From the NCBI GenBank assembly GCA_947458455.1, contig CANGYJ010000006.1, positions 124,001 through 188,000 on the forward strand: a DNA stretch of 64,000 nt. Reading direction: 5' to 3'. The DNA comes from Verrucomicrobiaceae bacterium. GTDB taxonomy: Bacteria > Verrucomicrobiota > Verrucomicrobiia > Verrucomicrobiales > Verrucomicrobiaceae. Positions within the stretch are counted from its first letter, which is position 1. Each line of letters opens with the position of its first letter. Under the pieces are notes generated by a model that searched no databases, had not been told where the DNA came from, and worked only from the letters and a program-made list of their open reading frames with translations. Shown here piece by piece: positions 1 to 64,000 of the stretch. The position numbers and the translations under genes are program-made.

Positions 1-1510
1 ACTGAAGATGACATTCGTGCAGAGCAGGGTGAGGCAGGCGCTGTGGGCTCGGCCAGCGTTTGAGGCATTCGCAGAGATGCCGAGGCAGATCGAGGCAAAG
101 GCGATGCCGGTGAGTGCGGGAAGGATCAAACGAGCGCCGCCATGACCGGGCAAGCCACCCGTCACGAGCTCAATAAACATGCCCATCCAGAAGCTCTGGA
201 GCAGCGAGACGGGGATCACAAAAAGCAGCGCCGCGAGCAAAACGGCCGCAGGACGCACCCCAGCCACACGCTCACGCCCATTGACGGACTTCATGGCGGC
301 AAACTCACGCGAGGCGAGCCGCAGGCTCATGAAAAGGATGAGCAGCACCATCACAAAGTAGATCATCGAGGTGGTGTAGGCAGCGGCCCAGACCTCCGCA
401 CCTTCACTGAAATGGCGCAAATTGGGCTGTGCGAGCAGCCAAGCGATCACCGGGGCCCCGACGAGCAGGCCCACATGAGTGATCCACTCCCGGCGCACAC
501 GGCGCAGGAGCGTCCAGCGGCGCTTCATGAGATGGGCGGCCTGGGAAAAAAGACCGGGCAGTGGCAGCACCGTGCGGGCATCCTCTTCGGTGGATTTTTT
601 CGAATCCTTCTCCTCCGCCTCGGCGGCCTGCTGCTTCATGACGACGGTCTTATCCAAGTCCGAGATATCTTCCTCGGCGGCGGAGAGTTCCTCAGCGGTG
701 GCTCCAAGCTTGAAGGCGGCATAATACGAATCACGGTGGCGCATCCACGAATCTCCCCACCGCTGCGCAGGGCGCTTGGCGAGGCGAGAATAGACCTCGT
801 CGTAAGTGGGAACGGTGAAATAATGCGGTAGAGCTTTGGCCGGACCGTGAAAGGTCACATACCCCTCATGCAGCACAAGCGTGGTATCGTAGGCCGTGAG
901 ATTGGCGAGGCTATCCGTGGCGTGAATGACGATGCGGCCGGGCTGGTCCGCCGCCACGAGTCGCAGCAGCGCCTCCATTTCCCGCTCCGAGCGCACATCC
1001 AAGCCGTGCGTAAAATCATCGCAAAGCACGAGCACGGGATCGGAGACGAGAGCGAGTCCCAGCTTCAGCCTTCGGCGCTGCGCCAGCGGCAGCGGGCCGA
1101 CCCTCTCCGAGGCGATGTTTTCTAAACCGACCACCACAAGGATATGGGAGACCTTTGAAACGATCTGATCGCGGCTGAGGCCTGCGGCACGGAGCATCAG
1201 AGCGCTCATGAGGCTTTCCCGGACGGTGAGATGGACGTGCAGGCAGTCGTCATGTGGCGTGACCCAGCCAAGTTCATTCGGATGCAGCGGCTTGGAGACG
1301 AGATCACGGCCTTTCAGCATGATGGAGCCACCGGAGGCCTCCGTGAGGCCAGCCAGCACCTGGAGAAACGTGGTCTTCCCGCTCGCTGTCGGGCCGATGA
1401 GGGCGAGCAGATGACCGCCAGGTATGGAAAAACCGACCTGCTCAAGCACATGAAGCGGGTCTTTGCCTTTGCGGGTGATGACGTGGGCGAGAGCCTTGAT
1501 TTCCAGCATG
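1..1510 (-). CDS. ABCG-like ABC transporter, ATP-binding plus permease half (3' end cut by window edge)
   Basis: Reading the minus strand from ATG at 1510 gives 503 codons open to the window edge. Residues about 1-220 form an ABC ATPase: Walker A GPTASGKTT (39-47), a Walker B-like VLVLCDDF (about 160-166), D-loop GLDV and the switch histidine in VIHATDS. A charged linker follows (about 290-330). Then come ABC-2 membrane segments, four of which are visible before the edge. The order ATPase then permease is that of ABCG/White-type half transporters. The ATPase is degenerate: the signature is LPLAQ instead of LSGGQ, the Q-loop reads TPHDD where ABCG proteins have PQDD, and the Walker B glutamate is Asp. 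Substrate unknown. It is divergent from the next gene across 161 bp. Confidence 0.85.
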
Positions 1511-1671
1511 TTGGGCTTCTAGACGCTGGCCGCCTCCGGCGCAAGACATAGCAAGGGCGGCACGCCTGACCTGCCGGGGCATCTGGGCGCTGAACTCCAT
1601 GGTGTAAGTGCTTGAGATGCAGCGGATTCCCCGCCAATGTGCGCTCTCATCCATTTTCCCTTCCTGACCTC

Positions 1672-2658
1672 ATGACCACTGGTTCCACCACCCCCCACCG
1701 TGCCTTCATGGGCGTGACGGGCACTGTCTGCGTGGTTCTCATCCTCATCCTGATCGGTGGCTGGCGGTGGTTTTTTCAGGATCTGAGTAAACGCCAGACC
1801 ATCAGCGAGCGGGCTCGCATTCACGAGGCGAGACTGCGTGATCTTGAAAAGCTCGGCCTGGATGCTGAGGCGGGCATTCTCTCGGATTCCGGCGCTCCCG
1901 AAGCCCCCATCGTCTCCCTCCAGGAGATGGCCCCTAAGGGCGCAGCCATCGAAGGCGTCGTCCCACCACCGAGTCAACTTCAAGATCTGCCGCTGCAGGA
2001 GCAAGCCCCAGATTACGCCGAGGCCTTGGAGACGATTCAAGGCTTCTGGAAGGGCCTGAAGGTCAAAGACCGCCTGCCTTATGTGTACAACCCGGATAAG
2101 GTCAAGTCGCTCATGGAGGACTACTATGAAAGGCAGGGGGAGACGGACCCCGACCACACCGAGCTGAAGCAAAAATCCCGACTCATGCTCGATGGCAAAG
2201 CGGAGATCCTTTACTTCAGCCATGCCAGCAGCCGCCCCACCGGCCTCGTCGAGCTAGCCATGCGCCGCGGTGCCAATGGCCGCTTCCTCGTGGACTGGGA
2301 AAGCTTTGCCGGCTACTGCAGCCCCGCTTTCGGCGAGCTGAAGAAGCTCAAACCCGTCGAACCGGTGCAAGTCCGCGCCTTTGTTCGGCTGTTCGAATAC
2401 TACAATTATGAGTTCGCGGACTCGTCGAAGTATCTCTGCGTCAAAATGATCGCCGCGAACGGGGTGGACATGCTCTACGGCTACTGCGAACGTGAATCGG
2501 AACTCGGCCGCTGGCTGGAAGGTCAGCTGTCCCACACTCGCACCGGCAGTGCCATGAGCGGTTACACCTTGCGCATTGCTTATCCAGAAAATGCCCAGTC
2601 AGAGCAATGCGTCTGGCTCAAGCAGGTGGTCGCCTCTCGCTGGCTCGTTCTGGATTGA
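1672..2658 (+). CDS. Hypothetical membrane-anchored protein
   Basis: 328 residues from the ATG at 1672. An in-frame upstream start at 1612 is possible but would add a non-hydrophobic tail. A single membrane segment lies near residues 11-33 (GVTGTVCVVLILILIGGW), followed by a charged helical stretch and a mostly soluble C-terminal domain, so it is probably a signal-anchor protein facing the periplasm. I recognise no catalytic motif or family. The C-terminal part (about 110-328) resembles a small folded domain with several aromatic residues. The gene is divergent from the ABC transporter and followed by a large repeat. Confidence 0.7.
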   Translation: MTTGSTTPHRAFMGVTGTVCVVLILILIGGWRWFFQDLSKRQTISERARIHEARLRDLEKLGLDAEAGILSDSGAPEAPIVSLQEMAPKGAAIEGVVPPPSQLQDLPLQEQAPDYAEALETIQGFWKGLKVKDRLPYVYNPDKVKSLMEDYYERQGETDPDHTELKQKSRLMLDGKAEILYFSHASSRPTGLVELAMRRGANGRFLVDWESFAGYCSPAFGELKKLKPVEPVQVRAFVRLFEYYNYEFADSSKYLCVKMIAANGVDMLYGYCERESELGRWLEGQLSHTRTGSAMSGYTLRIAYPENAQSEQCVWLKQVVASRWLVLD

Positions 2659-2686
2659 ACCATCGAGGACCTACCGGCGACGATCA

Positions 2687-3005
2687 GGCGAAGCAAAGTG
2701 GCCATCTCGCTCTGCGAGATGAGCAGGACGCTTGGCCTACTCACCGGTTCACCGTCTCCAAGCATCCTTCATGCAGGCGAAAGCCTTTTGCTCATTTGCG
2801 GTCGCTTCGCTCCACCACACAGGCAGCCGACGGCTGGCTACTCTGCTGGCGCATCTTCAGTGTCTCTGGATGGATTTCAAACACGGCCTAGCGATATGGA
2901 GCGGGCAGTGGCCACAGGCTCCATGCGTGCCCGTCATTGGATGTCCGCTGAAGTCGCGAGGCGCCACGTTCCTCTCGCGGAGCGAGAGGACGACTTTGCT
3001 TCGCC
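2687..3005. repeat. Long palindromic-ended repeat element (intergenic copy)
   Basis: About 319 bp with inverted ends: the left end begins GGCGAAGCAAAGTGGCC followed by a small palindrome around CATCTCGC, and the right end has CTCGCGGAGCGAGAGG followed by CGACTTTGCTTCGCC. The first ~180 bp align by eye with the reverse complement of 24955-25129 inside the large PVC gene; shared blocks include TTTGCTCATTTGC and GTCGCTTCGCTCC. The two copies therefore belong to one family. The extra length here lies in the right half. It fills most of the 459-bp gap between genes, and I see no credible protein in it. Confidence 0.75.
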
Positions 3006-3060
3006 GATTCGTTGCCGCTGGGGTGGGTAAACCACTAGTGCCCCCACCGATGAGCCCAAC

Positions 3061-3091
3061 AAAAACGGCGTCCCAGTGAAGGGACGCCGTT
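3061..3091 (-). terminator. Rho-independent terminator of the MFS gene
   Basis: On the minus strand a 10-bp perfect stem (AACGGCGTCC with its complement) is followed by TTTTTG. It lies 27 bp past the stop of the MFS transporter gene. Confidence 0.85.
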
Positions 3092-3117
3092 GGAGAGATG
3101 GAGATGCTGAGGTTGCT

Positions 3118-4674
3118 TTACGCAGCCTCGTCGATCTTCACGGCTTTGTAGCCACCGATGCTCTTGAAGTAGAGCAGCAGGAGGAGATAGATCGCGGCCA
3201 TTGCAGCAGGGATGTAGGCATCCGCTTTCAGCGTGGCGCGGTCACCAGCCTGATCGGCTTCGACGACGGTCTTCTGCTGCGGGGTCTTTTCCTTGGCATC
3301 CTTGGCGGCGGCCAGCTTGGTGCCGTCGAGGCCAAAGACTTCGGTGGACTTCAGGTTGAGGAAGGAGCTAGGCGTGGCGGCTTTGTACTCGCTGTAGAGA
3401 GCGGCATCGGTCTTGTTGAGCGCTTCACCGGCGAAGCGGTCTTTGCAGTAGCCGAGGCCTGGGCCACCGATCAAGCCAGCGGAGAGCATGCCAATGCCAC
3501 CCATGATGGACATCGCCACCGCGCCGGACTGAGGAAAGCGGTCGCCGACGACGGCAAGCATGGTGGGCCAGAAGAAGGTCTTGCCAACGGCATAGATGCC
3601 GAGAGCGACGAGAGCCACGGTAAAGGTCTGCATGCCGCTGGCGAGCACAAGACCAACAGAGGCGATGATAGCGCAAACGACCAGCAGGCCGATGGGGGAG
3701 AGTTTGAGGGTCTTTTCGATCCAGTGGGCGCAGAAACGCAGGCCGAACATGATGGCGGAGGTCCAGATGAAGAGGTACTTGCCCTCCTCGGAGGTGAAGA
3801 GATTGCCGGTGATGTTCTGAATCCAGCCATCCGTGCCGAGTTCAACCGCGCCAACGAGGGCGTGAACCACAAAAAGCACAAAGAGAAGGATGGAGCCGAG
3901 CGAGAACTTCGTGATCACCGCCACTGCGATGAGAAGGATGCCGCCGATGGCGTAGCCGATGACCTTGGCGTTGTCAGGAGAGAAGGCCTTCGCGATGTCG
4001 CCGAAGAAATTGGCGAGCAGGTAGCAGGCGACAAGGGCACCGAGGATGCCGACAGGCTTGAGCATGCTGACGAAGCTGGCACCTTTTTCGGCGGCTTCGG
4101 ATTTCGGGAACTTCTGACCCATGAACATGATCGCGTAGAGCACGGTAGGGATGAGGTAGAGGGCGAGCTGGGTCTTCCAGCCGACCTGCATCTTGTCGTC
4201 GAGCACCCAGCCAGCCACGGAGCCGAGCACCATGCCAGCAGGCCAGGAGGCATGCAGGATGTTCAGGTAATGCGTGCGGTTTTCCGGGAAGAGGGTAGCC
4301 ACGAGAGGATTGGCCACGGCTTCGAGCGTGCCGTTGGCATAGGCGAAGATGAACATGCCCCAGAAGAGGAAGTCATACGCGTTTGCAGGCGTGCTGGCAC
4401 CAAAGGTCACGAAGGCCGAGACGATGTGGCAGATCAGAGCGAGGGCGACGAGCTTGCCGTAGCCGATTTTGTCCACGATCAGGCCGCCGAAGATGATGCC
4501 GAAGCAGAAGCCGGAGAAACCCGCACCGCCGATGGCTCCGAGCTGGGCTCCAGTGAAGCCGAACTCCTTGCCCCAGTTGTCAAAGATGCCGCCACGGATG
4601 GCGAAGCCGACGCCGGCGGCCAGAATGGCCATGAATCCGGCCCAGAGAAGTCTCATTCGATTGTTTTCGCTCAT
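3118..4674 (-). CDS. MFS transporter, sugar/FucP-like
   Basis: 518 residues with about 12-14 hydrophobic segments. The N-terminal part ([20 protein letters not shown]) and the loop DKIGYGK after the second segment follow the major facilitator pattern. The segment around [20 protein letters not shown] resembles the fucose/hexose symporter branch (FucP-like), so a sugar or sugar-derivative substrate is likely but unproven. A long non-membrane loop of about 90 residues near the C-terminus (residues 400-485) precedes the last segment, which is unusual. A terminator follows at once, so the gene is probably a single transcription unit. It is divergent from the PBP5-like gene. Confidence 0.85.
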
Positions 4675-4861
4675 AGTCGTGATGTTGATGGTATAGTTGG
4701 TATGTGTTGTTCGGGTTGGGAGTGCAGGAAAGCGCGTGTTTTAGGGGCCGCCTATCGCGGCGACAAGGAAAAAGTTCTTTCCATGCAGAAGAAGTACGGG
4801 GCGGCGGCCAGATAAATCGTTGGTTGCGGCACCGGGCGGGGTTGCTAAAGCAGGGGCCTCC

Positions 4862-5830
4862 ATGACCGCATCCGCCTTTGCCCGCTCCCGTTTCACGCGC
4901 CTGCTCGTGCTCGGCCTCACGCTTTGCCTCGGCAGCCTCTCGGCCTGGGCGCAGTCCTCCGTCATTGTGGTGGATGCCTTCAACCGCAAAGTCCACGTCG
5001 CCGGAAATGCCAATGCGAAGCGCCCGGTGGGTGGCCTGGCCAAAATCGCCACCTGCATGGTCGCGCTCGATTGGGCGGAGGCTTCCCGCGTGGGGGTGAA
5101 TGTGCTCGCCCCCGTGCCGGACTACGCCACCGCCATCGCCGGAGCCCCTTCCCCGCTCGGTCTCCAGCCCGGCGATACCATGACGCTACGTGATCTGATC
5201 TACGCCACCATGATGGGCAGTGACAATGTGGCTGCCATCACGCTCGGCGATTTCGTCGGCCGCGATCATCTGGCTCGTCTCGGCAAAGGTGGCCACCCGA
5301 TGGATGAATTTGTGCGCCAGATGAACCAACTCGCCAAGCGTGAAGGCTGCAAGGGCACTCGCTTCACCAATTCCCACGGCCTGGAAAACTCCCGCCCGGT
5401 GCCTTACTCCACGGCGGCGGACATCGCCCGCCTCTCCGTCTATGCCGCCTCCCGCCCCGCGATGCGCTTTTACACCAATCAAGGCACCCGCGATGTCACC
5501 CTCTACCGTGCGGGCCAATCCATCAAAGTCGGTGTACAGAATACCAACCAGCTCCTCGGCACCGATGGCATCGACGGCATCAAAACGGCCAACACCGCCA
5601 TGTCCGGCGGCTGCTGTGTCGTCTCCGCTGAGAGAGCCTCCACCGTGCTCAAGCAGGCGGATAACAGCAGCCAAATCTACCGCCACCGCATGATCGTCGT
5701 CGTGCTCGGCAGCGCGAATCCCTTCTACGAAGCCCGCGGCCTCCTCCAGCAAGGTTGGGCTGCCTATGACCGCTGGCTGGCCGCCGGTCGCCCCATCACC
5801 AACAAGAAGCAGATGCTCGCGGATTTCTAA
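4862..5830 (+). CDS. PBP5/DacA-like D-alanyl-D-alanine carboxypeptidase family protein, catalytic serine absent
   Basis: 322 residues from ATG 4862, chosen because it begins a clear signal peptide (hydrophobic core LLVLGLTLCLG, cleavage near AWAQS). The fold is that of serine-type D-Ala-D-Ala carboxypeptidases (peptidase S11): the SxN motif is present as GSDN near residue 120, followed by FTNSHGLEN. The SxxK motif reads GGLAK, so the nucleophilic Ser is Gly, and the KTG motif reads KTA. In active family members the first motif is typically ASLTK. The protein is thus either an inactive relative, perhaps a peptidoglycan-binding pseudoenzyme, or it uses an unrecognised chemistry. A few starts lie upstream, but only this one gives a signal peptide. 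Confidence 0.8.
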   Translation: MTASAFARSRFTRLLVLGLTLCLGSLSAWAQSSVIVVDAFNRKVHVAGNANAKRPVGGLAKIATCMVALDWAEASRVGVNVLAPVPDYATAIAGAPSPLGLQPGDTMTLRDLIYATMMGSDNVAAITLGDFVGRDHLARLGKGGHPMDEFVRQMNQLAKREGCKGTRFTNSHGLENSRPVPYSTAADIARLSVYAASRPAMRFYTNQGTRDVTLYRAGQSIKVGVQNTNQLLGTDGIDGIKTANTAMSGGCCVVSAERASTVLKQADNSSQIYRHRMIVVVLGSANPFYEARGLLQQGWAAYDRWLAAGRPITNKKQMLADF

Positions 5831-5898
5831 CTCAAGTCTCCCGCGGCCCTTTTCCTGCTTCGGTCATCTCACATCCCTCATCTCCCAATACAAAACAC

Positions 5899-6975
5899 AT
5901 GCGCATCGGTATCTTGAACAGCGGCGGGGATTGCCCCGGACTTAATGCAGTCATCCATGGCGTCGTCGGCGCCGCCAGCACCCTCGGATGGGAGGTCGTG
6001 GGCTTCCGCGATGGCTTTGAGGGCCTGCTGCCACCCGGTGACTACATGATGCTCGATCCCGAGCGCACCGTGGGCATCATGAAACTCGGCGGCACCATCC
6101 TCGGCACCACAAACAAAGGTCACTTCGTCGCCAAAGTGGGTGAAGGAAACGTCGCCAAAGTTCCAGACGAGATCATCAACAAGGCCAAGGGCACGCTTCG
6201 TCATCTCGAAATCGGTGCCCTCATCGTCGTCGGCGGAGACGGCAGCCTCACCACCGGCATGCAGCTTTGCGAGGCCGGCATCCCCGTCATCGGCGTGCCA
6301 AAGACCATCGACAACGACCTCAGCGCCACGGCTTACACCTTCGGCTTCGACAGCGCTTACTCCGCCGTCGTCGATGCGCTCGATCGCCTTCACACCACCG
6401 CCGAAAGCCACAAACGCGCCATGGTGCTCGAAGTCATGGGCCGTCACGCCGGCTGGATCGCCCTTTACGGCGGCATGGCTGGCGGCGCGGATGTGATCTT
6501 GCTGCCTGAGATTCCTTTCCAAATGGAGCATGTGGCCGAAGCCATCCGCAAACGCGATGCCGCTGGCCATCACAGCACCCTCGTCGTCGTGGCGGAAGGC
6601 GCCCGCATGGAGGAAGGCATGCTCCTCACCAAAGGCGGCGGTGAAGCTGGCGAAGTCCGCCTCGGCGGCATCGGCGACCACGTCGCGAAGCAGATTGAAA
6701 AGCTCACCGGCAAGGAAACCCGCTCCTGCACCCTCGGTCACCTTCAACGCGGTGGTGCCCCCACCGCTCTCGACCGCATCCTCGGCATCCGCTTTGGCGT
6801 GAAAGCCGTCCACCTCATCGCCGAAGGCAAATTCGGCCGCATGGTCAGCTACCAGCAGTATCAGGTGGGTGATGTCGCCATCGAAGAAGCCGTGAACAAA
6901 CTCCGCCTCGTCAGCAAGGACGGCGATGTCGTCCAGGCCGCCCGCTCCATCGGCGTCAGCTTCGGCGATTCCTGA
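5899..6975 (+). CDS. pfkA: 6-phosphofructokinase
   Basis: 358 residues. It phosphorylates fructose 6-phosphate in glycolysis in the cytoplasm. Family motifs in order: GILNSGGDCPGLNAVI at the N-terminus, GGDGS near residue 115, PKTIDNDL near 135, MGRHAGWIA near 180 and LGHLQRGG near 283. The Gly in GGDGS is the ATP-type residue (PPi enzymes have Asp), whereas Lys in PKTIDND is the residue usual in PPi-dependent and mixed-clade enzymes; ATP use is therefore likely but not certain. The gene stands alone between the PBP5-like gene and the convergent mnmE, 6 bp from the mnmE stop. No clear ribosome-binding site is seen. Confidence 0.95.
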   Translation: MRIGILNSGGDCPGLNAVIHGVVGAASTLGWEVVGFRDGFEGLLPPGDYMMLDPERTVGIMKLGGTILGTTNKGHFVAKVGEGNVAKVPDEIINKAKGTLRHLEIGALIVVGGDGSLTTGMQLCEAGIPVIGVPKTIDNDLSATAYTFGFDSAYSAVVDALDRLHTTAESHKRAMVLEVMGRHAGWIALYGGMAGGADVILLPEIPFQMEHVAEAIRKRDAAGHHSTLVVVAEGARMEEGMLLTKGGGEAGEVRLGGIGDHVAKQIEKLTGKETRSCTLGHLQRGGAPTALDRILGIRFGVKAVHLIAEGKFGRMVSYQQYQVGDVAIEEAVNKLRLVSKDGDVVQAARSIGVSFGDS

Positions 6976-6981
6976 TCCCGC

Positions 6982-8328
6982 TCACTTCCCGATGCAGAAG
7001 CTGGAGAAGATCACATCGAGGATCTGCTCCACATCCACCTGCCCGATCACATCCCCGAGCGCCTGCAACGACTCGCGAAGCTCCAACGCGATGAATTCGG
7101 GCGCTTCATTCGATTCAATGGCGGCTCGCGCAGCGGCCAGGCGCTCCACGCTGCGTTGGAACGCCGCTTGATGGCGGGCATTGATCGCAATGGGATGATC
7201 GGAGGCCAGCGGTCCCGCCTTCGCGATGACCTCGCGAATGGCGTTTCGCAGCGCCTCGATACCTTCGTTTTGCACGCAGGAGACGCGGATGGCGGCTTTT
7301 TCACTTTCCCAGCCCGGATGCAGGCCGAGATCGGTTTTGTTCAAGATGACGAGGTGACGCTCCGAGAGTCCCGCAGGCACTTCGAGGCGTTTCGTGGCTT
7401 CAAGGGACTGGCTGGCATCGAGGACCTCCAAAATGAGATCCGCACGCTCCAACTCGCGCTGCGTGCGTTCGATGCCGATGCGCTCAATGGCATCCTGTGA
7501 ATCGCGAAGGCCGGCGGTATCCACCAGACGCAGCGGAATGCCATGCACCTGGATGATTTCCTCGATCGTATCCCGCGTGGTGCCCGCTGTGGGACTCACG
7601 ATGGCACGCTCAAAGCCGAGCAGGAGATTGAGCAAGCTGCTCTTGCCCACATTGGGTGCCCCGGAGATCACCGTGCGAGCACCGTGACGCAGGATGCGAC
7701 CTTGCTCCGAAGTGGCGAGGAGCTTGCGGGCATGCGCTTGAACGGCGTCGATCCGGCGGAGCAGGTCGGCACCCGTCTCCGGGGAGATGTCTTCATCGGG
7801 AAAGTCGATGTAGGCCTCGATGTGAGCCAGCACCGGCACGAGCATCTGCTGCATTTGAGATGCCTCACGGCCGATGGCACCACCGAGTTGCTCATTCGCG
7901 GCTCGCAGCGCCAGCGTGCTCTGCGCATGGATGAGATCCATCACCGCCTCCGCCTGGGTGAGATCCATTTTGCCATTCAAAAAGGCCCTTTGGGTGAATT
8001 CACCCGGCTCAGCCGCCCTCGCTCCACAGGCCAGCACTCGCTCAAGAACCCGCTGGGTGACGAGCACGCCGCCGTGACCATGAAACTCGATCACGTCCTC
8101 GCCCGTGTAGCTGGCCGGACCTTGAAAATGCAGCAGCACGCCGGAATCGAGCCCCGCGCCGTTTTCATCCAGCACCTGCACGAGATGGGCGCGACGCGGC
8201 ACCACCTTCGCGGGCAGCTTGAAGGCCTTTGAGGCGATGGCGAGCGCCTTCGAGCCGGAGAGGCGGATCACGGAGATCGCGGCCTCGCCGGTCGCGGTGG
8301 AGATGGCGGCGATGGTATCGGAAAGCAT
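6982..8328 (-). CDS. mnmE: tRNA-5-carboxymethylaminomethyl-2-thiouridine GTPase MnmE
   Basis: 448 residues from ATG 8328, chosen because a GGAGG lies 11 nt upstream on the minus strand and because the text MLSDTIAAIST matches the family start; an in-frame upstream start at 8370 is less likely. MnmE with MnmG modifies U34 of certain tRNAs. An N-terminal folate-binding domain (1-115) and helical domain are followed by an inserted G domain with GAPNVGKSS (about residue 223), DTAGLRDSQD and NKTD. The C-terminus ends in the hallmark CIGK. The partner thiolase mnmA is also in this window (50995-52065). Convergent with pfkA. Confidence 0.97.
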   Translation of the reverse strand: MLSDTIAAISTATGEAAISVIRLSGSKALAIASKAFKLPAKVVPRRAHLVQVLDENGAGLDSGVLLHFQGPASYTGEDVIEFHGHGGVLVTQRVLERVLACGARAAEPGEFTQRAFLNGKMDLTQAEAVMDLIHAQSTLALRAANEQLGGAIGREASQMQQMLVPVLAHIEAYIDFPDEDISPETGADLLRRIDAVQAHARKLLATSEQGRILRHGARTVISGAPNVGKSSLLNLLLGFERAIVSPTAGTTRDTIEEIIQVHGIPLRLVDTAGLRDSQDAIERIGIERTQRELERADLILEVLDASQSLEATKRLEVPAGLSERHLVILNKTDLGLHPGWESEKAAIRVSCVQNEGIEALRNAIREVIAKAGPLASDHPIAINARHQAAFQRSVERLAAARAAIESNEAPEFIALELRESLQALGDVIGQVDVEQILDVIFSSFCIGK

Positions 8329-8459
8329 GGAAAGAGGTGCCTCCGATACGTCCCGCCCCGCGTATCTCAAGCCGCCCTTTCAAACTCGACCCCAGCTTTT
8401 TCACGATCCTTCGCCTCGTGCATTCTTGACCCTTCCGCACATCTCCCCACCATCGCCGC

Positions 8460-9107
8460 ATGCCTCTTCGAATCCTGCACGAAATGCTCCACACCCCGGT
8501 GATGGACATTTTGCATCATTTGAAGCGCTCCCAAGGCATGACCGCCGGGGAACTGGCCGAGCGCATGAAGATGAGCTACATGGGCGTGAAGCAGCACTGC
8601 GATGAGCTGGTGAAAAAGGAGTTCATCGACACCTTCCGCCGTGCCAAAGGCTCCGGCAGGCCAGAAAAACTCTACCGCCTCACCCGTCGGCTCGATCCCT
8701 TGTTTGATGAAAGCGGCGCCTCCATCGCCCTCGGCCTCCTGGCCGCCGCCCAGCGTGTGTATGGTGAAACCGCCGCCGCGAAGCTGCTCTACGCTTGGTT
8801 TCAGGCCAAAACCGAAACCTACGCCCGCAAGCTCGCCGGAGCCGATGATCTCCTGACCAAAGCCAAGATGCTCTCGAAGCTGCGCAGCGCCGAAGGCTGC
8901 ATCTGCGCCGTCCAGCAGGACGCGGAAACCGGCGCTCTCAGCCTCGTCGAGCATCATCAGCCCCTGCGTGAGCTCGCCGCCGAGCACGACATCGTGCCCG
9001 AGCTGGAATGCGAGCTCATCGAAAAGCTCCTGGCCTGCGAAGTGAGCCGATACGTCGAGGAAATCTCCGGCCTCGTGCGTATAACCTATCGCCTCACTCC
9101 GCGTTGA
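8460..9107 (+). CDS. ArsR/SufR-like winged-helix transcriptional regulator
   Basis: 215 residues. The N-terminal winged helix (about 10-75) carries TAGELAERMKMSYMGVKQH as recognition region and the wing GSGRPEKLYRLT, very like the SufR/DeoR-ArsR branch. The C-terminal part (ICAVQQDAETGALSLVEHH, LECELIEKLL) aligns with the SufR sensor domain. However, the Cys cluster that binds Fe-S in SufR is not present at the expected place (HHQPLRELAAEHD), so it probably senses something else. It lies 20 bp upstream of a lipoprotein gene and an L,D-transpeptidase gene on the same strand, and may control that envelope run. Confidence 0.8.
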   Translation: MPLRILHEMLHTPVMDILHHLKRSQGMTAGELAERMKMSYMGVKQHCDELVKKEFIDTFRRAKGSGRPEKLYRLTRRLDPLFDESGASIALGLLAAAQRVYGETAAAKLLYAWFQAKTETYARKLAGADDLLTKAKMLSKLRSAEGCICAVQQDAETGALSLVEHHQPLRELAAEHDIVPELECELIEKLLACEVSRYVEEISGLVRITYRLTPR

Positions 9108-9127
9108 TCCCCCTTCCCTGCTTTCGC

Positions 9128-9841
9128 ATGCTTTCCCGTCTGCTCTGCCCCACCCTGCTGCTCCTCCTTACCTCCTGCCAGTATCAAAACTCGCTGCTCC
9201 CCTCCTGGCAGCAGGACACCACCCTCATTTACAACGGCCAGGCCGCCGCCCGCGCCCAGCAGAGCACCACGCCTCACCTCGTCGCCCGGGCCATCTACGC
9301 GGCCCCAGGCCACATCGAGACCCTCATCGCCCGCCAGGATGACTCGCCGGATGCGGTCAAAAACCTCACCACCATCGGTGATGGCACCATTGCCCTCGGC
9401 TTCAGCGATGCCGCCACCGGCCAGTTCCTCGACGTGAAGCAGTGCGGCGGCGCCCTCTTCATCGCTGGCCTTCCAAACCAGGCCTACCGCATCCATCTTC
9501 AAAATCTCACGCCCATGCCGCTCGACCTCGCCGTGGGCATCGACGGGCAGGACATCACTGCCGGAGGCGTGGCCGCGTGGAAGCGCTCCAGCCTCCGCCT
9601 TGCCGCCAAACAATCCCTCATCCTCGACCGCAGCCCCAAGACGAATGCGCCGCTGCTCTTCCGCAGCGTGAAAGGCGATGCCGCCTTGTTTGAGACCCAT
9701 CCCTCCGGCACTCGTGGCCTCATTCAAATCGCCGTCTGGCTCTCCAAGGATGCGCCCAGCCTCACCGGTCAGCCCATCCGCCCCAGCGAGTATCCCCCGC
9801 TGAACCTCCTCCCGATGGACAAGGCGCATCAGTATCGCTGA
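9128..9841 (+). CDS. Hypothetical lipoprotein
   Basis: 237 residues. The ATG at 9128 was chosen because it starts a lipoprotein signal (MLSRLLCPTLLLLLTSC, lipobox LTSC). The mature part is soluble and largely beta-rich in appearance, with GDGTIALGFSDAATGQF and QAYRIHLQNLTPMPLD. I do not recognise a family; repeated phrases about non-metric beta strands suggest a small beta-sandwich. It lies between the SufR-like regulator and an L,D-transpeptidase on the same strand, with 20-bp gaps on both sides, so the three are likely co-transcribed. Confidence 0.75.
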   Translation: MLSRLLCPTLLLLLTSCQYQNSLLPSWQQDTTLIYNGQAAARAQQSTTPHLVARAIYAAPGHIETLIARQDDSPDAVKNLTTIGDGTIALGFSDAATGQFLDVKQCGGALFIAGLPNQAYRIHLQNLTPMPLDLAVGIDGQDITAGGVAAWKRSSLRLAAKQSLILDRSPKTNAPLLFRSVKGDAALFETHPSGTRGLIQIAVWLSKDAPSLTGQPIRPSEYPPLNLLPMDKAHQYR

Positions 9842-9862
9842 CCTTCGAAGCCCGAGGTGCCG

Positions 9863-10567
9863 ATGAGACTTTTACTCTTCCTTCTCCTCACCTCCATGAG
9901 CCTCGCCGAGCCTGTGATCCCGCCCCGTTTCGCTCAAGCCTTGCCTTCGGAGTGCTCGCAAGTGCTGCTGACTCTCGCCAACGATCCAAAGGCCACCACC
10001 GGCCTCCTTTGGCGCATGGAACGAAAGCCCGAAGGCCCGTGGAAGTCGGCTGGACCCGCCATTCCCGTCTCTCTCGGTCGTCACGGCCTCGCCTGGGGCC
10101 TCGGTGAGCATGACTCCAAATTACCTCGAGGCCTCAACCGCAAAAAAGAGGGCGATGGCTGCTCGCCCCTCGGTGTCTTTGCCTTGCCGCAGGCCTTTGG
10201 CAGCCTGACGAAGCCTCGCGGACTGCGTCTGCCCTACCTCCGCTGTACCTCGCACCATCTCGGCATCGACGATCCAAGCTCCCGCTCCTACAACCAGATC
10301 GTCGATGACCGCCTCGTCGCCTGCGATTGGGTCAATACCGAGACCATGATCCCCTCGAACGGCTGCTATGCCCTCGGTGCCGTCATCGCCCACAATTCCG
10401 CCAACAAGCCCGGCTCAGGCTCCTGCATCTTCCTCCACGTCTGGCAGGCCCCCGGCGTGCCCACCTCCGGCTGCACCGCCATGAGCCTCGACCACGTCCG
10501 CCTCATCCTCCGCTGGCTCGATCCCGCGAAGCAGCCTAGACTCGTTCAGGATGTGGAGGGGCGGTGA
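9863..10567 (+). CDS. L,D-transpeptidase (YkuD/ErfK-like) domain protein
   Basis: 234 residues from ATG 9863, with GAGGTG six bases upstream; a GTG at 9857 is an in-frame alternative. The signal peptide MRLLLFLLLTSMSLA is followed by a periplasmic domain. The C-terminal third holds the YkuD active-site pattern: FLHVW then PTSGCTAMS (His near residue 195, catalytic Cys near 206), as in the branch ending in GCTAL/GCVAL. Such enzymes form 3-3 cross-links or anchor proteins to peptidoglycan. Upstream residues GDGCSPLGVFALP fit the conserved P-G-F region. Probably one unit with the two genes before it. Confidence 0.85.
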   Translation: MRLLLFLLLTSMSLAEPVIPPRFAQALPSECSQVLLTLANDPKATTGLLWRMERKPEGPWKSAGPAIPVSLGRHGLAWGLGEHDSKLPRGLNRKKEGDGCSPLGVFALPQAFGSLTKPRGLRLPYLRCTSHHLGIDDPSSRSYNQIVDDRLVACDWVNTETMIPSNGCYALGAVIAHNSANKPGSGSCIFLHVWQAPGVPTSGCTAMSLDHVRLILRWLDPAKQPRLVQDVEGR

Positions 10568-10594
10568 GGACGTTGGACTAGAAACGGTAAGGTA

Positions 10595-10670
10595 GGAAGT
10601 CTCGCGAGTTCGGGCCTTAGCCCGTCAGAATCTTCCAAGGCGTGGCCTGAAGGCCGAACGACGAACTTCC
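10595..10670. repeat. Palindromic element: outer stem with two hairpins
   Basis: GGAAGT at 10595-10600 pairs with ACTTCC at 10665-10670. Between them lie two hairpins, CGGGCCTTAGCCCG (about 10610-10624) and GGCCTGAAGGCC (about 10644-10655). It sits in the 144-bp gap between the L,D-transpeptidase and ridA genes. The same outer-stem-plus-two-hairpins shape is seen at 23269, 23743 and 60819. Confidence 0.6.
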
Positions 10671-10711
10671 CATCGTTGACATCTCACCCTCGCGGCGGCT
10701 AATCGGGCAGT

Positions 10712-11095
10712 ATGGAACTCATCAACAACGCTCCGAATGTCCCCGCCGCCGTCGGCCCTTATTCCCAGGCCGTGAAGCAAGGCGAGCTGCTCTTTTGCTC
10801 GGGCCAGATCCCAATCAATCCGGCCTCCGGCAAGATCGAGGCGACCGATGTGGAAGGTCAGGCCAGGCAGGTTTTGGCGAACATCGCCTCGCTGCTGGCC
10901 TCGCAAGGTCTCGCGATGACCGACATCATCAAGGCGACGGTGTTTTTGCAGCAGATGGCCGATTTTCCGAAGGTGAATCCGCTCTATGAAGCGGCCTTTG
11001 GCGGTCACAAACCGGCCCGCTCGACTGTGGCGGTGGCTGGACTGCCCCTCGGGGCCCTGATTGAGATCGAGGTCATCGCCGCGTTGAAGGCCTGA
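10712..11095 (+). CDS. ridA: RidA family enamine/imine deaminase
   Basis: 127 residues, the usual length. RidA hydrolyses reactive 2-aminoacrylate-type enamines released by PLP enzymes. The sequence runs colinear with the family: NAPNVPAAVGPYSQAV at the start, FCSGQIPINP, the substrate-binding Arg in KPARSTVAVAGLP (near residue 103) and the final glutamate-containing IEIEVIA. Expected to be a cytoplasmic trimer. It stands alone on the plus strand, preceded by a palindromic repeat and followed 65 bp later by the glutaredoxin-like gene. Confidence 0.95.
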   Translation: MELINNAPNVPAAVGPYSQAVKQGELLFCSGQIPINPASGKIEATDVEGQARQVLANIASLLASQGLAMTDIIKATVFLQQMADFPKVNPLYEAAFGGHKPARSTVAVAGLPLGALIEIEVIAALKA

Positions 11096-11160
11096 TCGCT
11101 GGCCGGCCATTGCAAATGCCAGGCGGGCCGCTACTCTCGCCCTCCCACCCCCAACACACC

Positions 11161-11523
11161 ATGCAAGCCCCCCAAATCACCGCCTACCTGAAAACCTACT
11201 GCGGCTGGAGCGAAGGCGTCCGCGCCATCTTCCGCAAGTACAACCTCGCCTTCGAAGAAAAGGACATCATCAAGAACCCGGCCTTCCGCTGGGAGATGGA
11301 GCAGAAGAGCGGTCAGCCTCTTTCCCCCTGCGTGGAGATCAATGGCACCATGTTGCCGGACATCAGCGGCGAGGAGGTCGAGTCCTGGATGACCCAAAAC
11401 GGCCTCCTCACGCCGAGTGACGCGCCCGCCGATGCGCCGACCAATTCCGCCTGCTCCGATGCCCAGCACGCCGCCATGGCCGCTGGGATCCTGCCCGGGG
11501 CGACGGTGAAGTTTGTCGGCTAA
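11161..11523 (+). CDS. Glutaredoxin-like protein, monothiol-type active site
   Basis: 120 residues. The ATG at 11161 follows an AACACACC leader and gives the best match; an upstream start adds a poor-quality extension. A thioredoxin-fold domain occupies about 1-80: beta strand, then active site YCGWSEGVR (C-G-W-S, resembling the CGFS of monothiol glutaredoxins), the region YNLAFEEKDI, the cis-proline in LSPCVEING and GEEVESWM. The C-terminal 35 residues with SACSDAQHAAMAAG are an extra tail of unknown role. A redox or Fe-S-transfer role is possible. It lies 14 bp from a DUF2959 lipoprotein and upstream of lipA, an Fe-S enzyme. Confidence 0.8.
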   Translation: MQAPQITAYLKTYCGWSEGVRAIFRKYNLAFEEKDIIKNPAFRWEMEQKSGQPLSPCVEINGTMLPDISGEEVESWMTQNGLLTPSDAPADAPTNSACSDAQHAAMAAGILPGATVKFVG

Positions 11524-11536
11524 GCAATCTCCGAGC

Positions 11537-12166
11537 ATGAAACGCCTTCTCCTCGTCCCCGCCCTCGTCCTTGCCTCGTGCAACTCCGTGTACTACGCCG
11601 CCTGGGAAAAACTGGGCTGGGAGAAGCGTGACCTGCTGGTCAGCGCGGTGAAATCGGCCCGCGGCGAGCAAAAGGAGGCCGGGGAGGAATTTCAGGATGC
11701 GCTCACGCAGCTTAAGAAGCTCTCCGGTTACCACGGCGGCAACCTCGAAAGCGCCTACAACAAGTTCAAAGCCGAATATGATGACTGCGAAGCGCAAGCC
11801 ACCAAGGTGCGCAGTGAGATCCGCGAGGTCGATCAGGTGGCACGTGACCTTTTCCGCGAGTGGGAACGCGAGATCCGCCAGTACGAAAATGCCTCCCTCG
11901 CGGCAGATAGCCGGGCGAGGCTGGCGGACACCCGCTCTCGCTTCCAGCAGCTCTCTACCACCCTGCATGCCGCCGAGGCCAGCATGGAGCCCGTGCTCCG
12001 CCAGTTCCGCGATCAGGTGCTCTATTTGAAACATAACCTCAACGCCGCCGCCATCGGCTCCCTCCGTGGCAAGGCCGATACCATCCAGTCTAACATCCAG
12101 CGCCTGCTGGAGCAGATGAACCGCTCCATCGCCGAGGCGGACCGGTTCATCCAAACGATGAAATAA
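11537..12166 (+). CDS. DUF2959 family lipoprotein
   Basis: 209 residues from ATG 11537, which opens a lipoprotein signal (MKRLLLVPALVLASC). The rest is almost wholly alpha-helical and charged, with YYAAWEKLGWEKRDLLV, VKSARGEQKEAGEEFQDAL and AAIGSLRGKADTIQSNI, which match DUF2959. Heptad-like spacing suggests long coiled coils. Function unknown in the family. It is on the same strand as the glutaredoxin-like gene and lipA, with gaps of 13 and 7 bp, so the three are probably one operon. Confidence 0.85.
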   Translation: MKRLLLVPALVLASCNSVYYAAWEKLGWEKRDLLVSAVKSARGEQKEAGEEFQDALTQLKKLSGYHGGNLESAYNKFKAEYDDCEAQATKVRSEIREVDQVARDLFREWEREIRQYENASLAADSRARLADTRSRFQQLSTTLHAAEASMEPVLRQFRDQVLYLKHNLNAAAIGSLRGKADTIQSNIQRLLEQMNRSIAEADRFIQTMK

Positions 12167-12173
12167 TCCCCTA

Positions 12174-13079
12174 ATGACCCCGAAAATCGACCCCACCCTT
12201 CACCGCGATAAAAAGCCGGACTGGATCCGCGTAACTTTGCCGCGTGACCCGAAATTCTGGAGCACGAAGGGTCTCATCACCGATCTGAAGCTGCACACCG
12301 TCTGCGAAGAGGCCCAGTGTCCGAACCGCTGGGAATGCTGGAGCCAGGGCACGGCCACCTTCATGATCGCCGGAGACCGCTGCACACGTGCCTGCGGCTT
12401 CTGCGCGGTGAAAACGGCCAAGCCCTTCGCTTTGGAGGCCGATGAGCCGCAGCGAGTGGCCGAGGCCACGAAACGCATGGGATTGAACCACATCGTCATC
12501 ACCGCCGTAGCCCGTGATGACATGAAAGACGGCGGCGCGGAGCACTTTGCCCGCACCATCGAGGCCGTCCGCGAGGCCGTGCCCACCATCACCATCGAGA
12601 TCCTCGTGCCAGACTTCAACGGCAAAGACGATGCCCTCGAAGTGGTCATGAAGGCCCGCCCGCACATCTTCAATCACAACCTGGAGACCGTGGAGCGCCT
12701 CACCCCGCTCGTTCGCAGCCGGGCGCAGTATGCCCGCAGCCTTCACGTCCTGAAGCGTGCCAAGGCCATGGCCCGTGAGATGGGCACCCAATGCTCCACC
12801 AAGAGCGGCCTCATGCTCGGCCTCGGGGAGACGGAGCTAGAGCTCTTCCAGGCCATGGACGACCTTTTGGAGCATGACGTGACCGTTTTGACCCTCGGCC
12901 AATACCTGCGCCCCTCTGTCCAGCACTTGCCGGTGATCGATTACATCCACCCGGATACCTTTGAAAACTACAAGCAGATCGCTCTGAAGAAGGGTTTCCG
13001 CCATGTGGCCAGCGCCCCGCTGGTGCGCAGCTCGTATCACGCCTCCGATTTTCGACCGGAGCTCGATCTCGGGGCCTGA
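12174..13079 (+). CDS. lipA: Lipoyl synthase
   Basis: 301 residues. This radical SAM enzyme inserts two sulfurs into protein-bound octanoyl groups, giving the lipoyl cofactor of 2-oxoacid dehydrogenases. Both Fe-S clusters can be seen: the auxiliary cluster cysteines in CEEAQCPNRWECW (near residues 44-55) and the radical SAM motif CTRACGFCAV (near 71-78). HIVITAVARDD and YLRPSVQHLPV follow the family, as does the C-terminal RSSYHA that supplies the serine ligand. It begins 7 bp after the DUF2959 gene. No lipB or lipoyl carrier gene is nearby. Confidence 0.97.
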   Translation: MTPKIDPTLHRDKKPDWIRVTLPRDPKFWSTKGLITDLKLHTVCEEAQCPNRWECWSQGTATFMIAGDRCTRACGFCAVKTAKPFALEADEPQRVAEATKRMGLNHIVITAVARDDMKDGGAEHFARTIEAVREAVPTITIEILVPDFNGKDDALEVVMKARPHIFNHNLETVERLTPLVRSRAQYARSLHVLKRAKAMAREMGTQCSTKSGLMLGLGETELELFQAMDDLLEHDVTVLTLGQYLRPSVQHLPVIDYIHPDTFENYKQIALKKGFRHVASAPLVRSSYHASDFRPELDLGA

Positions 13080-13158
13080 CCTCCATCTTCCAGAGCCATT
13101 TCCCCATCCACTCGGGAGGGCATACCCATCCCAGAACTGTAATTGGGGGTTTTTCTGC

Positions 13159-13186
13159 TTGCCGACTTGAGGCAAGCCTCTATCAT
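13159..13186 (+). promoter_or_regulatory. Candidate sigma-70 promoter for nusA
   Basis: TTGCCG at 13159-13164 and TATCAT at 13181-13186 are 16 bp apart. Transcription would start near 13193, giving an ~80-nt leader before nusA. A GCTTGCC/GGCAAGC inverted repeat overlaps the -35 side. Prediction from sequence only. Confidence 0.4.
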
Positions 13187-13220
13187 CAAAGCTTCATTCC
13201 CGGGAGAAAAATCGTTTTTG

Positions 13221-13250
13221 TGAGAGTGGGGCCTTCCCCGCTCTCTTTTT
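13221..13250 (+). terminator. Intrinsic terminator in the nusA leader (lipA terminator or attenuator)
   Basis: GAGAGTGGGG pairs with CCCCGCTCTC around a CCTT loop (one U-G pair), followed by TTTTTG. It ends 25 bp before the nusA ATG. It could stop lipA transcripts, or attenuate nusA if transcription starts at the promoter candidate near 13160. Confidence 0.7.
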
Positions 13251-13274
13251 GTCTCGGGATGTGAGATTTTTTTT

Positions 13275-14537
13275 ATGATCAGCGAACTCAAGACCCTGTT
13301 TGATTACTACGAGAAAGAGAAAGGCATCGACCGTGAGAAGATGGTCGAGGCCCTTTCACAGGCCCTGCTGGCCGCCTCGAAGAAAAGCATCGGCCCGGCT
13401 CGTGAGCTGCGCATCGACATTGATCCTGACAAAGGCACCATCAAAGCCTTCGCCAAGCTGCTCGCCGTCGAAACCGTCTCCAATCCCTGGGAGGAACTCC
13501 CCCTCGCCAAGGCCCGCAAGATCAAAAAAGGTGCCGAACTCGGCGATGAAATCGAGCTCGAAGTCACGCCCAACAACATGGGCCGTATCGCCGCCCAGAC
13601 CGCGAAGCAGACGATGCTCCAGCGCCTCCGCATGGCGGAGAAGGAAAACCTTTATGAAGAGTTCAAAGACCGCACTGGTGACGTCGTCAGCGGCGTGGTG
13701 CGCCGCTTTGAGAAATCGGATGTCGTCATCGACCTCGGCAAGTTCGAAGGCATCATGCCTGGCAAGGAACGCGTCGCCACGGAAGACTACAACGTCAGTG
13801 ATCGCATGCGCTTTTATGTGAAGGCTGTCGAAAAAGACACCGGTCGCGGCCCAGAAATCATCCTCTCCCGTGCGCATCCGAATTTCGTGCGCCGCCTATT
13901 TGAATTCGAAGTCAGCGAGATCGGTGACCGCACCGTCGAGATCGCCAGCATCTCCCGCGAGGCCGGTTACCGCACGAAAGTGGCCGTCCATAGCGCCGAT
14001 GAGAAAGTAGACCCCGTGGGTGCCTGCGTGGGCCTGCGTGGTGCCCGCGTGAAAAACATCGTTCGCGAGCTCAACAACGAGAAAGTGGACATCATTCGCT
14101 GGAAGAGCGATCCCGCCGAGTTCGTCCGCGAGGCGTTGAAGCCCATCAAAGTCATCAGCATCACCGTCGATAAGGACAAGAAGCAGGCCCACCTCACCGT
14201 CAGCGAAGAAGAGCTCTCCAAGGCCATCGGTCGCCGCGGTCAGAATGCCCGCCTCACCTCCCGCCTCGTGGGTATGGACCTTATCATCGAGAAGGACGAG
14301 CACGCCGAGCAGGTCTTTGAAGGCCAGATGGGCAGCGCCGTCCAGCACCTCGTCGAAGCTCTCGGAATCACGGCGGATACCGCCCGCCTGCTCGCTCAAA
14401 ACGGCATGGCTGATCTCGCCATGTTTGCCTACGCCGATGTCGAAGACGTCACCGAAATGCTCGGTGGTGACCGCGCCCTCGCCGAGCAAATCCTCGCCAA
14501 GGCTCAAACGAATGCTCCCGCCCCTTCTGGGGAGTAA
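13275..14537 (+). CDS. nusA: Transcription termination/antitermination factor NusA
   Basis: 420 residues. NusA binds RNA polymerase and RNA and modulates pausing, termination and antitermination. An N-terminal RNA-polymerase-binding domain (1-120) is followed by an S1 domain (about 130-195; DVVSGVVRRFEKSDVVID) and two KH domains, with the hallmark VGACVGLRGARVKNI (about 245-260) and AIGRRGQNARLTSRL (about 317). The C-terminal end (350-420) is a helix-hairpin-helix-like region containing DTARLLAQNGM. The start has no Shine-Dalgarno and follows a T-run. rimP, commonly upstream of nusA, is not here. infB follows after 96 bp. Confidence 0.97.
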   Translation: MISELKTLFDYYEKEKGIDREKMVEALSQALLAASKKSIGPARELRIDIDPDKGTIKAFAKLLAVETVSNPWEELPLAKARKIKKGAELGDEIELEVTPNNMGRIAAQTAKQTMLQRLRMAEKENLYEEFKDRTGDVVSGVVRRFEKSDVVIDLGKFEGIMPGKERVATEDYNVSDRMRFYVKAVEKDTGRGPEIILSRAHPNFVRRLFEFEVSEIGDRTVEIASISREAGYRTKVAVHSADEKVDPVGACVGLRGARVKNIVRELNNEKVDIIRWKSDPAEFVREALKPIKVISITVDKDKKQAHLTVSEEELSKAIGRRGQNARLTSRLVGMDLIIEKDEHAEQVFEGQMGSAVQHLVEALGITADTARLLAQNGMADLAMFAYADVEDVTEMLGGDRALAEQILAKAQTNAPAPSGE

Positions 14538-14633
14538 ACCCGTTTGCCGCCATGAGCTCCTCCCACTCCAGTTTTCTCCACCCTCAGCAAGTTTCCCAAC
14601 TAGCCCCCTTCTCGTTTTTACCACTACCCACGC

Positions 14634-16904
14634 ATGCCCGGCAAATCCTCCTCCTCGAAACCCGACAAGCCCTCCGCCACCGAGACAGGTGAGGAGATGC
14701 TGCCAGCCGAAAGCGCAAAGCCGAAAAAACCCGCCGGCAAGAAGGTGCTTTCGCTGATCGAGGAAGTCGAAGAGGATAAAGCCAAGACCCGGGCACCCCG
14801 CAAGGAATCCACCAGCGTGCTCCCCCGCATCGGAGCCAAGCCTGTAGCCCCCAAAAAGGCCGTCGAGCCTGAGCCAGTTCCCGCCGAGCCAGCCAAACCC
14901 ACGCTCGATGATCAGAAGAGAGACGCCCTGAACCTCTTCGACGAAAAACCAAAGCGGCGTGAGCGCCCCGCCGTCACCGAGGCCACTGTCTCCGCCCTCC
15001 CGCCCATCTCTCTGCTGCTTGATGAGACGCCCCGGCCAAAGCCCGTCATCGTACCGGCCGCCCCCGCACCCGTTACCGAGACGACTCTGCCGGAGTTCGA
15101 ACTCGGAGAAAATGGCGAAAAGATCATCCTCCTGAAGCCGCCCATCATTGTGAAGGATCTGGCGGAAAAGATGGGCCTCAAGCCCTTCAAGATCATCTCC
15201 GATCTGATCGCCTTCAAAGTCTTCGCCAGTGCCGACAAGGCCATCGACATCGAAGTGGCCGAAAAAATCTGCGAGAAGCACGGCTTCCGCCTTGAGCGTG
15301 AAAAACGCGAAAAAGGCGGCGGTGTTCATAAGATCGAGGAAGTCATCGTCGAGCCGGAAAAACTGCCGGAACCCACCGCCGAGGAAAAAGACACCCGAGC
15401 GCTTCGCGCCCCCATCATCACCTTCATGGGCCACGTCGATCACGGCAAAACATCCCTCCTCGATGCCCTGCGCAAGACCCAGGTGGCCCACGGCGAAGCT
15501 GGCGGCATCACCCAGCATATCGGTGCCTACTGCGTCTTCCACGATGGCAAGCCCATCACCTTCATCGATACCCCCGGCCACGCCGCCTTCTCCGCCATGC
15601 GGGCACGCGGTGCCAATGTGACGGACATCGTCGTCCTCATCATCGCTGCGGATGACGGCATCATGCCGCAGACGAAGGAAGCCCTCTCCCACGCCAAAGC
15701 CGCCGGCGTACAGCTCATGGTCGCCATCAACAAATGTGACCTCCCCACCGCCGATGTCATGCGGGTCAAAGGCCAGCTCCAAGAGATCGGCCTCGCCCCC
15801 GTCGATTGGGGTGGTGAGATCGAGTGCATGGAAGTCTCCGCACGTTCCGGCCTCGGCCTCGATAACCTCCTCGAAACCATGGCCCTTCAGGCCGAGGTAC
15901 TCGAATTGAAGGCTGATCCCAAGGCTCCCGCCCGCGCCACCGTCATCGAATCCTCCATGGTCGCAGGCAAAGGCCCCGTCGCCACCGTCATCGTCGGCCA
16001 GGGCACACTCCAGGTCGGTCAGCCCTTCATCTGCGGCCCGTATTGGGGTAAGGTGAAGGCTCTCGTCAACGACCGCGGCCAAAACATCAAGGCAGTCCTC
16101 CCCGGCATGCCCTGCGAAGTCATCGGCTTCTCCGATATGCCCAACGTCGGCGACGAAGTCGTCTTCATGGACAGTGAGCGTTCCGTTAAAAAGCTCAGCG
16201 AAGAGCGTCTCGAAGAGATGCGCCAAAAGAAGCTCGCCACCCCGCGCCGCACCACCTTGGAGCACCTCTTCGCCTCCATCGAAGAAGGCAACAAGAAAGC
16301 CCTCAAGGTCGTCCTCAAGGCCGATGTGCAGGGTTCCGTCGAGGCCATCTCCAAATGCCTCAAGGACATCAAGAGCAACAAGATCAACCTCGAAATCCTC
16401 CACGCCGAGGCTGGCTCCATCACCGAGAGCGATGTGCTCCTCTGCTCCGCCTCCGATGCCCTCATCCTCGGCTTCAACGTCAAGGTCGAGAACAAAGCCC
16501 TCGCCGCCTCCAAGCGTGAAGGCGTCCAGATCAAGCTCTACTCCATCATCTATGAGCTCATCGATCAGGTCAAAGAAGCCCTCGAAGGCCTCCTCGATCC
16601 GATCACCCGCGAAAAAGTCCTCGGCCATGCTCGCGTGAAGCAGGTCTTCAAGGTCCAGAAAGGCTACGTCGGCGGTTCCGTCGTCACCGATGGCCTCATG
16701 CACCGCAAGCAGCGTGCCCGCGTCCTCCGTGGCGGCCAAGCCGTTTACGATGGCGGCTTCGAAACCCTCCGCCGCTTCCAGGACGAGGTCCCCGAAGTCC
16801 GCAACGGCCTCGAATGTGGTATCAAGCTCAACGGCTTCTCCGATTACGAAGAAGGCGACGTCATCGAGTGCTACGAACTCGAAAAAATCCCGCAAACCCT
16901 CTGA
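14634..16904 (+). CDS. infB: Translation initiation factor IF-2
   Basis: 756 residues. IF-2 is the GTPase that brings fMet-tRNA to the 30S subunit and promotes subunit joining. Residues 1-150 are a Lys/Pro/Ala/Glu-rich disordered extension. An IF2 N-terminal domain (about 165-215, [19 protein letters not shown]) follows. The G domain starts with GHVDHGKTS near residue 266, then DTPGHAAF and NKCD. Domains II-IV occupy the rest, including [11 protein letters not shown] and the C-terminal fMet-tRNA-binding barrel ending in [11 protein letters not shown]. It lies between nusA and rbfA, the usual order. Confidence 0.97.
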
Positions 16905-16981
16905 GTGCAGGGCGAAGAGCCTAGAGTCTAGAGTCCCTGAGCATCTGAACCCTTCGCCTTATTCCATTCGCCCTTAGCGCC

Positions 16982-17353
16982 ATGTCCCTTCGTCTCGACA
17001 AAGTCTGTGAACTCATGCGCCGCGAGCTATCCCTCGTCGTCGAGAAGGATTATCGTCCTGAAAACGGCCTGCTCACCGTGCATGAAGTCGTCGTCAACGC
17101 CGATTTGAAGCACGCCACCGTTCACGTCGGTGTCATTGGCAAGCCGCACCAACAGGAAGCCATCGTTGAACGCCTCAACAAAGCACGCGGTGCCATCCAG
17201 CGGGATCTCTACAAACGCGTCAAGCTGCGGAACAGCCCGCATCTCCACTTCCGCCTCGATCACACCACCGAGCGGGCCGTGCCGCTCGTGCAGCTCATCG
17301 ATAATCTGCCACCTCCGGCACCAGAACCGGAGCCATCTGCGACCGAATCCTGA
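16982..17353 (+). CDS. rbfA: 30S ribosome-binding factor RbfA
   Basis: 123 residues, the usual size. RbfA is a KH-fold assembly factor needed for 16S rRNA 5' maturation and cold growth. Family features: RLDKVCELMRRELSLVV at the N-terminus, VTVHEVVV-like strand TVHEVVVNADLKHATVHVGV, and the C-terminal LRNSPHLHFRLDHTTER motif (F/Y-x-x-D/H). A short Pro/Glu tail ends the protein. It follows infB after 77 bp containing GAGTCTAGAGTC-type repeat text and ends in a bidirectional stem-loop. Confidence 0.95.
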   Translation: MSLRLDKVCELMRRELSLVVEKDYRPENGLLTVHEVVVNADLKHATVHVGVIGKPHQQEAIVERLNKARGAIQRDLYKRVKLRNSPHLHFRLDHTTERAVPLVQLIDNLPPPAPEPEPSATES

Positions 17354-17359
17354 TCCGCC

Positions 17360-17389
17360 GAAGACGGGCAGGATTCCCCTGCCCTCTTC
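17360..17389. terminator. Stem-loop between convergent rbfA and FKBP gene
   Basis: GAAGA plus GGGCAGG pair with CCTGCCC plus TCTTC around ATTCC. Convergent location suggests a shared terminator, although no T-run follows on either strand. Confidence 0.5.
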
Positions 17390-17407
17390 AGCGAACCATC
17401 AAAGAGC

Positions 17408-17803
17408 TCACTTCACCTTGAAGAGCTCCACGTCGAAAATCAGCGCCTCGTTCGGACCGATGTCACGACCGGCACCACGGGAGCCGTAGGCGAGCTTGGC
17501 TGGGATGTAGAAGCGGAACTTCGAGCCTTCCTTCATGAGCTGCACGCCTTCCGTCCAGCCAGCGATGACGCGATTCAGGGGGAATTCGATGGTTTCTTTG
17601 CGGCGGTAGCTGCTGTCAAAGACGGTGCCGTCGATCAGCGTGCCTTCGTAATGCACTTCCACGGTGTCCGTGGCCTTCGGGCTCTTGCCAGTGCCTTCGG
17701 TGATCACTTTGTATTGGAGACCGCTGGCGGTCACGGTCACGCCTTCTTTCTTGGCGTTGTCTTCGAGGAACTTTTCACCTTTGGCGAGTGCGATGTCGGA
17801 CAT
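17408..17803 (-). CDS. FKBP-type peptidyl-prolyl cis-trans isomerase
   Basis: 131 residues from ATG 17803 (MSDIALAKGEKFL); a longer in-frame start at 17866 would overlap the recF stop and adds no conserved text. FKBPs catalyse proline isomerisation and act as folding helpers. The FKBP domain (about 25-131) shows VHYEGTLIDGTVFDSS, FPLNRVIAGWTEGVQLM and IPAKLAYGSRGAG followed by IGPNEALIFDVEL, all diagnostic. A short helical N-terminus (KGEKFLEDNAKKEGV) as in FkpA/Mip-like proteins is present, but no signal peptide, so it is likely cytoplasmic. It follows recF on the same strand by 47 bp. Confidence 0.95.
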   Translation of the reverse strand: MSDIALAKGEKFLEDNAKKEGVTVTASGLQYKVITEGTGKSPKATDTVEVHYEGTLIDGTVFDSSYRRKETIEFPLNRVIAGWTEGVQLMKEGSKFRFYIPAKLAYGSRGAGRDIGPNEALIFDVELFKVK

Positions 17804-17850
17804 GATGGGATGAGGGTGGGGTTGGTTAAGAGGCGCGGAGACTAGCGGCT

Positions 17851-18915
17851 TCACGCCATCTGGCAAGCCCGTCCACCATCCACCTGATGCACGATTCCGC
17901 TCAGCGCGTCCTTCTCCGCCCAGTCGAGATTGGTCGTGGTGATGATCTTCTGCGTGCCGTTGGGCAGCAGACTCAGCAGCGCCCGGCGACGATGCGCATC
18001 CAGCTCGCCGAAGACGTCGTCGATCAGCATCAGCGGAGCCTCGCCGCGTGATTTTTCCAGCACGTGGGCTTGGGCGAGCTTCATGGAGAGCGCAAACGAC
18101 CGCTGCTGACCTTCGCTGGCAAACGTCGTCGCATCACGATCATTCAAAAACATCGCGATGTCGTCCCGGTGCGGCCCGAAGGCCGTCGAGCGTGATTTCG
18201 ACTCTTCCTCCCGCATGCCCGCCAGCGCCTCAAACAGGCTCCCGGCTTCAAAAGTGCTCGTGAAGGCAATTCGCGTGCTTTCCGCGCCTTCGCTCAAATG
18301 CGCATGCGCCGCGCTCACTTGCGGATTCAACGCCTCACACAGTTCCGCCCGCCTTTGCCACAAAACCGCCGCGAAGCCGTCCATCACCCGCGCAAAGGCA
18401 TCCGCCTGCTTCCAGGCGATCACGGCATCCCGCTTCAAAACATAGTTCCGGCCTCGCAAAGCCCGTTCATAGCCTCGCAGCGCATGCAGGTAGTCTGGAA
18501 ACATCTGGCTGGCCGCGAAGTCCAAAAAGCGCCGCCGATGCTCCGCACCGCCGCGAAGCAGATTCATGTCCCGATGGTCCATCCATACCACCAAACCGGC
18601 CGCGACGAGGTAATCCGCCGATTTGCCGCACGTCACGCCATCCAGCGCGAGACGCCTCGCCGTCGCACTTTGCGCATAGCGCAGCCGTTTCCCGCTCCAA
18701 AGCGCCTCCACGAGGCAAGTCGAGGCCTCAAAGCGCACCAACTCACCGCGAATCGTCGTCCGCGGCGATTGCAGCCGCATCAGCACACACGCCGCCTCGA
18801 TGAGCGAGGTCTTCCCCTGCGCATTCCGCCCCACCAGCAGCGTCACATCCGGATGCAGCTCCACCTTCGCCTCGGCGAAGCAGCGGAAATCACGCACAAA
18901 CAGATCGGTAAGCAT
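17851..18915 (-). CDS. recF: DNA replication and repair protein RecF
   Basis: 354 residues. RecF is an SMC-like ATPase that with RecO/RecR loads RecA at single-strand gaps. It starts with LTDLFVRDFRCFAEAKVEL. Walker A GRNAQGKTSLIEA lies near residue 30, the RecF-specific DHRDMNLLRGGAEHRRRFLD near 110-130, the signature ASEGQQRSFALSMKLA near 265 (GQQR), and Walker B LMLIDDVFGELDAHRR near 290. It is not next to dnaA/dnaN/gyrB here, but divergent from hisS across 106 bp and followed by the FKBP gene. Confidence 0.95.
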   Translation of the reverse strand: MLTDLFVRDFRCFAEAKVELHPDVTLLVGRNAQGKTSLIEAACVLMRLQSPRTTIRGELVRFEASTCLVEALWSGKRLRYAQSATARRLALDGVTCGKSADYLVAAGLVVWMDHRDMNLLRGGAEHRRRFLDFAASQMFPDYLHALRGYERALRGRNYVLKRDAVIAWKQADAFARVMDGFAAVLWQRRAELCEALNPQVSAAHAHLSEGAESTRIAFTSTFEAGSLFEALAGMREEESKSRSTAFGPHRDDIAMFLNDRDATTFASEGQQRSFALSMKLAQAHVLEKSRGEAPLMLIDDVFGELDAHRRRALLSLLPNGTQKIITTTNLDWAEKDALSGIVHQVDGGRACQMA

Positions 18916-18939
18916 GGAGGCAAAGAGCTAAGGGCAAGG

Positions 18940-18985
18940 AGCGAAGAGCCGCAACCCTGCGCAGGCATTTTCTGGGCTCTTCGCT
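18940..18985. repeat. Inverted repeat between divergent recF and hisS
   Basis: AGCGAAGAGCC at 18940-18950 pairs with GGCTCTTCGCT at 18975-18985, with a 24-nt loop. Its text (GAAGAGCC) recurs in the infB-rbfA gap near 16910. It may be an intergenic palindromic repeat or an operator. Confidence 0.5.
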
Positions 18986-19021
18986 TGATTTGGAGGCCTC
19001 CGCACGGATGAATCGCGCCCC

Positions 19022-20311
19022 ATGTCCACTTTCCGCACCGTCAAAGGCTTCCGCGACTTCTTCCCCGAAGAATGTGCGCTGCGCAATTACATCGCCGAAA
19101 CCTGGCGCGTCGTCGCACGTCGCTATGGCTTCGTCGAGTATGAGGCACCCGTCGTGGAGAGCACCGACCTCTTCCGCAAAAAAAGCGGCAATGAAATCAC
19201 CGCGCAGCTCTTCTGCTTTCGCGACAAGGCCGACCGCGAGATCACGCTGCGCCCTGAGGTGACGCCCTCGCTCGCCCGCATGGCCACCGCACGCCAGCGT
19301 GACTTCAAAAAGCCCATCAAGTGGTTCCAAATCGGCCCCTGCTTCCGCTATGAGGAGCCGCAGGAAGGCCGCGGACGCGAGTTCATCCAGTTCAATGCCG
19401 ACATCCTCGGCGACAGCGGCCCCGCCACCGCTGCGGAGCTCATCTCGCTGGCCATCGACACCATGCGCGAGTTCGGCGTCAGCGCCGACGACTTCATCAT
19501 CCGTCTCAGCAACCGCGAGATCTGGCACGGCTTCCTCACCGAGAAAAACATCGCCGCCGAACACGCCACCACCTTCCTTAGCATCATCGACAAAATCGAG
19601 CGTGCGAAGCCCGACGAGACCGAGAAAAAGCTCGTCGAGATCGGCCTCACCACCGCCGAAGTTCGCGCCTTCATGGCCTCTACGGATGAGAACCACCCCG
19701 CCTTCGCCGACTTGAAGGCCAACCTCACCGCCCGAGGCCTCTGGCAGCATGTGCGCATCGACGCCACCATCGTGCGCGGCCTCGCCTACTACACCAGCGT
19801 CGTCTTTGAGGTCTTCGATCTCAAACACGGCCTCCGCGCCCTCGCCGGCGGCGGCACTTACGACAAGCTCTGCGCCCTCATCAGCGATGGAAACGTCGAT
19901 ATGCCCGCCGCAGGCTTCGCCATGGGCGATGTCGTGCTCGGCATCCTGCTCAAGCGCACGCCCGGTGCGCAAATGAAGCTCACCAGCGCCCTCCTCGCCG
20001 CCAGCAGCATTGATGCCTTCGTCGTCATCGCCGATGAAGCCCAGCGCCCGCACGCCCTCGCCTCCATCCAGCAACTCCGCGCCGCCGGTGTGCGTATCGA
20101 TTACCCCTTCGGCTCGCAAAAAGTCGGCAAGCAATTCCAAGCCGCCGAAGACCGCAAAGCCCGCTTCGCCATCGTCTTCGGTGCCGAATATCCCGAAGTC
20201 ATCGTGAAGAACCTCATCGCCCGCTCGCAGACCTCCGTGCCTGCCGCGAGCGTCGTCGATGAAGTGCAAAAGATGCTCGCGGAGCCTGCGATTGGGCCGC
20301 TGATCGCCTGA
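19022..20311 (+). CDS. hisS: Histidyl-tRNA synthetase
   Basis: 429 residues. A class II enzyme charging tRNA-His. The N-terminal text KGFRDFFPEEC matches the family. Motif 2 is RYEEPQEGRGREFIQFN near residue 115-130. The histidine-specific loop RGLAYYTSVVFEVFD lies near 255-270, and AGGGTYDKLC follows. A C-terminal anticodon-binding domain (about 325-429) contains VRIDYPFGSQKVGKQFQAA. RPEVTPSLARM replaces the more usual RPEGT/RPENT; this variant is known in a branch of HisRS. It has its own promoter region, divergent from recF. Confidence 0.95.
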   Translation: MSTFRTVKGFRDFFPEECALRNYIAETWRVVARRYGFVEYEAPVVESTDLFRKKSGNEITAQLFCFRDKADREITLRPEVTPSLARMATARQRDFKKPIKWFQIGPCFRYEEPQEGRGREFIQFNADILGDSGPATAAELISLAIDTMREFGVSADDFIIRLSNREIWHGFLTEKNIAAEHATTFLSIIDKIERAKPDETEKKLVEIGLTTAEVRAFMASTDENHPAFADLKANLTARGLWQHVRIDATIVRGLAYYTSVVFEVFDLKHGLRALAGGGTYDKLCALISDGNVDMPAAGFAMGDVVLGILLKRTPGAQMKLTSALLAASSIDAFVVIADEAQRPHALASIQQLRAAGVRIDYPFGSQKVGKQFQAAEDRKARFAIVFGAEYPEVIVKNLIARSQTSVPAASVVDEVQKMLAEPAIGPLIA

Positions 20312-20366
20312 AACGATTTTCAGCCTATAACGACTTTTTGAAGCCTTATAGGCTGAAAATCGTTTC
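20310..20366 (+). repeat. Perfect 21-bp inverted repeat at the hisS stop
   Basis: Arms 20310-20330 and 20346-20366 are exact reverse complements (ends GAAACGATTTTC and GAAAATCGTTTC) with a 15-nt loop containing TTTTT. The left arm overlaps the final base of hisS. There is no T-run after the right arm, so it is not a standard terminator. It may end hisS mRNA, protect the 3' end, or be a mobile palindrome. Confidence 0.8.
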
Positions 20367-20466
20367 CAGTATTGAGAACCAAAATTGGCCTTCGAAGCGG
20401 CTATCCTGCGCATGGCTTCTTCTGGCACATCCGATGCTTGAAGGCTGGTGAACCCCGTTCACCGCC

Positions 20467-21048
20467 ATGATTGACTTTGCCCTCGAAAAATACCCGGTCC
20501 GTTATCCGCTCGAAACCAGCGTGCAGTGCCTCATTCGACCGCTGGAGCCTGACGACGAGCCCGGTTTCATGAAATTCCTGCTTCAAGTGCCTGAGTTTGA
20601 GCGCCTGTTCATCAAACAGCGACTCGACAACCCGGCGCTGGTCAATGAGTGGTGTGCGGATGTAGATTACGACGCCCGGCTGCCATTGCTGGCCTTTGCG
20701 GACGGGCAGGTCATCGGCCTCGCGACGCTGGAGCAGCGACACGGCGGCTGGAAGCGCCATATCGGCATGACGCATCTGCTCACGCATCCCGGCTACCGAG
20801 GCGTGGGGCTCGCGGGCATGCTCATTCGCGAGATCATCGAAGTGGCGCGGCATTGCGGCCTCTCGCACCACCAGGCGAAGTTCAATGCGGAGCGCCAGCT
20901 CGCCATCCAGGCCTTTCGAGAGGCAGGGTTCGATGAATTGATGCGCCTTCCGGGCTATGTTATGGACATGCAGGCCAAAACCCATGCCTATGTGCTCATG
21001 GGCATGAAATTGACGACCGACATCGAAAACACTGGCGCAGGCGATTGA
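20467..21048 (+). CDS. GNAT family N-acetyltransferase
   Basis: 193 residues. Acetyl-CoA-dependent acyl transfer to an unknown amine. Residues 20-190 have the GNAT order: beta strand with IRPLEPDDEPGFMKFL, the region LAFADGQVIGLATLEQR, motif A THLLTHPGYRGVGLAGMLI (near 110-120; the R/Q-x-x-G-x-G/A pyrophosphate loop is YRGVGLAG), and motif B AIQAFREAGFDELMRLPGY. No partner gene gives the substrate. It begins 100 bp downstream of the hisS palindrome, ends 38 bp upstream of the large PVC gene. Confidence 0.85.
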   Translation: MIDFALEKYPVRYPLETSVQCLIRPLEPDDEPGFMKFLLQVPEFERLFIKQRLDNPALVNEWCADVDYDARLPLLAFADGQVIGLATLEQRHGGWKRHIGMTHLLTHPGYRGVGLAGMLIREIIEVARHCGLSHHQAKFNAERQLAIQAFREAGFDELMRLPGYVMDMQAKTHAYVLMGMKLTTDIENTGAGD

Positions 21049-21086
21049 GCGATCTCGGGGGCGGTGAGCGTATCGTCTCGCACACC

Positions 21087-24000
21087 ATGAAGCTCGTTTT
21101 CGCCTGCCTTTTCCTGCTCACCACACTCGCCTCGGCGGCCACCTTCCGCGCCGGAGTCGCCACGGTGGACATCTCACCCACGGAGTTCCCACGCATCATC
21201 GCGGGTGGGTTTCTCGAAGGACGGGGTGAAAAGCTCGCGGACAAGCTCTTCGTGCGTAGTTTCGTGCTCGATGACGGCAAGATGAAGATCGCCTTTGCCA
21301 TCGTGGACACGTGCATGATGGAGCAGTCGCTCATTGATGAGGCCAAAGGCATCGCGGCGAAGCAGTGCGACATCCCGGTGGATCGCATGATGGTCAGCGC
21401 CACGCACACGCACTCCGCACCCGCCGCGATGGGCTGCCTCGGCACGCGAAAGGACACCGTGTATGCGAAATTCCTCACGCCAAAGATCGCCGAGGCCATC
21501 GTGGCGGCGGATATGGCGCTGCAACCGGCCCGCATCGGCTGGGGCAGCTACGACGACTGGGAGCACACGCACAACCGCCGCTGGATTCGCCTGCCCGGCA
21601 AAGAGGTCGTCGATCCCTTCGGCCAGCCCACAGGCCGCGCGAACATGCACCCCGGCTACCTCAGCAAAGACGTCGTCGGCCCCAGCGGCCCCGTCGATCC
21701 GCAGCTCAGCGTCATCGCGCTGCAAACGCTCGATGGCAAACCGCTCGGCGTACTCGCGAACTACTCGCAGCACTACTTTGGCACCGCGCCGGTCTCCGCT
21801 GACTACTTTGGCCTCTTCTGCCGCCACCTCGCCGCCAAAATGGGCCAGCAGGGCGATGGCAACGGCCCCTTCGTCTGCGCCATGAGCCAGGGCACCAGCG
21901 GCGACCAGATGTGGATGGACTACGGCGCGGAGAAAAAGACGATCACCCTCGACACCTACGCCTCCGAAGTCGCCGACAGCGCCCTGAAGGCCCTGCAAAC
22001 CGTGAAGTATGTCGATCACGCCCCGCTCGGCATGATCGAGAAGACCCTGGAGCTCAAGTATCGCGTCCCCGACGAAAAACGCCTCGCCTGGGCAAGACCC
22101 ATCGCCGCAAAGATCGAGAATGATGTGCCGAAGAACAAAGAGGAAGTGTATGCACGAGAGGCGCTGATCCTCCACGAACGTCAAAAGACCAGCGTGAAGC
22201 TCCAAGCCATCCGCATCGGCGACCTGAGCATCGCGACGCTGCCGAACGAGGTGTATGCGATCACGGGGTTGAAGTTGAGGGAGCGGTCGCCTTTCAAAAC
22301 GCACTTCAACATCGAGCTGGCCAATGGGGCGGAAGGTTACATTCCGCCTATAGAACAGCATGCGCTCGGTGGATACACGACTTGGCCAGCACGCACTGCT
22401 GGGCTGGGAATCACTGCTGAATTTAAAATTCTGGATGGACTCTCGGGTGCAATTAAAAGCCTCACTGATGAGAAGCGGAATATTTCCGCCGATCAAATGG
22501 CAGCCTATCAAGAGACTGTCATCGATTCGAAGCCCCTGGCATACTTTCGCTGCGAAGACTTTAGCTTTATGATGAGAGATGAGGTTACTCCATGGAACGT
22601 AATCATTCAGCCAGAACAGATGAAATGCGCTTTTTATCTTCCAGGACCTGGCAGCGGGCTTGGTTTTGGGGGGGAATCTGCTCTCACTCCATCTGCGTTT
22701 TCGGGGCCGAATGCCATCAATCGCGCAGTGCATTTAGCTGGAGGAAGTCTGAAGACGGATTGGCGAGCGATTTTCAAACAAAAGAGCTACTCAGCTACCC
22801 AAAACACGATCGCCCTCTGGTTTTGGCTCGGTCACGAAAGCGGCGCGAGCGATCGCACGGGCGAGTTGATCAACGCGCTGGGGGTCAGCTTGAAGGCGCA
22901 TCAGTTCCCGGATCACACGGTGAGGCTCGAATGGGGAGATAAAGTGGCTTCGGCTTCAGCCGAAGATTCTGATTCGGCTAAAGCCGAAGCCACTTTGTTT
23001 GCCGACGACTGGCATTTCGCCGTGCTCATTCGCGATGGCGAAAACGTGCGCGTGCATCTCGATGGCTCGGAGAAGCCTGTTTTGACCGGAAAGGCCGGGA
23101 AAGCGGCGAATGAAGTGCTTTTTGGTCAAGGACTTGAAGGTCGGCTGGATGAGATCACGATCTGGGATCGCGTGATCGAGCCATCACTCATCGCGAAGCT
23201 TTGGAACATCTCGAAAGTGGGCGAGGAGAATGCGAAGCGGGCGGTTTCGCGAGCGGAGCGGAAGAAGCGTGGTGCAGCCGTCTCGGCTGCTCAGAAGGAC
23301 GCAGTCCAGAGGACTGCACCACACTCGGAAAACTGGTCCGCGTCGATGCGCTTCAAGAACACAAAGGCGAACAACGTCAGCGCGGTGACGGCTTACCTCA
23401 TCTCCCGCGGACCGAAGGGGGATCATCAAGCGCCGGGAGATCACCTTGGCATTGGCGGCAGCTACAAAGACTCCGAACCCGGCAAACTCTTCGTCTTCAA
23501 TGGCAACGCGGCCTCTCAAATCGTGCGCGGCACGACGGTGATCGAGCCGGGCACGTGGAATGACGTGAAGCTCGAGCGTCTCGGCTCACGCGTGAAGGTG
23601 ACGCTCAATGGCAAGATGGAGATCGATGCCGAAGTGCCCGTCACCGCGCCAGGTGCGAAGGAATTGTTCTTTGGCCAGCGATGCGATGACTTCGCGCCGC
23701 TGGAGGGTGAGTTTGAGAAGGTGGAGGTCGCCGGTTTGGAAAGTGGTGCAGCCGTCGCGGCTGCTTCAAAGAACGCAGGCGAGACGCCTGCACCACACTC
23801 CCAACCCCTCTCCCCCGAGGAATCCGCGAAGAAATGGCATGTGCGCGAGGGCTACCGTATCGAACTCGTCGCGGCGGAGCCGGTGGTGCTCGATCCGGTG
23901 GCGTTTGATTGGGATGAGCAGGGCCGCCTGTGGGTCATCGAGATGGCGGACTACCCGCTGGGCATGGATGGCAATGGCAAGGCCGGCGGACGCGTCGTGC

Positions 24001-26738
24001 AACTGGAGGACACGAACCGCGACGGTCGCTACGACAAGCGCCACGTCATCGTCAGCGACTTGAGCTATCCCACCGGCATTTTGACGTGGCGTGAAGGCGT
24101 CATCGTCACCGCCGCGCCGGACATCTTTTTCATTTCGCCCGATGGCACGAAGAAAGTGCTCTACACCGGCTTCAGCACCGGCAACCAGCAGCTCCGCGTG
24201 AACGGCCTGCGCTGGGGCATGGACGGCTGGGTGTATTGCGCCGCTGGGGCGCACCACGGCGGCTACAACAAGGGCACGCTCATTGAGTGCAAGCTCACCG
24301 GTGCGAAGATCGACCTCGGCAGCCGCGATTTCCGCTTCAAGCCGGACACCGGCGAGTTCGACCCGCAGAGCGGCCCCTCGCAGTTCGGTCGCGCTCGCGA
24401 CGACTGGGGCCACTGGTTCGGCGTGCAGAACAGTTTTCCGCTCTGGCACTACGTTTTGCAGGATCACTACCTGCGCCGCAATCCGCACATCATCCCGCCG
24501 GACCCGATCCATCAGCTCTTCCCGCGCAATCCGCCCGTCTATCCCGCCAGCAGCATGGAGAAGCGCTTCCACAGCTTCGACCAGGCCGGACGCTTCACCA
24601 GCGCCTGCGGCATCGAGGTGTATCGCGATCAAGTGCTCTTCACCGACGGCAAAACGCACGCCTTCACCTGCGAGCCCTTCCACAACGTCGTGCAGCATCA
24701 CGTCCTCGAGGACGACGGCGTCACCTTCAAAGCCGTGCGCGATCCCGCCGAGTCGAATATGGACTTTCTCGCCAGCGAAGACCGCTGGTGCCGCCCCGTC
24801 ATGGTCCGCACCGGCCCGGATGGTGCGCTGTGGGTGGCTGACATGTATCGCTACATGATCGAGCACCCGCAGTGGCTGCCGCAGAACGGCAAAGAGGAGC
24901 TTCTGCCGCATTATCGCGAAGGGGACGACAAGGGGCGGATTTGGCGGGTGGTGAAAAGTAGCCATCTCGCTCCGCGAACCGACCGAAGGGAGATAGCCAG
25001 CCAAAGGCTGCCCGAAGGGGGGAGCGAAGCGACAGCAAATGAGCAAACGGCGTCCAATAGCGGTAAAGCGTCCAGCAAAGGAAGCGTTCCGTTCATCTCG
25101 ACGGAGCGAGATGACTACTTTGCTTCGCCGAATGGCTGGCTGAGGGACAAAGCGCAGATGCGGGTGTTGTGGACCAAACTGACTACGCAAGGCATCGCCG
25201 CGCTATTCGACCAAGCGACCAGCAGCAAGAACGCAGCAGCACAAGCCCAAGCTGCATGGACTCTTCATCAGGCCGGTCAACTCACACCAGATTTGCTCAA
25301 ACTACTTCTGCTGAGCGACAACGATGAAGTTGTCGTTCAAGGCCTCCAGATCGCCAAATCGATGCCCTGGGAGAAGAACGAGGAAGCACTGCGCTTGCTT
25401 GTGAATGGCAACAGAGCCCGTCATCCGCGAGTTCGGATGCAACTCGCTCTTTCGGCCGGTCAGTGGAGCGGAGATTGGGCTGCAGATATTGTCGGGAGCA
25501 TTTTGGAGGAAGAGCCGCTTGATGGGCTAGTCTTCAGTGCCGCGTTGAGTTCTTCGTTGCCGCATCTCACTCGAATCTGTGAGCAGTTCGGCGCCTACGA
25601 AGGTCAAGTTAACCTCAAACTCGTCGGAACACTTCTGCGCTGCGCTTTGGCGACGAAGAACGAAAAAGCCATCGCGGCGCTCGTGACGCGGATAGATGCG
25701 CAAAAGGGCCTGGAGGAACTTCTGGCCGTCCTGGACGAGAATAACCTCTCGCTGGCCGATTTCGCGAAGCAGGTGACGGAGGCGAAGGCGCGTGAAGCGG
25801 TCGAAAAAATGACGGCGAGACTGCAACAGGCCGCAGACTCGCTCCAAACGGCTCCGACGATGGAATCGCTGGCTTTGCTGGCCTCGGATCGCGAGCATCG
25901 GGATCGGGTGAAAGCGCTGCTGCCGGAGCTTTGGGCCAAGAGTGTGAATGTAGGCGCACTTGCCAAAGTGCGGAAAGACGGTGGTGCGGCCACGCCAGAC
26001 ACCCGCAGTCTGGCGACTGCGCCTACAGCGGTGCTGCGGCTCGTCGCGAAGCTGCAACCGAAGGGCGGCGAGCAGTTTTTGCTCGATGGCTGGGACCAGC
26101 GCACGCCGGCGCTGCGCACGCAGATCCTCGAAACGCTGCTCTCGAATGACGATTGGGCTCTGGCGCTGCTGAAACGGCCGGAGGCGAAGGCTTGTGATGC
26201 GGCGACGCGGGCGCGGTTGATGAAGCATCCGAAGAAAAACATCGCCAACCTGGCAGAGAAGGTCTTCGCAAATTCCACGAGCGCCACGCGGGCGGCGGCG
26301 GTGGAGAAGTTCAAACCAGCGCTGAAGCTCCAGGGCGACGCAGCACACGGGAAGACCGTTTTCGCGAGCGTGTGCATCAGTTGCCACAAACTCGACGGAG
26401 TGGGCCTCGAACTCGGCCCGGACCTGCGCAGCGTGGCGCAGCACGATGCCGAAAAGCTCCTCAACTCCATTCTCGACCCCAGCGCGATCATCGAGCCGGG
26501 GTTCATGGCGTATCATTGCATGCTCAAAAGCGGCGAGCAGCTCTACGGTGTGATCGCGACGGAGACGAGTGCAAGCCTCACGCTGAAGATGGCCGGAAAC
26601 ATCACCAAATCCGTCCTGCGCAGCGATGTGGCCTCGTTGAAGAGCGCTGGTATCTCTTTGATGCCCGAAGGTCTCGAAGACGCGATGACGCCGCAGTCGC
26701 TGGCGGATTTGATCGCGTATTTGAAGGTGGCGCGATAA
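21087..26738 (+). CDS. Giant PVC protein: ceramidase-like domain + two LamG-like domains + PVC dehydrogenase + HEAT region + heme-binding C-terminus
   Basis: 1,883 residues from ATG 21087, which starts a signal peptide (MKLVFACLFLLTTLASA); the frame also opens at 21045. Residues 20-465 match the neutral/alkaline ceramidase N-terminal domain (ATHTHSAPAAMG near 107). About 480-715 and 748-882 are two concanavalin/LamG-like domains. About 909-1290 is the PVC-type membrane-bound dehydrogenase propeller (VAFDWDEQGRLWVIEMADYP). About 1346-1740 is HEAT-like. The end holds a cytochrome c motif CISCH near 1763, with LGPDLRSVAQ, and the PVC heme-binding extension. Likely periplasmic, passing electrons from an unknown substrate. 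Five palindromic repeats are embedded in frame (next entries). Bases 22400-22800 look lower in GC than the flanks. Confidence 0.88.
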   Translation: MKLVFACLFLLTTLASAATFRAGVATVDISPTEFPRIIAGGFLEGRGEKLADKLFVRSFVLDDGKMKIAFAIVDTCMMEQSLIDEAKGIAAKQCDIPVDRMMVSATHTHSAPAAMGCLGTRKDTVYAKFLTPKIAEAIVAADMALQPARIGWGSYDDWEHTHNRRWIRLPGKEVVDPFGQPTGRANMHPGYLSKDVVGPSGPVDPQLSVIALQTLDGKPLGVLANYSQHYFGTAPVSADYFGLFCRHLAAKMGQQGDGNGPFVCAMSQGTSGDQMWMDYGAEKKTITLDTYASEVADSALKALQTVKYVDHAPLGMIEKTLELKYRVPDEKRLAWARPIAAKIENDVPKNKEEVYAREALILHERQKTSVKLQAIRIGDLSIATLPNEVYAITGLKLRERSPFKTHFNIELANGAEGYIPPIEQHALGGYTTWPARTAGLGITAEFKILDGLSGAIKSLTDEKRNISADQMAAYQETVIDSKPLAYFRCEDFSFMMRDEVTPWNVIIQPEQMKCAFYLPGPGSGLGFGGESALTPSAFSGPNAINRAVHLAGGSLKTDWRAIFKQKSYSATQNTIALWFWLGHESGASDRTGELINALGVSLKAHQFPDHTVRLEWGDKVASASAEDSDSAKAEATLFADDWHFAVLIRDGENVRVHLDGSEKPVLTGKAGKAANEVLFGQGLEGRLDEITIWDRVIEPSLIAKLWNISKVGEENAKRAVSRAERKKRGAAVSAAQKDAVQRTAPHSENWSASMRFKNTKANNVSAVTAYLISRGPKGDHQAPGDHLGIGGSYKDSEPGKLFVFNGNAASQIVRGTTVIEPGTWNDVKLERLGSRVKVTLNGKMEIDAEVPVTAPGAKELFFGQRCDDFAPLEGEFEKVEVAGLESGAAVAAASKNAGETPAPHSQPLSPEESAKKWHVREGYRIELVAAEPVVLDPVAFDWDEQGRLWVIEMADYPLGMDGNGKAGGRVVQLEDTNRDGRYDKRHVIVSDLSYPTGILTWREGVIVTAAPDIFFISPDGTKKVLYTGFSTGNQQLRVNGLRWGMDGWVYCAAGAHHGGYNKGTLIECKLTGAKIDLGSRDFRFKPDTGEFDPQSGPSQFGRARDDWGHWFGVQNSFPLWHYVLQDHYLRRNPHIIPPDPIHQLFPRNPPVYPASSMEKRFHSFDQAGRFTSACGIEVYRDQVLFTDGKTHAFTCEPFHNVVQHHVLEDDGVTFKAVRDPAESNMDFLASEDRWCRPVMVRTGPDGALWVADMYRYMIEHPQWLPQNGKEELLPHYREGDDKGRIWRVVKSSHLAPRTDRREIASQRLPEGGSEATANEQTASNSGKASSKGSVPFISTERDDYFASPNGWLRDKAQMRVLWTKLTTQGIAALFDQATSSKNAAAQAQAAWTLHQAGQLTPDLLKLLLLSDNDEVVVQGLQIAKSMPWEKNEEALRLLVNGNRARHPRVRMQLALSAGQWSGDWAADIVGSILEEEPLDGLVFSAALSSSLPHLTRICEQFGAYEGQVNLKLVGTLLRCALATKNEKAIAALVTRIDAQKGLEELLAVLDENNLSLADFAKQVTEAKAREAVEKMTARLQQAADSLQTAPTMESLALLASDREHRDRVKALLPELWAKSVNVGALAKVRKDGGAATPDTRSLATAPTAVLRLVAKLQPKGGEQFLLDGWDQRTPALRTQILETLLSNDDWALALLKRPEAKACDAATRARLMKHPKKNIANLAEKVFANSTSATRAAAVEKFKPALKLQGDAAHGKTVFASVCISCHKLDGVGLELGPDLRSVAQHDAEKLLNSILDPSAIIEPGFMAYHCMLKSGEQLYGVIATETSASLTLKMAGNITKSVLRSDVASLKSAGISLMPEGLEDAMTPQSLADLIAYLKVAR
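22941..22996. repeat. In-frame palindrome P1 inside LamG-like domain 1
   Basis: Arms 22941-22964 and 22973-22996 match at 23 of 24 positions (outer sequence AAAGTGGCTTCGGC), with an 8-nt loop. It is read as an Ala/Ser/Glu-rich stretch (residues about 619-637) between EWGDKV and FADDWHF, where a LamG-type loop would be expected. No stop in frame. Confidence 0.8.
23269..23322. repeat. In-frame palindrome P2 (outer stem + two hairpins)
   Basis: GTGGTGCAG (23269-23277) pairs with CTGCACCAC (23314-23322). Inside are GCAGCCGTCTCGGCTGC-type and GCAGTCCAGAGGACTGC hairpins. Read in frame as GAAVSAAQKDAVQRTAPHS in the linker between the LamG-like domains. It is the same family and phase as P3 at 23743. 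Confidence 0.8.
23743..23796. repeat. In-frame palindrome P3, second copy of the P2 family
   Basis: GTGGTGCAGCCGTC opens the element and CTGCACCAC closes it, with hairpins GCAGCCGTCGCGGCTGC and GCAGGCGAGACGCCTGC. It is the same length as P2 and read in the same phase, as GAAVAAASKNAGETPAPHS, in the linker before the dehydrogenase domain. Confidence 0.8.
24955..25129. repeat. In-frame copy of the long repeat (family of 2687-3005)
   Basis: Begins AAAGTAGCCATCTCGCTCCG and ends CGGAGCGAGATGACTACTTT then GCTTCGCC, so its termini are inverted repeats. It aligns with the reverse complement of the first ~180 bp of the intergenic element at 2687. It encodes about 57 residues (roughly 1290-1346) rich in Ser, Arg, Glu and Ala, placed between GRIWRVV and SPNGWLRDKAQ, which are normally near-neighbours in this family. 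Confidence 0.8.
25950..26027. repeat. In-frame palindrome P4 in the HEAT region
   Basis: TGTAGGCGCACTTGCCA at the left and TGGCGACTGCGCCTACA at the right pair at most positions. Inner hairpins (GCACTT/AAGTGC and CCAGAC/GTCTGG) lie between. It encodes residues about 1622-1648 without a stop. Confidence 0.7.
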
Positions 26739-26741
26739 GGG

Positions 26742-26846
26742 ACGGAACCCCGTTGGGGTTCGCCCTTGAGTGTAGGTTTTCTTCCAATGTTAACCCGGGG
26801 TTCTGCGAACCCCGGGCTGCATGACGGAAGGCCGTTGGCCTTCGCC
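26742..26846. repeat. Cluster of three short palindromes after the giant gene
   Basis: 26742-26764 (ACGGAACCCCGTTGGGGTTC plus GCC) and 26824-26846 (ACGGAAGGCCGTTGGCCTTC plus GCC) are two versions of one hairpin with the same ends and loop GTT but different stem bases. Between them, 26792-26818 is a GC-rich hairpin (AACCCGGGGTTC then GAACCCCGGG). Together with the terminator they fill the 258-bp intergenic gap. Confidence 0.7.
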
Positions 26847-26896
26847 AGAATTTCCCGTCCTTCCGCAGAACACGTTGGCCTTTGGGGCAAACAAAA

Positions 26897-26920
26897 GGCC
26901 GAGGCATGACTGCCTCGGCC
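26897..26920 (-). terminator. Rho-independent terminator of the minus-strand exported-protein run
   Basis: On the minus strand a GGCCGAGGCA stem with its complement around TCAT or similar is followed by TTTTGTTTGCC. It lies about 75 bp past the stop of the TIM-barrel gene. Confidence 0.75.
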
Positions 26921-26996
26921 GGAGCGGGCTGAAGCCCCCTGCCCGCAGTGCTTCGCTCAGCGATGCAGGCGGGGAACTACAAACTCAACGACGAAC

Positions 26997-27842
26997 TTAC
27001 TTGGCGGGCTTCCAGTTCTTCACGAAGTCGAGGCACTGGGTGATTTCGGGAACGGAGGTCTCCCAGTTGTGCTCGTATTCGCAGTGGAGGGGGCCGGGAT
27101 AGCCTTGGGCGGCGTATTCGGCGAGGATGCCGGCGATGTTGCTCTTGCCCTGGCCGAAGGGGAGGTCGTGGGCTTTGACGTTGCCGAACTCGGTGAGGTC
27201 CTTCATGTGGCTGTCAAAGATGCGGCCTTTGAGCTTCTTGATGCACTCGACGGGATCGAGGCCGCTGCGGACCCAGTGGCCGACATCGGCGCAGGAACCC
27301 ATGCGGGGATCGCGATCTTTGACGAGGCCGAGGACGTAATCGGGATCCCAGAACATGTAGGCGCGGTCGAGCGGGCGTTTGGGATGGTTGTGGATGGCCA
27401 TCTTGATGTCGAATTCCTTCACGAGGGCTTCGATGCCGTCGAGTCCGGCCACATCAGGCTCGGTAACGACGATGCTGATGCCGACCTTTTTGCAGAACTC
27501 GAAGACCTTGCGGTCTTGGGCGGCGTCTTTGCCGAGTTTGACGACGCCGTAGCCGACGGCGGTGAGGCCTTTGGCTTCGAGGTGCTTCATCACTTTGTCG
27601 ATCATCTCGGGCGTGGCGTTGTGGTCCCACTTGGCGGTGTCGTCGAACTTCTGACCTGGATAGAACTCGATGGTCTTGCCACCGGCTTGGGCGGTTTTGT
27701 CGATGGCCTCAAAGACGGTGTAGAGGCGGAAGCTGTAGGCCTGGCAGCCGGCGTAGAATAGGCCGACTTTGGCGGCATCGGGGATGGTGGCCGCGAAGCT
27801 GGTCGCGGCGGCGAGGAGGAGTGAGAGAAGGATTTTCTTCAT
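26997..27842 (-). CDS. Exported sugar phosphate isomerase/epimerase-like TIM-barrel protein
   Basis: 281 residues. The signal peptide MKKILLSLLLAAATSFAA precedes a xylose-isomerase-like (AP endonuclease 2) TIM barrel: AGGKTIEFYPGQKFDD, IVVTEPDVAG, MAIHNHP, and the metal-site pattern SCADVGHWVRSGLDP with HMKDLTEFG and HCEYEHNWE. The His/Glu/Asp residues fit a divalent metal site. Such exported isomerase-like proteins are abundant in Planctomycetes and Verrucomicrobia. The substrate is unknown. Its ATG overlaps the stop of the gene upstream (ATGA), so it is translationally coupled to it. Confidence 0.85.
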   Translation of the reverse strand: MKKILLSLLLAAATSFAATIPDAAKVGLFYAGCQAYSFRLYTVFEAIDKTAQAGGKTIEFYPGQKFDDTAKWDHNATPEMIDKVMKHLEAKGLTAVGYGVVKLGKDAAQDRKVFEFCKKVGISIVVTEPDVAGLDGIEALVKEFDIKMAIHNHPKRPLDRAYMFWDPDYVLGLVKDRDPRMGSCADVGHWVRSGLDPVECIKKLKGRIFDSHMKDLTEFGNVKAHDLPFGQGKSNIAGILAEYAAQGYPGPLHCEYEHNWETSVPEITQCLDFVKNWKPAK

Positions 27843-28549
27843 GGGTTGGGTGGAACGTGAGAATGGCGGTTTCCTTGCGGTTGGGAAGAGTCGAAGTCAG
27901 GAATCTTGGCGCGAGAATTGGCGTGGGCACCTTTTTGCATCTGGCGAAGCAGCAGCCATGGAAGCAACAAGGCAGGCGGAATGACGAGAAGGAGCCAGAA
28001 CGGCCAACGACGCGGCAGGACAGGAATCTCACGCGTCACATCGCCTGCCAGCAAAACCATCCAGCGAGGTGCGGCACCTTCGTCGGGTTGGGTAGGCTGC
28101 CAGAGAAAGACATCGTGCATGTTTCCTTTGGGCACGGTGAAGATGAGAGCGTCATCTGGATGCTGCCACTGCCAGGTGGCGGTGATGAGGGAGTGCTCGG
28201 CTTCGGGTGGTGGCGGAGGCAGATTCGGCGGGGCGCAGCGGGACCAGTCTTTGTGGTGATCGAGCTTGGGAACGGTGAAATCACTCAGCGGGAGCCATTT
28301 TTCACCGCTGCGGAGGTGCAGCGGATTTTTCAGCGCCGCGAGTGCGGCTGCCTCATCGGGGATGAGCGGATTGGAGGCATGATCGGCGGTGATTTCGAGG
28401 CGAACGACCCCATCTGGCAGGAGGGTGAGCTTCGCCGTGAGATACTCGATGGCATGCCCAAAAGCACACAGGGGGGAGCAGAGAATGACGAAGGCTGAAA
28501 GCCGAATGACGAATGACCGCCAGTCACGGAGCGGCGGTGCATTCGTCAT
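27839..28549 (-). CDS. Hypothetical exported membrane protein whose start lies in a palindromic repeat
   Basis: 236 residues from ATG 28549. The N-terminal text (LSAFVILCSPLCAFGHA) is a signal peptide. The mature domain has SGEKWLPLSDFTVPKLD and ITATWQWQHPDDALIFTVP, and a C-terminal membrane segment (WPFWLLLVIPPALLLPWLLL) followed by a basic tail. No family recognised; the topology suggests a periplasmic domain tethered to the membrane. The start codon and first residues lie in the palindrome 28504-28551. It starts 32 bp after the NHL gene and its stop overlaps the start of the isomerase-like gene by 4 bp. Confidence 0.7.
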   Translation of the reverse strand: MTNAPPLRDWRSFVIRLSAFVILCSPLCAFGHAIEYLTAKLTLLPDGVVRLEITADHASNPLIPDEAAALAALKNPLHLRSGEKWLPLSDFTVPKLDHHKDWSRCAPPNLPPPPPEAEHSLITATWQWQHPDDALIFTVPKGNMHDVFLWQPTQPDEGAAPRWMVLLAGDVTREIPVLPRRWPFWLLLVIPPALLLPWLLLRQMQKGAHANSRAKIPDFDSSQPQGNRHSHVPPNP

Positions 28550-28551
28550 TC
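28504..28551. repeat. Palindrome containing the start codon and early signal-peptide codons
   Basis: GAATGACGAATGACCGCC (28504-28521) pairs with GGCGGTGCATTCGTCATTC (28533-28551), with one extra base and an 11-nt loop. The ATG of the 236-residue gene is at 28547-28549. A further copy of the GAATGACGAA text follows at about 28485. Confidence 0.8.
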
Positions 28552-28581
28552 TGTTTTCGTCATTTGGGAACCCGGATCGCG

Positions 28582-29529
28582 TCACTTCTTGAGGTTCCAC
28601 CTCAAGATGCGGCCCCATTTGTTCCACTCCGTTTCGAGGATGTTGCCATCGTTGTCGAAGGTGATGCCGTGGGGGCTGGTGACGACGCCCTGCTGCCAGT
28701 CTTTGGGTTCGACGCCGGGCGTGTTGGTGAGCTTCGGAGCGGTGCCGAGATCGGCGACGCGTTTGTTGTCTTTGTCCCAGACGCTGACATTGCCGGCGAT
28801 CTCGGCGACGCACATGAGATTGCCGTGGAAGCTGGCGGAGGAGGGATTGCGCATCTCCGTGGCGATCTCGCCGATGAAGGTGCCGGCGAGGTCGGTGTGG
28901 AGCATGCGCTTGTGGCCGCGGTCGCAGATCATGACGCGAGCAGGCTCAAAGCGGCGGTCGATGAAGATCTTGTGGGCGTTCGCCAGCTTCAAAGGCTCGC
29001 CGGGGCCGCCGAAGACGGCTTTGAACTTGCCTTCGCGGCTGAAGACGAAGATGTGACTCTGGCCGTAGCCATCGACGACGTAGATGTCGCCATTCGGAGC
29101 CACGTCGCAGTTGGTGAGCTTGAGGCCTTTGCCGATCTTGTCGGCGGGGAATTCGCTCGTGGGGATGGTCAGGAGCACCTTGCCGTCCAGATCGCACTTG
29201 ATGACCTTCTGTTCGCCCAGCACGGTGGCGAAGATGAACTCGCCATCGCCGTCCTTGCGCACGACAAAGCCGTGGAGCGACGGGGGCAACGGCAGCGCTT
29301 TGATGAACTTGCCGTCGGTGCCATACACCTGGATGCCCGCATTGGCTTCCTGGACGCTGACGTAGATCTTGCCGGTGGAATCGACGGCGATCTCGCCATG
29401 GCCGTTGCCGATGGTTTCCTTACCGGGAGGCGGCGTGATGAAGTTCGGGACGAATTCGTAGGCCACTTGAGCGGCGGCGCCGCCTGCGAGTGCCACGACC
29501 GTGATGAGAGAGAGGATGGATTGGGTCAT
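28582..29529 (-). CDS. NHL-repeat beta-propeller protein (exported)
   Basis: 315 residues. A signal peptide (MTQSILSLITVVALAGGAAA) precedes NHL-type repeats typical of six-bladed propellers: NGHGEIAVDSTGKIYVSVQE, NAGIQVYGTDGKFIKALPLP, NCDVAPNGDIYVVDGYGQSH, NAHKIFIDRRFEPARVMICD and SPHGITFDNDGNILETEWN. It resembles the peptidyl-alpha-hydroxyglycine amidating lyase-like group, but the catalytic assignment is unsure, so a binding or structural role is possible. First gene of a three-gene minus-strand run. The family is common among PVC exported proteins. Confidence 0.85.
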   Translation of the reverse strand: MTQSILSLITVVALAGGAAAQVAYEFVPNFITPPPGKETIGNGHGEIAVDSTGKIYVSVQEANAGIQVYGTDGKFIKALPLPPSLHGFVVRKDGDGEFIFATVLGEQKVIKCDLDGKVLLTIPTSEFPADKIGKGLKLTNCDVAPNGDIYVVDGYGQSHIFVFSREGKFKAVFGGPGEPLKLANAHKIFIDRRFEPARVMICDRGHKRMLHTDLAGTFIGEIATEMRNPSSASFHGNLMCVAEIAGNVSVWDKDNKRVADLGTAPKLTNTPGVEPKDWQQGVVTSPHGITFDNDGNILETEWNKWGRILRWNLKK

Positions 29530-29617
29530 GCAGAGGCCGATTCAAACGGGATGAAAGGCCGCCGTCAATCAAAGACGTGGGCGACATCCTGCTTTGCCGC
29601 ATGGGAAATCCGATTCG

Positions 29618-30187
29618 TTACTTTTTCGGGCTGAAAAGATTGCGCTCGGCATCCTCGAGACTGTCCGCCAATCCTGAGTCGCCCATGTCAAAACGTTCAC
29701 GCAGGTCGGCTGGGAGCATGTCATGCGGCACAATGGTGAACCCATCCGCGTGCATGAACGAAAGTTGATTCGGCTCTATCTTCTTGAGCTTGGCGATTTT
29801 GAGCACCTTGCCGTTCAAAAGCTTCACTTCAGGAAATTCCGCCCCCTCACCATCGACGCGAATTTTTTCCACCGCAGCGCGAGTGGATTTCACGAGGTAT
29901 TTAAAATCCCCCTCCAGTCGGCGGTGCTTGGTCTGAAGCTCATCGCGTCTGGCGACCAAAGGTGCCTCTTTAGCCACGGCAGCTTGTGTTTTGAGGGCTA
30001 GGTTACTGACTTTCGCCCATTCGTCCTGACGCAAGACAAGCGTATCCTTGGTTTGGCCGAGTTTACCTCGAACCTCCACCACTTGGGCATTGGCGGCATC
30101 TATCCCCTGAAAATACTGCACGCCGGTGAAGATGCCTGCAATGAGGCTGACAAAAATGATGAAGAACCAAAATTTTCCGGTTTCCAT
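29618..30187 (-). CDS. Hypothetical membrane-anchored coiled-coil protein
   Basis: 189 residues. One N-terminal membrane segment (FWFFIIFVSLIAGIFTG) is followed by about 90 residues of coiled coil (QVVEVRGKLGQTKDTLVLRQ, ARRDELQTKHRRLEGDF) and a C-terminal domain with LNGKVLKIAKLKKIEPNQL and DGFTIVPHDMLPADL, which looks like a small beta-rich module of unknown family. It lies 36 bp downstream of a coiled-coil lipoprotein gene on the same strand, and they may work together. No terminator recognised. Function unknown. Confidence 0.75.
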   Translation of the reverse strand: METGKFWFFIIFVSLIAGIFTGVQYFQGIDAANAQVVEVRGKLGQTKDTLVLRQDEWAKVSNLALKTQAAVAKEAPLVARRDELQTKHRRLEGDFKYLVKSTRAAVEKIRVDGEGAEFPEVKLLNGKVLKIAKLKKIEPNQLSFMHADGFTIVPHDMLPADLRERFDMGDSGLADSLEDAERNLFSPKK

Positions 30188-30223
30188 GTGATTGTGTGTT
30201 TAGGTCAATGTTGATGCGTTTGC

Positions 30224-30568
30224 TCAGCGCAGATACTTCGCTTTGTAGGCGTCCACTTTGGAAGCAAATTCCTTGGAAGCATCCTCCAACGCTTTCACCC
30301 TTCCCTCCAAACTTCCGACTTCGGATTGAAGATAGGCCGCCTTCTGCTCCGCCGCTGAGGCTTGGCGCTCCAAATTCACCGATGCAGTCGCCACCTGACT
30401 ACCGAGAGCGAGCATACGCTGCTCGATGGTTTGGATTTCCACCACAGTCTGCTTGTACTCCGCCTCTAGGCGTTCTTTTTCTCTCAAGAGCTGCTTCTGC
30501 CTGTCGCAGGATGCGAGCAGAAAGGATGCGCCGATAAGAAAAGCATGAATGAATGGGAGAAGTTTCAT
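30224..30568 (-). CDS. Small coiled-coil lipoprotein
   Basis: 114 residues. The lipoprotein signal MKLLPFIHAFLIGASFLLASC ends in lipobox LASC. The remaining 90 residues are one continuous coiled coil (KERLEAEYKQTVVEIQTIEQ, YLQSEVGSLEGRVKALEDAS). No enzymatic motif. The pair with the membrane-anchored coiled-coil gene immediately downstream suggests a cell-envelope structural role. Base composition here (about 29.6-30.6 kb) appears lower in GC than the neighbouring 31-33 kb, which may indicate acquisition. Confidence 0.75.
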   Translation of the reverse strand: MKLLPFIHAFLIGASFLLASCDRQKQLLREKERLEAEYKQTVVEIQTIEQRMLALGSQVATASVNLERQASAAEQKAAYLQSEVGSLEGRVKALEDASKEFASKVDAYKAKYLR

Positions 30569-30658
30569 TATTCATAATTCTAAACGCGGGCGCGATATTT
30601 CTGCAAGCTGCAATTCCGTCGCAGTGATGTTCTGGCGAGCATAAGGCTCCCAGTGGGG

Positions 30659-31576
30659 TCACCTTTTTACCACATATCCACCCAGGGCCAGCGCCCCCAG
30701 GATGCCTGAGCGGCCTTTGAGACCAGGGGCAGTGATGAAGTCATCCAGCTCCCGTGTCATCTGCGGCACGCGGAGGTAGCCGTTCATCACCTTGGCAAAT
30801 TTTCCTCGTACGAGAGGCAGGATATGCGGTTGCTCCATCACGCCGCCGCCGAGGATGATGCGGCGGGGACAAAGGGTGAGCGTGATATTGCACAAAGCAT
30901 GCGCCATCACATCGGCGGTCTCTTCCCAAGCCGGGTGGTCATCAGGTAGGGCATCCGCCCGCACGCCCCATCGCACGGCGAGAGCAGTGCCACTCACATA
31001 GCCTTCGACGCAGCTTTTGTGAAAAGGGCAGTGGCAGATGGCCTGCACGGCTTTGGAATTCTGCGGCGGTGGCACCATCAGATGACCGATCTCAGGATGC
31101 AGCAGGCCGTGCAAAAGCTGCCCATGCAAGAGCGCCCCGCCGCCCACGCCTGTGCCCACGGTGATGTAAACCAGCGGATCGATCCCCTTCCCCGCGCCCC
31201 AGAGGTATTCGCCAAGCACGGCGGCATTCACATCCGTGTCAAAAGCCACCGGCACATGGTAGCGAGTTTTCAGCATGTTCACCACATCGACGAACTGCCA
31301 GCCAGGCTTGGGCGTGGTGGTGATGTAGCCATAGGTTTCGCTGTTCGGGTCGAGGTCCACCGGGCCAAAGGAACCCACGCCGATGGCTTCAAACGGCCCG
31401 TGCTTCGATCTCGCGGTGGCGAGATAGCGGCAAACCTCACCGAGCGTCTCCTCCGGCGTGGTGGTGGGGATGCGCACGATGTCCCGCAGGTCCTCTGGGC
31501 CGGTGCCCACGGCACAGACGAACTTTGTCCCGCCGGCCTCAATCGCGGCGATCAGTGGCGCGTTCTCCCGGCTCAT
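30659..31576 (-). CDS. ROK family sugar kinase (fructokinase/glucokinase-like)
   Basis: 305 residues. Phosphorylates a hexose with ATP. N-terminal ATP loop IEAGGTKFVCAVG; VGSFGPVDLDPNS; the Asp of FDTDVNAAVLGEYLWGAG (near 117); VGTGVGGGALLHGQLLHG; and the ROK zinc/sugar module HPEIGH with CPFHKSCVEGYVSG near 160-195. The pattern is closest to ScrK-like fructokinases. The start is 2 bp past the metF stop (TAACCATG), so it is translationally coupled to metF. Confidence 0.9.
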   Translation of the reverse strand: MSRENAPLIAAIEAGGTKFVCAVGTGPEDLRDIVRIPTTTPEETLGEVCRYLATARSKHGPFEAIGVGSFGPVDLDPNSETYGYITTTPKPGWQFVDVVNMLKTRYHVPVAFDTDVNAAVLGEYLWGAGKGIDPLVYITVGTGVGGGALLHGQLLHGLLHPEIGHLMVPPPQNSKAVQAICHCPFHKSCVEGYVSGTALAVRWGVRADALPDDHPAWEETADVMAHALCNITLTLCPRRIILGGGVMEQPHILPLVRGKFAKVMNGYLRVPQMTRELDDFITAPGLKGRSGILGALALGGYVVKR

Positions 31577-31578
31577 GG

Positions 31579-32502
31579 TTACGAGCCCTTGCGCACGGCG
31601 GCAGAGTCATGAATGCCGAGGCTGGCGTAGATCTCGCGGGTGGCGTGGGATTTGTTCAGCGTGTAAAAATGAATGCCGTCCACTCCGTGATCGAGGAGGT
31701 CGAGGCACTGCTCGGTGGCGTAATGAATGCCCACTTTCTGCACGGCGTCCTCGTCACTGCCACAGCGCTGGATGGCGCGGAGAAGCTTTGCCGGGTAACG
31801 TGCCCCAGCGGCCAGCTCGGCCATGCGGCGCATGCCGGAGGCGCTGGTGATGGGCATGATGCCTGCGATAATTGGCACATGGATACCCGCCAGGCGACAG
31901 CGGGCACGGAAATCGTAGAAGTCGTGGTTATCGAAGAACAACTGCGTGCAGATGTAGTCCGCCCCCGCATCCACCTTGGCCTTGAGATGATCCATCTCGA
32001 GGACGCGGTTTGGCGTCGTGGGATGACCTTCGGGGAAACCGGCCACGCCGATGCCAAAGCCACGCTTATCCGCATGCCCGCCACCGGCGTTGAACTTCTT
32101 GATGAAGGCCACGAGGTCCGCCGCGTGCTGAAAGGCATCTTGGGCACGATCATAACCCGCGAGATTCTTCGGCGGATCACCACCGAGAGCGAGGATGTTG
32201 CTCACGCCAGCTTCCGCATAGCGTTCCAAGATGGAGGCCACATCCGCTTCACTATGGCACACGCAGGTAAGGTGCGGCACAGGGTCCAGCGTGGTCGTTT
32301 TTTTGATTCGCACCACGAGATCATGCGTCAGCTCGCGGGTGGAGCCGCCTGCACCATAGGTCACGCTCACAAACGAAGGTTTGTAAGCCTCCAACTCACC
32401 AATCGTCGTATAAAGAGCCTCCGAGGCCTCCGAGGTCTTGGGTGGGAAAAACTCAAACGAGAGCGTTGGCTTCTGATCCTTGAGAATATCGTCGATATGC
32501 AT
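31579..32502 (-). CDS. metF: 5,10-Methylenetetrahydrofolate reductase
   Basis: 307 residues from ATG 32502 (MHIDDILKDQKPT); a longer in-frame start at 32601 overlaps the divergent gene's leader and adds non-conserved text. MetF reduces methylene-THF to methyl-THF with FAD, feeding methionine synthesis. Family landmarks: LSFEFFPPKTSEAS near the N-terminus, TYGAGGSTRELT near residue 55, CHSEADVASILERY, ALGGDPPKNLAGY, and CTQLFFDN near 185. No riboswitch-like leader seen. Coupled with the ROK kinase gene. Divergent from the M20 gene. Confidence 0.95.
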   Translation of the reverse strand: MHIDDILKDQKPTLSFEFFPPKTSEASEALYTTIGELEAYKPSFVSVTYGAGGSTRELTHDLVVRIKKTTTLDPVPHLTCVCHSEADVASILERYAEAGVSNILALGGDPPKNLAGYDRAQDAFQHAADLVAFIKKFNAGGGHADKRGFGIGVAGFPEGHPTTPNRVLEMDHLKAKVDAGADYICTQLFFDNHDFYDFRARCRLAGIHVPIIAGIMPITSASGMRRMAELAAGARYPAKLLRAIQRCGSDEDAVQKVGIHYATEQCLDLLDHGVDGIHFYTLNKSHATREIYASLGIHDSAAVRKGS

Positions 32503-32612
32503 GCTGGCTGGGGTGAAAAGTCGCTCACTCAACCATGCTTCCGCGTTTTGCATAGCCTCGAATCTTGAAAAAACCGGTCGCTTGGAACGATAGACCTCCA
32601 AACCTCCTCACC

Positions 32613-33749
32613 ATGTCTCCCGTCCTCCAAACCCTCGCCGACCTCGTCCGCATCAACAGCATCAACAGCTCCTACGAGGGCGGCCCTGGCGAAGCAGCGG
32701 TCGCGGCCTATGTGCGGCGCTTTTTCGAACAGCGCGGCATCGAAACCTGGGAGCAGGAGGTCTTTCCGGGCCGCAACAACGTCATCGCCCGCGTGCCGGG
32801 ACGCGATCCCTCACGCCGCGTGGTCTTCGAGGCGCACATGGACACCGTTTCCATCAAAGGCATGACGATTGATCCCTTCGATCCCGTCGTGAAGGACGGC
32901 AAAATGCACGGTCGAGGCTCCGTCGATGACAAGGCAGGCCTCGCCACCATGATGCACGCCATCGCGGAGGTGCATGCCAGCGGCGAAAAGCCACCGTGCG
33001 AGCTCTGGATGGCCGCCGTCGTCGATGAGGAATACTCCTTCCGCGGCGTCGTGAAGCTCTGCGAGGACATGCAAGCCCACGCCGCCATCGTCGCCGAGCC
33101 CACGGAGATGCGCTGCGTCATCGCCAGCAAGGGCTGCGTGCGCTGGCGCATCCGCACGAAGGGCAAAGCCGCCCACAGCGCCAAGCCGTACCTCGGCATC
33201 AATGCGATCACCGCCATGGCTCGGGTCGTTCTGGCCATGCAGGAAGACCACGAACGCCTCGCCGCCGCACCGCATCCGTTGCTCGGCCCCGGCACCTGCA
33301 ATGTCGGCGTCATCCACGGCGGGGTGCAGGTCAATTTCGTGCCCGATGAAGCGGTCATCGAGATCGACCGCCGACTCCTCCCCGGCGAGGAAGTCGAAAC
33401 CGTCCTCGCTGGCTATCAAACCATGCTCAACGACCTCTCGCGGCAGCACCCCGACCTCATCGCTGAGATGGAAAAGCCCATGCTGCAGGATTGGCCCTTC
33501 CAAACCGATCCCACCACCTCACTCGTCACCCTTTCTCGCGACGTTCTCCGCTCCATGCAGCGCGATGACACCGTCTGCGGCGTTCCCTTTTGCAGCGATG
33601 CCAGCAAGTTTGGCCGCCTCGGCATTCCCACCATCCTTTTCGGCCCCGGCAGCATCGACCAAGCCCATGCCGCCGTCGAATACGTCGAATGCTCGCAAGT
33701 CGAGGAAGCGCTTCGGTTCTACACCGAGGTCGCGAGGCGGTTTGTGTGA
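32613..33749 (+). CDS. M20 family metallopeptidase/deacylase (ArgE/DapE-like)
   Basis: 378 residues from ATG 32613; a 32565 start adds text that overlaps the divergent leader. Two-zinc co-catalytic hydrolase of the M20 family. Motifs: FEAHMDTV (His-x-Asp near residue 78), HGRGSVDDKAG (metal-bridging Asp), the catalytic Glu-Glu in VVDEEYSF near 140, AEPTEMRCV and the C-terminal DASKFG then GPGSIDQAHAAVEYVE (His ligand near 350). Dimerisation domain between about 175 and 290. The exact substrate (acyl-amino acid or dipeptide) is not predictable. A second M20 protein lies at 47334. Confidence 0.9.
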   Translation: MSPVLQTLADLVRINSINSSYEGGPGEAAVAAYVRRFFEQRGIETWEQEVFPGRNNVIARVPGRDPSRRVVFEAHMDTVSIKGMTIDPFDPVVKDGKMHGRGSVDDKAGLATMMHAIAEVHASGEKPPCELWMAAVVDEEYSFRGVVKLCEDMQAHAAIVAEPTEMRCVIASKGCVRWRIRTKGKAAHSAKPYLGINAITAMARVVLAMQEDHERLAAAPHPLLGPGTCNVGVIHGGVQVNFVPDEAVIEIDRRLLPGEEVETVLAGYQTMLNDLSRQHPDLIAEMEKPMLQDWPFQTDPTTSLVTLSRDVLRSMQRDDTVCGVPFCSDASKFGRLGIPTILFGPGSIDQAHAAVEYVECSQVEEALRFYTEVARRFV

Positions 33750-33762
33750 TCTGAAGGACGCC

Positions 33763-34425
33763 TCACTTCCCTTCCCACAACTTGATGTGGTCGATCTGGC
33801 AGGTGCCGAGATCGATGGCTTTGAAGTCGATCTGCGCCTGGCCGGTCATGTCGATGTTTTTGCTCTCGAAGACGTGCTTCACGCCGTCGATTTGGAGCAG
33901 GAGCGAGCCCTTCTTCAGCTCGATGACCACCTCATGCCATTCGTTCAGCGTGAAGAGCGGCTTCTCCAAGGTCAGCTTCTCCACATCCTTCTTGATCGTG
34001 AGAGTCGTGGCCTTTTCGGCAAAGTTGATCGTGTGAATGTGGTGGCCGAGATCGAGCAGCGGGAAACCTTTTTGAAACGCCTTGGCATCGTAACGCACCC
34101 GCATGGCACAGACGAAGTTCTCCGGCACCTTCTTGAGCCAGATCACCGGTTTGAAGCCCGCGTGCGCTTTGTCGCCTTCGGCCACCTTTTTGGCCTGAAA
34201 TTCCTTCGTGGACTGGTCGCCATGCAAAACGCCATCTCGGATGGCCCAAGTCGTGTTTTGACGCACTTCCCAAAAATCCGCGTTGATCGTGCCGCCATCA
34301 AATTTGTCCTCATAGACAAGCTTCAGGCTTTGGAAGAGCTGCGGCTGGTAAGCAGCCTCCTCCGCGGGGGAGCGGACGGCGGCCAGGGTGAACAGAGCGA
34401 GGGCGAAAAGGCGGGGGGTTCTCAT
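33763..34425 (-). CDS. Exported DUF1080/LamG-like protein
   Basis: 220 residues from ATG 34425, which begins a good signal peptide (MRTPRLFALALFTLAAVRSP); ATG 34446 is an in-frame alternative. The mature part looks like the DUF1080 / 3-keto-disaccharide hydrolase or concanavalin-type fold common in PVC bacteria: EDKFDGGTINADFWEVRQN, WAIRDGVLHGDQST, PENFVCAMRVRYD and LNEWHEVVIELKKGSLLLQI. It is probably periplasmic and acts on or binds polysaccharide, though this is inferred. Convergent with the M20 gene 14 bp away. Confidence 0.8.
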   Translation of the reverse strand: MRTPRLFALALFTLAAVRSPAEEAAYQPQLFQSLKLVYEDKFDGGTINADFWEVRQNTTWAIRDGVLHGDQSTKEFQAKKVAEGDKAHAGFKPVIWLKKVPENFVCAMRVRYDAKAFQKGFPLLDLGHHIHTINFAEKATTLTIKKDVEKLTLEKPLFTLNEWHEVVIELKKGSLLLQIDGVKHVFESKNIDMTGQAQIDFKAIDLGTCQIDHIKLWEGK

Positions 34426-34525
34426 CAGCGACGGGAACGAAGGCATGATGCCTAGCTTTCAGCGCAAAAGCATTAAACTTCCGGCATGCTTTCCGCTTGA
34501 GAGGGCAACAATTCCCTCCCCTGCC

Positions 34526-35225
34526 ATGGCCGACTCCTACACCGAAATCTCCCGCGAAGGCTGATTCAGCCGCATGGGCGTTTCTATCAAAGGCATTCTC
34601 TTTGGCCTCGTCGCCATTCCTGTGTGCGTCATCCTGCTCTGGTCGAATGAAGGCCGCGCCGTCACCACCGCCAACAGCCTCAAAGAAGGTGCCGCCGCCG
34701 TGGTGGCCGTGGCTGCGGACAAGGTGGATGCCGCCAACGACAAGAAGCTCGTCCATGTCAGCGGCGAGGCGAAGACGGAAGCCGAGATCGAAGACCCTGA
34801 CTTTGACCTTTCCGTTCCCGCCTTGCAGCTCATCCGCCACATCGAGATTTACCAGTGGGTGCCCCGATCAGCATGATCGAGAGCGGCGTGGTCAGCGCTG
34901 AGCTGATGTTTCAAAAAGCCGCTTCCGCGCCCCCCTCATCACCTGTATCCTGCGTTTCGCTGGCTTCCTGTTCATGACCTTCGGCTTCATGGCCATCATG
35001 CGTCCGCTCAGCGTGCAGGGCAGCGTCATCCCCTTCATCGGCAGCATCATCGGCATGGGCACGGGCCTTGTCTCCGTGGTGTTGGCTGGCACCATCTCAC
35101 TGGTCGTGACCGACATCGCCTGGATCGCCGTGCGGCCGGCGCTGGGCATCGCCCTGCTCTTGCTCGTCGTGGGCGAGTTCTTCCTGATGCGCAAGATGGC
35201 TGCGGCCAAACCTGCGCAGGCTTGA
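34526..35225 (+). pseudogene. Decayed TMEM43-family membrane protein gene
   Basis: The text begins MADSYTEISREG from ATG 34526, then an in-frame TGA (34562-34564) where relatives usually have a Trp codon, and continues as FSRMGVSIKGILFGLV, typical of TMEM43. GRAV, the region KVDAANDKKLVHVSGEAKT and HIEIYQW are conserved. After residue ~110 another stop occurs (34874-34876). The C-terminal membrane segments reappear at about 34930-35225 in another frame (GFMAIMRPLSVQGSVIPF, TGLVSVVLAGTISLV). About 200 middle residues seem to be missing. Relatives are near 400 residues long. Inactive unless assembly errors explain it. Confidence 0.75.
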
Positions 35226-35251
35226 TGAATCGCTTTTCGGTAGGGAGCCAC

Positions 35252-35713
35252 ATGAAAACCTTCCAAGGCTACCAGGTCATCACGCCGGATGATCTTCACT
35301 GGCGTCCGTCGAACCTGATGCGCCTCCCGAATGCCGATTTTCTTGAACGCACCGGCAGTGAAAACCTCGCCGCGCGTCTCTGGCGCATGCCGCCGAAGAG
35401 TGCGAACACACTGCACAAGCACATCAAATCGGAAGAGTTCTACTTCGTGATCGAAGGCACCGGCCGCCTGCGTGTGGGCGAGGAGACGCTCACCGTGCCG
35501 AAACATGGCGGCGTGCTGGTGGGGCCGGATCAGCTCCGCCAAGTCTTCAATGACACGGATGAAGAAGTGCTCTGGCTCATCATCGGCGGGCCAGAGGAGC
35601 TGGAGTTTGTGCAGGGATCGAAATCGAAGATCGATCTATCGCTTTTCTATCCTCAAGACCCCACCCAACTGCCGAAGGAACTCGAAGGTGTGACGTGGCC
35701 GCCGAACGAGTAA
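35252..35713 (+). CDS. Cupin-domain protein
   Basis: 153 residues from ATG 35252, preceded by GGGAG. A single conserved beta-barrel cupin domain: PPKSANTLHKHIKSEEFYFV contains the first motif's metal-binding His and Glu (G-x-H-x-H-x-E-type, here LHKHIKSEE), then GTGRLRVGEETLTV and the second motif region VLVGPDQLRQVFNDTDEE. In the second motif the usual His is replaced by Arg/Gln, so a metal may be held incompletely. Function unknown; such proteins often bind sugars or act as dioxygenase-like sensors. It follows the decayed TMEM43 gene. Confidence 0.85.
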   Translation: MKTFQGYQVITPDDLHWRPSNLMRLPNADFLERTGSENLAARLWRMPPKSANTLHKHIKSEEFYFVIEGTGRLRVGEETLTVPKHGGVLVGPDQLRQVFNDTDEEVLWLIIGGPEELEFVQGSKSKIDLSLFYPQDPTQLPKELEGVTWPPNE

Positions 35714-35735
35714 AACCCTCAATAGGCTTCCAAGA

Positions 35736-35948
35736 TCAGAGCTGCGTGTAGCTGACCTTCACGCGGACGAAACGCCTGGTGGCGGATGCTTGATCTTCTT
35801 CGATGAGGGCGTGCTCCCAGGTGTCGTCGATGCTGGCGATGGTGAGCGTGGCGGTGGTGAAAAATTGCTCAAAGGCCCAGGCGAGAGAGCCGCTGGTGCC
35901 AACCGCCGCCGCTCCACCGGAGCCCGCCTCCACCTCGCTGGTGCTCAT
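35736..35948 (-). CDS. Small hypothetical protein
   Basis: 70 residues: MSTSEVEAGSGGAAAVGTSG followed by WAFEQFFTTATLTIASIDDTW and a C-terminal basic stretch ending YTQL. It is not recognised. No Shine-Dalgarno or conserved motif. It starts 25 bp after the PhnA gene on the same strand and could be part of that unit, or could be a chance open frame. Confidence 0.4.
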   Translation of the reverse strand: MSTSEVEAGSGGAAAVGTSGSLAWAFEQFFTTATLTIASIDDTWEHALIEEDQASATRRFVRVKVSYTQL

Positions 35949-35972
35949 TTCGGTGGGGAATTGAGGCTCGAA

Positions 35973-36314
35973 TCAAGCAGTGACCTTTTTCACAAAGCAG
36001 GCCTTCAGCCCGATGAGGACGCCATCCATTTTGCAGGAGATCTCATGGTCGCCATCCTGAAGGCGGATGGGTTTGGATTTGGTGCCCACTTTGAGCACCT
36101 CGGAGGAGCCCTTGAGTTTGATGTCCTTGATCATCGCCACGATGTCGCCATCGACGAGCACGTTGCCGTAGGCGTCCTTCACGGCACGCTCCGCATCGGG
36201 GGCTTCCGCTTCGGCCTCCTTGGGCCATTCGTGGCCACAGGTCATGCATTCCAAACGTTCGGCGTGCTCGAGAGCGTGGTTCATCTCGCACATGGGGCAG
36301 GCAGGTTGGCTCAT
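35973..36314 (-). CDS. phnA: PhnA/YjdM-like zinc-ribbon protein
   Basis: 113 residues. It has the N-terminal zinc ribbon CPMCEMNHALEHAERLECMTC and the PhnA C-terminal domain VKDAYGNVLVDGDIVAMIKD followed by LKGSSEVLKVGTKSKPIRL. PhnA/YjdM proteins are named from phosphonate operons but their function is not well established. No phosphonate genes are nearby. It is divergent from the AddA-like gene across about 113 bp. Confidence 0.9.
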   Translation of the reverse strand: MSQPACPMCEMNHALEHAERLECMTCGHEWPKEAEAEAPDAERAVKDAYGNVLVDGDIVAMIKDIKLKGSSEVLKVGTKSKPIRLQDGDHEISCKMDGVLIGLKACFVKKVTA

Positions 36315-36427
36315 AAGGGATCATCAGCCCCCCCGCATGGAGATGAATCAAGCGCTGGGCCTGCGGAATCGAAAGGAAGCGATGAGCGTTTGCCTCATCG
36401 TCAGGGCCGTTCACACTCGCCGCCATC

Positions 36428-39400
36428 ATGGAGCGCATGCGGCACATACTGGTTTCGGCATCGGCGGGGTCTGGAAAGACTTACCAGCTGGTGCGTCGGC
36501 ATGTGCATCTGCTTTCGCTGGGCCAGCGGCCGGAGGAGATCGCGGCGATGACCTTCACGCGGAAGGCGGCAGGGGAGTTTTTTCAGCGCATCCTGCGTCA
36601 GCTCTCGTCGATGGCAGAGGCGGGAGATGCGCAAGGTTACTTCGATGGCTTAAGCCCGGCTCCGCCGCAGAAGGTGGCGTTCAATGAACTGCTGCGCTCG
36701 GTGACGCGGCGACTGCACAAGCTGCGGCTGGGGACAATGGACAGCTTTTTCGCGAATATCGCGGCGTGCTTTCCGCTGGAGCTTGGATTGCCGCTCGGTG
36801 CCCGTGTGATGGCGGAGGATGAAACCCTTCAGGCAAGACGCGAGGCGTTGGATGCCTTGTTGGAGCGGGTGCATGCGGAGCAGGATGGCAAAACGGCTCG
36901 TGCCCTGCTCGAAGGCTACAAACAGGCCACCTTTGGCCATGAAGAACGCGGCGCGGCGGAAAGCCTCGAAAGTTGGATCAAGGCGCATCACGATACTTGG
37001 CTGCAGAGCGATTCTGCCGGGCGCTGGGGTCTCGTGCCGGGCCTCGTGGCAGGCGAAGAAAGCCTGGCGGAGGCTTTGAAGGCTTTGCGGGTTGTTTTCA
37101 CAACGGATCACGACAAGAGCATCGAGTTCTTGAATCAACTCGAAGCGGATCTGGCAATCTGGGAGGCAGGCACGAGTTTTGGCGACCGCCTTGAATATTT
37201 TTTGAAGAACACAGCCCCCATTTGGCCTGAACTCGAAAAAGGCTCGGCAGTCATCCATTGGGGAGGAAAGAAGCTCAAACTCGAAGGCAGCCTGCGAGCG
37301 GCTTGGATGCGGCTGGCACGTGTGATTCTGCAAAAGGAGCTGACCTGCCGTGCTCAACGCACGACGGGCATGGCGGCACTGATGGAGCTATACGAGGGCG
37401 AGTATGCGCGGCGAGTGCGTGGTCGCGGGAGATTGTCCTTCGCGGATGTGCAGCGGCTGCTGGCGCAAGCGGCGGGAACATCGGACTGGTTGCAGAACGA
37501 GGACGCGGACTTGTGGTTCCGACTCGATTCGCGTTACGAGCACTGGCTTTTCGATGAGTTTCAGGACACCAGCCGCGTGCAGTGGGGTGTGGTGAAAGGG
37601 CTCGTCGATGAAGTGATGCAGGATGATGGCGGACGACGCAGTTTTTACGCGGTGGGTGATCCAAAGCAGTCGATCTACCTCTGGCGTCAGGCGGAGCCGG
37701 GATTGTTTGATGACGTGCTGGCGACGTGGCCGCACCGTGAAGGTAGTGAGGAGGGTTTGCGACGCGAGAGCCTGAGCTGTTCCTTCCGCAGCGCCCCGGC
37801 GGTGCTGGATGCGGTGAATGCGGTGTTTGGCGAGCCGGTGGGCATGGAAAGCCTCGTGGCGGGCTGTATGAAGGGTTTTGAGTTTCAGCCTCATCGGGCA
37901 GCGGAGCGCAACCAGGACCTCGCGGGGCATGCGGCGCTGCTTTGCGCCGAAAAAGATGAGGAGCCTGCGATGGTGGTGGCGGCGCTTTTGAAGCATTTGC
38001 AGCCGCTAGAGCGCGGCCTGAGCTGCGCGGTGCTGGTACGTGGCAACGGCGATGCGAATGAGATGGCGGACGCGCTGCGGGCGGAAACGGGCATGGAGAT
38101 CGTGTGCGAATCCCAGCTGCACCCCGCCACTGACAATGCGGTGACGCTGGCGCTGCTCTCCCTGCTGCAATACGCCGCGCATCCCGATGACACGATGGCT
38201 CGCGAGCATCTGCGCATGACGCCACTGCGTGAAAAAATCGAGCCACAGCCCGCGACGATGGCGGAGGTGAGATCGCTCGTGTTTGAAAAAGGCTTCGTCG
38301 GCTTCACGGAGGTGTGGTCGCGGCACCTGCGGGAGGTTTTGCCCGCGATGGACGCCTTTCACGAGCGTCGGCTACGGCAGTTTGGCGAGATCGCGGCGGA
38401 GTTCGATGTGCATGGCTCGCGAGACATCGACGCCTTTCTCCAGCATACCCGCGAGACGCCAATGAGCAGCGGCGGCGCGGCGCAGGCCGTGCAGGTGATG
38501 ACGGTTCACAAGTCCAAGGGCCTCGAATTCGATGTGGTGATCCTTCCCGGCGTGAGCGGGGATGCGATGAATCTCGTGCGCTCCCGCTCGCTGGTGGTGA
38601 ATCGCGATGACGAGGGCATCGCCTGGGTGCTTCAAGAGCCGCCGCGTGCGCTGCTGCCGATGCATGCGGAGCTCCGGGCCGAGTTTGAAGCCGCGAAGCA
38701 ACGGGCGGGCTTCGAATCGCTCTGCCGGCTCTATGTGGCGATGACACGGGCCAAGCGCGGCCTGTATCTCGTGGCGAAACCGCCACCCAAAACCTCCACC
38801 TCGGTGAACGAGGCTCAATTCCTCCGTGGCATGCTGCGCAGCGGCGCGGCGGTGGAACGGGATGGATTCCAAATCGAATGGGAAACGGGTGATGCGGCGT
38901 GGTTTGCCGGCCTTGAGCCGACCGCAAAAACCGAGTCCACTGCCCTTCCCGAAGCCCGCGAGCCGCTGGGTGAACTTTTGCGTCGTCATCAGGCCATGCC
39001 GCGTCGTGTGACGCCCTCGGGTGAAGAGGATTTTCAGGTCAAAGGCAGCGTGCTCTTCAGCGAAGGCCGCGAGCCGGGGCGTCGGCTTGGCACGTTGGTG
39101 CATGAGCTGCTGGCCCTCGTGGAATGGGATCGAGATTTGAGCACGCTTGAGCCGCTTTGGGCAAAAAGCGGGCTGCTGCGCGGCGATGCCATCGAGGACA
39201 TCGCTTTGACGATGGTGCGGGAGGTGCTGGCCTCCTCCGATGTGGCCGCGGCCTTCACGAAACCATCTCCGGAGGCGCAGGTGTGGCGGGAGCGGTCCTT
39301 CGATATGATCCACAACGGCAACTGGATCAGCGGAACCTTTGACCGCGTGATCGTGGGCGGCGACTCGGCGAGATTGATCGATTTCAAAACGGATGACATC

Positions 39401-39559
39401 TCCGCCGAAGGCGCTTTGGAGGACAAACTGAAGGGCTACGCCCCGCAGATCGCCCTTTATCGGGAGGCCATCGCCCGGCTCACGGGGCTGCCAGTGGAAA
39501 AAGTAAGCTGCGAGCTGCTGTTCACGCGGCGGCGGCGGCTCGTGGCGCTGAGCTTGTGA
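36428..39559 (+). CDS. UvrD/RecB-like helicase-nuclease (AddA-like)
   Basis: 1,043 residues. Superfamily 1A helicase plus nuclease. Walker A ASAGSGKTYQLV near residue 13; MTFTRKAAGE (motif Ia); Walker B FDEFQDTS near 375; GDPKQSIYLWRQAEP (motif III) near 415; LSCSFRSAPAVL (motif IV); VMTVHKSKGLEFDVVI (motif V) near 690; and LYVAMTRAKRGLY (motif VI) near 770. The C-terminal domain (about 870-1043) carries a PD-(D/E)xK-like nuclease site around SGTFDRVIVGG and LIDFKTD. No AddB partner is seen nearby, which is notable. Such enzymes process DNA double-strand breaks. Confidence 0.9.
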   Translation: MERMRHILVSASAGSGKTYQLVRRHVHLLSLGQRPEEIAAMTFTRKAAGEFFQRILRQLSSMAEAGDAQGYFDGLSPAPPQKVAFNELLRSVTRRLHKLRLGTMDSFFANIAACFPLELGLPLGARVMAEDETLQARREALDALLERVHAEQDGKTARALLEGYKQATFGHEERGAAESLESWIKAHHDTWLQSDSAGRWGLVPGLVAGEESLAEALKALRVVFTTDHDKSIEFLNQLEADLAIWEAGTSFGDRLEYFLKNTAPIWPELEKGSAVIHWGGKKLKLEGSLRAAWMRLARVILQKELTCRAQRTTGMAALMELYEGEYARRVRGRGRLSFADVQRLLAQAAGTSDWLQNEDADLWFRLDSRYEHWLFDEFQDTSRVQWGVVKGLVDEVMQDDGGRRSFYAVGDPKQSIYLWRQAEPGLFDDVLATWPHREGSEEGLRRESLSCSFRSAPAVLDAVNAVFGEPVGMESLVAGCMKGFEFQPHRAAERNQDLAGHAALLCAEKDEEPAMVVAALLKHLQPLERGLSCAVLVRGNGDANEMADALRAETGMEIVCESQLHPATDNAVTLALLSLLQYAAHPDDTMAREHLRMTPLREKIEPQPATMAEVRSLVFEKGFVGFTEVWSRHLREVLPAMDAFHERRLRQFGEIAAEFDVHGSRDIDAFLQHTRETPMSSGGAAQAVQVMTVHKSKGLEFDVVILPGVSGDAMNLVRSRSLVVNRDDEGIAWVLQEPPRALLPMHAELRAEFEAAKQRAGFESLCRLYVAMTRAKRGLYLVAKPPPKTSTSVNEAQFLRGMLRSGAAVERDGFQIEWETGDAAWFAGLEPTAKTESTALPEAREPLGELLRRHQAMPRRVTPSGEEDFQVKGSVLFSEGREPGRRLGTLVHELLALVEWDRDLSTLEPLWAKSGLLRGDAIEDIALTMVREVLASSDVAAAFTKPSPEAQVWRERSFDMIHNGNWISGTFDRVIVGGDSARLIDFKTDDISAEGALEDKLKGYAPQIALYREAIARLTGLPVEKVSCELLFTRRRRLVALSL

Positions 39560-39706
39560 GATGAGTGAATCCAACGTGGGTTTTCATACGCAAAAACTTG
39601 TGTGATCTCACAAGCTCTGGCATGGAACCAGCCCCCCCTTTCCGCTCCGCGTCGTCGAATCTCCCCGAAACGAGAATCTTTCGAGGCGGGACGGACCAGA
39701 AACCCC

Positions 39707-40291
39707 ATGAGTCCAAACGAAATCACCGAGGAAGAGCTGCTCCAGCGTGTCGCACGAGGAGACTCGCGTGCCTTTGATGAGCTGTATGACCGCCTTTCTC
39801 CGCGCCTCTACGGCCTGCTGCGGCAAATGCTGCATGATGAACGAGATGCCCAAGATGTGCTGCAAGATGGTTTTGTGCAGCTCTGGGATCACGCCTCCAG
39901 CTACGATCCTTCTCGGGCCAAGGCCTTCACCTGGGCGGTGATGATTTTCCGCAACAAGGCCATCGACCGCATGCGGGCGCTCGGCCGCCGCACGCGTCTC
40001 GTGGAGGCTGCTTCGCTAGAGCACGCCACACTAGGCGATGGTGATTCTCTGCCCGGTGCTGATGAAGATGTACAAACTCGTGAGCGGGCAGAAATCGTCC
40101 GCAGCGCCCTCCAGCAGCTTCCCGCAGAGCAGCGGAAGCTTGTCGAGCTAGCCTTTTTGAAGGGCCTCACGCATCACACCATCTCCGAGACGCTCGACAT
40201 GCCGCTGGGCACGGTGAAGACAAACATTCGCCGCGGTCTCATGCGACTGCGTGAGCTGCTGAAAGGAGGCCGCGATGGAGGAGCGATTTGA
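39707..40291 (+). CDS. ECF RNA polymerase sigma factor
   Basis: 194 residues from ATG 39707; a longer frame from 39602 adds a basic, non-conserved tail. Region 2 is near residues 20-90 (DELYDRLSPRLYGLLRQMLH, DVLQDGFVQLWDHAS, AFTWAVMIFRNKAIDRMR) and region 4 near 135-185 (LQQLPAEQRKLVELAFLKGL, TISETLDMPLGTVKTNI with helix-turn-helix). It directs RNA polymerase to a stress or envelope regulon. It overlaps the downstream anti-sigma gene by 17 nt, the usual arrangement. Confidence 0.93.
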   Translation: MSPNEITEEELLQRVARGDSRAFDELYDRLSPRLYGLLRQMLHDERDAQDVLQDGFVQLWDHASSYDPSRAKAFTWAVMIFRNKAIDRMRALGRRTRLVEAASLEHATLGDGDSLPGADEDVQTRERAEIVRSALQQLPAEQRKLVELAFLKGLTHHTISETLDMPLGTVKTNIRRGLMRLRELLKGGRDGGAI

Positions 40292-41087
40292 GGAACTGGC
40301 CGCTTTGAGCGCCCTAGGCATGCTCGAAGGGGACGAGAAACGCACCCTCGATGGGGTGATCCTTCGTGATCGTGCTCTGAAGACTCTCTGCACCGAGCTG
40401 GAAGCCACCGTGGCTGAGCTAGCAGGTGCCGTCGCGCCTTTCGCACCGCCTGCGGCGCTCAAAGGCCGCATCCGCGCCAAAATCCGCTCGCGTCGCACGG
40501 GTGCCGCGAAGTACTCGGGCAATTACTGGGCATTCACCGGCTGGGCCGCAGCGGCCGCCTTGGCCGTCTCCTCCGCCTGGCTGTGGATGGAGCGTGAAAA
40601 GCTCCAGACAAATCTCCAATCCGCCACGGCGGCTGTCGCCACGGAGATCGAGCAGACCCAAAAAGCCGCCGCCGAGCAACGCGAAGGCTTGGAGAAGCAG
40701 ATCGCCGCTTTGAACGGCGAGATCGCCTCGCTGCAAAAACGCGATGCACTGGCTCAAATGCGCATCGCCACGCTGCAAACCACGGTCGAAGGCTACAAGC
40801 AAGGCGTGGCCGTCGTGGTCTGGGACAGCGAGAAGCATCAAGGTGTGCTGAAACTCGAAAAAATGCCCCCAGTGCAGGTCGGCAAAGATTACCAACTCTG
40901 GGTCGTCGATCCGAAACAACCCGTGCCGGTCGATGCTGGCATCGTTCGCGTGGACAGCACCGGCTTTGCGAAAGTGGACTTCAAGCCCGTCACCGAGGTG
41001 ACTGATGCCTCGAAGTTCGCCTTGAGCGTCGAGAAGGAAGGCGGCGTGCCGAAGGGTGAGGGACCGATTGTGTTGATCGGCCCCTGA
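40275..41087 (+). CDS. RskA-like anti-sigma factor
   Basis: 270 residues. The N-terminal part (FEELAALSALGMLEGDEKR) resembles RskA/RskK-type cytosolic anti-sigma domains and lacks a zinc HxxxCxxC site. One membrane segment lies near 84-105 (AFTGWAAAAALAVSSAW). A predicted coiled coil follows (EQTQKAAAEQREGLEKQIAA), then the extracytoplasmic RskA-type C-terminal domain (residues 170-270: VAVVVWDSEKHQGVLKLEKM, DYQLWVVDPKQPVPVDAG). It probably sequesters the ECF sigma factor and releases it on envelope signals by regulated proteolysis, as known for RskA relatives. Confidence 0.88.
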   Translation: MEERFEELAALSALGMLEGDEKRTLDGVILRDRALKTLCTELEATVAELAGAVAPFAPPAALKGRIRAKIRSRRTGAAKYSGNYWAFTGWAAAAALAVSSAWLWMEREKLQTNLQSATAAVATEIEQTQKAAAEQREGLEKQIAALNGEIASLQKRDALAQMRIATLQTTVEGYKQGVAVVVWDSEKHQGVLKLEKMPPVQVGKDYQLWVVDPKQPVPVDAGIVRVDSTGFAKVDFKPVTEVTDASKFALSVEKEGGVPKGEGPIVLIGP

Positions 41088-41101
41088 TCTGAAGCGGGCC
41101 G

Positions 41102-41539
41102 CTACTTCACCCGCTTCATCGTGTAAGTGCCTCGATCCATGGCACACTCATAGCAGGCACCTAACTCATCGCCCTTCACCGCGCCCTCGTAGTGGTATTT
41201 TCCGCCGGCCCAGTCGGGCATCTGGTGATCACCTTTGAAGACGTGGGCCCCGTTCTTTTTCTCGACGTGCTGGATGGTCTTGTAACTGCCGCTGAGGATC
41301 GTTTTCCAGGTAGCGCGGTAGAAGAATTCGTGGTCGCCGGCTTTGGATGATTCGGTGACGACGCACTTCAGCGTGCCCGTGTGGCCGTTCACCGCACTGA
41401 GCCAGGTGCCCTCCCATTTGCCCGCCACGCCCGATGAAGCTGGGGCATTATTCCAGGCCTTCCGAAACGCCGTGCCGCAGGAGGGCAGGCAGAGCAAAAG
41501 AGCAGCGAAAGCAAGGCGGAGGAATGGGGAAGAAATCAT
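41102..41539 (-). CDS. Small hypothetical lipoprotein
   Basis: 145 residues. Lipoprotein signal MISSPFLRLAFAALLLCLPSC with lipobox LPSC. The mature domain has GKWEGTWLSAVNGHTGTLKC, ATWKTILSGSYKTIQHV and KYHYEGAVKGDELGACYECA, suggesting a small beta-barrel-like fold. No enzymatic motif and no family recognised. Convergent with the anti-sigma gene, 14 bp away. Confidence 0.7.
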   Translation of the reverse strand: MISSPFLRLAFAALLLCLPSCGTAFRKAWNNAPASSGVAGKWEGTWLSAVNGHTGTLKCVVTESSKAGDHEFFYRATWKTILSGSYKTIQHVEKKNGAHVFKGDHQMPDWAGGKYHYEGAVKGDELGACYECAMDRGTYTMKRVK

Positions 41540-41611
41540 CGGTAGGTGAAACGTGAGTGTATCCTGAACGTGCTGGAGAGAGCGGGTGTTTCGTCTCGGG
41601 TGGGTTGGCTA

Positions 41612-41738
41612 GGGAGTAACATCAACAATTAGCAATGGGAGTTCAGCAATCTGCGGTTTCGGGGGAGGCTGCGCGGCTGGAGGAACTGGGAATGCCGATT
41701 GCCTATTGTTGATTGTTGAAGTGTGCTGAGGCGGTGAC
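41612..41738. repeat. Intergenic repeat, empty form
   Basis: 127 bp starting GGGAGTAACATCAACAATTA and ending GCTGAGGCGGTGAC. It aligns along its length with 43100-43286, which has an extra 57-bp block after the shared TTCAGCA. Both lie upstream or downstream of small lipoprotein/esterase genes with no coding function seen. It occupies the 267-bp gap before the lipoprotein gene at 41807. Confidence 0.75.
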
Positions 41739-41806
41739 CGAACGGAAAATCCCAGGAGCTGATGAAGAGCATTGTCAGTGAAGTAGCTTCGAGTTAGGGC
41801 CATGCC

Positions 41807-42340
41807 ATGCGTCGTTCCCTTGTTCTTCCGCTCCTCGCTATCGCTGCCGCTTTTTTGTCGTCTTGTGGCGAGCCGAAGGCCGATCTCGCAAATCCAAAAC
41901 AATTCCGCAAAGAGCCGCTCACCCTTCGCCTGCCGGGAAACTGGCAGGTCGAGGATGAGATGCACGAGGGCGGCATTCGCCACATCTCCATCGAAACGCC
42001 CGGTGATGCCATGGTGATCGTCCAAATCTATCCCGAGGCCATGGCTAATGATTTGAATGACTATGCGAAGGCTTTCTCCGAGGAGACCGCTAAAGTGATC
42101 CCGATGGGCACCATGTCCGGGCTGATCTTCACGGACCTCCCCGATGTGGAGGGATGGAAAGCGATGAAGGAGACGCTGAACATGAGGCTGGCCACGGTGA
42201 ATATTCCTCACACGCGATTCTATTACGCCCGCAGTTTCGGAGAGCAGCATTGCTTCATCATCTGTCAGGTCTCCACCGAAGATCTCGACAAGGTGAAATC
42301 CGGCTTTGAACTCGTGCGAGGCAGCGTGGCCATCGAATAA
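41807..42340 (+). CDS. Hypothetical lipoprotein
   Basis: 177 residues. Signal MRRSLVLPLLAIAAAFLSSC with lipobox LSSC. The mature domain starts KQFRKEPLTLRLPGNWQVED and contains GGIRHISIETPGDAMVIVQI and ISTEDLDKVKSGFELV-type text, a small alpha/beta domain resembling PsbP/DcrB-like proteins (inference). No enzymatic motif. Neighbours are a lipoprotein gene and an SGNH hydrolase. Confidence 0.75.
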   Translation: MRRSLVLPLLAIAAAFLSSCGEPKADLANPKQFRKEPLTLRLPGNWQVEDEMHEGGIRHISIETPGDAMVIVQIYPEAMANDLNDYAKAFSEETAKVIPMGTMSGLIFTDLPDVEGWKAMKETLNMRLATVNIPHTRFYYARSFGEQHCFIICQVSTEDLDKVKSGFELVRGSVAIE

Positions 42341-42358
42341 CACCACCTCACCTGTCGA

Positions 42359-43072
42359 TCACTTCTTCGGCAGGTGCTCCGCAATCACAGCGGCGACTTT
42401 CTCCGCGAGGTAGCGACTGCCTTCAGGCGAGTAGTGAACGTTCGCCGGGAGCTGCGCTTCCGGCTTGGCGAGAGCGTGAGCACGCAGATCATTGGTGGGA
42501 ATGCCTGCGGCGGTCATGACGCGGGCGGCGGCTTCGTTGTACTTCACTTCATCGCTTTCGATGCGGCCATCGCTGCCTGCGGGCACGTGCGTGGTGGCAC
42601 ACCAGATGAGCTTGGCACCGGTGGCCTGCATGGTTTTGACGAGTGCGGCGAGGTTCTTCTCATAATCAGGCAGCGCCACCTGGAGGTGGGAACCAGCGGC
42701 CTTCGGATCGGCTCGCTTGGAGGGATCATCCTGGATGTATTTCAAATCGTGAAGGCCCCAGTTGAAGTGGATGACATCCCATTTGGAATCTCCGAGCCAG
42801 GCCTGGATGTTTTTGAGGCCGTTGGTGGTCGGGCCGCCATTGGTGGGGATGCGGTGGACGTTGGCTTTGCCCTTCAGCAGCTCACGCACATCGAGCGTGT
42901 AGCCGATGGAGATCGAATCACCGATGATCAGCACACGCGGCAGGCCTGGCACATCCTCGATCTTCGCCATGGCGGGGTTTGGCTTGCGTTCCTTTTTCAC
43001 CGGGGCTTTCGGAGCCTGGGCGAGGGCAGTGGAGGTCAGGGCGGCGAGGCAGAGTAGGGCAAGGGTCTTCAT
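42359..43072 (-). CDS. Exported SGNH/GDSL-type hydrolase
   Basis: 237 residues from ATG 43072, the start of a clear signal peptide (MKTLALLCLAALTSTALAQA); an in-frame 43123 start would begin inside the repeat. Family blocks: block I GDSISIGYT (nucleophilic Ser near residue 52), HRIPTNGGPTTNG (block II Gly), FNWGLHDLKY in place of the usual GxND block III, and block V HYSPEGSRYLA with the catalytic His (Asp replaced by an upstream Asn/Val). It likely cleaves esters, perhaps acetylated carbohydrate, in the periplasm. Convergent with the lipoprotein gene. Confidence 0.85.
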   Translation of the reverse strand: MKTLALLCLAALTSTALAQAPKAPVKKERKPNPAMAKIEDVPGLPRVLIIGDSISIGYTLDVRELLKGKANVHRIPTNGGPTTNGLKNIQAWLGDSKWDVIHFNWGLHDLKYIQDDPSKRADPKAAGSHLQVALPDYEKNLAALVKTMQATGAKLIWCATTHVPAGSDGRIESDEVKYNEAAARVMTAAGIPTNDLRAHALAKPEAQLPANVHYSPEGSRYLAEKVAAVIAEHLPKK

Positions 43073-43099
43073 GGCGGCCTCTCCAAACGTGGTGGAAGC

Positions 43100-43286
43100 G
43101 GGAGTAACTTCAACAATCAGCAATGGGAGTTCAGCAGCCGAGCGCAGCGAGACAGACTGCTACAGGCAGCCCGAAGGGAAGCGAAGCGCATCAATCTGCA
43201 GTTTCGAGGGCGGTTCGGCGGACGGAACCGGGAATGTCGATTGCTGATTGATGATTGCTGATTTTTGAAGTGTCTGAGGCGGTAAC
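43100..43286. repeat. Intergenic repeat, filled form
   Basis: 187 bp with the same start (GGGAGTAACTTCAACAATCA) and end (TGAGGCGGTAAC) as 41612-41738, but carrying an additional block at 43137-43193. The rest of the gap to pyrC (43287-43342) shows no feature. Confidence 0.75.
43137..43193. mobile_element. 57-bp insertion in the intergenic repeat
   Basis: The block starts GCCGAGCGCAGCG and ends GAAGCGAAGCGCATCA, and is absent from the related copy at 41612. It contains GGCAGCCCGAAGGGAAGCG, close to the inner part of the in-gene repeat (TGCCCGAAGGGGGGAGCG at about 25010). The CA bases at its edges make the junction ambiguous by 2 bp. It looks like a small non-autonomous element; no transposase is seen. 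Confidence 0.6.
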
Positions 43287-43342
43287 TGGGCGCAATTTCG
43301 TCAAGTTAACCGGGAGAATCGCTTCATTGAGCTTGTTCGCTA

Positions 43343-44443
43343 TCAAATCGCCCCGGTCAGGCTCCAGGTCATCTCCAGCCCCAGGCCGTGTGGAAGCGGT
43401 GTGATGGGACCGGCGGGAGTTTCGAGGGGCAAAGACTGCGAGGGCGTTTTCACCATCTGAAACTGCCGCGTGGAGGGGGGAAAGCCATAAAAGCGCGGGC
43501 CATTGAGGCAGAGGAACCTCTCGAAGGATGCCTTGCCCTGCTCGGAGGCCAGGTCAGTCCCCGCTTCCTCAAAGGCCATGGCGTAAAGCTGCGGTGCGCA
43601 GCCGCCGGTGAAGCAGCCTGCCGCGCAGCCGCAGGCGGTGGCTTTCGTAGTGTGGGGGGCGCTGTCTGTGCCCGCGAAGAACTTGGACTGACCAGCGGTA
43701 GTCAGGGCTTGGCGCAGCGCGGCACGGTCGTCCTGGAACTTCACGATGGGCAGGCAGTAGAGGTGGTATTTCAGCCCCTGAATGAGATGCCCGAGGGTGT
43801 AAAGCAGGTGCTGCGGTGTGATGGTGGCACCTACATGCTCTGGCGCGGCGGCCACAAACTCCGCTGCGGTGCGCGTGGTGATGTGCTCGCACACGATGCG
43901 TAGTCGGGGGTGCGCGGCCAGCAGACGCGGCATGCGTTCCGTGTAAAACCTCGTTTCGGCGTTTTGCTGTGCGTCGATGTAGTCCGGCCCGCTCAGCGCA
44001 TGCTGCTCGCCATGGATGCAGAGCACAATGCCGCGTTCCTCCATCGCCCGCAGCACCTCACCGCCGATGAGATCATCCATCGGCAGGCCGTGCTCAGCAT
44101 TGGTGGTGCCGTGGGGCGGGTAGTATTTGCAGGCTCGGAGCACGCCGGAGGCTGCGCCCTCGTGAATCATCGACGCCGTGGTCTGCCGAGTGAGGTAAAG
44201 CGGCACGATGAGCTGCTCAAAGGCGGCCGCGCCGGCTTGGCGAAGTTCCGCCGAGTAGCTCTCGATGGACCAGCCATCCGCCCGAGCAGCTCCGGAGACG
44301 TGCGAGACCGGCGGCTGGGTGTTTGGCATGGCCAAGGCACCCGCGCAGCCCATGTCGAGATGCGATTGGACATAGGAAGCCATCGCCGGGCCTTGGCGGA
44401 AGTGCGTGTGAAGATCAAACCACTGGGGGAGCGTGAGAGTCAT
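43343..44443 (-). CDS. pyrC: Dihydroorotase (class II, PyrC)
   Basis: 366 residues. It cyclises carbamoyl-aspartate to dihydroorotate in pyrimidine synthesis. The metal-site start DLHTHFRQGPAM, LRACKYYPPHGTTNAEHG with the carboxylated Lys (near residue 107), CIHGEQHA, EHITTRTAAEFV, ATITPQHLLYTLGHL and FAGTDSAPHTTKATACGCAA with the catalytic Asp (near 265) follow class II dihydroorotase order. No other pyr gene is close. Confidence 0.95.
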   Translation of the reverse strand: MTLTLPQWFDLHTHFRQGPAMASYVQSHLDMGCAGALAMPNTQPPVSHVSGAARADGWSIESYSAELRQAGAAAFEQLIVPLYLTRQTTASMIHEGAASGVLRACKYYPPHGTTNAEHGLPMDDLIGGEVLRAMEERGIVLCIHGEQHALSGPDYIDAQQNAETRFYTERMPRLLAAHPRLRIVCEHITTRTAAEFVAAAPEHVGATITPQHLLYTLGHLIQGLKYHLYCLPIVKFQDDRAALRQALTTAGQSKFFAGTDSAPHTTKATACGCAAGCFTGGCAPQLYAMAFEEAGTDLASEQGKASFERFLCLNGPRFYGFPPSTRQFQMVKTPSQSLPLETPAGPITPLPHGLGLEMTWSLTGAI

Positions 44444-44480
44444 GCGCCTCTGTTAGCGTGGAGACACGCAGGCGGCAAGC

Positions 44481-45158
44481 TCACGAGCCATCCTTGCCGA
44501 AGAACATGAGGTGCTGCCAAGGCAGGCCATCGAACTCGCGTTTCATGACGAAACCATTGGCGTTCATCTCCTTGTGGATCTGCGCCTTGCTCATCTTGTG
44601 CTCGGGTCTGATCGGCACGGTCTCGTCTTCGGCACGGAACTCGACGAGCACGAGCTGGCCATTCGGCTTCAGGGCCTTCCGCATGGCGGCGAGCATCTGC
44701 ACGGGATGGGAAAACTCGTGATAGACATCGACGAGCAAAATCTGGTCACAGGAGTTGGGCGGCAGTTTCGGATCGTGATAGGAACCGACGATGGGAACCA
44801 CGTTTTTGATGCCTTTGACATCGAGATTCTGCTTCAGCATCTCGATCATCTCCGGCTGCACATCGACGGCGTAGATCTTGCCGGTTTCACCGACCTCTTT
44901 CGCGAGGGGCATGGTGTGAAATCCATTGCCGCAGCCCATGTCGCAGATGCTCATGCCGGGCTTCACCTGGAGTTCACGACGCATGATGGTGGGGGATTCC
45001 TCTTTTTCACGCACGCGGCGCATGAGCCACTCCGCCCCCTTCCAGTGCATCGTCATAGCGATTTGCCGCCCAAGGTATTCGGTGAGGCCAGGCGGCGGCT
45101 CTTCAGCGGTCAAAAGCGGCGTGGTGAGCAAAAGGAGGTAGAGGAAGGAGCGGATCAT
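44481..45158 (-). CDS. SAM-dependent methyltransferase, apparently exported
   Basis: 225 residues from ATG 45158, which begins a hydrophobic signal-like segment (MIRSFLYLLLLTTPLLTAEE). The class I fold is clear: motif I ICDMGCGNGFHTMPLA near residue 75, VDVQPEMIEMLKQNLDVKG, DQILLVDVYHEFSHPVQML and LRALKPNGQLVLVEF-type text. The fold needs S-adenosylmethionine, which is cytoplasmic, so the signal-like N-terminus is odd; a start at 45203 would still keep it. It could be a membrane anchor. It lies 10 bp upstream-facing of the helical protein's stop on the same strand. Confidence 0.85.
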   Translation of the reverse strand: MIRSFLYLLLLTTPLLTAEEPPPGLTEYLGRQIAMTMHWKGAEWLMRRVREKEESPTIMRRELQVKPGMSICDMGCGNGFHTMPLAKEVGETGKIYAVDVQPEMIEMLKQNLDVKGIKNVVPIVGSYHDPKLPPNSCDQILLVDVYHEFSHPVQMLAAMRKALKPNGQLVLVEFRAEDETVPIRPEHKMSKAQIHKEMNANGFVMKREFDGLPWQHLMFFGKDGS

Positions 45159-45213
45159 GCGCCCATTAAACGCCATCCAGAGGCTGCCTGTCACGTTTTT
45201 CACCCACCTGGAC

Positions 45214-46641
45214 TCAGCGATCTCGCCTGGATTGCGGGGCCGTCATGAGCTTATCGATCTCTTTGGAACCGCCAGGACGGTCTTGCATGTCCTTCGGCAA
45301 CTCGACGGATTCCGCCGGATTCTCGATGAGAAAATTCAATTCATCCGGGCGGATACAGCCTCGAAGCACCACCATGAGGAGCAGCACGACGCCGCCGATC
45401 CAGAATAGTCCTTTGAGCGGGCTGGCGGAAGTAGAGGACTTCAAACGCTGGCTCCACGGCCAGACGCGGAAGGCGCCATGCCTGCCGATGGCCTCCAAGG
45501 CCAAACGATACCGCTCCACGGAAGCTTCCTCGTCGAGTTTGGAACCAAGGCGCCCATGCACTTGGTCGAGACGCCGTCGCTCTTCATGAAACACCCGCTT
45601 TGCCTCGTGCGCTGGCAGTCCCAATGCCCGCAGGATGCTGCGGGAAAGCTCCATCGCCCAAGTGAATTCCGCATGCGCCTCGCTCTCGCCCGTGATGCGG
45701 GCCATGGCGGCCTGGGATTCGGCAGCCCGACCTTCCACGGCATGCCCAAAGGCTGCCGCGGAGGCATTCCAATCCCACGCGACGTCTTTGAGATTTCGCT
45801 CCAGGACCGTCGCTGCCACCCTTGTGGCCTCTGGATAGCGTTGCTGATGCCAGAGGGCGCTCACCTGATTCGCGGCGATCCAGCCTTTCAGATCCGCCCG
45901 CAGCTCGCAGCCCTCCAGCCACGCGGCGGTCTCCGCCTGCATGCCGGAGTTTGCCAGGGCATAGCCGCATTTACCAAAGGTGGATGAATGCCGCCGCATC
46001 CAGTCCCCATGTGCAGCGATGAGTTCCGGCACGATGCCAGCCGCCTCCCGCGTATCGCCGATGAGATCTAAATAAAACGCCACAGGCTCCGCCGCAGCAT
46101 CAGCCGCTTTTTCGATCCAGCGGGCGAAATGACGCCGCACCTCCCACTGCTTTCGATGGCAGGCACGGCGGGTGAAAAGCGCCGCGAAGCTCATGCTGAT
46201 CGTTTCGTCCGCCACGGCAGACTCCAGCACGGCATCGAGGAGACGTAAGAGTTTGAGCGAGGCCATTTCACGCTCGAAGAGCATCAAAAAATCCGCTGAA
46301 AGCAGCCCGCCGCGTACCACGCGGGTGAGTGAGGCCTCCATATCCGCCCGGTTTTCATTCCGTGCCTGTAAGAGCACCTGCCAGGCGTCCAGCATCACGG
46401 CCGCCGCCGCTTCCGCTGGCAGTTTCAGCACTGCTTCCAGCCCGGTGAGATCGTTTTGCCTCCAAAGCTCGCGGCAGAGCATGTCGAGAAGCCAGGCATC
46501 AACGGGCTGCTCACGAAAACAACGCTCCAGATAAGCGGCGAGCTGAGTGCTCTCCTTCCACTGCACATGCGAGGCAGCTTCACGCTCACGCCCGGCTTCG
46601 AGCAGGCGCTTCAATTCGGCGAATGTGGCGTCGTCAGGCAT
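45214..46641 (-). CDS. Large hypothetical helical-repeat protein with C-terminal membrane segment
   Basis: 475 residues. The N-terminal 380 residues are Ala/Leu/Glu-rich helices spaced like TPR/SEL1-type repeats (AAYLERCFREQPVDAWLLDM, TGLEAVLKLPAEAAAAVMLD, YPEATRVAATVLERNLKDV). A basic segment precedes one membrane span near 420 (GLFWIGGVVLLLMVVLRG), followed by a short outside tail. No known family or catalytic motif. Its ATG directly follows the ruvA TGA, so the two are translationally coupled, though a functional link is not implied. Confidence 0.75.
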   Translation of the reverse strand: MPDDATFAELKRLLEAGREREAASHVQWKESTQLAAYLERCFREQPVDAWLLDMLCRELWRQNDLTGLEAVLKLPAEAAAAVMLDAWQVLLQARNENRADMEASLTRVVRGGLLSADFLMLFEREMASLKLLRLLDAVLESAVADETISMSFAALFTRRACHRKQWEVRRHFARWIEKAADAAAEPVAFYLDLIGDTREAAGIVPELIAAHGDWMRRHSSTFGKCGYALANSGMQAETAAWLEGCELRADLKGWIAANQVSALWHQQRYPEATRVAATVLERNLKDVAWDWNASAAAFGHAVEGRAAESQAAMARITGESEAHAEFTWAMELSRSILRALGLPAHEAKRVFHEERRRLDQVHGRLGSKLDEEASVERYRLALEAIGRHGAFRVWPWSQRLKSSTSASPLKGLFWIGGVVLLLMVVLRGCIRPDELNFLIENPAESVELPKDMQDRPGGSKEIDKLMTAPQSRRDR

Positions 46642-47256
46642 TCAATTCATGGAGCGCAGGGATTCACGGATGATTTGATCCGCGCTGGAGGCTGGATCAA
46701 AACCGGGTTGCTTGGTGATCTCGTTCACCGCCTTTTGCGCCTCGCTCTGCTTGTAACCGAGGGAGATGAGACCGAGCACCGCATCACTCTGCGCCTCGCG
46801 GACGGGATCGTGGGAGGTCTTCGCACTCCGGCTGGCCTGCCAGGCATCCACGACGCCCACTTTGTCCTTCAGCTCCAAAACGATGCGCTCGGCCGTTTTG
46901 CCGCCCACGCCCTTGATGCGGGCCAGCGCCTTCACATCACCCTGAATCACGGCATCTTTGAAAGCGGCCACGGGCATACCGCTAAGCACGGAAAGTGCCA
47001 TTTTCGGTCCTACGCCGGACACACGATCCATCAGCAGGCGAAAGAGATCCCGCTCATCCTCGGTGAGGAAGCCGAAGAGCTTGTGATCCTGCTCGGTGAC
47101 GTGGTAGTGCGTGAGCAGCCTCACCTCGGCGCCAGGCTGCGGCAGGCGATCAAAGGTCGTCAGCGGGATGTGCGTGAGATAACCCACGCCGTGGACATCC
47201 ACGGTGGCTTGATGCGGCAGGGCCTCGGCCAGAATTCCTTTCAAATAGGCGATCAT
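46642..47256 (-). CDS. ruvA: Holliday junction branch-migration protein RuvA
   Basis: 204 residues from ATG 47256 (MIAYLKGILAEALP). RuvA tetramers bind Holliday junctions and direct RuvB. An N-terminal OB-fold domain (1-65) is followed by two helix-hairpin-helix motifs: GVGPKMALSVLSG near residue 75 and GVGGKTAERIVLELKDK near 110. The flexible linker and C-terminal domain (LGLISLGYKQSEAQKAV) end the protein. No ruvB or ruvC is adjacent. The stop is shared with the start of the helical-repeat gene. Confidence 0.95.
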   Translation of the reverse strand: MIAYLKGILAEALPHQATVDVHGVGYLTHIPLTTFDRLPQPGAEVRLLTHYHVTEQDHKLFGFLTEDERDLFRLLMDRVSGVGPKMALSVLSGMPVAAFKDAVIQGDVKALARIKGVGGKTAERIVLELKDKVGVVDAWQASRSAKTSHDPVREAQSDAVLGLISLGYKQSEAQKAVNEITKQPGFDPASSADQIIRESLRSMN

Positions 47257-47333
47257 GCGCACCATGAAGCCAAGTCACGAGGCCTGCGCAAGCCTCCGTT
47301 TGCAAAGGAAGCGTCCTACGGCTCCTATCACGC

Positions 47334-48476
47334 ATGCAAAACCCGCCTCAAAGCGTCGTCGAGCTCCTCCGGGCCCTCGTGCGTATCCCATCGGTGAATC
47401 CCGATGGCGATCCCGGCACCCCTCACACCGGCGAGGAAGCCTGCGCCCGCTACATCGCCGCTTTTTTGGAGCACTCCGGCGCGGAAACCTTTCTCGATGA
47501 AGTGGAACCCGGCCGCCCCAACGTCATCGGCCATTACCCCACCCAGGGCAGCGGCAAGCCACGCATCCTCTTTGCCCCACATACGGACACGGTGAGCGTC
47601 GGCGGCATGACGATTGATCCCTTTGGTGGTGAACTCCGCGATGGCAAAATCTGGGGCCGAGGTGCCTCGGATACCAAAGGCTCTGCGGCGGCGATGCTTT
47701 GGGCACTTCACGAACTTCGTGAGGAACTCCCCACGCTGCCCATCGAGGTACATTTCGTCGGCTTCATGTCCGAGGAGAGCGCCCAGCTCGGCTCCCAGCA
47801 CTTCGCGAAGCATCACAGCCGCTACGATCTCGCGCTGATTGGCGAGCCCACCTCACTCAAAACCGTGTTTCGCCACAAAGGCTGCCTGTGGGCTGATGTG
47901 CACACCACCGGCGTGGCCGTGCATGGTGCCACGCCGGAACTCGGCGTGAATGCCATCGTGAAGATGAGCAAGCTTGTGCAGCTCCTCGATACCAAATTCC
48001 GCGATCTTCTCGCCGAAGTCGGCGGCGAAGACAAATGGCTCGGCGCGAGCACCATCAATCTCGGCATGATCCACGGTGGCACCCGCAGCAACATCGTGGC
48101 TGATGCCTGCAAACTCCGCGTGGACATCCGCACCACCCCCGGCCTCGCCAAGGCGGGTGGCGCGATGAAGCTGCTGGGCGACTTCGTGACCCGCCATGAT
48201 GCCACCGCACGCGTCACCGCCGCCAGCGAGGCCTTTTGCCTCGACACCGATCCCGCGAATCCCTTCATCCAAAAACTCATCGCCGCTGGCGGCAGCCTCA
48301 CCGGGGCGCCTTGGTTCTGCGATGCCGCTTTTCTTGCTGTCGCCGGCACCCCCGCCATCGCCATCGGCCCCGGAAGCATCGCCCAAGCCCACACGAAGGA
48401 TGAATTCATCGCCGTGCAGGACCTCGAAGACGGCGTGACGTTTTTTAAACGCTACCTGCGGAGCCTTGCGGTGTGA
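47334..48476 (+). CDS. M20 family metallopeptidase/deacylase (ArgE/DapE-like)
   Basis: 380 residues. Two-zinc M20 hydrolase like the one at 32613. Markers: FAPHTDTV (His-x-Asp near residue 85), WGRGASDTKGS (bridging Asp), catalytic Glu-Glu in FMSEESAQLG, LIGEPTSLKTV, then FCDAAFLAVAGTPAIAIGPG and AQAHTKDEFIAVQDLED (His near 360). The dimerisation domain lies about 175-285. Substrate not predictable; relatives include acetylornithine deacetylase and succinyl-diaminopimelate desuccinylase. Divergent from ruvA across 77 bp. Confidence 0.9.
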   Translation: MQNPPQSVVELLRALVRIPSVNPDGDPGTPHTGEEACARYIAAFLEHSGAETFLDEVEPGRPNVIGHYPTQGSGKPRILFAPHTDTVSVGGMTIDPFGGELRDGKIWGRGASDTKGSAAAMLWALHELREELPTLPIEVHFVGFMSEESAQLGSQHFAKHHSRYDLALIGEPTSLKTVFRHKGCLWADVHTTGVAVHGATPELGVNAIVKMSKLVQLLDTKFRDLLAEVGGEDKWLGASTINLGMIHGGTRSNIVADACKLRVDIRTTPGLAKAGGAMKLLGDFVTRHDATARVTAASEAFCLDTDPANPFIQKLIAAGGSLTGAPWFCDAAFLAVAGTPAIAIGPGSIAQAHTKDEFIAVQDLEDGVTFFKRYLRSLAV

Positions 48477-48482
48477 AAACAA

Positions 48483-48510
48483 CAAAGCCGCGCCCGAGGA
48501 CGCGGCTTTG
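48483..48510 (-). terminator. Terminator of rplI
   Basis: CAAAGCCGCG pairs with CGCGGCTTTG; on the minus strand the stem is followed by TTGTTTTC. It starts 23 bp after the rplI stop. Confidence 0.75.
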
Positions 48511-48532
48511 TGGGAATGGATGAAATGGAAAC

Positions 48533-49036
48533 TTACTCGGCAGCTTGCTCACCGGCGTCTTCGCCTTCGGCAGACTTGTCACCGGAGGCGGTGACGGAGA
48601 GCTTGATCTCGGCGGTAATGTCATAGCCGAGCTTGATCTCGATGTCGAAAGCGCCGGTGTTCTTGATCGGACGCTCGAGGACGATGTTGTGACGATCGAT
48701 TTCGAGACCTGCCTGATCCTTGAGGCCCTTGGCGATGTCCATCGTGGTAATGGCACCGAAGGACTTGCCGCCCTGGCCAGTGGCGAGGGTGAGCTTGAGC
48801 TTCACCTTCTTGAGCTTGGCGGCGAGCTTTGTGGACTCGGCCATTTCAGCAGCCTCACGCTCAGCGCGGACGGCTTTCAGGCGTTCAGTGTGGCGGAGAT
48901 TGCTTTTGGTAGCCTCGTAGGCTTTGCCTTCGGGCAGGAGGAAGTTACGTGCGAAACCGCGCTTCACTTTGACCACATCGGCTTCAGCGCCGAGGCCTTT
49001 GATGCGTTCTTTGAGGATGACTTGGGTAGTTGCCAT
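48533..49036 (-). CDS. rplI: Ribosomal protein bL9
   Basis: 167 residues. L9 binds 23S rRNA at the L1 stalk base. The N-terminal rRNA-binding domain reads QVILKERIKGLGAEADVVKVKRG and GFARNFLLPEGKAY. The long central helix and C-terminal domain (TLATGQGGKSFGAITTMDIA, RHNIVLERPIKNTG) match; a Glu/Ala-rich tail (SAEGEDAGEQAAE) adds about 15 residues to the usual 150. No rpsF, rpsR or ssb is next to it, unlike in many bacteria. Preceded by Nudix region on the same strand; ends in a terminator. Confidence 0.95.
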   Translation of the reverse strand: MATTQVILKERIKGLGAEADVVKVKRGFARNFLLPEGKAYEATKSNLRHTERLKAVRAEREAAEMAESTKLAAKLKKVKLKLTLATGQGGKSFGAITTMDIAKGLKDQAGLEIDRHNIVLERPIKNTGAFDIEIKLGYDITAEIKLSVTASGDKSAEGEDAGEQAAE

Positions 49037-49113
49037 AAATGGATGCCCTCTGGGGGGAAAAAGGGGCGCGATAGTAATCGCCTCCCCCCCGCTGTCAAAT
49101 GCCGGGATGAACC

Positions 49114-49677
49114 TTATTTCCGGGTCCCACAGGCCAGCGCCAGCAGGCCGAGGACGCTCACGCTGTCCCGAATGCGGCCGTCTGTGGCCATTTCGATGGC
49201 TTCGGCGAGAGGAAGACGCAGGACATCGAGCTGCTCCGTCTCCTCGGGATCAGCCTGGGTAAAGGTCAGCCCGGTGGCGATAAAAAGGTCGCAAAGCTCG
49301 TTCGAGGTCGAATTCGAGAGCTGGATGCCAATCAAGAGCGGCTCGATTTGCGCCGCCAAAATGCCGGTTTCCTCCAAAAGCTCCCGTCTGGCCGCCTCGA
49401 CTGGGACTTCGCCCGCCGGGCAGCCGCCTTCTGGGATCTCCCACTCGTAGCGATCATGGCAGTAGCGCCATTGGCCCACCAGCCAGGTGAATCCCTCCTC
49501 ATCCACGGGGATCACGCCAACACCTCGGTTCTTGTATTCAACCACGCCGTAGATCCCCTTTCCTCCCGAAGGATTGATCACATGATCCTCGCGGACGCGA
49601 ATCCACGGGTTCGAGTAAGTCTCCCGCGAGGAGAGGGTTTTCCAGGAATTGGGGTGCTCGGGGAGTGGGGTGCTCAT
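49114..49677 (-). CDS. Nudix hydrolase (ADP-ribose pyrophosphatase-like)
   Basis: 187 residues. The Nudix box occurs near residues 85-107 (GGCPAGEVPVEAARREL then EETG), with the box order Gly, Glu, Arg-Glu, Glu-Glu intact. Upstream VVEYKNRGVGVIPVDEEG and the C-terminal PEETEQLDVLRLPL are like ADP-ribose pyrophosphatases. It probably hydrolyses nucleoside diphosphate derivatives with Mg. Its ATG overlaps the stop of the membrane protein gene upstream (ATGA), indicating coupling. Confidence 0.92.
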   Translation of the reverse strand: MSTPLPEHPNSWKTLSSRETYSNPWIRVREDHVINPSGGKGIYGVVEYKNRGVGVIPVDEEGFTWLVGQWRYCHDRYEWEIPEGGCPAGEVPVEAARRELLEETGILAAQIEPLLIGIQLSNSTSNELCDLFIATGLTFTQADPEETEQLDVLRLPLAEAIEMATDGRIRDSVSVLGLLALACGTRK

Positions 49678-50333
49678 TTCACCACCTCCAGCAGGATGCC
49701 ATCCGCTTCCACCTTGGCGGAGGTAATCGCCTTTAAAACAGGCCCGATGACCGGATGGCTCTGATACGGCCCCAAGTAGCCGTACATCTGCATGCCCTTC
49801 ACCATCTCCTCCGGCACCGTTTTGCCCGGCACTCGCACGGCGGCCACTTTCGCATCGGGACCGAGCTCCGTTGGCTCGATTTTGAAGTCGATCTCGCCCA
49901 CGAGGTAGCGCTTGGTGCCCTCCCAGAACTTGGCCGTGTTCATCGGCAGGCTGCCATCGGTGACGATCAGCCCTTTGGCGGCATCGAGAGCCTTCACGCG
50001 GAGCATGTTTTTGTAACTGCCATTGCCGCCATCGGGTGCCAGGACGAGCAGCGCATTCAAATCGGCCACGGATAGCTTCAGCGAGGCTTTTGATCCTGCT
50101 TTCAGCGCCGATGCGAAATCCGCGAGCCTCTTCTCCAGATCCGGTACCGGCACGATGGCGGGCAAAACGGCCGGCTCAGCCTGAGCCACCGCGCCGATCT
50201 CGCGATCCATTGTGGTCAGCGAATACCAGCCCCACCATAGGATGAACCCAAACATCCCCGCCGCCAACGCCATGATGATGCAGCCATAGCCGGAATGGAA
50301 CTCGCCCGTGGGTGCTTTTTCGATCTTTGCCAT
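49674..50333 (-). CDS. Hypothetical membrane-anchored protein
   Basis: 219 residues from ATG 50333 (MAKIEKAPTGEFHSGYG); a longer in-frame start lies at 50360. One membrane segment occurs near 24-42 (IIMALAAGMFGFILWWGWYS). The periplasmic remainder has LADFASALKAGSKASLKLSV, LNALLVLAPDGGNGSYKNML and TVPEEMVKGMQMYGYLGPY, a mixed alpha/beta domain of unknown family. Overlaps the Nudix start by 4 bp. Confidence 0.7.
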   Translation of the reverse strand: MAKIEKAPTGEFHSGYGCIIMALAAGMFGFILWWGWYSLTTMDREIGAVAQAEPAVLPAIVPVPDLEKRLADFASALKAGSKASLKLSVADLNALLVLAPDGGNGSYKNMLRVKALDAAKGLIVTDGSLPMNTAKFWEGTKRYLVGEIDFKIEPTELGPDAKVAAVRVPGKTVPEEMVKGMQMYGYLGPYQSHPVIGPVLKAITSAKVEADGILLEVVK

Positions 50334-50491
50334 CCTGCTTTCTGGGCCGGAGGAGGGCAAAGATCAAGCGCCGCTCCGAAGCGGCCAGAACGAATGCTTG
50401 CCAGATGGCCGCCTTTTTACTGCAATTTGGCTAAGTCGCGCTGTGGAGTTCTGTCTGCGGCGGATGATGTCCTCATCACTCTCAATACCTT

Positions 50492-50902
50492 ATGCTCACC
50501 CATCTGCTCCCCATGCTGCAAGAATCCAGCGCCGCCTCACTCGAATACTACGCCAAGGGGTAATTCGGAACCGTCCCCACGCTGATCGCCTTGGCCGTCG
50601 TCGCCCTGATGATCGGCGCCGTCTGGAAAGTCTTCACCAAGGCCGGACAGCCTGGCTGGGCGCTCTTCATCCCAATCTACAACATCATCGTCTGGCTTCG
50701 TATTTGCTGAAAGCCAAGCTGGTGGTTCATCCTGATGATCATCCCGGTTTTGAACTTCATCATCGCACTGCTCGCCAGCCTTGGCATGGCCAAGAACTTC
50801 GGCAAGGGCACCGGCTTTGGCATCGGCCTCTGGCTCCTGACTCCCATCTTCGTCCTCATGCTCGCCTTTGGTGACGCCAAGTATCAGGGCCAGCAGGGCT
50901 AA
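50492..50902 (+). pseudogene. Small membrane protein (DUF5684-like) with two in-frame stops
   Basis: A 137-codon reading frame starts at ATG 50492 (MLTHLLPMLQESSAASLEYY) and is open to 50902 except for TAA at 50561-50563 and TGA at 50708-50710. Between and after the stops it keeps conserved text: VWKVFTKAGQPGWALFIPIY, NIIVWLRI, KPSWWFILMIIPVLNFIIA and FGIGLWLLTPIFVLMLAFG. It resembles DUF5684/signal-peptidase-like small membrane proteins. The frame is kept, so either decay is very recent or the two stop codons are sequence errors. It lies between the membrane protein gene and mnmA. Confidence 0.75.
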
Positions 50903-50994
50903 TTGATCGAAAAAGCATTCCACGAGGCGCATGTTCGGCAACGGGCATGCGCCTCTTCATTGACGCCCGCCCCGCCCCGCCGAAACATCCGCGC

Positions 50995-52065
50995 ATGAAG
51001 ATTCTCGCGGCGATGTCAGGCGGCGTGGACAGCAGCGTCGCCGCTGCGGTCCTCGTTCGTGATGGGCATGAGGTTCATGGCGTGTACATGAAGAACTGGA
51101 TCAATGAGGAAAACATCATCGGCCACTGCCCTTGGGAAGAAGACATCGAAGACGCCCGCGTCGTGGCTGAGCAGCTCGGCATCCCGTTTCGCGTCGTCAA
51201 TCTCATGACCGAATACCGCGAAAAGGTCGTGAAATACCTCCTCGAAGGCTACCAGTCCGGCATCACGCCGAATCCTGATGTGATGTGCAACCGCGAGATG
51301 AAATTCGGCGTCCTCTGGGACTGGGCGCAGGAGAATGGCTTTGAAGGCATCGCGACGGGGCACTACGCACGCAATGAGGGTGGCCACATCCTCCGCGGAG
51401 CCGACCCCAACAAAGACCAAACCTACTTCCTCGCCATGATGAGGCCGGAGCAGGTCAAAATCGCCCACTTCCCCATCGGGCACCTTTTGAAGCCGGAGTT
51501 GCGAGACCTTGCGCGGCAGTTTGGACTCAAGACAGCGGAGAAAAAAGACAGCCAAGGCATCTGCTTCATCGGCCAGGTGAAGATGGAGGACTTCCTGCGG
51601 ACCTTCGTGCCGGACAAGCCAGGCCCCATCGTCGATCTCGAAGGCAAAGTGCGGGGCGAGCATCGCGGCCTGCATCTTTACACCCTCGGCCAGCGCAAAG
51701 GCCACGGCGTCGCCAGTCCGATCCACAAACAGGCCTACGTCGTCGTCGCCAAGCGACACGCGACGAACGAACTCGTCGTCGCCATCGAAAACGCCGACAC
51801 ACCGCTGCTTTGGGCACGCCAAGCCGTGCTGCACACCATCTCCACCACCGGAGAGCCACTGGATACCGCTCGCGTTTTGAACGCCCAGCCCCGCTATCGC
51901 TGCCCCGCCGGCCTCGCCGACTTCCAACCTCTCGGCGACGGCCGTGCCACCCTCGAATACCACGAACCGCAGCGTGCGCTGACACCAGGGCAGATCTGTG
52001 CGCTGTATGATGGAGAGCATCTTCTCGGCGGTGCGGTGTTTGAGAGCATTCAGCACGAAGGATGA
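50995..52065 (+). CDS. mnmA: tRNA-specific 2-thiouridylase MnmA
   Basis: 356 residues from ATG 50995; a longer start at 50947 adds a non-conserved basic tail. It makes 2-thiouridine at position 34 of tRNAs for Lys, Glu and Gln. Family text: PP-loop [15 protein letters not shown] near residue 7-15, [13 protein letters not shown] with the first catalytic Cys near 100, and SQGICFIG with the second Cys near 195. A central domain and a C-terminal beta barrel follow. Its partner MnmE is also here at 6982. Confidence 0.95.
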
Positions 52066-52088
52066 AGGCCAAGAGCCGTTCGTGTTTG

Positions 52089-52171
52089 CCGCAGAGGGGC
52101 AAAGAGGCAGAGGCGGCAAAGAATCAGGCAGTTTAAAACTCTGCGCCCTCCGCTACTCCGCCCGTCTGCGG
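52089..52171. repeat. Imperfect intergenic inverted repeat
   Basis: CCGCAGAGGGGCAAAGAGGC begins the left arm and CTACTCCGCCCGTCTGCGG ends the right; about 24 of 33 positions pair. It lies in the gap (188 bp) between mnmA and the oxidoreductase gene. It resembles the GCAGAGGCAAAGAGG type of repeat. Confidence 0.6.
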
Positions 52172-52253
52172 CCAAATCAAGCCACCCAGCGGCCGATCCG
52201 ATATAAATCTTGTCCGTTGGATGCCTATTCGGTTAGCGTTGGTAATTCCTGCC

Positions 52254-53552
52254 ATGAACAACCGCCGCTCCTTCCTTCAATCCGTGCTCGCCACGGGCAT
52301 CGCGCCTTACTTTGTGCCTGCCAGCGTGTTGCGCAGCGAAACAGCACCCTCCAATAAAATCACGCTCGGCGTCATCGGCTGCGGGGCGCAGGGAACGCAT
52401 GACATGCGGGCGTTTTTGACGAATGACAGTGTCCGCGTCACCACGCTTTGTGATGTGAATCAGGAGCGCATCAAGACTGCGAAGTGGCACATCAAAGACT
52501 CCTACGGCAGCGACGATGTGAAGGTCCTCTCCGACTTCCGCGAGCTGAACCGCGACGCTTCCATCGACGCCGTTTTGATGGCGCTGCCCGTCCACTGGCA
52601 CAGCATTCCGTCCACCGACGCCGTGCTGAACAAAAAGCACATCTACCATGAAAAACCCATGGGCATGTCCGTGGCCGAGGCGAAGCACGTCCGCGCCGCC
52701 GTGCGCAAAACGGGCGTCGTCTTCCAATTCGGCACGCAGCAGCGTAGCGACCTCAAATTCCGCTGGGCCTGCGAACTCGCCCGCAACGGTCGCCTGGGCA
52801 AACTGACGGAAATCCAGGTCGCTGTGCCCGGCGGCATCACGTCTCCGCTTTTCCCCGATCAGGCCGTGCCGGAAACCATCGACTGGGAGCGCTGGGTGGG
52901 CCCCGCGCCGTTCACGCCCTACAACGTCGAAAAGACCAAGCGCCACTTCCACGAGAACATCTCCAACTTCTCCCTTGGCATGCTCTCCTGCTGGGGCATC
53001 CATCATCTCGACATCGCGCAGTGGGGCAATGGCACGGACGACACCGGACCGGTCAAAGTGAGCTTTGAAGCCGCTGAATGGCCTGCGAGCGGCACCTGCG
53101 ACAACGTGCTCGGCTGGCGCATGCGTTTCGATTACGCCAGCGCCGCGCCCATCGTCTTCGTGAACGAAAAACGCGATGACATCGGCCACGGCATCCGCTT
53201 CATCGGCGAAAAAGGCTGGGTGCATGTCCTACGCGGCAGCATCAAAGCCAGCGACGACGTCATCCTCCGTGATCCCGCCAACAAAGAAGGCACCATGCCG
53301 ATCAAACTGCCCGCCAGCCTCGAGCACACGCGGAACTTCATCGACTCCATCAAAGCCGGCTCCAAAGCCATCTGCGACATCGAGACCGCCGTCCGCAGCG
53401 ACACCCTCTGCCAGCTCGCCGCCATCGCCGTGAAGGCCAAACGCCCTTTCAACTGGGACCCCGCCAGCGAGACCTTCCCAAACGACGCCGAAGCCAACAA
53501 GCTCCTCGAAGCCAAGCCCTTCCGCGGGGATTGGAAATTGTCGGAGATATAG
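52254..53552 (+). CDS. Tat-exported Gfo/Idh/MocA family oxidoreductase
   Basis: 432 residues from ATG 52254, where a twin-arginine signal starts (MNNRRSFLQSVLATGIAPYF). The Rossmann NAD(P) site follows: GVIGCGAQGTHDMRAFL, CDVNQERIK, ALPVHWHSIPSTDAV and HIYHEKPMGMSVAEAKHV (the EKP motif, near residue 130). C-terminal domain (about 160-432) as in PVC Gfo/Idh relatives with GCGITSPLF-type loops. It acts in the periplasm, likely on a sugar or sugar acid, with the cofactor bound before Tat export. The gene has no close neighbours on the same unit. Confidence 0.9.
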   Translation: MNNRRSFLQSVLATGIAPYFVPASVLRSETAPSNKITLGVIGCGAQGTHDMRAFLTNDSVRVTTLCDVNQERIKTAKWHIKDSYGSDDVKVLSDFRELNRDASIDAVLMALPVHWHSIPSTDAVLNKKHIYHEKPMGMSVAEAKHVRAAVRKTGVVFQFGTQQRSDLKFRWACELARNGRLGKLTEIQVAVPGGITSPLFPDQAVPETIDWERWVGPAPFTPYNVEKTKRHFHENISNFSLGMLSCWGIHHLDIAQWGNGTDDTGPVKVSFEAAEWPASGTCDNVLGWRMRFDYASAAPIVFVNEKRDDIGHGIRFIGEKGWVHVLRGSIKASDDVILRDPANKEGTMPIKLPASLEHTRNFIDSIKAGSKAICDIETAVRSDTLCQLAAIAVKAKRPFNWDPASETFPNDAEANKLLEAKPFRGDWKLSEI

Positions 53553-53726
53553 GCCATGGGAAGCAGGAGGGGCGAAAACGCCGCTGCTCATAGGTTTTGT
53601 GTGCAGCTTAAAATTCTCTGCACAGTCGCTTTGCAGGGCTGAAAATTGCTTCAAGATTTTCCGCGTCAGCACGTCACGCGGCGCGTATCACGTCCATTGA
53701 CGCTCTGAAATCCCTCCACCCCCACC

Positions 53727-55319
53727 ATGAAACACACCGCTCCAATCGTAACCGCCATCACGCTGGCGCTCAGCCTGGCCCGTGCCGAGCAGATCGACTC
53801 CAACGCCTTCAACTCGAAGCTCACCAAAGATGCCGCGCCGCTGCCAAACGGCGGGCAGATCCAAATGAGCTACGCCAATGTGGCCGAGAAGATCCTCCCC
53901 AGCGTCGTCACCATCTTTTCCTCCGCTCCGGTGAAGACACCCACGGCGGACAAAATCCCGCCTCAGCTCCGCCCCTTCTTCTACCGCTTCTTCGGCGTGC
54001 CGGATGAGGATTTCGGCATGGATGAAAACGACGAGCAACAGCCCCCCCGCGGCCGAGGCCGTGGCCAGCCGCAGCAGCCGCCTGAGCAGGATGAGATCCC
54101 CGAGCATCAGAACCGTGGCGTCGGCTCCGGTGTCATCATCACCTCGGACGGCTACATCCTCACCAACAACCACGTCATCGAGGATGCCAAAAAGATCGAG
54201 GTGGCCGTGCCAGATGGTGAAAACACCAAAAACTACACCGCTGAGATCATCGGCAACGATCCGCTGACCGATGTGGCCTTGATCAAGATCGAAGCCAAAG
54301 GCCTCAAACCCGCCACCCTCGGTGATAGCAATATGCTCCGCGTGGGTGATGTGGTGCTCGCCGCTGGTGCACCGATGGAACTGCCACGCTCCATCACACA
54401 GGGCATCGTCAGCGCCCTCGGCCGCAGCAATGAGGGCATCGTGCGCAAAGGCCGCATGACTGGCTACGAGGATTTCATCCAGACGGATGCTTCGATCAAT
54501 CCCGGCAACTCCGGCGGCCCGCTCGTCGATGGTCTCGGTCGTGTCATCGGCATCAATACCGCCATCCTCTCCAAGTCGGGCATGAACGCCGGCATCGGCT
54601 TTGCCATCCCGGTGAACATGGTCATGCGCATCGCCGAGGATCTCCTCGATGATGGCTCCGTGCAGCGCGGTTACCTCGGCGTACAGATCACGGATGTGAC
54701 GCCCCAGTTTGCCAAGCAATACAACATTGGCGATCAGACTGGAGCCCTCGTGACTCAGGTTGGCGCAGAGTCGCCCGCCGAAAAAGCCGGCCTCCAGGTC
54801 GAAGACATCGTCATCGGCATCAATGGCCAAAAAGTGGATGGCAGCAGTCGTCTCCGCCTCATCGTCAGCAGCCTTAAGCCCGGCTCCAGCGTGCCGATGG
54901 ACATCCTCCGCAACGGCCAGAAGATGACCGTCAATGCCACGCTCGAAGCCCTGCCTGAAGAAGCTCTCGCGGAGGTCGGCCCCGGCCGCTCCATCCCGCG
55001 TGGCGGAGCTGGCAAAGGCGGCGCGAACGTCGCCGAGGAGCTCGTCACTGGCGTGATGGTGCAAAACCTCTCGCAGCCCCTGCGTGAGCGCCACGACATC
55101 CCCAAAGAAATTCAGGGTGTCATCGTCACCAAGGTCGATCCCGATAGCCGCGCCGCCGCCATGGGCCTAGAAGAAGGTGATGTCATCACCCACATCAACC
55201 GCCAGCTCGTCCCCAGTGCCGCCGAGGCCCGAACCCTCGCCAAAGGCAGCGAGCAGAGCGTGCTCCTCCGCCTCTTCCGCAAGGGTGACACCATGCTGCT
55301 CATGATTGGCAATCAATAA
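53727..55319 (+). CDS. HtrA/DegP-type serine protease with two PDZ domains
   Basis: 530 residues with an N-terminal signal (MKHTAPIVTAITLALSLARA). A protein-quality-control protease of the periplasm. The trypsin-like catalytic domain has TNNHVIEDA (His near 148), TDVALIKIE (Asp near 185) and GNSGGPLVD (Ser near 261). A Gln/Pro/Arg-rich stretch (PRGRGRGQPQQPPEQDE) sits in the LA-loop region before the His. Two PDZ domains follow: YLGVQITDVTPQFA near 310 and a second ending near 525 (GVIVTKVDPDSRAAAMGLEE). Full length matches DegP. Confidence 0.95.
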   Translation: MKHTAPIVTAITLALSLARAEQIDSNAFNSKLTKDAAPLPNGGQIQMSYANVAEKILPSVVTIFSSAPVKTPTADKIPPQLRPFFYRFFGVPDEDFGMDENDEQQPPRGRGRGQPQQPPEQDEIPEHQNRGVGSGVIITSDGYILTNNHVIEDAKKIEVAVPDGENTKNYTAEIIGNDPLTDVALIKIEAKGLKPATLGDSNMLRVGDVVLAAGAPMELPRSITQGIVSALGRSNEGIVRKGRMTGYEDFIQTDASINPGNSGGPLVDGLGRVIGINTAILSKSGMNAGIGFAIPVNMVMRIAEDLLDDGSVQRGYLGVQITDVTPQFAKQYNIGDQTGALVTQVGAESPAEKAGLQVEDIVIGINGQKVDGSSRLRLIVSSLKPGSSVPMDILRNGQKMTVNATLEALPEEALAEVGPGRSIPRGGAGKGGANVAEELVTGVMVQNLSQPLRERHDIPKEIQGVIVTKVDPDSRAAAMGLEEGDVITHINRQLVPSAAEARTLAKGSEQSVLLRLFRKGDTMLLMIGNQ

Positions 55320-55424
55320 GCCGCCCCGCCACCTTCACGCCCGCGCATGCCTCACGGTGTGAGCGGGCGTTTGGTTGATGGATGGAACGATGGAGTATTG
55401 GAGTCTTGAGGAAGCGGCACTCCA

Positions 55425-56237
55425 TCACTCCGCCTGCATCGCTTCCTTCGGCTCGCGGCCGGTTCGCTCGCAGAAGTCATCGTAGTGGATGACTTCAAAG
55501 CGGCCATCGAGGTGCTCGATGATGGCGGTCATGGATTCCACCCAGTCGCCGGAGTTCAGGTAATGAATATCGCCCAGCATCTTGTCCGTCGGCGTGTGGA
55601 TGTGACCACAGATGAGGCCCGCGCATTGGCGCCAGCGGGCGAGGTCCACCACCTGCTCCTCCCAGCGGCCCATGGGGCTCACTTTGGCTTTCACCTTCGC
55701 TTTGGCCCATTTGGCGAGGGAGAAGGGCTCTTTGCCCATCATCTGGCGAGCCCAGTCGATCACGCGATTAAAGCGCAAAAGGGCGTTGTAGCCGTAGCCG
55801 CCGAGTTTCGCGAGCCAGGCGTGATTCGTGGTGACGGCATCAAAGCCATCACCATGCACGAGAAGGTAATCGCCACGGGCAGTGGAATGCACATGCTCCT
55901 CCGTGAGGATGAGATTATCCAGCTCGATGGGGATGAAGCGGTCGAGGATGTCATCGTGATTACCGCGGAGGTAGATCACGCGGGTGTTTTCCTTCTCCAT
56001 CTTCTTCAGCACGGTGCGGATGAAGCCGGTGTGGCTTGGATTCCAGCCGCCGAGGCGCTTTAAATGCCACGCGTCGATGATATCGCCATTGAGGATGAGC
56101 TTTTCGCAAAGCGTGTGACGCAGGAAATGGGCTGCCTGGAGAGCTTTGCAATCCTTCATCCCGAGATGCACATCGGAGATGATCACCGTTTTGCAGCGGA
56201 GTTTCGTCTTTTCGCGGATGGGAGCAGTGACACTCAT
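55425..56237 (-). CDS. LpxH-like UDP-2,3-diacylglucosamine pyrophosphatase
   Basis: 270 residues. Metal-dependent phosphoesterase whose family removes UMP from the lipid A precursor. The two-metal motifs are all present: SDVHLGMKD, LNGDIIDAWHLKRLGGW, RGNHDDILDRF, LVHGDGFDAV and CGHIHTPTD (about residues 20-220). The family member here resembles the clade paired with glycosyltransferases in PVC and cyanobacteria, so the true substrate could be another diacyl-glycolipid. Its start overlaps the GT4 gene's stop by 4 bp, so the two are translationally coupled. Confidence 0.88.
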   Translation of the reverse strand: MSVTAPIREKTKLRCKTVIISDVHLGMKDCKALQAAHFLRHTLCEKLILNGDIIDAWHLKRLGGWNPSHTGFIRTVLKKMEKENTRVIYLRGNHDDILDRFIPIELDNLILTEEHVHSTARGDYLLVHGDGFDAVTTNHAWLAKLGGYGYNALLRFNRVIDWARQMMGKEPFSLAKWAKAKVKAKVSPMGRWEEQVVDLARWRQCAGLICGHIHTPTDKMLGDIHYLNSGDWVESMTAIIEHLDGRFEVIHYDDFCERTGREPKEAMQAE

Positions 56238-57349
56238 GGCTGGCAGGCGGTGGCGAGTTCAGATTCAAATTGCTCGATGACGCGCCCCCAGCCGTAATCG
56301 CCCGCCTCCTGGCGGGCCGCATCACGCAGCGTGGCATCCTTCCACCGGTGGGCGATCTCACGCGCTTGATTCACAAAGCCATCCTCATCCCCCAAAGGAG
56401 CCAGCCAGCCATTCACCCCATCGCAAATCACCAGCCGTGGCGCGGCGTAATCGAAAGCGAGCACGCCCAGGCCGCTCGCCATGGCCTCCAGCACCACATT
56501 TCCAAAGGTCTCGCTGCTGCTGGGAAACAAAAACACATCCCCGCTGGCATAGTGCGCTGCCAGATCCGCCCCGATGCGGGCACCCGCATAGATCGCACGT
56601 GGATGATCCGCCTTCATCGCCTCCAGCCGAGGACCATCCCCCACGAAAACCATCTTCGCCTTCGGCTGTGTCTCGCGAAAGGCCTCAAACGCCCGCATCG
56701 CAAGCGGCAGGTTTTTCTCCGGTGCCATGCGCCCGACGTAGATCGCCACCGGCGTGCCCTCATCCGCCCCCCAGGAACGGCGCAGCTCCTGGCTGCGGTT
56801 TGCCGGGTTGAAGCGCTCCATGTCCACCCCGCGGCCCAGCACGCCCACGTTTTGAATGCCCCACCGCGTCAGCATCGCCGCCGTGTCCTGTGAGGGCGTC
56901 AGCGTGCGTTTCGTGGCATTGTGAATGCTGCGTAGGATGCCGGAGGCTACCGCCTCCATGCCGGGCAGGTTGTAGTCTTCGAGGTAGGATTGAAAATTCG
57001 TGTGAAAACCGCTCACCACCGGGATCTGGCGCTTCCCGGCGGCTCGAATGGCCGCGATGCCCAGCGGCGTCTCCGTGGCCACATAGAGGACGTCAGGGCG
57101 GAAACCATCAAAGATGCCCAAAACCTGCCTTCCCGAGGCAAAACCGATGCGCAGCCCCGAATAGCCCGGCAGCGGCATCGAGGGCATCACATGCCGAGGC
57201 AGCGAGCTTTCTGCCGCCGAGGCCTCCAGCGTCGTCGCCACCTCCACCGCATGCCCACGAGCCGCAAGACCTTCCGACAGCGTCTGCAACGACCTCGCCA
57301 CGCCATTGATGTCAGGCGGGTAGGTATCGGTGACGATCAGGATTCGCAT
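56234..57349 (-). CDS. GT4-family glycosyltransferase
   Basis: 371 residues from ATG 57349 (MRILIVTDTYPPDINGVARS). Two Rossmann domains: N-terminal PPDINGVARSLQTLSEGLAA, then AIYVGRMAPEKNLPLAMRAF near 210, MVFVGDGPRLEAM, and FLFPSSSETFGNVVLEAMASG near 290 with the conserved ExxxE-like region SETFGNVVLE, diagnostic of GT4. It is similar to mannosyl- or sulfoquinovosyl-transferases of the same clade (inference). Coupled to the LpxH-like phosphatase gene downstream, which suggests both act on one glycolipid. Divergent from the phoB-like gene. Confidence 0.9.
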   Translation of the reverse strand: MRILIVTDTYPPDINGVARSLQTLSEGLAARGHAVEVATTLEASAAESSLPRHVMPSMPLPGYSGLRIGFASGRQVLGIFDGFRPDVLYVATETPLGIAAIRAAGKRQIPVVSGFHTNFQSYLEDYNLPGMEAVASGILRSIHNATKRTLTPSQDTAAMLTRWGIQNVGVLGRGVDMERFNPANRSQELRRSWGADEGTPVAIYVGRMAPEKNLPLAMRAFEAFRETQPKAKMVFVGDGPRLEAMKADHPRAIYAGARIGADLAAHYASGDVFLFPSSSETFGNVVLEAMASGLGVLAFDYAAPRLVICDGVNGWLAPLGDEDGFVNQAREIAHRWKDATLRDAARQEAGDYGWGRVIEQFESELATACQP

Positions 57350-57540
57350 CCAGGCAGAAAACAACACGCCGGGCTGCTTTCCAAGCGGCTTGTGTGACGA
57401 AAACGATGCGCCCATAGCCACCACGGCACACAAAAGGCCTCGTTTCGAAGGTGTGAACCTTGACCACCCACCTCCTCGCAACGACTTCGTCACGAAACAC
57501 CCTTTGCCGCATGATCCCTTCCGCCGCATTCGCTGAAGAC

Positions 57541-58251
57541 ATGAGCAAGATCATGATAGTCGAAGACGAGGCAGACATTGCCGAGATGATTTCCATGCAT
57601 CTCACCCGCGAGGGTCACGAAAACATCACCATCGGCAATGGCCTCCAGGTCGTGCCCGCTGCCATTGAGCAACAGCCCGACATCATCATCCTCGACCTCA
57701 TGCTCCCCGGCATTGATGGCCTCAACGTCTTCAAGCGCCTCCGCGCCGATACCCGCACCGCCAGCATCCCCGTCATCATCCTTACCGCCAAATCCCAGGT
57801 CACCGATAAAATCGCCGGACTGGAAAGCGGCGCGGATGATTACCTCACCAAGCCTTTTTCACCCCGCGAGCTCTTCCTGCGCATCAGCGCCATCTTGCGC
57901 CGCACGAAAAAAGTCGTCCTCATCTCCGAGATGCGCCGCGGGCCCTTCTCCCTCGACCGCCGGAATTTGAAGCTCTTCCTCCACGGCCAGCCGCTCGATC
58001 TCACCACCACCGAGTTCAAGCTGCTCACCACCCTGATGGAAAACGATGATGCCGTCCACACCCGCGCTGATCTCCTCCGCGAGGTTTGGGGCTACAACGG
58101 TGATGTGGCTACTCGCACCCTCGATACCCATGTGAAGCGCCTCCGCGAAAAGCTCGGCGAAGAGGGGAAATGCATCATCACCGTCCGCGGTACCGGGTTT
58201 CAATTCAAGATTGATGGCGAGGCGGCCCCGGTCGAGACATCGGCCCCCTGA
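57541..58251 (+). CDS. PhoB/OmpR-type response regulator
   Basis: 236 residues from ATG 57541 (MSKIMIVEDEADIAEMISMH). The receiver domain has the acidic pair EDE, the phosphorylated Asp in IILDLMLPGIDGLNVF near residue 55, the conserved Thr/Lys (LTAKSQ and YLTKPFSP). The C-terminal winged helix is OmpR-like: LDLTTTEFKLLTTLM, RADLLREVWGYNG, TLDTHVKRLREKLG and VRGTGFQF. The kinase gene follows 6 bp later. Likely controls phosphate or a similar nutrient response, though the target genes are not shown. Confidence 0.94.
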   Translation: MSKIMIVEDEADIAEMISMHLTREGHENITIGNGLQVVPAAIEQQPDIIILDLMLPGIDGLNVFKRLRADTRTASIPVIILTAKSQVTDKIAGLESGADDYLTKPFSPRELFLRISAILRRTKKVVLISEMRRGPFSLDRRNLKLFLHGQPLDLTTTEFKLLTTLMENDDAVHTRADLLREVWGYNGDVATRTLDTHVKRLREKLGEEGKCIITVRGTGFQFKIDGEAAPVETSAP

Positions 58252-58257
58252 TTTCAG

Positions 58258-59487
58258 ATGTCCGGCTTCAGCCTCTTCCTTCTCCTCATCCTGATCCTCA
58301 CCTGGTTCGCCTGGTGGAGGCAGAGGCACCGCCATGAAAAATGGCTCGCCGATGTCGTCGCCGCCATTGGCATCAAGCACACCGAAGCCCACCGCCTCGT
58401 CCAGGAGGTCACCACCGCCCGCCTCGCCGCCGATCAGCTCCCCAGAGAGCGTGGACTGCACGAGTTCTTCGAAGCCATTCTCAATGAAATCCGCCAGGGC
58501 GTCGTCATCGTCGATGCGGAGATGCGCATCCTCTTCGCGAATCAGCCACTCGCCTCCATGCTGCAGCGCCCCGGCATCCACACCGGCCGCAGTTTGATCG
58601 AAGAGCTGCGTGACCACCAGCTCACCGACCTCGTCCAGCAGGCCATTCAGGAGCAGCGGCGGATCACCCGGCAGGTCCAGATGTTCTCCAGCAAAACCGC
58701 CACCGCGGCCAATCTCAGCGGTCGCTACTTCCTCATCGAAGCCGCCCCCATCTTGAATTCCCGCGTCGGCGCCGCCTGGCTCATGGTGCAGGATGTCACC
58801 GAGACCGCCCTCACCGAGCAGATCCGCCGGGACTTCATCGCCAATGCCTCCCACGAGCTGCGGACCCCGCTCACCATCATCAATGGCTACATCGAGACCC
58901 TGCGGGACGCCCCCGCCCTGCTCCCCCGCTGCCTCGATACCATGGAGAAGCACGGCAAGCGCCTCGCCCGCCTCACCGAGGACATGCTCTGCATCTCCCG
59001 CCTCGAAGACGCCACCACGCCCCTGAATGCCGAGCCCTTCGAGGTCCGCCAGTGCGTGCAGGACGCCATCGATCACCTCGCCCCCATGCATGAAAAGCGG
59101 GACACACGCTTCGTGCTCGATTTCCCCAAGAAAAACGGCCTCCTCCAAGGCGACCGCTTCTACTGGGACCAGATCTTCACCAACCTCATCGAAAACGCCC
59201 TCAAAGAGAACCTGCAGCCCGGCCTCGTCATCACCCTCTCCGGCCAGTGGAGCGACACCGAATGCGTCCTCAAAGTCAGCGACAACGGCACCGGCATCCC
59301 CGCCCACGATCTGCCCTTCGTCTTCAAGCGCTTCTTCCGGGGAGATAAGCATCACAGCAGCGCCGTCAAAGGCACCGGCCTCGGCCTCAGCATCGTCAAA
59401 CGCGCCGTCGAAGCCCACCGCGGCACCATCACCGCCACCAGCCAGCCCGGCCTCGCCACGACGTTTACCATGACCGTGCCGGTCTGA
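58258..59487 (+). CDS. PhoR-type sensor histidine kinase
   Basis: 409 residues. One N-terminal membrane segment (GFSLFLLLILILTWFAWW) followed by a coil and a PAS-like domain (about 60-170; GVVIVDAEMRILFANQPL). The H-box FIANASHELRTPLTIINGY lies near 200. Then the N-box DQIFTNLIENALKENL, the G1 region VSDNGTGIPAHDLPFVFKRF and G2 GTGLGLSIVKRAV complete the HATPase domain (about 300-409). Only one membrane segment is seen, so there is no periplasmic sensor loop, as in some PhoR proteins. It phosphorylates the response regulator directly upstream. Confidence 0.93.
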   Translation: MSGFSLFLLLILILTWFAWWRQRHRHEKWLADVVAAIGIKHTEAHRLVQEVTTARLAADQLPRERGLHEFFEAILNEIRQGVVIVDAEMRILFANQPLASMLQRPGIHTGRSLIEELRDHQLTDLVQQAIQEQRRITRQVQMFSSKTATAANLSGRYFLIEAAPILNSRVGAAWLMVQDVTETALTEQIRRDFIANASHELRTPLTIINGYIETLRDAPALLPRCLDTMEKHGKRLARLTEDMLCISRLEDATTPLNAEPFEVRQCVQDAIDHLAPMHEKRDTRFVLDFPKKNGLLQGDRFYWDQIFTNLIENALKENLQPGLVITLSGQWSDTECVLKVSDNGTGIPAHDLPFVFKRFFRGDKHHSSAVKGTGLGLSIVKRAVEAHRGTITATSQPGLATTFTMTVPV

Positions 59488-60000
59488 GGCGGAATGGCAT
59501 TTAGTCAAGGCTACAGTCAGAGGTCAGAGCTTCGTCCCCCCAGCCGCAACGCTGCATCCGGACTCTTCCTCTGACTCGAACTCAACTGCGAACGGGAAAG
59601 GCTGACCACGGAATACACCGAATACACGGAAAATGAAGGGAAGAGTCCGCTTCACCAGGCTCATCCAAAAGGTGCGAGACCATGATCAGACCTTGGCCTG
59701 ATCCTTCCGTGTATTCCGTGTATTTCGTGGTTCCTCATTTATGAATTAAGGTTCATCCGTCAGCGACCAGACAGGTTCCACACCCGTTCCTTATAAAGCC
59801 GGGCAAAGACACCCAAGACCACATCCACACTCTTTGACGCCCGATTCAAAGCTCACTTGAGGGTTCGGCGGCGTTGGTCGAATGCAAAGGTGGTGCAGAA
59901 CGATTCGGATCAGGCGACGGCGAGCGGGAAGCGTCGATGACACGACAGATGCCATACGAGCCGTTGCCTGCATCCGTTTTGTTCGCCTTGGTTTGTTGCT
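59488..60000. other. Intergenic stretch with one palindromic repeat
   Basis: 513 bp between the kinase and the small hypothetical gene. It holds the large inverted repeat at 59604-59732 and no convincing gene, tRNA or terminator otherwise. The text at 59780-60000 has lower GC than the flanks. Confidence 0.5.
59604..59732. repeat. Inverted repeat with tandem GGAATACAC units
   Basis: The left arm 59604-59631 (GACCACGGAATACACCGAATACACGG) and right arm 59705-59732 pair at 25 of 28 positions, with a ~73-nt loop. Each arm is itself a tandem repeat of GGAATACAC-like units. The loop has no coding signal. Confidence 0.8.
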
Positions 60001-60297
60001 CTAGTCGTCATCGCTCTTGTCAGAGGCAATCGGTGAGCTTGTCCTCGGCCCTTCGTCAAACTTGCTCCATCTGGCCAACTCTTCCTCTGTGGGTGGATCT
60101 CCGATATGCTCAAAAAAGGCTAAAAACCGTTTTCGGAGGTCCTCGTTTACATAAATCCAGGAATACGCAAAACGGGCTTGTTTCAATGCGGTCCGTTCCA
60201 TGGAGCCCTTGGGATAGGTGTCGCCGAGCTCTCGCATAAACCGGCATGCAGTTTCCATCTCTTCTATAGCGTCTGCTCTGTTTAACTCTGAAGGCAT
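60001..60297 (-). CDS. Small hypothetical protein
   Basis: 98 residues, mostly helical with Met/Glu-rich start: MPSELNRADAIEEMETACRF and TALKQARFAYSWIYVNEDLR, ending in a Ser/Asp-rich tail (SDKSDDD). No family recognised. It sits directly upstream of the integron-integrase remnant, so it could be a former gene cassette, but no attC-like site was confirmed. Confidence 0.55.
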   Translation of the reverse strand: MPSELNRADAIEEMETACRFMRELGDTYPKGSMERTALKQARFAYSWIYVNEDLRKRFLAFFEHIGDPPTEEELARWSKFDEGPRTSSPIASDKSDDD

Positions 60298-60426
60298 AGT
60301 ATTTGAGGGCTCAGCCGAACAGTTTGGATGGTTAACGGATCGTGAGGTTTGTCAGCAGCTGTATCGCTGACGTTTTTGTCGGAAAAGTACGGGCTGCGGT
60401 GCTCATGGGTGTCGTTTTTCCCTCCT

Positions 60427-60807
60427 ATGCCGTTGCTGGGCAACAAGAAAGCAGCGGAAAGCTGGCCGTGGTTTTGGTTCCTTCCATCCGCCAAGGTGTG
60501 GGAGGATCTAAAGCGTGACGGCAGCCCGCGTTCTGGCGAACGCTCTTACGGGCGCGGGCGGCATCATCTGCATGAGATCGCCATCACGCGGGAGCTGGAG
60601 CGGGCGGCGAAGCTGGCAGGACTCAGCAAGCGAGTAACGGCTCATGTGCTACGGCATTCCTTTGCCACCCATCTCGTGCTTCGGGGGATCGACATCCGTT
60701 CCGTTCAGCAACTTCTCGGGCACTCGGATGTGCGCACGACAGAGATTTACACGGTGCTCGCCAAGGCGATGCGCGGAGAGATCACCAGCCCGCTGGATGA
60801 TCTGTGA
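60427..60807 (+). pseudogene. C-terminal remnant of an integron-type integrase (IntI)
   Basis: The recognisable part from ATG 60427 reads [20 protein letters not shown] and continues to [20 protein letters not shown], then [20 protein letters not shown] and [20 protein letters not shown]. The RHHLHE motif and the patch before it are diagnostic of integron integrases, and HVLRHSF plus [10 protein letters not shown] and the catalytic Tyr (IYTV) are intact. The N-terminal half with the first catalytic Arg is absent. The upstream frame to 60349 has no homology. About 127 residues remain, ending in LDDL. Confidence 0.8.
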
Positions 60808-60818
60808 GCGGGCGCACT

Positions 60819-60875
60819 CAAGGAGCGGGACTTGCCAAGTCCCGGTATGAGGCACATGGCAAGTGCCTCTCCTTG
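60819..60875. repeat. Outer-stem plus two-hairpin palindrome next to the integrase remnant
   Basis: CAAGGAG (60819-60825) pairs with CTCCTTG (60869-60875). Inside are hairpins CGGGACTTGCCAAGTCCCG and GAGGCACATGGCAAGTGCC. The same three-part fold as at 23269 and 10595. Confidence 0.75.
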
Positions 60876-60879
60876 ATCG

Positions 60880-61071
60880 CGGTGCTCGCCGATCCAGCAG
60901 CCGACGAGCATGGTAGAACTGAAAAGGGAGGAATGGGTCAGAAGGGAGGAATGGCTCGGAGGCTCGCGCCATTTGCCCTTTTCAGTTCCTCCATTCTCAG
61001 TTCTTCCATCCCGCCCTGAGGCACTTGGCAAGTGCCTCTCCTTGGGGGAGCGGTGGACGAGTCCGACCGGC
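60880..61071. repeat. Second palindromic block before the DUF5362-like gene
   Basis: Contains 61018-61038 (GAGGCACTTGGCAAGTGCC, then TC) followed by TCCTTG, the right half of the element at 60819, and an imperfect inverted repeat around GAACTGAAAAGGG / CCCTTTTCAGTTC between 60907 and 60985. No gene seen here. Confidence 0.6.
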
Positions 61072-61590
61072 TCACATGCCTTTCGAGGCGGCCATGGCAC
61101 CGGCCGCGACAATGCCGACGACGAAGAGCAGGTAGATGACCATCATGACGATCACCACGATGCCGGTGAACTTCCAAAAACGGCGCTGCTCGTGCAGCGC
61201 GGCGTTCAGATCGGCGATGCTGAGGCTGTTCTTGAGCTTGGCGATGCGGCTGCCGTAGGACCAGAGCTTGAGGGCGGGATACACATAAAACAGCGCCATC
61301 AGCAGATACAGCGCCCCCACCCCGAGCAGGAATCCTTTGCTCGCCATCGGATTGTTTGGCTGCGTTTTGGCGATCACATCGGCCATGAATGAGCCTGCGG
61401 TCATCATCCCGATGCCGCCGAGAATCATGAAGCCGACGCCGATCCACAGCAGGATGGACATGAACTGCACCCAGCCCTTCGTCCCGGCCAGCGGGGCGAT
61501 GGTTTCGGCGGCGACGCTGCCTTCCATGGTGAGGGGATTGGAGCCGTAGGGGTTGGCGGAGGGCGTGGCGTAGGGATTGGTGGGTTCCAT
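61072..61590 (-). CDS. DUF5362-like membrane protein
   Basis: 172 residues. N-terminal proline/asparagine-rich cytoplasmic tail (PTNPYATPSANPYGSNPLT) then ETIAPLAGTKGWVQFMSILL, resembling DUF5362, with about 4 membrane segments (IGVGFMILGGIGMMTAG, FLLGVGALYLLMALFYVYPA, FTGIVVIVMMVIYLLFVVG). Function unknown. Divergent from the RDD gene. Confidence 0.78.
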   Translation of the reverse strand: MEPTNPYATPSANPYGSNPLTMEGSVAAETIAPLAGTKGWVQFMSILLWIGVGFMILGGIGMMTAGSFMADVIAKTQPNNPMASKGFLLGVGALYLLMALFYVYPALKLWSYGSRIAKLKNSLSIADLNAALHEQRRFWKFTGIVVIVMMVIYLLFVVGIVAAGAMAASKGM

Positions 61591-61686
61591 GAGGGGTGAC
61601 GGGTTAAATTTCGTCGGGAGGCTAGCGGAACAAATGAAGTGTTGTCAAAACTTTCCGCCCCCGCTTGAGTGGCGCACCGAAAAAAC

Positions 61687-62433
61687 ATGGCGGCGGCACG
61701 TCTGGACACTCTTCAACCTGTGGAACTCGCGGACGGCGTCGAGATCCAACTCCGTGTGGCCGGCCCGGCCGTGCGCAGCACAGCCTGGCTGCTGGATCTG
61801 CTGGTGTTTCTCGTGGCGCTGGTGGTGATCGAGATCGCCCTCGGCCTGACGATCTCGCGGGTGATCGGCCAGGAGATGACGCAGGGGATCATGATGCTGG
61901 TGATGTTTGTGATGAACTGGTTTTACAATGTGATCTTTGAGGCCAGCTCACGGGGCTGCACCCCAGGGCAAAAGTGGATGAAGCTGCGTGTCGTCAGCGT
62001 CACCGGCGGGCCGGTGACGATCTCCCAGGCCATCCTGCGCAATTTCCTCCGCGTGATCGATTTCATGCCCTTCCTCTACCTCACGGGCTTTTTGAGCTGC
62101 CTCTTCACGAAGCGCTTTCAGCGCCTCGGCGATCTCGTGGCAGGCACGGTGATGGTCTATACCGATCCGCCGCCGGTGACGCTGCCCAAGACGACGGTGC
62201 ATGCCGAACGCCGCGCCCCGCCCAGACCCTTGAGCCGCGAGGAGCAGGCCGCCCTTCAACAATTCCTCGAACGCGCCCCAAACTGGTCCGACGAGCGTCG
62301 CCTGGAGCTCTCCAGCATCCTTCAGCCGCTCACCGAAGCCGTGGGCATGGAGGGCCTGCGCCGTCTGGTGGGCATGGCAATGTGGATTCAAGAGCCGGAG
62401 GCCCCAAAACCGCCACCCCCACCTTTTCGCTGA
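61687..62433 (+). CDS. RDD family membrane protein
   Basis: 248 residues from ATG 61687; a GTG at 61669 is an alternative. RDD domain (about 20-160): VRSTAWLLDLLVFLVALVVI (the Arg of RDD is in RSTAWLLD), SRGCTPGQKWMKLRVVSV, and FTKRFQRLGDLVAGTVMVY. At least three membrane segments. A Pro-rich C-terminal extension of ~85 residues has no known fold. RDD proteins occur with SpoIIM, DUF4129, MoxR and DUF58 genes; here SpoIIM follows after 3 bp. Confidence 0.9.
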   Translation: MAAARLDTLQPVELADGVEIQLRVAGPAVRSTAWLLDLLVFLVALVVIEIALGLTISRVIGQEMTQGIMMLVMFVMNWFYNVIFEASSRGCTPGQKWMKLRVVSVTGGPVTISQAILRNFLRVIDFMPFLYLTGFLSCLFTKRFQRLGDLVAGTVMVYTDPPPVTLPKTTVHAERRAPPRPLSREEQAALQQFLERAPNWSDERRLELSSILQPLTEAVGMEGLRRLVGMAMWIQEPEAPKPPPPPFR

Positions 62434-62436
62434 GTC

Positions 62437-63408
62437 ATGACGCCTGCTCAATTCGAGAAACAAATCGAGCCGCGCTGGCAGAAGCTGGAGCGTCTCATGA
62501 ACGACGCCGAGTCCTCGAAGCCGAAGGCGGATGTGGTGGAGCTGCCGGCCACTTTCCGGCAGGTGTGCCATGATCTCAGCGTGGCGCAGCACCGCATGAG
62601 CCCGCAGCGTCTCACGCAGAAGCTCAACGACATGGCCATCCGTGGCTACCGCATCCTGGAGCGACGCACGGCAGGTGGGCTGGAGGCCTTCATTCACATG
62701 ATGCTCGTCACCTTTCCGCAGCTCGTGCGGAAGGAATGGCGGCTCTTCTGGTGGTGCAGCGCCATCTTTTACATTCCGCTCATCGTGCTCGTCCTGATCA
62801 CGCCGCACTACCCCGAGTGGTCGATGGCGCTGCTGGGGGCCGATGGCATGGCCAGCGCCGAGGAGATGTATGGCCACGGCTCCGATCTGGTGGAGACGCT
62901 GCGCGGGAAGTTCGGCTCGGACTTCGGGATGTTCTGCTTTTACATCTGGAACAATGTGGGCATCGACTTCAAGACCTTCGCCGGAGGTCTGGCGGGCGGG
63001 GTGGGATCGCTCTTCGTGCTGTTGTTCAACGGGCTGCACTTTGGTGCTTTCGCGGGCTACATCCGCTATGCGGGTGATCCTGAAAGCCTGCTGCTGTGGG
63101 TGAGCGGTCACTCGGCGCTGGAGCTCACCGGCATGGTGATCTCGGCGGTGGCCGGTTTCCGGCTCGGACTCACCGTTTTAAAGCCCGGACGCATGCTGCG
63201 GCGGGATGCGCTGGTGCTCGCGGGCCGTCAGGCGCTGCCGCTGATGCTCGGCGCGGCGATGATGACCTGCTTCGCGGCGGTCATCGAAGGCTTTTGGTCG
63301 CCGAAGCAGTTCGCTCCGGTCATCAAATACAGCTTTGGCATCGTGCAGTGGCTGCTGGTGGCCTCGTTCTTGATCTTCTCAGGCCGAAGGAGGGCGCATG
63401 CGGCTTGA
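62437..63408 (+). CDS. SpoIIM/DUF95 family membrane protein
   Basis: 323 residues. N-terminal 90 residues are helical with KQIEPRWQKLERLMNDAES and SVAQHRMSPQRLTQKLNDM. Then several membrane segments: LFWWCSAIFYIPLIVLVLIT, FCFYIWNNVGIDFKTFAGGL, GVGSLFVLLFNGLHFGAFAG and the hallmark SGHSALELTGMVISAVAGFR. SpoIIM-like proteins are widespread membrane proteins, and outside endospore formers they usually lie with RDD, as here. It overlaps the next gene by 11 nt. Confidence 0.9.
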   Translation: MTPAQFEKQIEPRWQKLERLMNDAESSKPKADVVELPATFRQVCHDLSVAQHRMSPQRLTQKLNDMAIRGYRILERRTAGGLEAFIHMMLVTFPQLVRKEWRLFWWCSAIFYIPLIVLVLITPHYPEWSMALLGADGMASAEEMYGHGSDLVETLRGKFGSDFGMFCFYIWNNVGIDFKTFAGGLAGGVGSLFVLLFNGLHFGAFAGYIRYAGDPESLLLWVSGHSALELTGMVISAVAGFRLGLTVLKPGRMLRRDALVLAGRQALPLMLGAAMMTCFAAVIEGFWSPKQFAPVIKYSFGIVQWLLVASFLIFSGRRRAHAA

Positions 63409-64000
63409 GGATGTGACCATCGCGCTGCGTCCACGGCTTCCCTGGGAGGCGGTGGACCTCGGCTGTGCCATGGTGCGGCGGGATCTCGGCCGTGTGCTGG
63501 CGCTTTGGTGCTCCACGGTCTTTCCCGTGTGGGCGCTGATCATCGTGCTGCTGCCCAATGATCCCACCTGGGCCTCGCTCATCATGTGGTGGCTGAAGCC
63601 GCTCTACGACCGCGTGCCACTCTACCACCTCAGCCGCCGTGCCTTTGGCGTGGAGCCGAAGTTTGGCGAGACGCTCAAGCAATGGCCGAAGCTGTGGTTC
63701 ACGAACTTTTTGCCCGCGCTGCTCTGGCGTCGCCTGTCCTTCATCCGCAGCTTTGCCATGCCCGCGCAGATGCTGGAGGGCCTGCGTGGCTCCGCCGTGC
63801 GGAAGCGTGTCAAAACGCTGGCCGTGGATGGCGGCGGCAGCGGCATGATGGTGACCTACGCCTTCCTGAAACTGGAGATCGTGCTGCTCATCGGCCTGCT
63901 CTTCACCACCTACGGCTTCCTGCCGGAATCGTGGGAGCCAGATTGGAGTGCACTTTTTGAAGCTCCCGATGCCGTCGGTCTCGACCGCACACCTTTCGTC
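63398..64000 (+). CDS. Membrane protein of the RDD/SpoIIM cluster (3' end cut by window edge)
   Basis: From ATG 63398 the frame is open to the window edge (201 codons): MRLEDVTIALRPRLPWEAVD, then DLGRVLALWCSTVFPVWALI and a membrane segment pattern VVLLPNDPTWASLIMWWLKP-type text, plus a second span near 63885. It overlaps the SpoIIM gene by 11 nt, so it is coupled. Its family is not recognised; the operon neighbours suggest a DUF4129/DUF4013-like membrane function. Confidence 0.75.
   Translation, partial: MRLEDVTIALRPRLPWEAVDLGCAMVRRDLGRVLALWCSTVFPVWALIIVLLPNDPTWASLIMWWLKPLYDRVPLYHLSRRAFGVEPKFGETLKQWPKLWFTNFLPALLWRRLSFIRSFAMPAQMLEGLRGSAVRKRVKTLAVDGGGSGMMVTYAFLKLEIVLLIGLLFTTYGFLPESWEPDWSALFEAPDAVGLDRTPFV

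Follow-up and report, generated by a model that had tools for sequence, protein, structure and literature searches.

REP doublets and related palindromes read in frame in loops of a large PVC-type protein and of other Verrucomicrobiaceae proteins

RESULTS

A large gene with five in-frame palindromes

The window, by which we mean the whole 64,000-nucleotide stretch of DNA analyzed here, comes from a Prosthecobacter-type Verrucomicrobiaceae genome of 5.35 Mb in 28 contigs. It contains a long host gene (Table 1), matched at E <= 1e-100 in 55 of the 76 genomes searched, the source genome included. As a sequence-only reading of this DNA had proposed, five inverted repeats are present in this gene, and all of them are free of stops in the single frame of the ORF. 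That reading spoke of several different families; P2 and P3 are 84% identical, and the palindromes of the host gene thus represent four families rather than five. The estimate of at least 150 added residues in that reading was too high, since the segments total about 137 amino acids (56, 54, 54, 167, and 79 bp) and partly stand in place of host residues. The net gain relative to relatives with an empty site is less than the segment length (7 amino acids at S2, 5 at S3, and 25 at S5).

Table 1. Host gene and palindromic segments in the window
Feature	Site	Position	Strand	Description
Host gene		21087..26738	+	1883-aa ORF, ATG at 21087; domains (residues): Ceramidase_alk 44-274, Laminin_G_3 569-702, DUF7133/TIGR02604 909-1291, heme-binding CxxCH domain (TIGR02603) 1750-1880
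P1	S1	22941..22996	+	AAAGTGG-hairpin-spacer-hairpin-CCACTTT; family A; encodes KVASASAEDSDSAKAEAT; inside the Laminin_G match
P2	S2	23269..23322	+	REP doublet, 54 bp; GTGGTGCAG..CTGCACCAC; encodes GAAVSAAQKDAVQRTAPH; relatives have AQVQSSALLKAH there
P3	S3	23743..23796	+	REP doublet, P2 family, 54 bp; encodes GAAVAAASKNAGETPAPH; relatives have a KPAAPAPAPKVELA-type linker
Long element	S4	24955..25121	+	Family I; arms 24955-24974 and 25102-25121; directly after DUF7133
Extra 62 nt within long element		24978..25039	+	Net +60 relative to the short form in L062, L064, and L084
P4	S5	25949..26027	+	GTAG-headed doublet, 79 bp; encodes VGALAKVRKDGGAATPDTRSLATAPT

P1, which starts at residue 619, falls within the Laminin_G_3 match, P3 ends just before the DUF7133 match, the long element begins at the end of that match, and P4 falls in the interval that separates DUF7133 from the cytochrome c domain, where Pfam gives no match. 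A model of the Laminin_G domain (26 sequences) had a mean pLDDT of 76.9, with the P1 peptide (model residues 90 to 108) covering its weakest interior stretch, between strands; 10-residue blocks starting at residues 91 and 101 scored 54 and 64, and values were below 50 at residues 97 to 102. The predicted structure fits a P1 peptide that forms a floppy surface loop. Identity of the segments as an RNA family was rejected, because an Rfam search of window positions 20900 to 26900 returned two matches, both far below the gathering score.

Nucleotide identity of the window gene to relatives was 0.87 to 0.97 in codons 910 to 1200 (part of DUF7133) and 0.69 to 0.84 in codons 100 to 500 (part of the ceramidase region). 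The higher identity of the DUF7133 part may reflect stronger constraint or conversion among paralogues. Further strong inverted repeats were found in the window at 20310-20366, 59605-59731, and 60812-61051, the last including ACTTGCCAAGT, the core of family C.

P2 and P3 belong to a dispersed family of REP doublets

P2 and P3 share the architecture of REP doublets, a GTGG head followed by a TGCAG..CTGC hairpin, present twice and arranged head to head. Their stem sequences differ, while pairing and head are kept. This REP pattern occurs four times in the window, as two inverted pairs, where 0.01 occurrences are expected, and none of 100 shuffled sequences reached four. Genome-wide, the single-REP P2-type pattern with up to three mismatches matched 40 times compared to 6 times in a reversed control, as expected of a dispersed multicopy repeat. 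Merging these matches into elements and adding the two window copies gave 27 P2-type elements, 19 of which lie within ORFs called by codon-usage score and 8 of which are intergenic; 3 of these 8 flank a transposase gene. Two three-mismatch matches (C5:205370 and C13:37647) were dropped as likely chance matches, although both lie in ORFs and would raise the in-gene count, and a match at C7:287393, checked as a possible copy in a split gene, looks intergenic. The P2 family is therefore not unique to the host gene. Exact P2 doublets were found eight times in the genome and not at all in the control, and all eight are in frame inside long ORFs. Forty-one of their 48 reading frames are stop-free, suggesting that surviving in-gene copies need not be rare. 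The exact pattern is present in 16 of 48 genus genomes, the source genome included, with the matches in two of them (G020 and G033) looking like chance. The codon phase of the forward head, assigned by eye for 17 in-gene P2-type copies, was GAA in 11, VVQ in 6, and WCS in none, which is suggestive only.

Head-to-head REP doublets that constitute a mobile unit linked to genes of REP-associated tyrosine transposases (RAYTs) have been described as REPINs (Bertels and Rainey 2011, PMC3116915), and we assign P2 and P3 to this class with good confidence. In the accessible text of that study, REPs were counted in extragenic space, and the strict REP definition, as far as given in PMC12306157, includes that REPs seldom overlap protein-coding regions. 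The P2 type shares the doublet and the RAYT link with REPINs and differs in that most of its elements reside in genes.

P1, P4, and the long element

P1-type patterns with up to three mismatches matched seven times in the genome and five times in the control, hardly above background; four matches had at most one mismatch, two of them being the two halves of P1 itself. The P4 pattern had three matches in the genome and none in the control: the window copy, a copy in frame in a glycosyltransferase ORF, and an intergenic one. Among 28 labelled orthologue rows, P4 at S5 was present only in the window genome and in L064. P1 and P4 are REP-like by shape only.

The long element occurs in a shorter form in other species. 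Repeat copies related to its extra 62 nt are present at window positions 2783-2840 and 43138-43178. Copies related to the long-element repeat as such were observed at 2670-3022 and 43107-43271, and the former appears to be intergenic because it lies between ORFs 1612-2658 and 3076-4815.

The same few places are empty or filled by unrelated families in relatives

The orthologue set comprised 76 loci, 29 of the 30 from the genome search (without L061) and 47 of the 75 of a second set (L091 to L136 and L142). After deduplication, 49 relatives and the window gene were aligned as 50 coding sequences, some as distant as 42% identity. Hairpins scoring at least 15 numbered 36 in these sequences, whereas three codon-shuffled sets averaged 0.33. 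Twenty of them are located at S1 (about residues 615 to 638), six at S3 (883 to 904), eight at S4 (1290 to 1345), and one at S6 (1217 to 1220), a site inside the DUF7133 match; one lies outside the aligned start. P2-type and P4-type doublets at S2, S3, S5, and S6 have differing stems and hence lower scores; these were recognized by sequence instead.

Across the 49 relatives, palindromes are confined to about six places, and the same place can be empty or filled by unrelated families. Some species lack a palindrome at S1, whereas at least four unrelated families occur there among the remaining ones, and several families are likewise represented at S3 and at S4. S6 contains a P4-type palindrome, family I, or another segment, while S2 is filled by the P2 type only and S5 by the P4 type only. 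On a 42-row tree, the fewest changes explaining these states were 16 at S1, 7 at S2, 11 at S3, 16 at S4, 2 at S5, and 5 at S6; the tree derives from one gene, possibly recombined, was built without the sites, and uses family labels assigned by eye. The proposal of dispersed in-frame palindromes, with several families present in one gene, is borne out, as is the existence of relatives without them. Residues shared with distant homologues at the same place, which would speak against insertion, were found in part: a P1-type palindrome occupies the P1 place in three distant homologues (L104, L107, and L126; 58 to 61% identity), yet species closer to the window genome have this place empty or filled by another family. 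Such variation between empty and differently filled states at one place points to mobile elements, and from these alignments the palindromes look like mobile elements that recurrently occupied the same permissive loops.

This distribution bears on a reading in which the segments are ordinary hypervariable linkers whose palindromes took shape in situ under selection favoring mRNA hairpins, for instance for translational pausing between domains. The location of the segments in loops and linkers agrees with it, as does the length variation of a MutS loop (see below) even in rows without an evident palindrome. It is contradicted by loops filled with unrelated families, by P2 and P3 stems that differ while pairing and head persist, and by the occurrence of the same sequences in other genes, in intergenic DNA, and beside RAYT genes. 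Given the dispersed copies, shaping in place is already hard to hold for P2 and P3, and we regard it as very improbable overall; selection for mRNA hairpins is possible as a secondary role.

S2 gives a different picture. Its carriers are seven rows scattered on the tree, with one family, one junction type, and element identities of 0.95 to 1.00 to the window copy. A single junction type in scattered carriers suggests that not every filled site represents a separate insertion, and would be expected if each site had received one or few insertions that then spread by interspecies recombination, recurrent insertion being rare. The several unrelated families at S1, S3, S4, and S6 nevertheless require several insertions per site. 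Moreover, in comparisons of carriers with the window row, the S2 flanks of carriers were no more identical to the window row than those of empty rows, and recent block transfer at S2 was rejected on this ground. Few insertions followed by spread thus seems unlikely as a general account.

Host codons are missing at several palindrome sites

Alignment gaps start and stop at the palindrome edges, a check proposed in the sequence-only reading, but host codons are missing as well at S1, S2, and S3. At S2, rows without an element read AQVQSSALLKAH and carriers read GAAVSAAQKDAVQRTAPHS between identical neighbors. Carriers at S3 lack the KPAAPAPAPKVELA-type stretch, and carriers at S6 lack VRDPAESKM. 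Of 27 readable rows of valyl-tRNA synthetase (ValRS), 24 have GSDEKRKA or a close variant; the window genome has SGSAVSAEAGGTPAPHSRRE at this place. Subtraction of the element length gave losses of about 7 host residues at S1, 11 at S2, 13 at S3, 6 at S6, 4 in ValRS, and 1 at S5, whereas S4 and the hypervariable MutS loop were too variable to judge. In-frame elements of 49, 50, and 56 bp also occur, from which we infer that junctions must vary and that selection kept the frame-keeping outcomes. With host codons gone, clean excision would not be able to restore the empty form.

The host stretch at empty S2 (window 23230-23340) resembles the P2 element of carriers (p 0.0015, one of eight tests). 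Homeology-guided insertion was rejected, as p was below 0.1 at S2 alone among the eight site tests.

Palindromes in MutS, ValRS, and other proteins

Hosts of P2-type elements include the genes for MutS, ValRS, and leucyl-tRNA synthetase (LeuRS), several genes for DUF7133 proteins, one of which has ThuA, and genes for two RND pumps, a protein kinase, and an FAD oxidoreductase. In 10 of 17 in-gene P2-type copies outside the window (scan without L180), the element lies within the span of a Pfam match, and the inserts in LeuRS, ValRS, and MutS lie in or beside alignment gaps relative to solved structures. In the DUF7133 paralogues L167, L172, and L181, the element follows directly after GRIWR or GRIFR, which is where the window gene carries the long element. 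The combination of several families in the host gene had been called striking, but other ORFs in the same genome also contain hairpins of two or three families, as named by eye.

Of the 48 genus genomes, the source genome included, 45 yielded MutS and 44 yielded ValRS, and 30 rows of each were aligned. On visual inspection, about five unrelated palindromes occupy the MutS loop in different species and others have none; ValRS holds two or three. These genes also speak to the concern that the segments reflect assembly or annotation artefacts or a decaying pseudogene, to which we assign a negligible probability. Most relatives are indeed metagenome assemblies, and one listed orthologue match (L080) contains a TAA. 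Against this, the remaining listed orthologue matches have no internal stop, the patterns recur across assemblies that are independent of one another and are also seen in the record of a named isolate, Brevifollis gellanilyticus (L103), and the element-bearing MutS and ValRS are the sole matches at E <= 1e-100 in the genome of the window.

ValRS showed further variation. In the window genome, a second in-frame palindrome of another family (CGCCTCTCCGAGGCG hairpins) is present at L175:4285-4328, in the gene that also has the P2-type element. In G041 (L217), query residues 478 to 512 correspond to an in-frame segment that resembles, by its peptide, the dispersed AATGACGAAT..ATTCGTCATT repeat; this place is 25 to 105 amino acids long in full-length rows. 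The stop-to-stop frames of ValRS span 1,291 to 1,404 amino acids in G016, G011, and G010 and 979 in the window genome; in the three longer ones, the match breaks around query residues 270 and 490.

The overall frequency of hairpins was estimated in 20 stretches of 20 kb (400 kb), chosen regardless of repeats, of which 85% was called coding. Hairpins scoring at least 16 numbered 24 in this sample, 7 in called genes and 17 intergenic, and none in one Markov-generated set. The excess outside genes in a largely coding sample indicates that genes are depleted of strong hairpins overall; the P2 family is more intragenic than other hairpins. If the sample is typical, the genome contains roughly 90 in-frame copies.

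RAYT-like genes flanked by the same families

The source genome has 12 matches to PF01797. The ORF at C4:208874-209518 is a RAYT with HVH (the HUH motif) and Y..NP, flanked by P2-type REPs on both sides; its match to NF047646 (REP_Tyr_transpos) had an E value of 2.8e-18 and 66 bits, below the curated cut-off of 80. Six RAYT-like genes of this genome carry five families, P2, C, K (two genes), N, and G, and all five also occupy loops of the host gene or MutS, here or in other species. RAYT-alignment matches at E <= 1e-20 were present in 45 of 48 genus genomes, the source genome included.

We surveyed 96 loci (60 extra regions, 30 listed loci, and the 6 loci of the source genome), a part of all RAYTs matched, and RAYT motifs were present in 85 of them, with at least two genes counted twice. 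A family was found on both flanks at five loci for B, four for C, two for D, two for I, five for K, one for N, and two for P2, the P2 loci representing one gene. Beyond P2, seven families (B, C, D, I, K, N, and G) thus occur on both RAYT flanks, all known from host-gene or MutS loops; G stands outside the motif count, as its protein does not fit the tyrosine pattern, and its flanking repeats were observed separately. Loop homes of B, C, D, I, K, and G are in the window gene, here or in other species, and those of N and of an AAGGA-headed family are in MutS. A loop family and its RAYT were present in the same genome for B (G016 and G011), D (G027), and I (G011 and G026). Family I palindromes flank the RAYT genes L315 (G011) and L344 (G026); the survey motif for this family was loose and gave one chance match, at L174, and no family I repeat was seen beside the six RAYT-like genes of the source genome. 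The long element is thus a member of a family found flanking RAYTs in sister species. Among the 85 RAYT loci, none was flanked by families A (P1), P4, F, H, V, or W, and family M was found on one side of one RAYT only.

We weighed a non-RAYT route, in which the palindromes would have been moved as MITEs of another transposase or arisen by template switching at stalled forks. Imprecise junctions, the resemblance of the empty S2 stretch to the P2 element, and the lack of a RAYT for families A and P4 among the 85 loci are in line with such a route. The occurrence of P2, B, C, D, I, K, N, and G palindromes on both sides of RAYT-like genes makes it quite unlikely.

DISCUSSION

We consider it highly probable that the in-frame segments are nonautonomous GTAG/GTGG REP doublets (REPINs) and related palindromes that survived in frame and recurrently filled tolerant loops. 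Several of these families are linked to RAYTs, IS200/IS605-like HUH enzymes, in the same genus. By analogy with this known enzyme family, copies would be inserted as single-stranded hairpins, and an in-gene copy would survive only if the frame is kept, no stop is introduced, and a tolerant loop or linker is hit. The junctions are not clean, with about 4 to 13 host residues missing at S1, S2, S3, S6, and the ValRS place. A loop that tolerates one palindrome tolerates others, and the same few loops are hence filled by other families elsewhere. Alleles probably also move between species by recombination. The element-coded peptides are most likely neutral filler in the protein.

The sequence-only reading had named Rickettsia palindromic elements as the precedent and no equivalent in Verrucomicrobiota. 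Rickettsia elements, of 105 to 146 bp, are described in a review as lying in frame in conserved proteins and as neutral or slightly detrimental, and guanylate kinase with such an insert was translated and active (PMC2229807, in its accessible part). By description only, their in-frame position in conserved proteins is the likeness to the present palindromes. A Rickettsia-type origin is not needed, since RAYT-linked REPs explain P2 and P3, and the RAYT-linked GTAG REP superfamily is the closer relative. Its members, as reported in the accessible text of Di Nocera et al. 2013 (PMC3733652), consist of a 4-nt head and a hairpin, form head-to-head dimers, and flank RAYT genes (REPtrons). Intragenic in-frame dimers, encoding 20 to 30 amino acids, were already described there in a verrucomicrobium, with the highest number in Opitutus terrae, whose GTAG-20 family has a GTGG head. 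Genes for tRNA synthetases and DNA repair were among the targets, genes such as uvrA were struck twice, one recB gene pair had different REPs at about the same site, and linkers and loops were suggested as tolerant places. Head, hairpin, head-to-head dimers, RAYT flanking, and in-gene dimers are thus common to both systems (PMC3733652), and the kind of element described here is already known, also in Verrucomicrobiota. Compared to the intragenic REPs of O. terrae as presented in that text, we find several families per gene, loops filled by unrelated families in many species, missing host codons at several sites, and a P2 family mostly in genes; no comparable orthologue comparison was found in the same text. 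In a literature search that had most subscription journals outside its reach, no account of multi-family turnover at fixed loops was found. This turnover, host-codon replacement at several sites, and the RAYT link appear to be new.

RAYT-linked palindromes might even act as genus-wide mobile peptide cassettes, with insertion coupled to host-codon removal in a way that favors frame-keeping loop replacement. We deem this rather unlikely; if true, loops of even essential enzymes would be diversified faster than by mutation.

Our survey suggests that, in these environmental bacteria, probably mobile palindromes have repeatedly come to lie inside working genes, some of them for core housekeeping enzymes, where they now encode protein loops. 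It provides a natural, many-species insertion map of the loops in MutS, valyl-tRNA synthetase, and large PVC-type enzymes that accept foreign residues, and makes both the conversion of selfish hairpins into protein sequence and the removal of target DNA upon repeat insertion testable. It also cautions that such loops, when found in Verrucomicrobiota proteins, are poor evidence of homology, as they can be mobile DNA.
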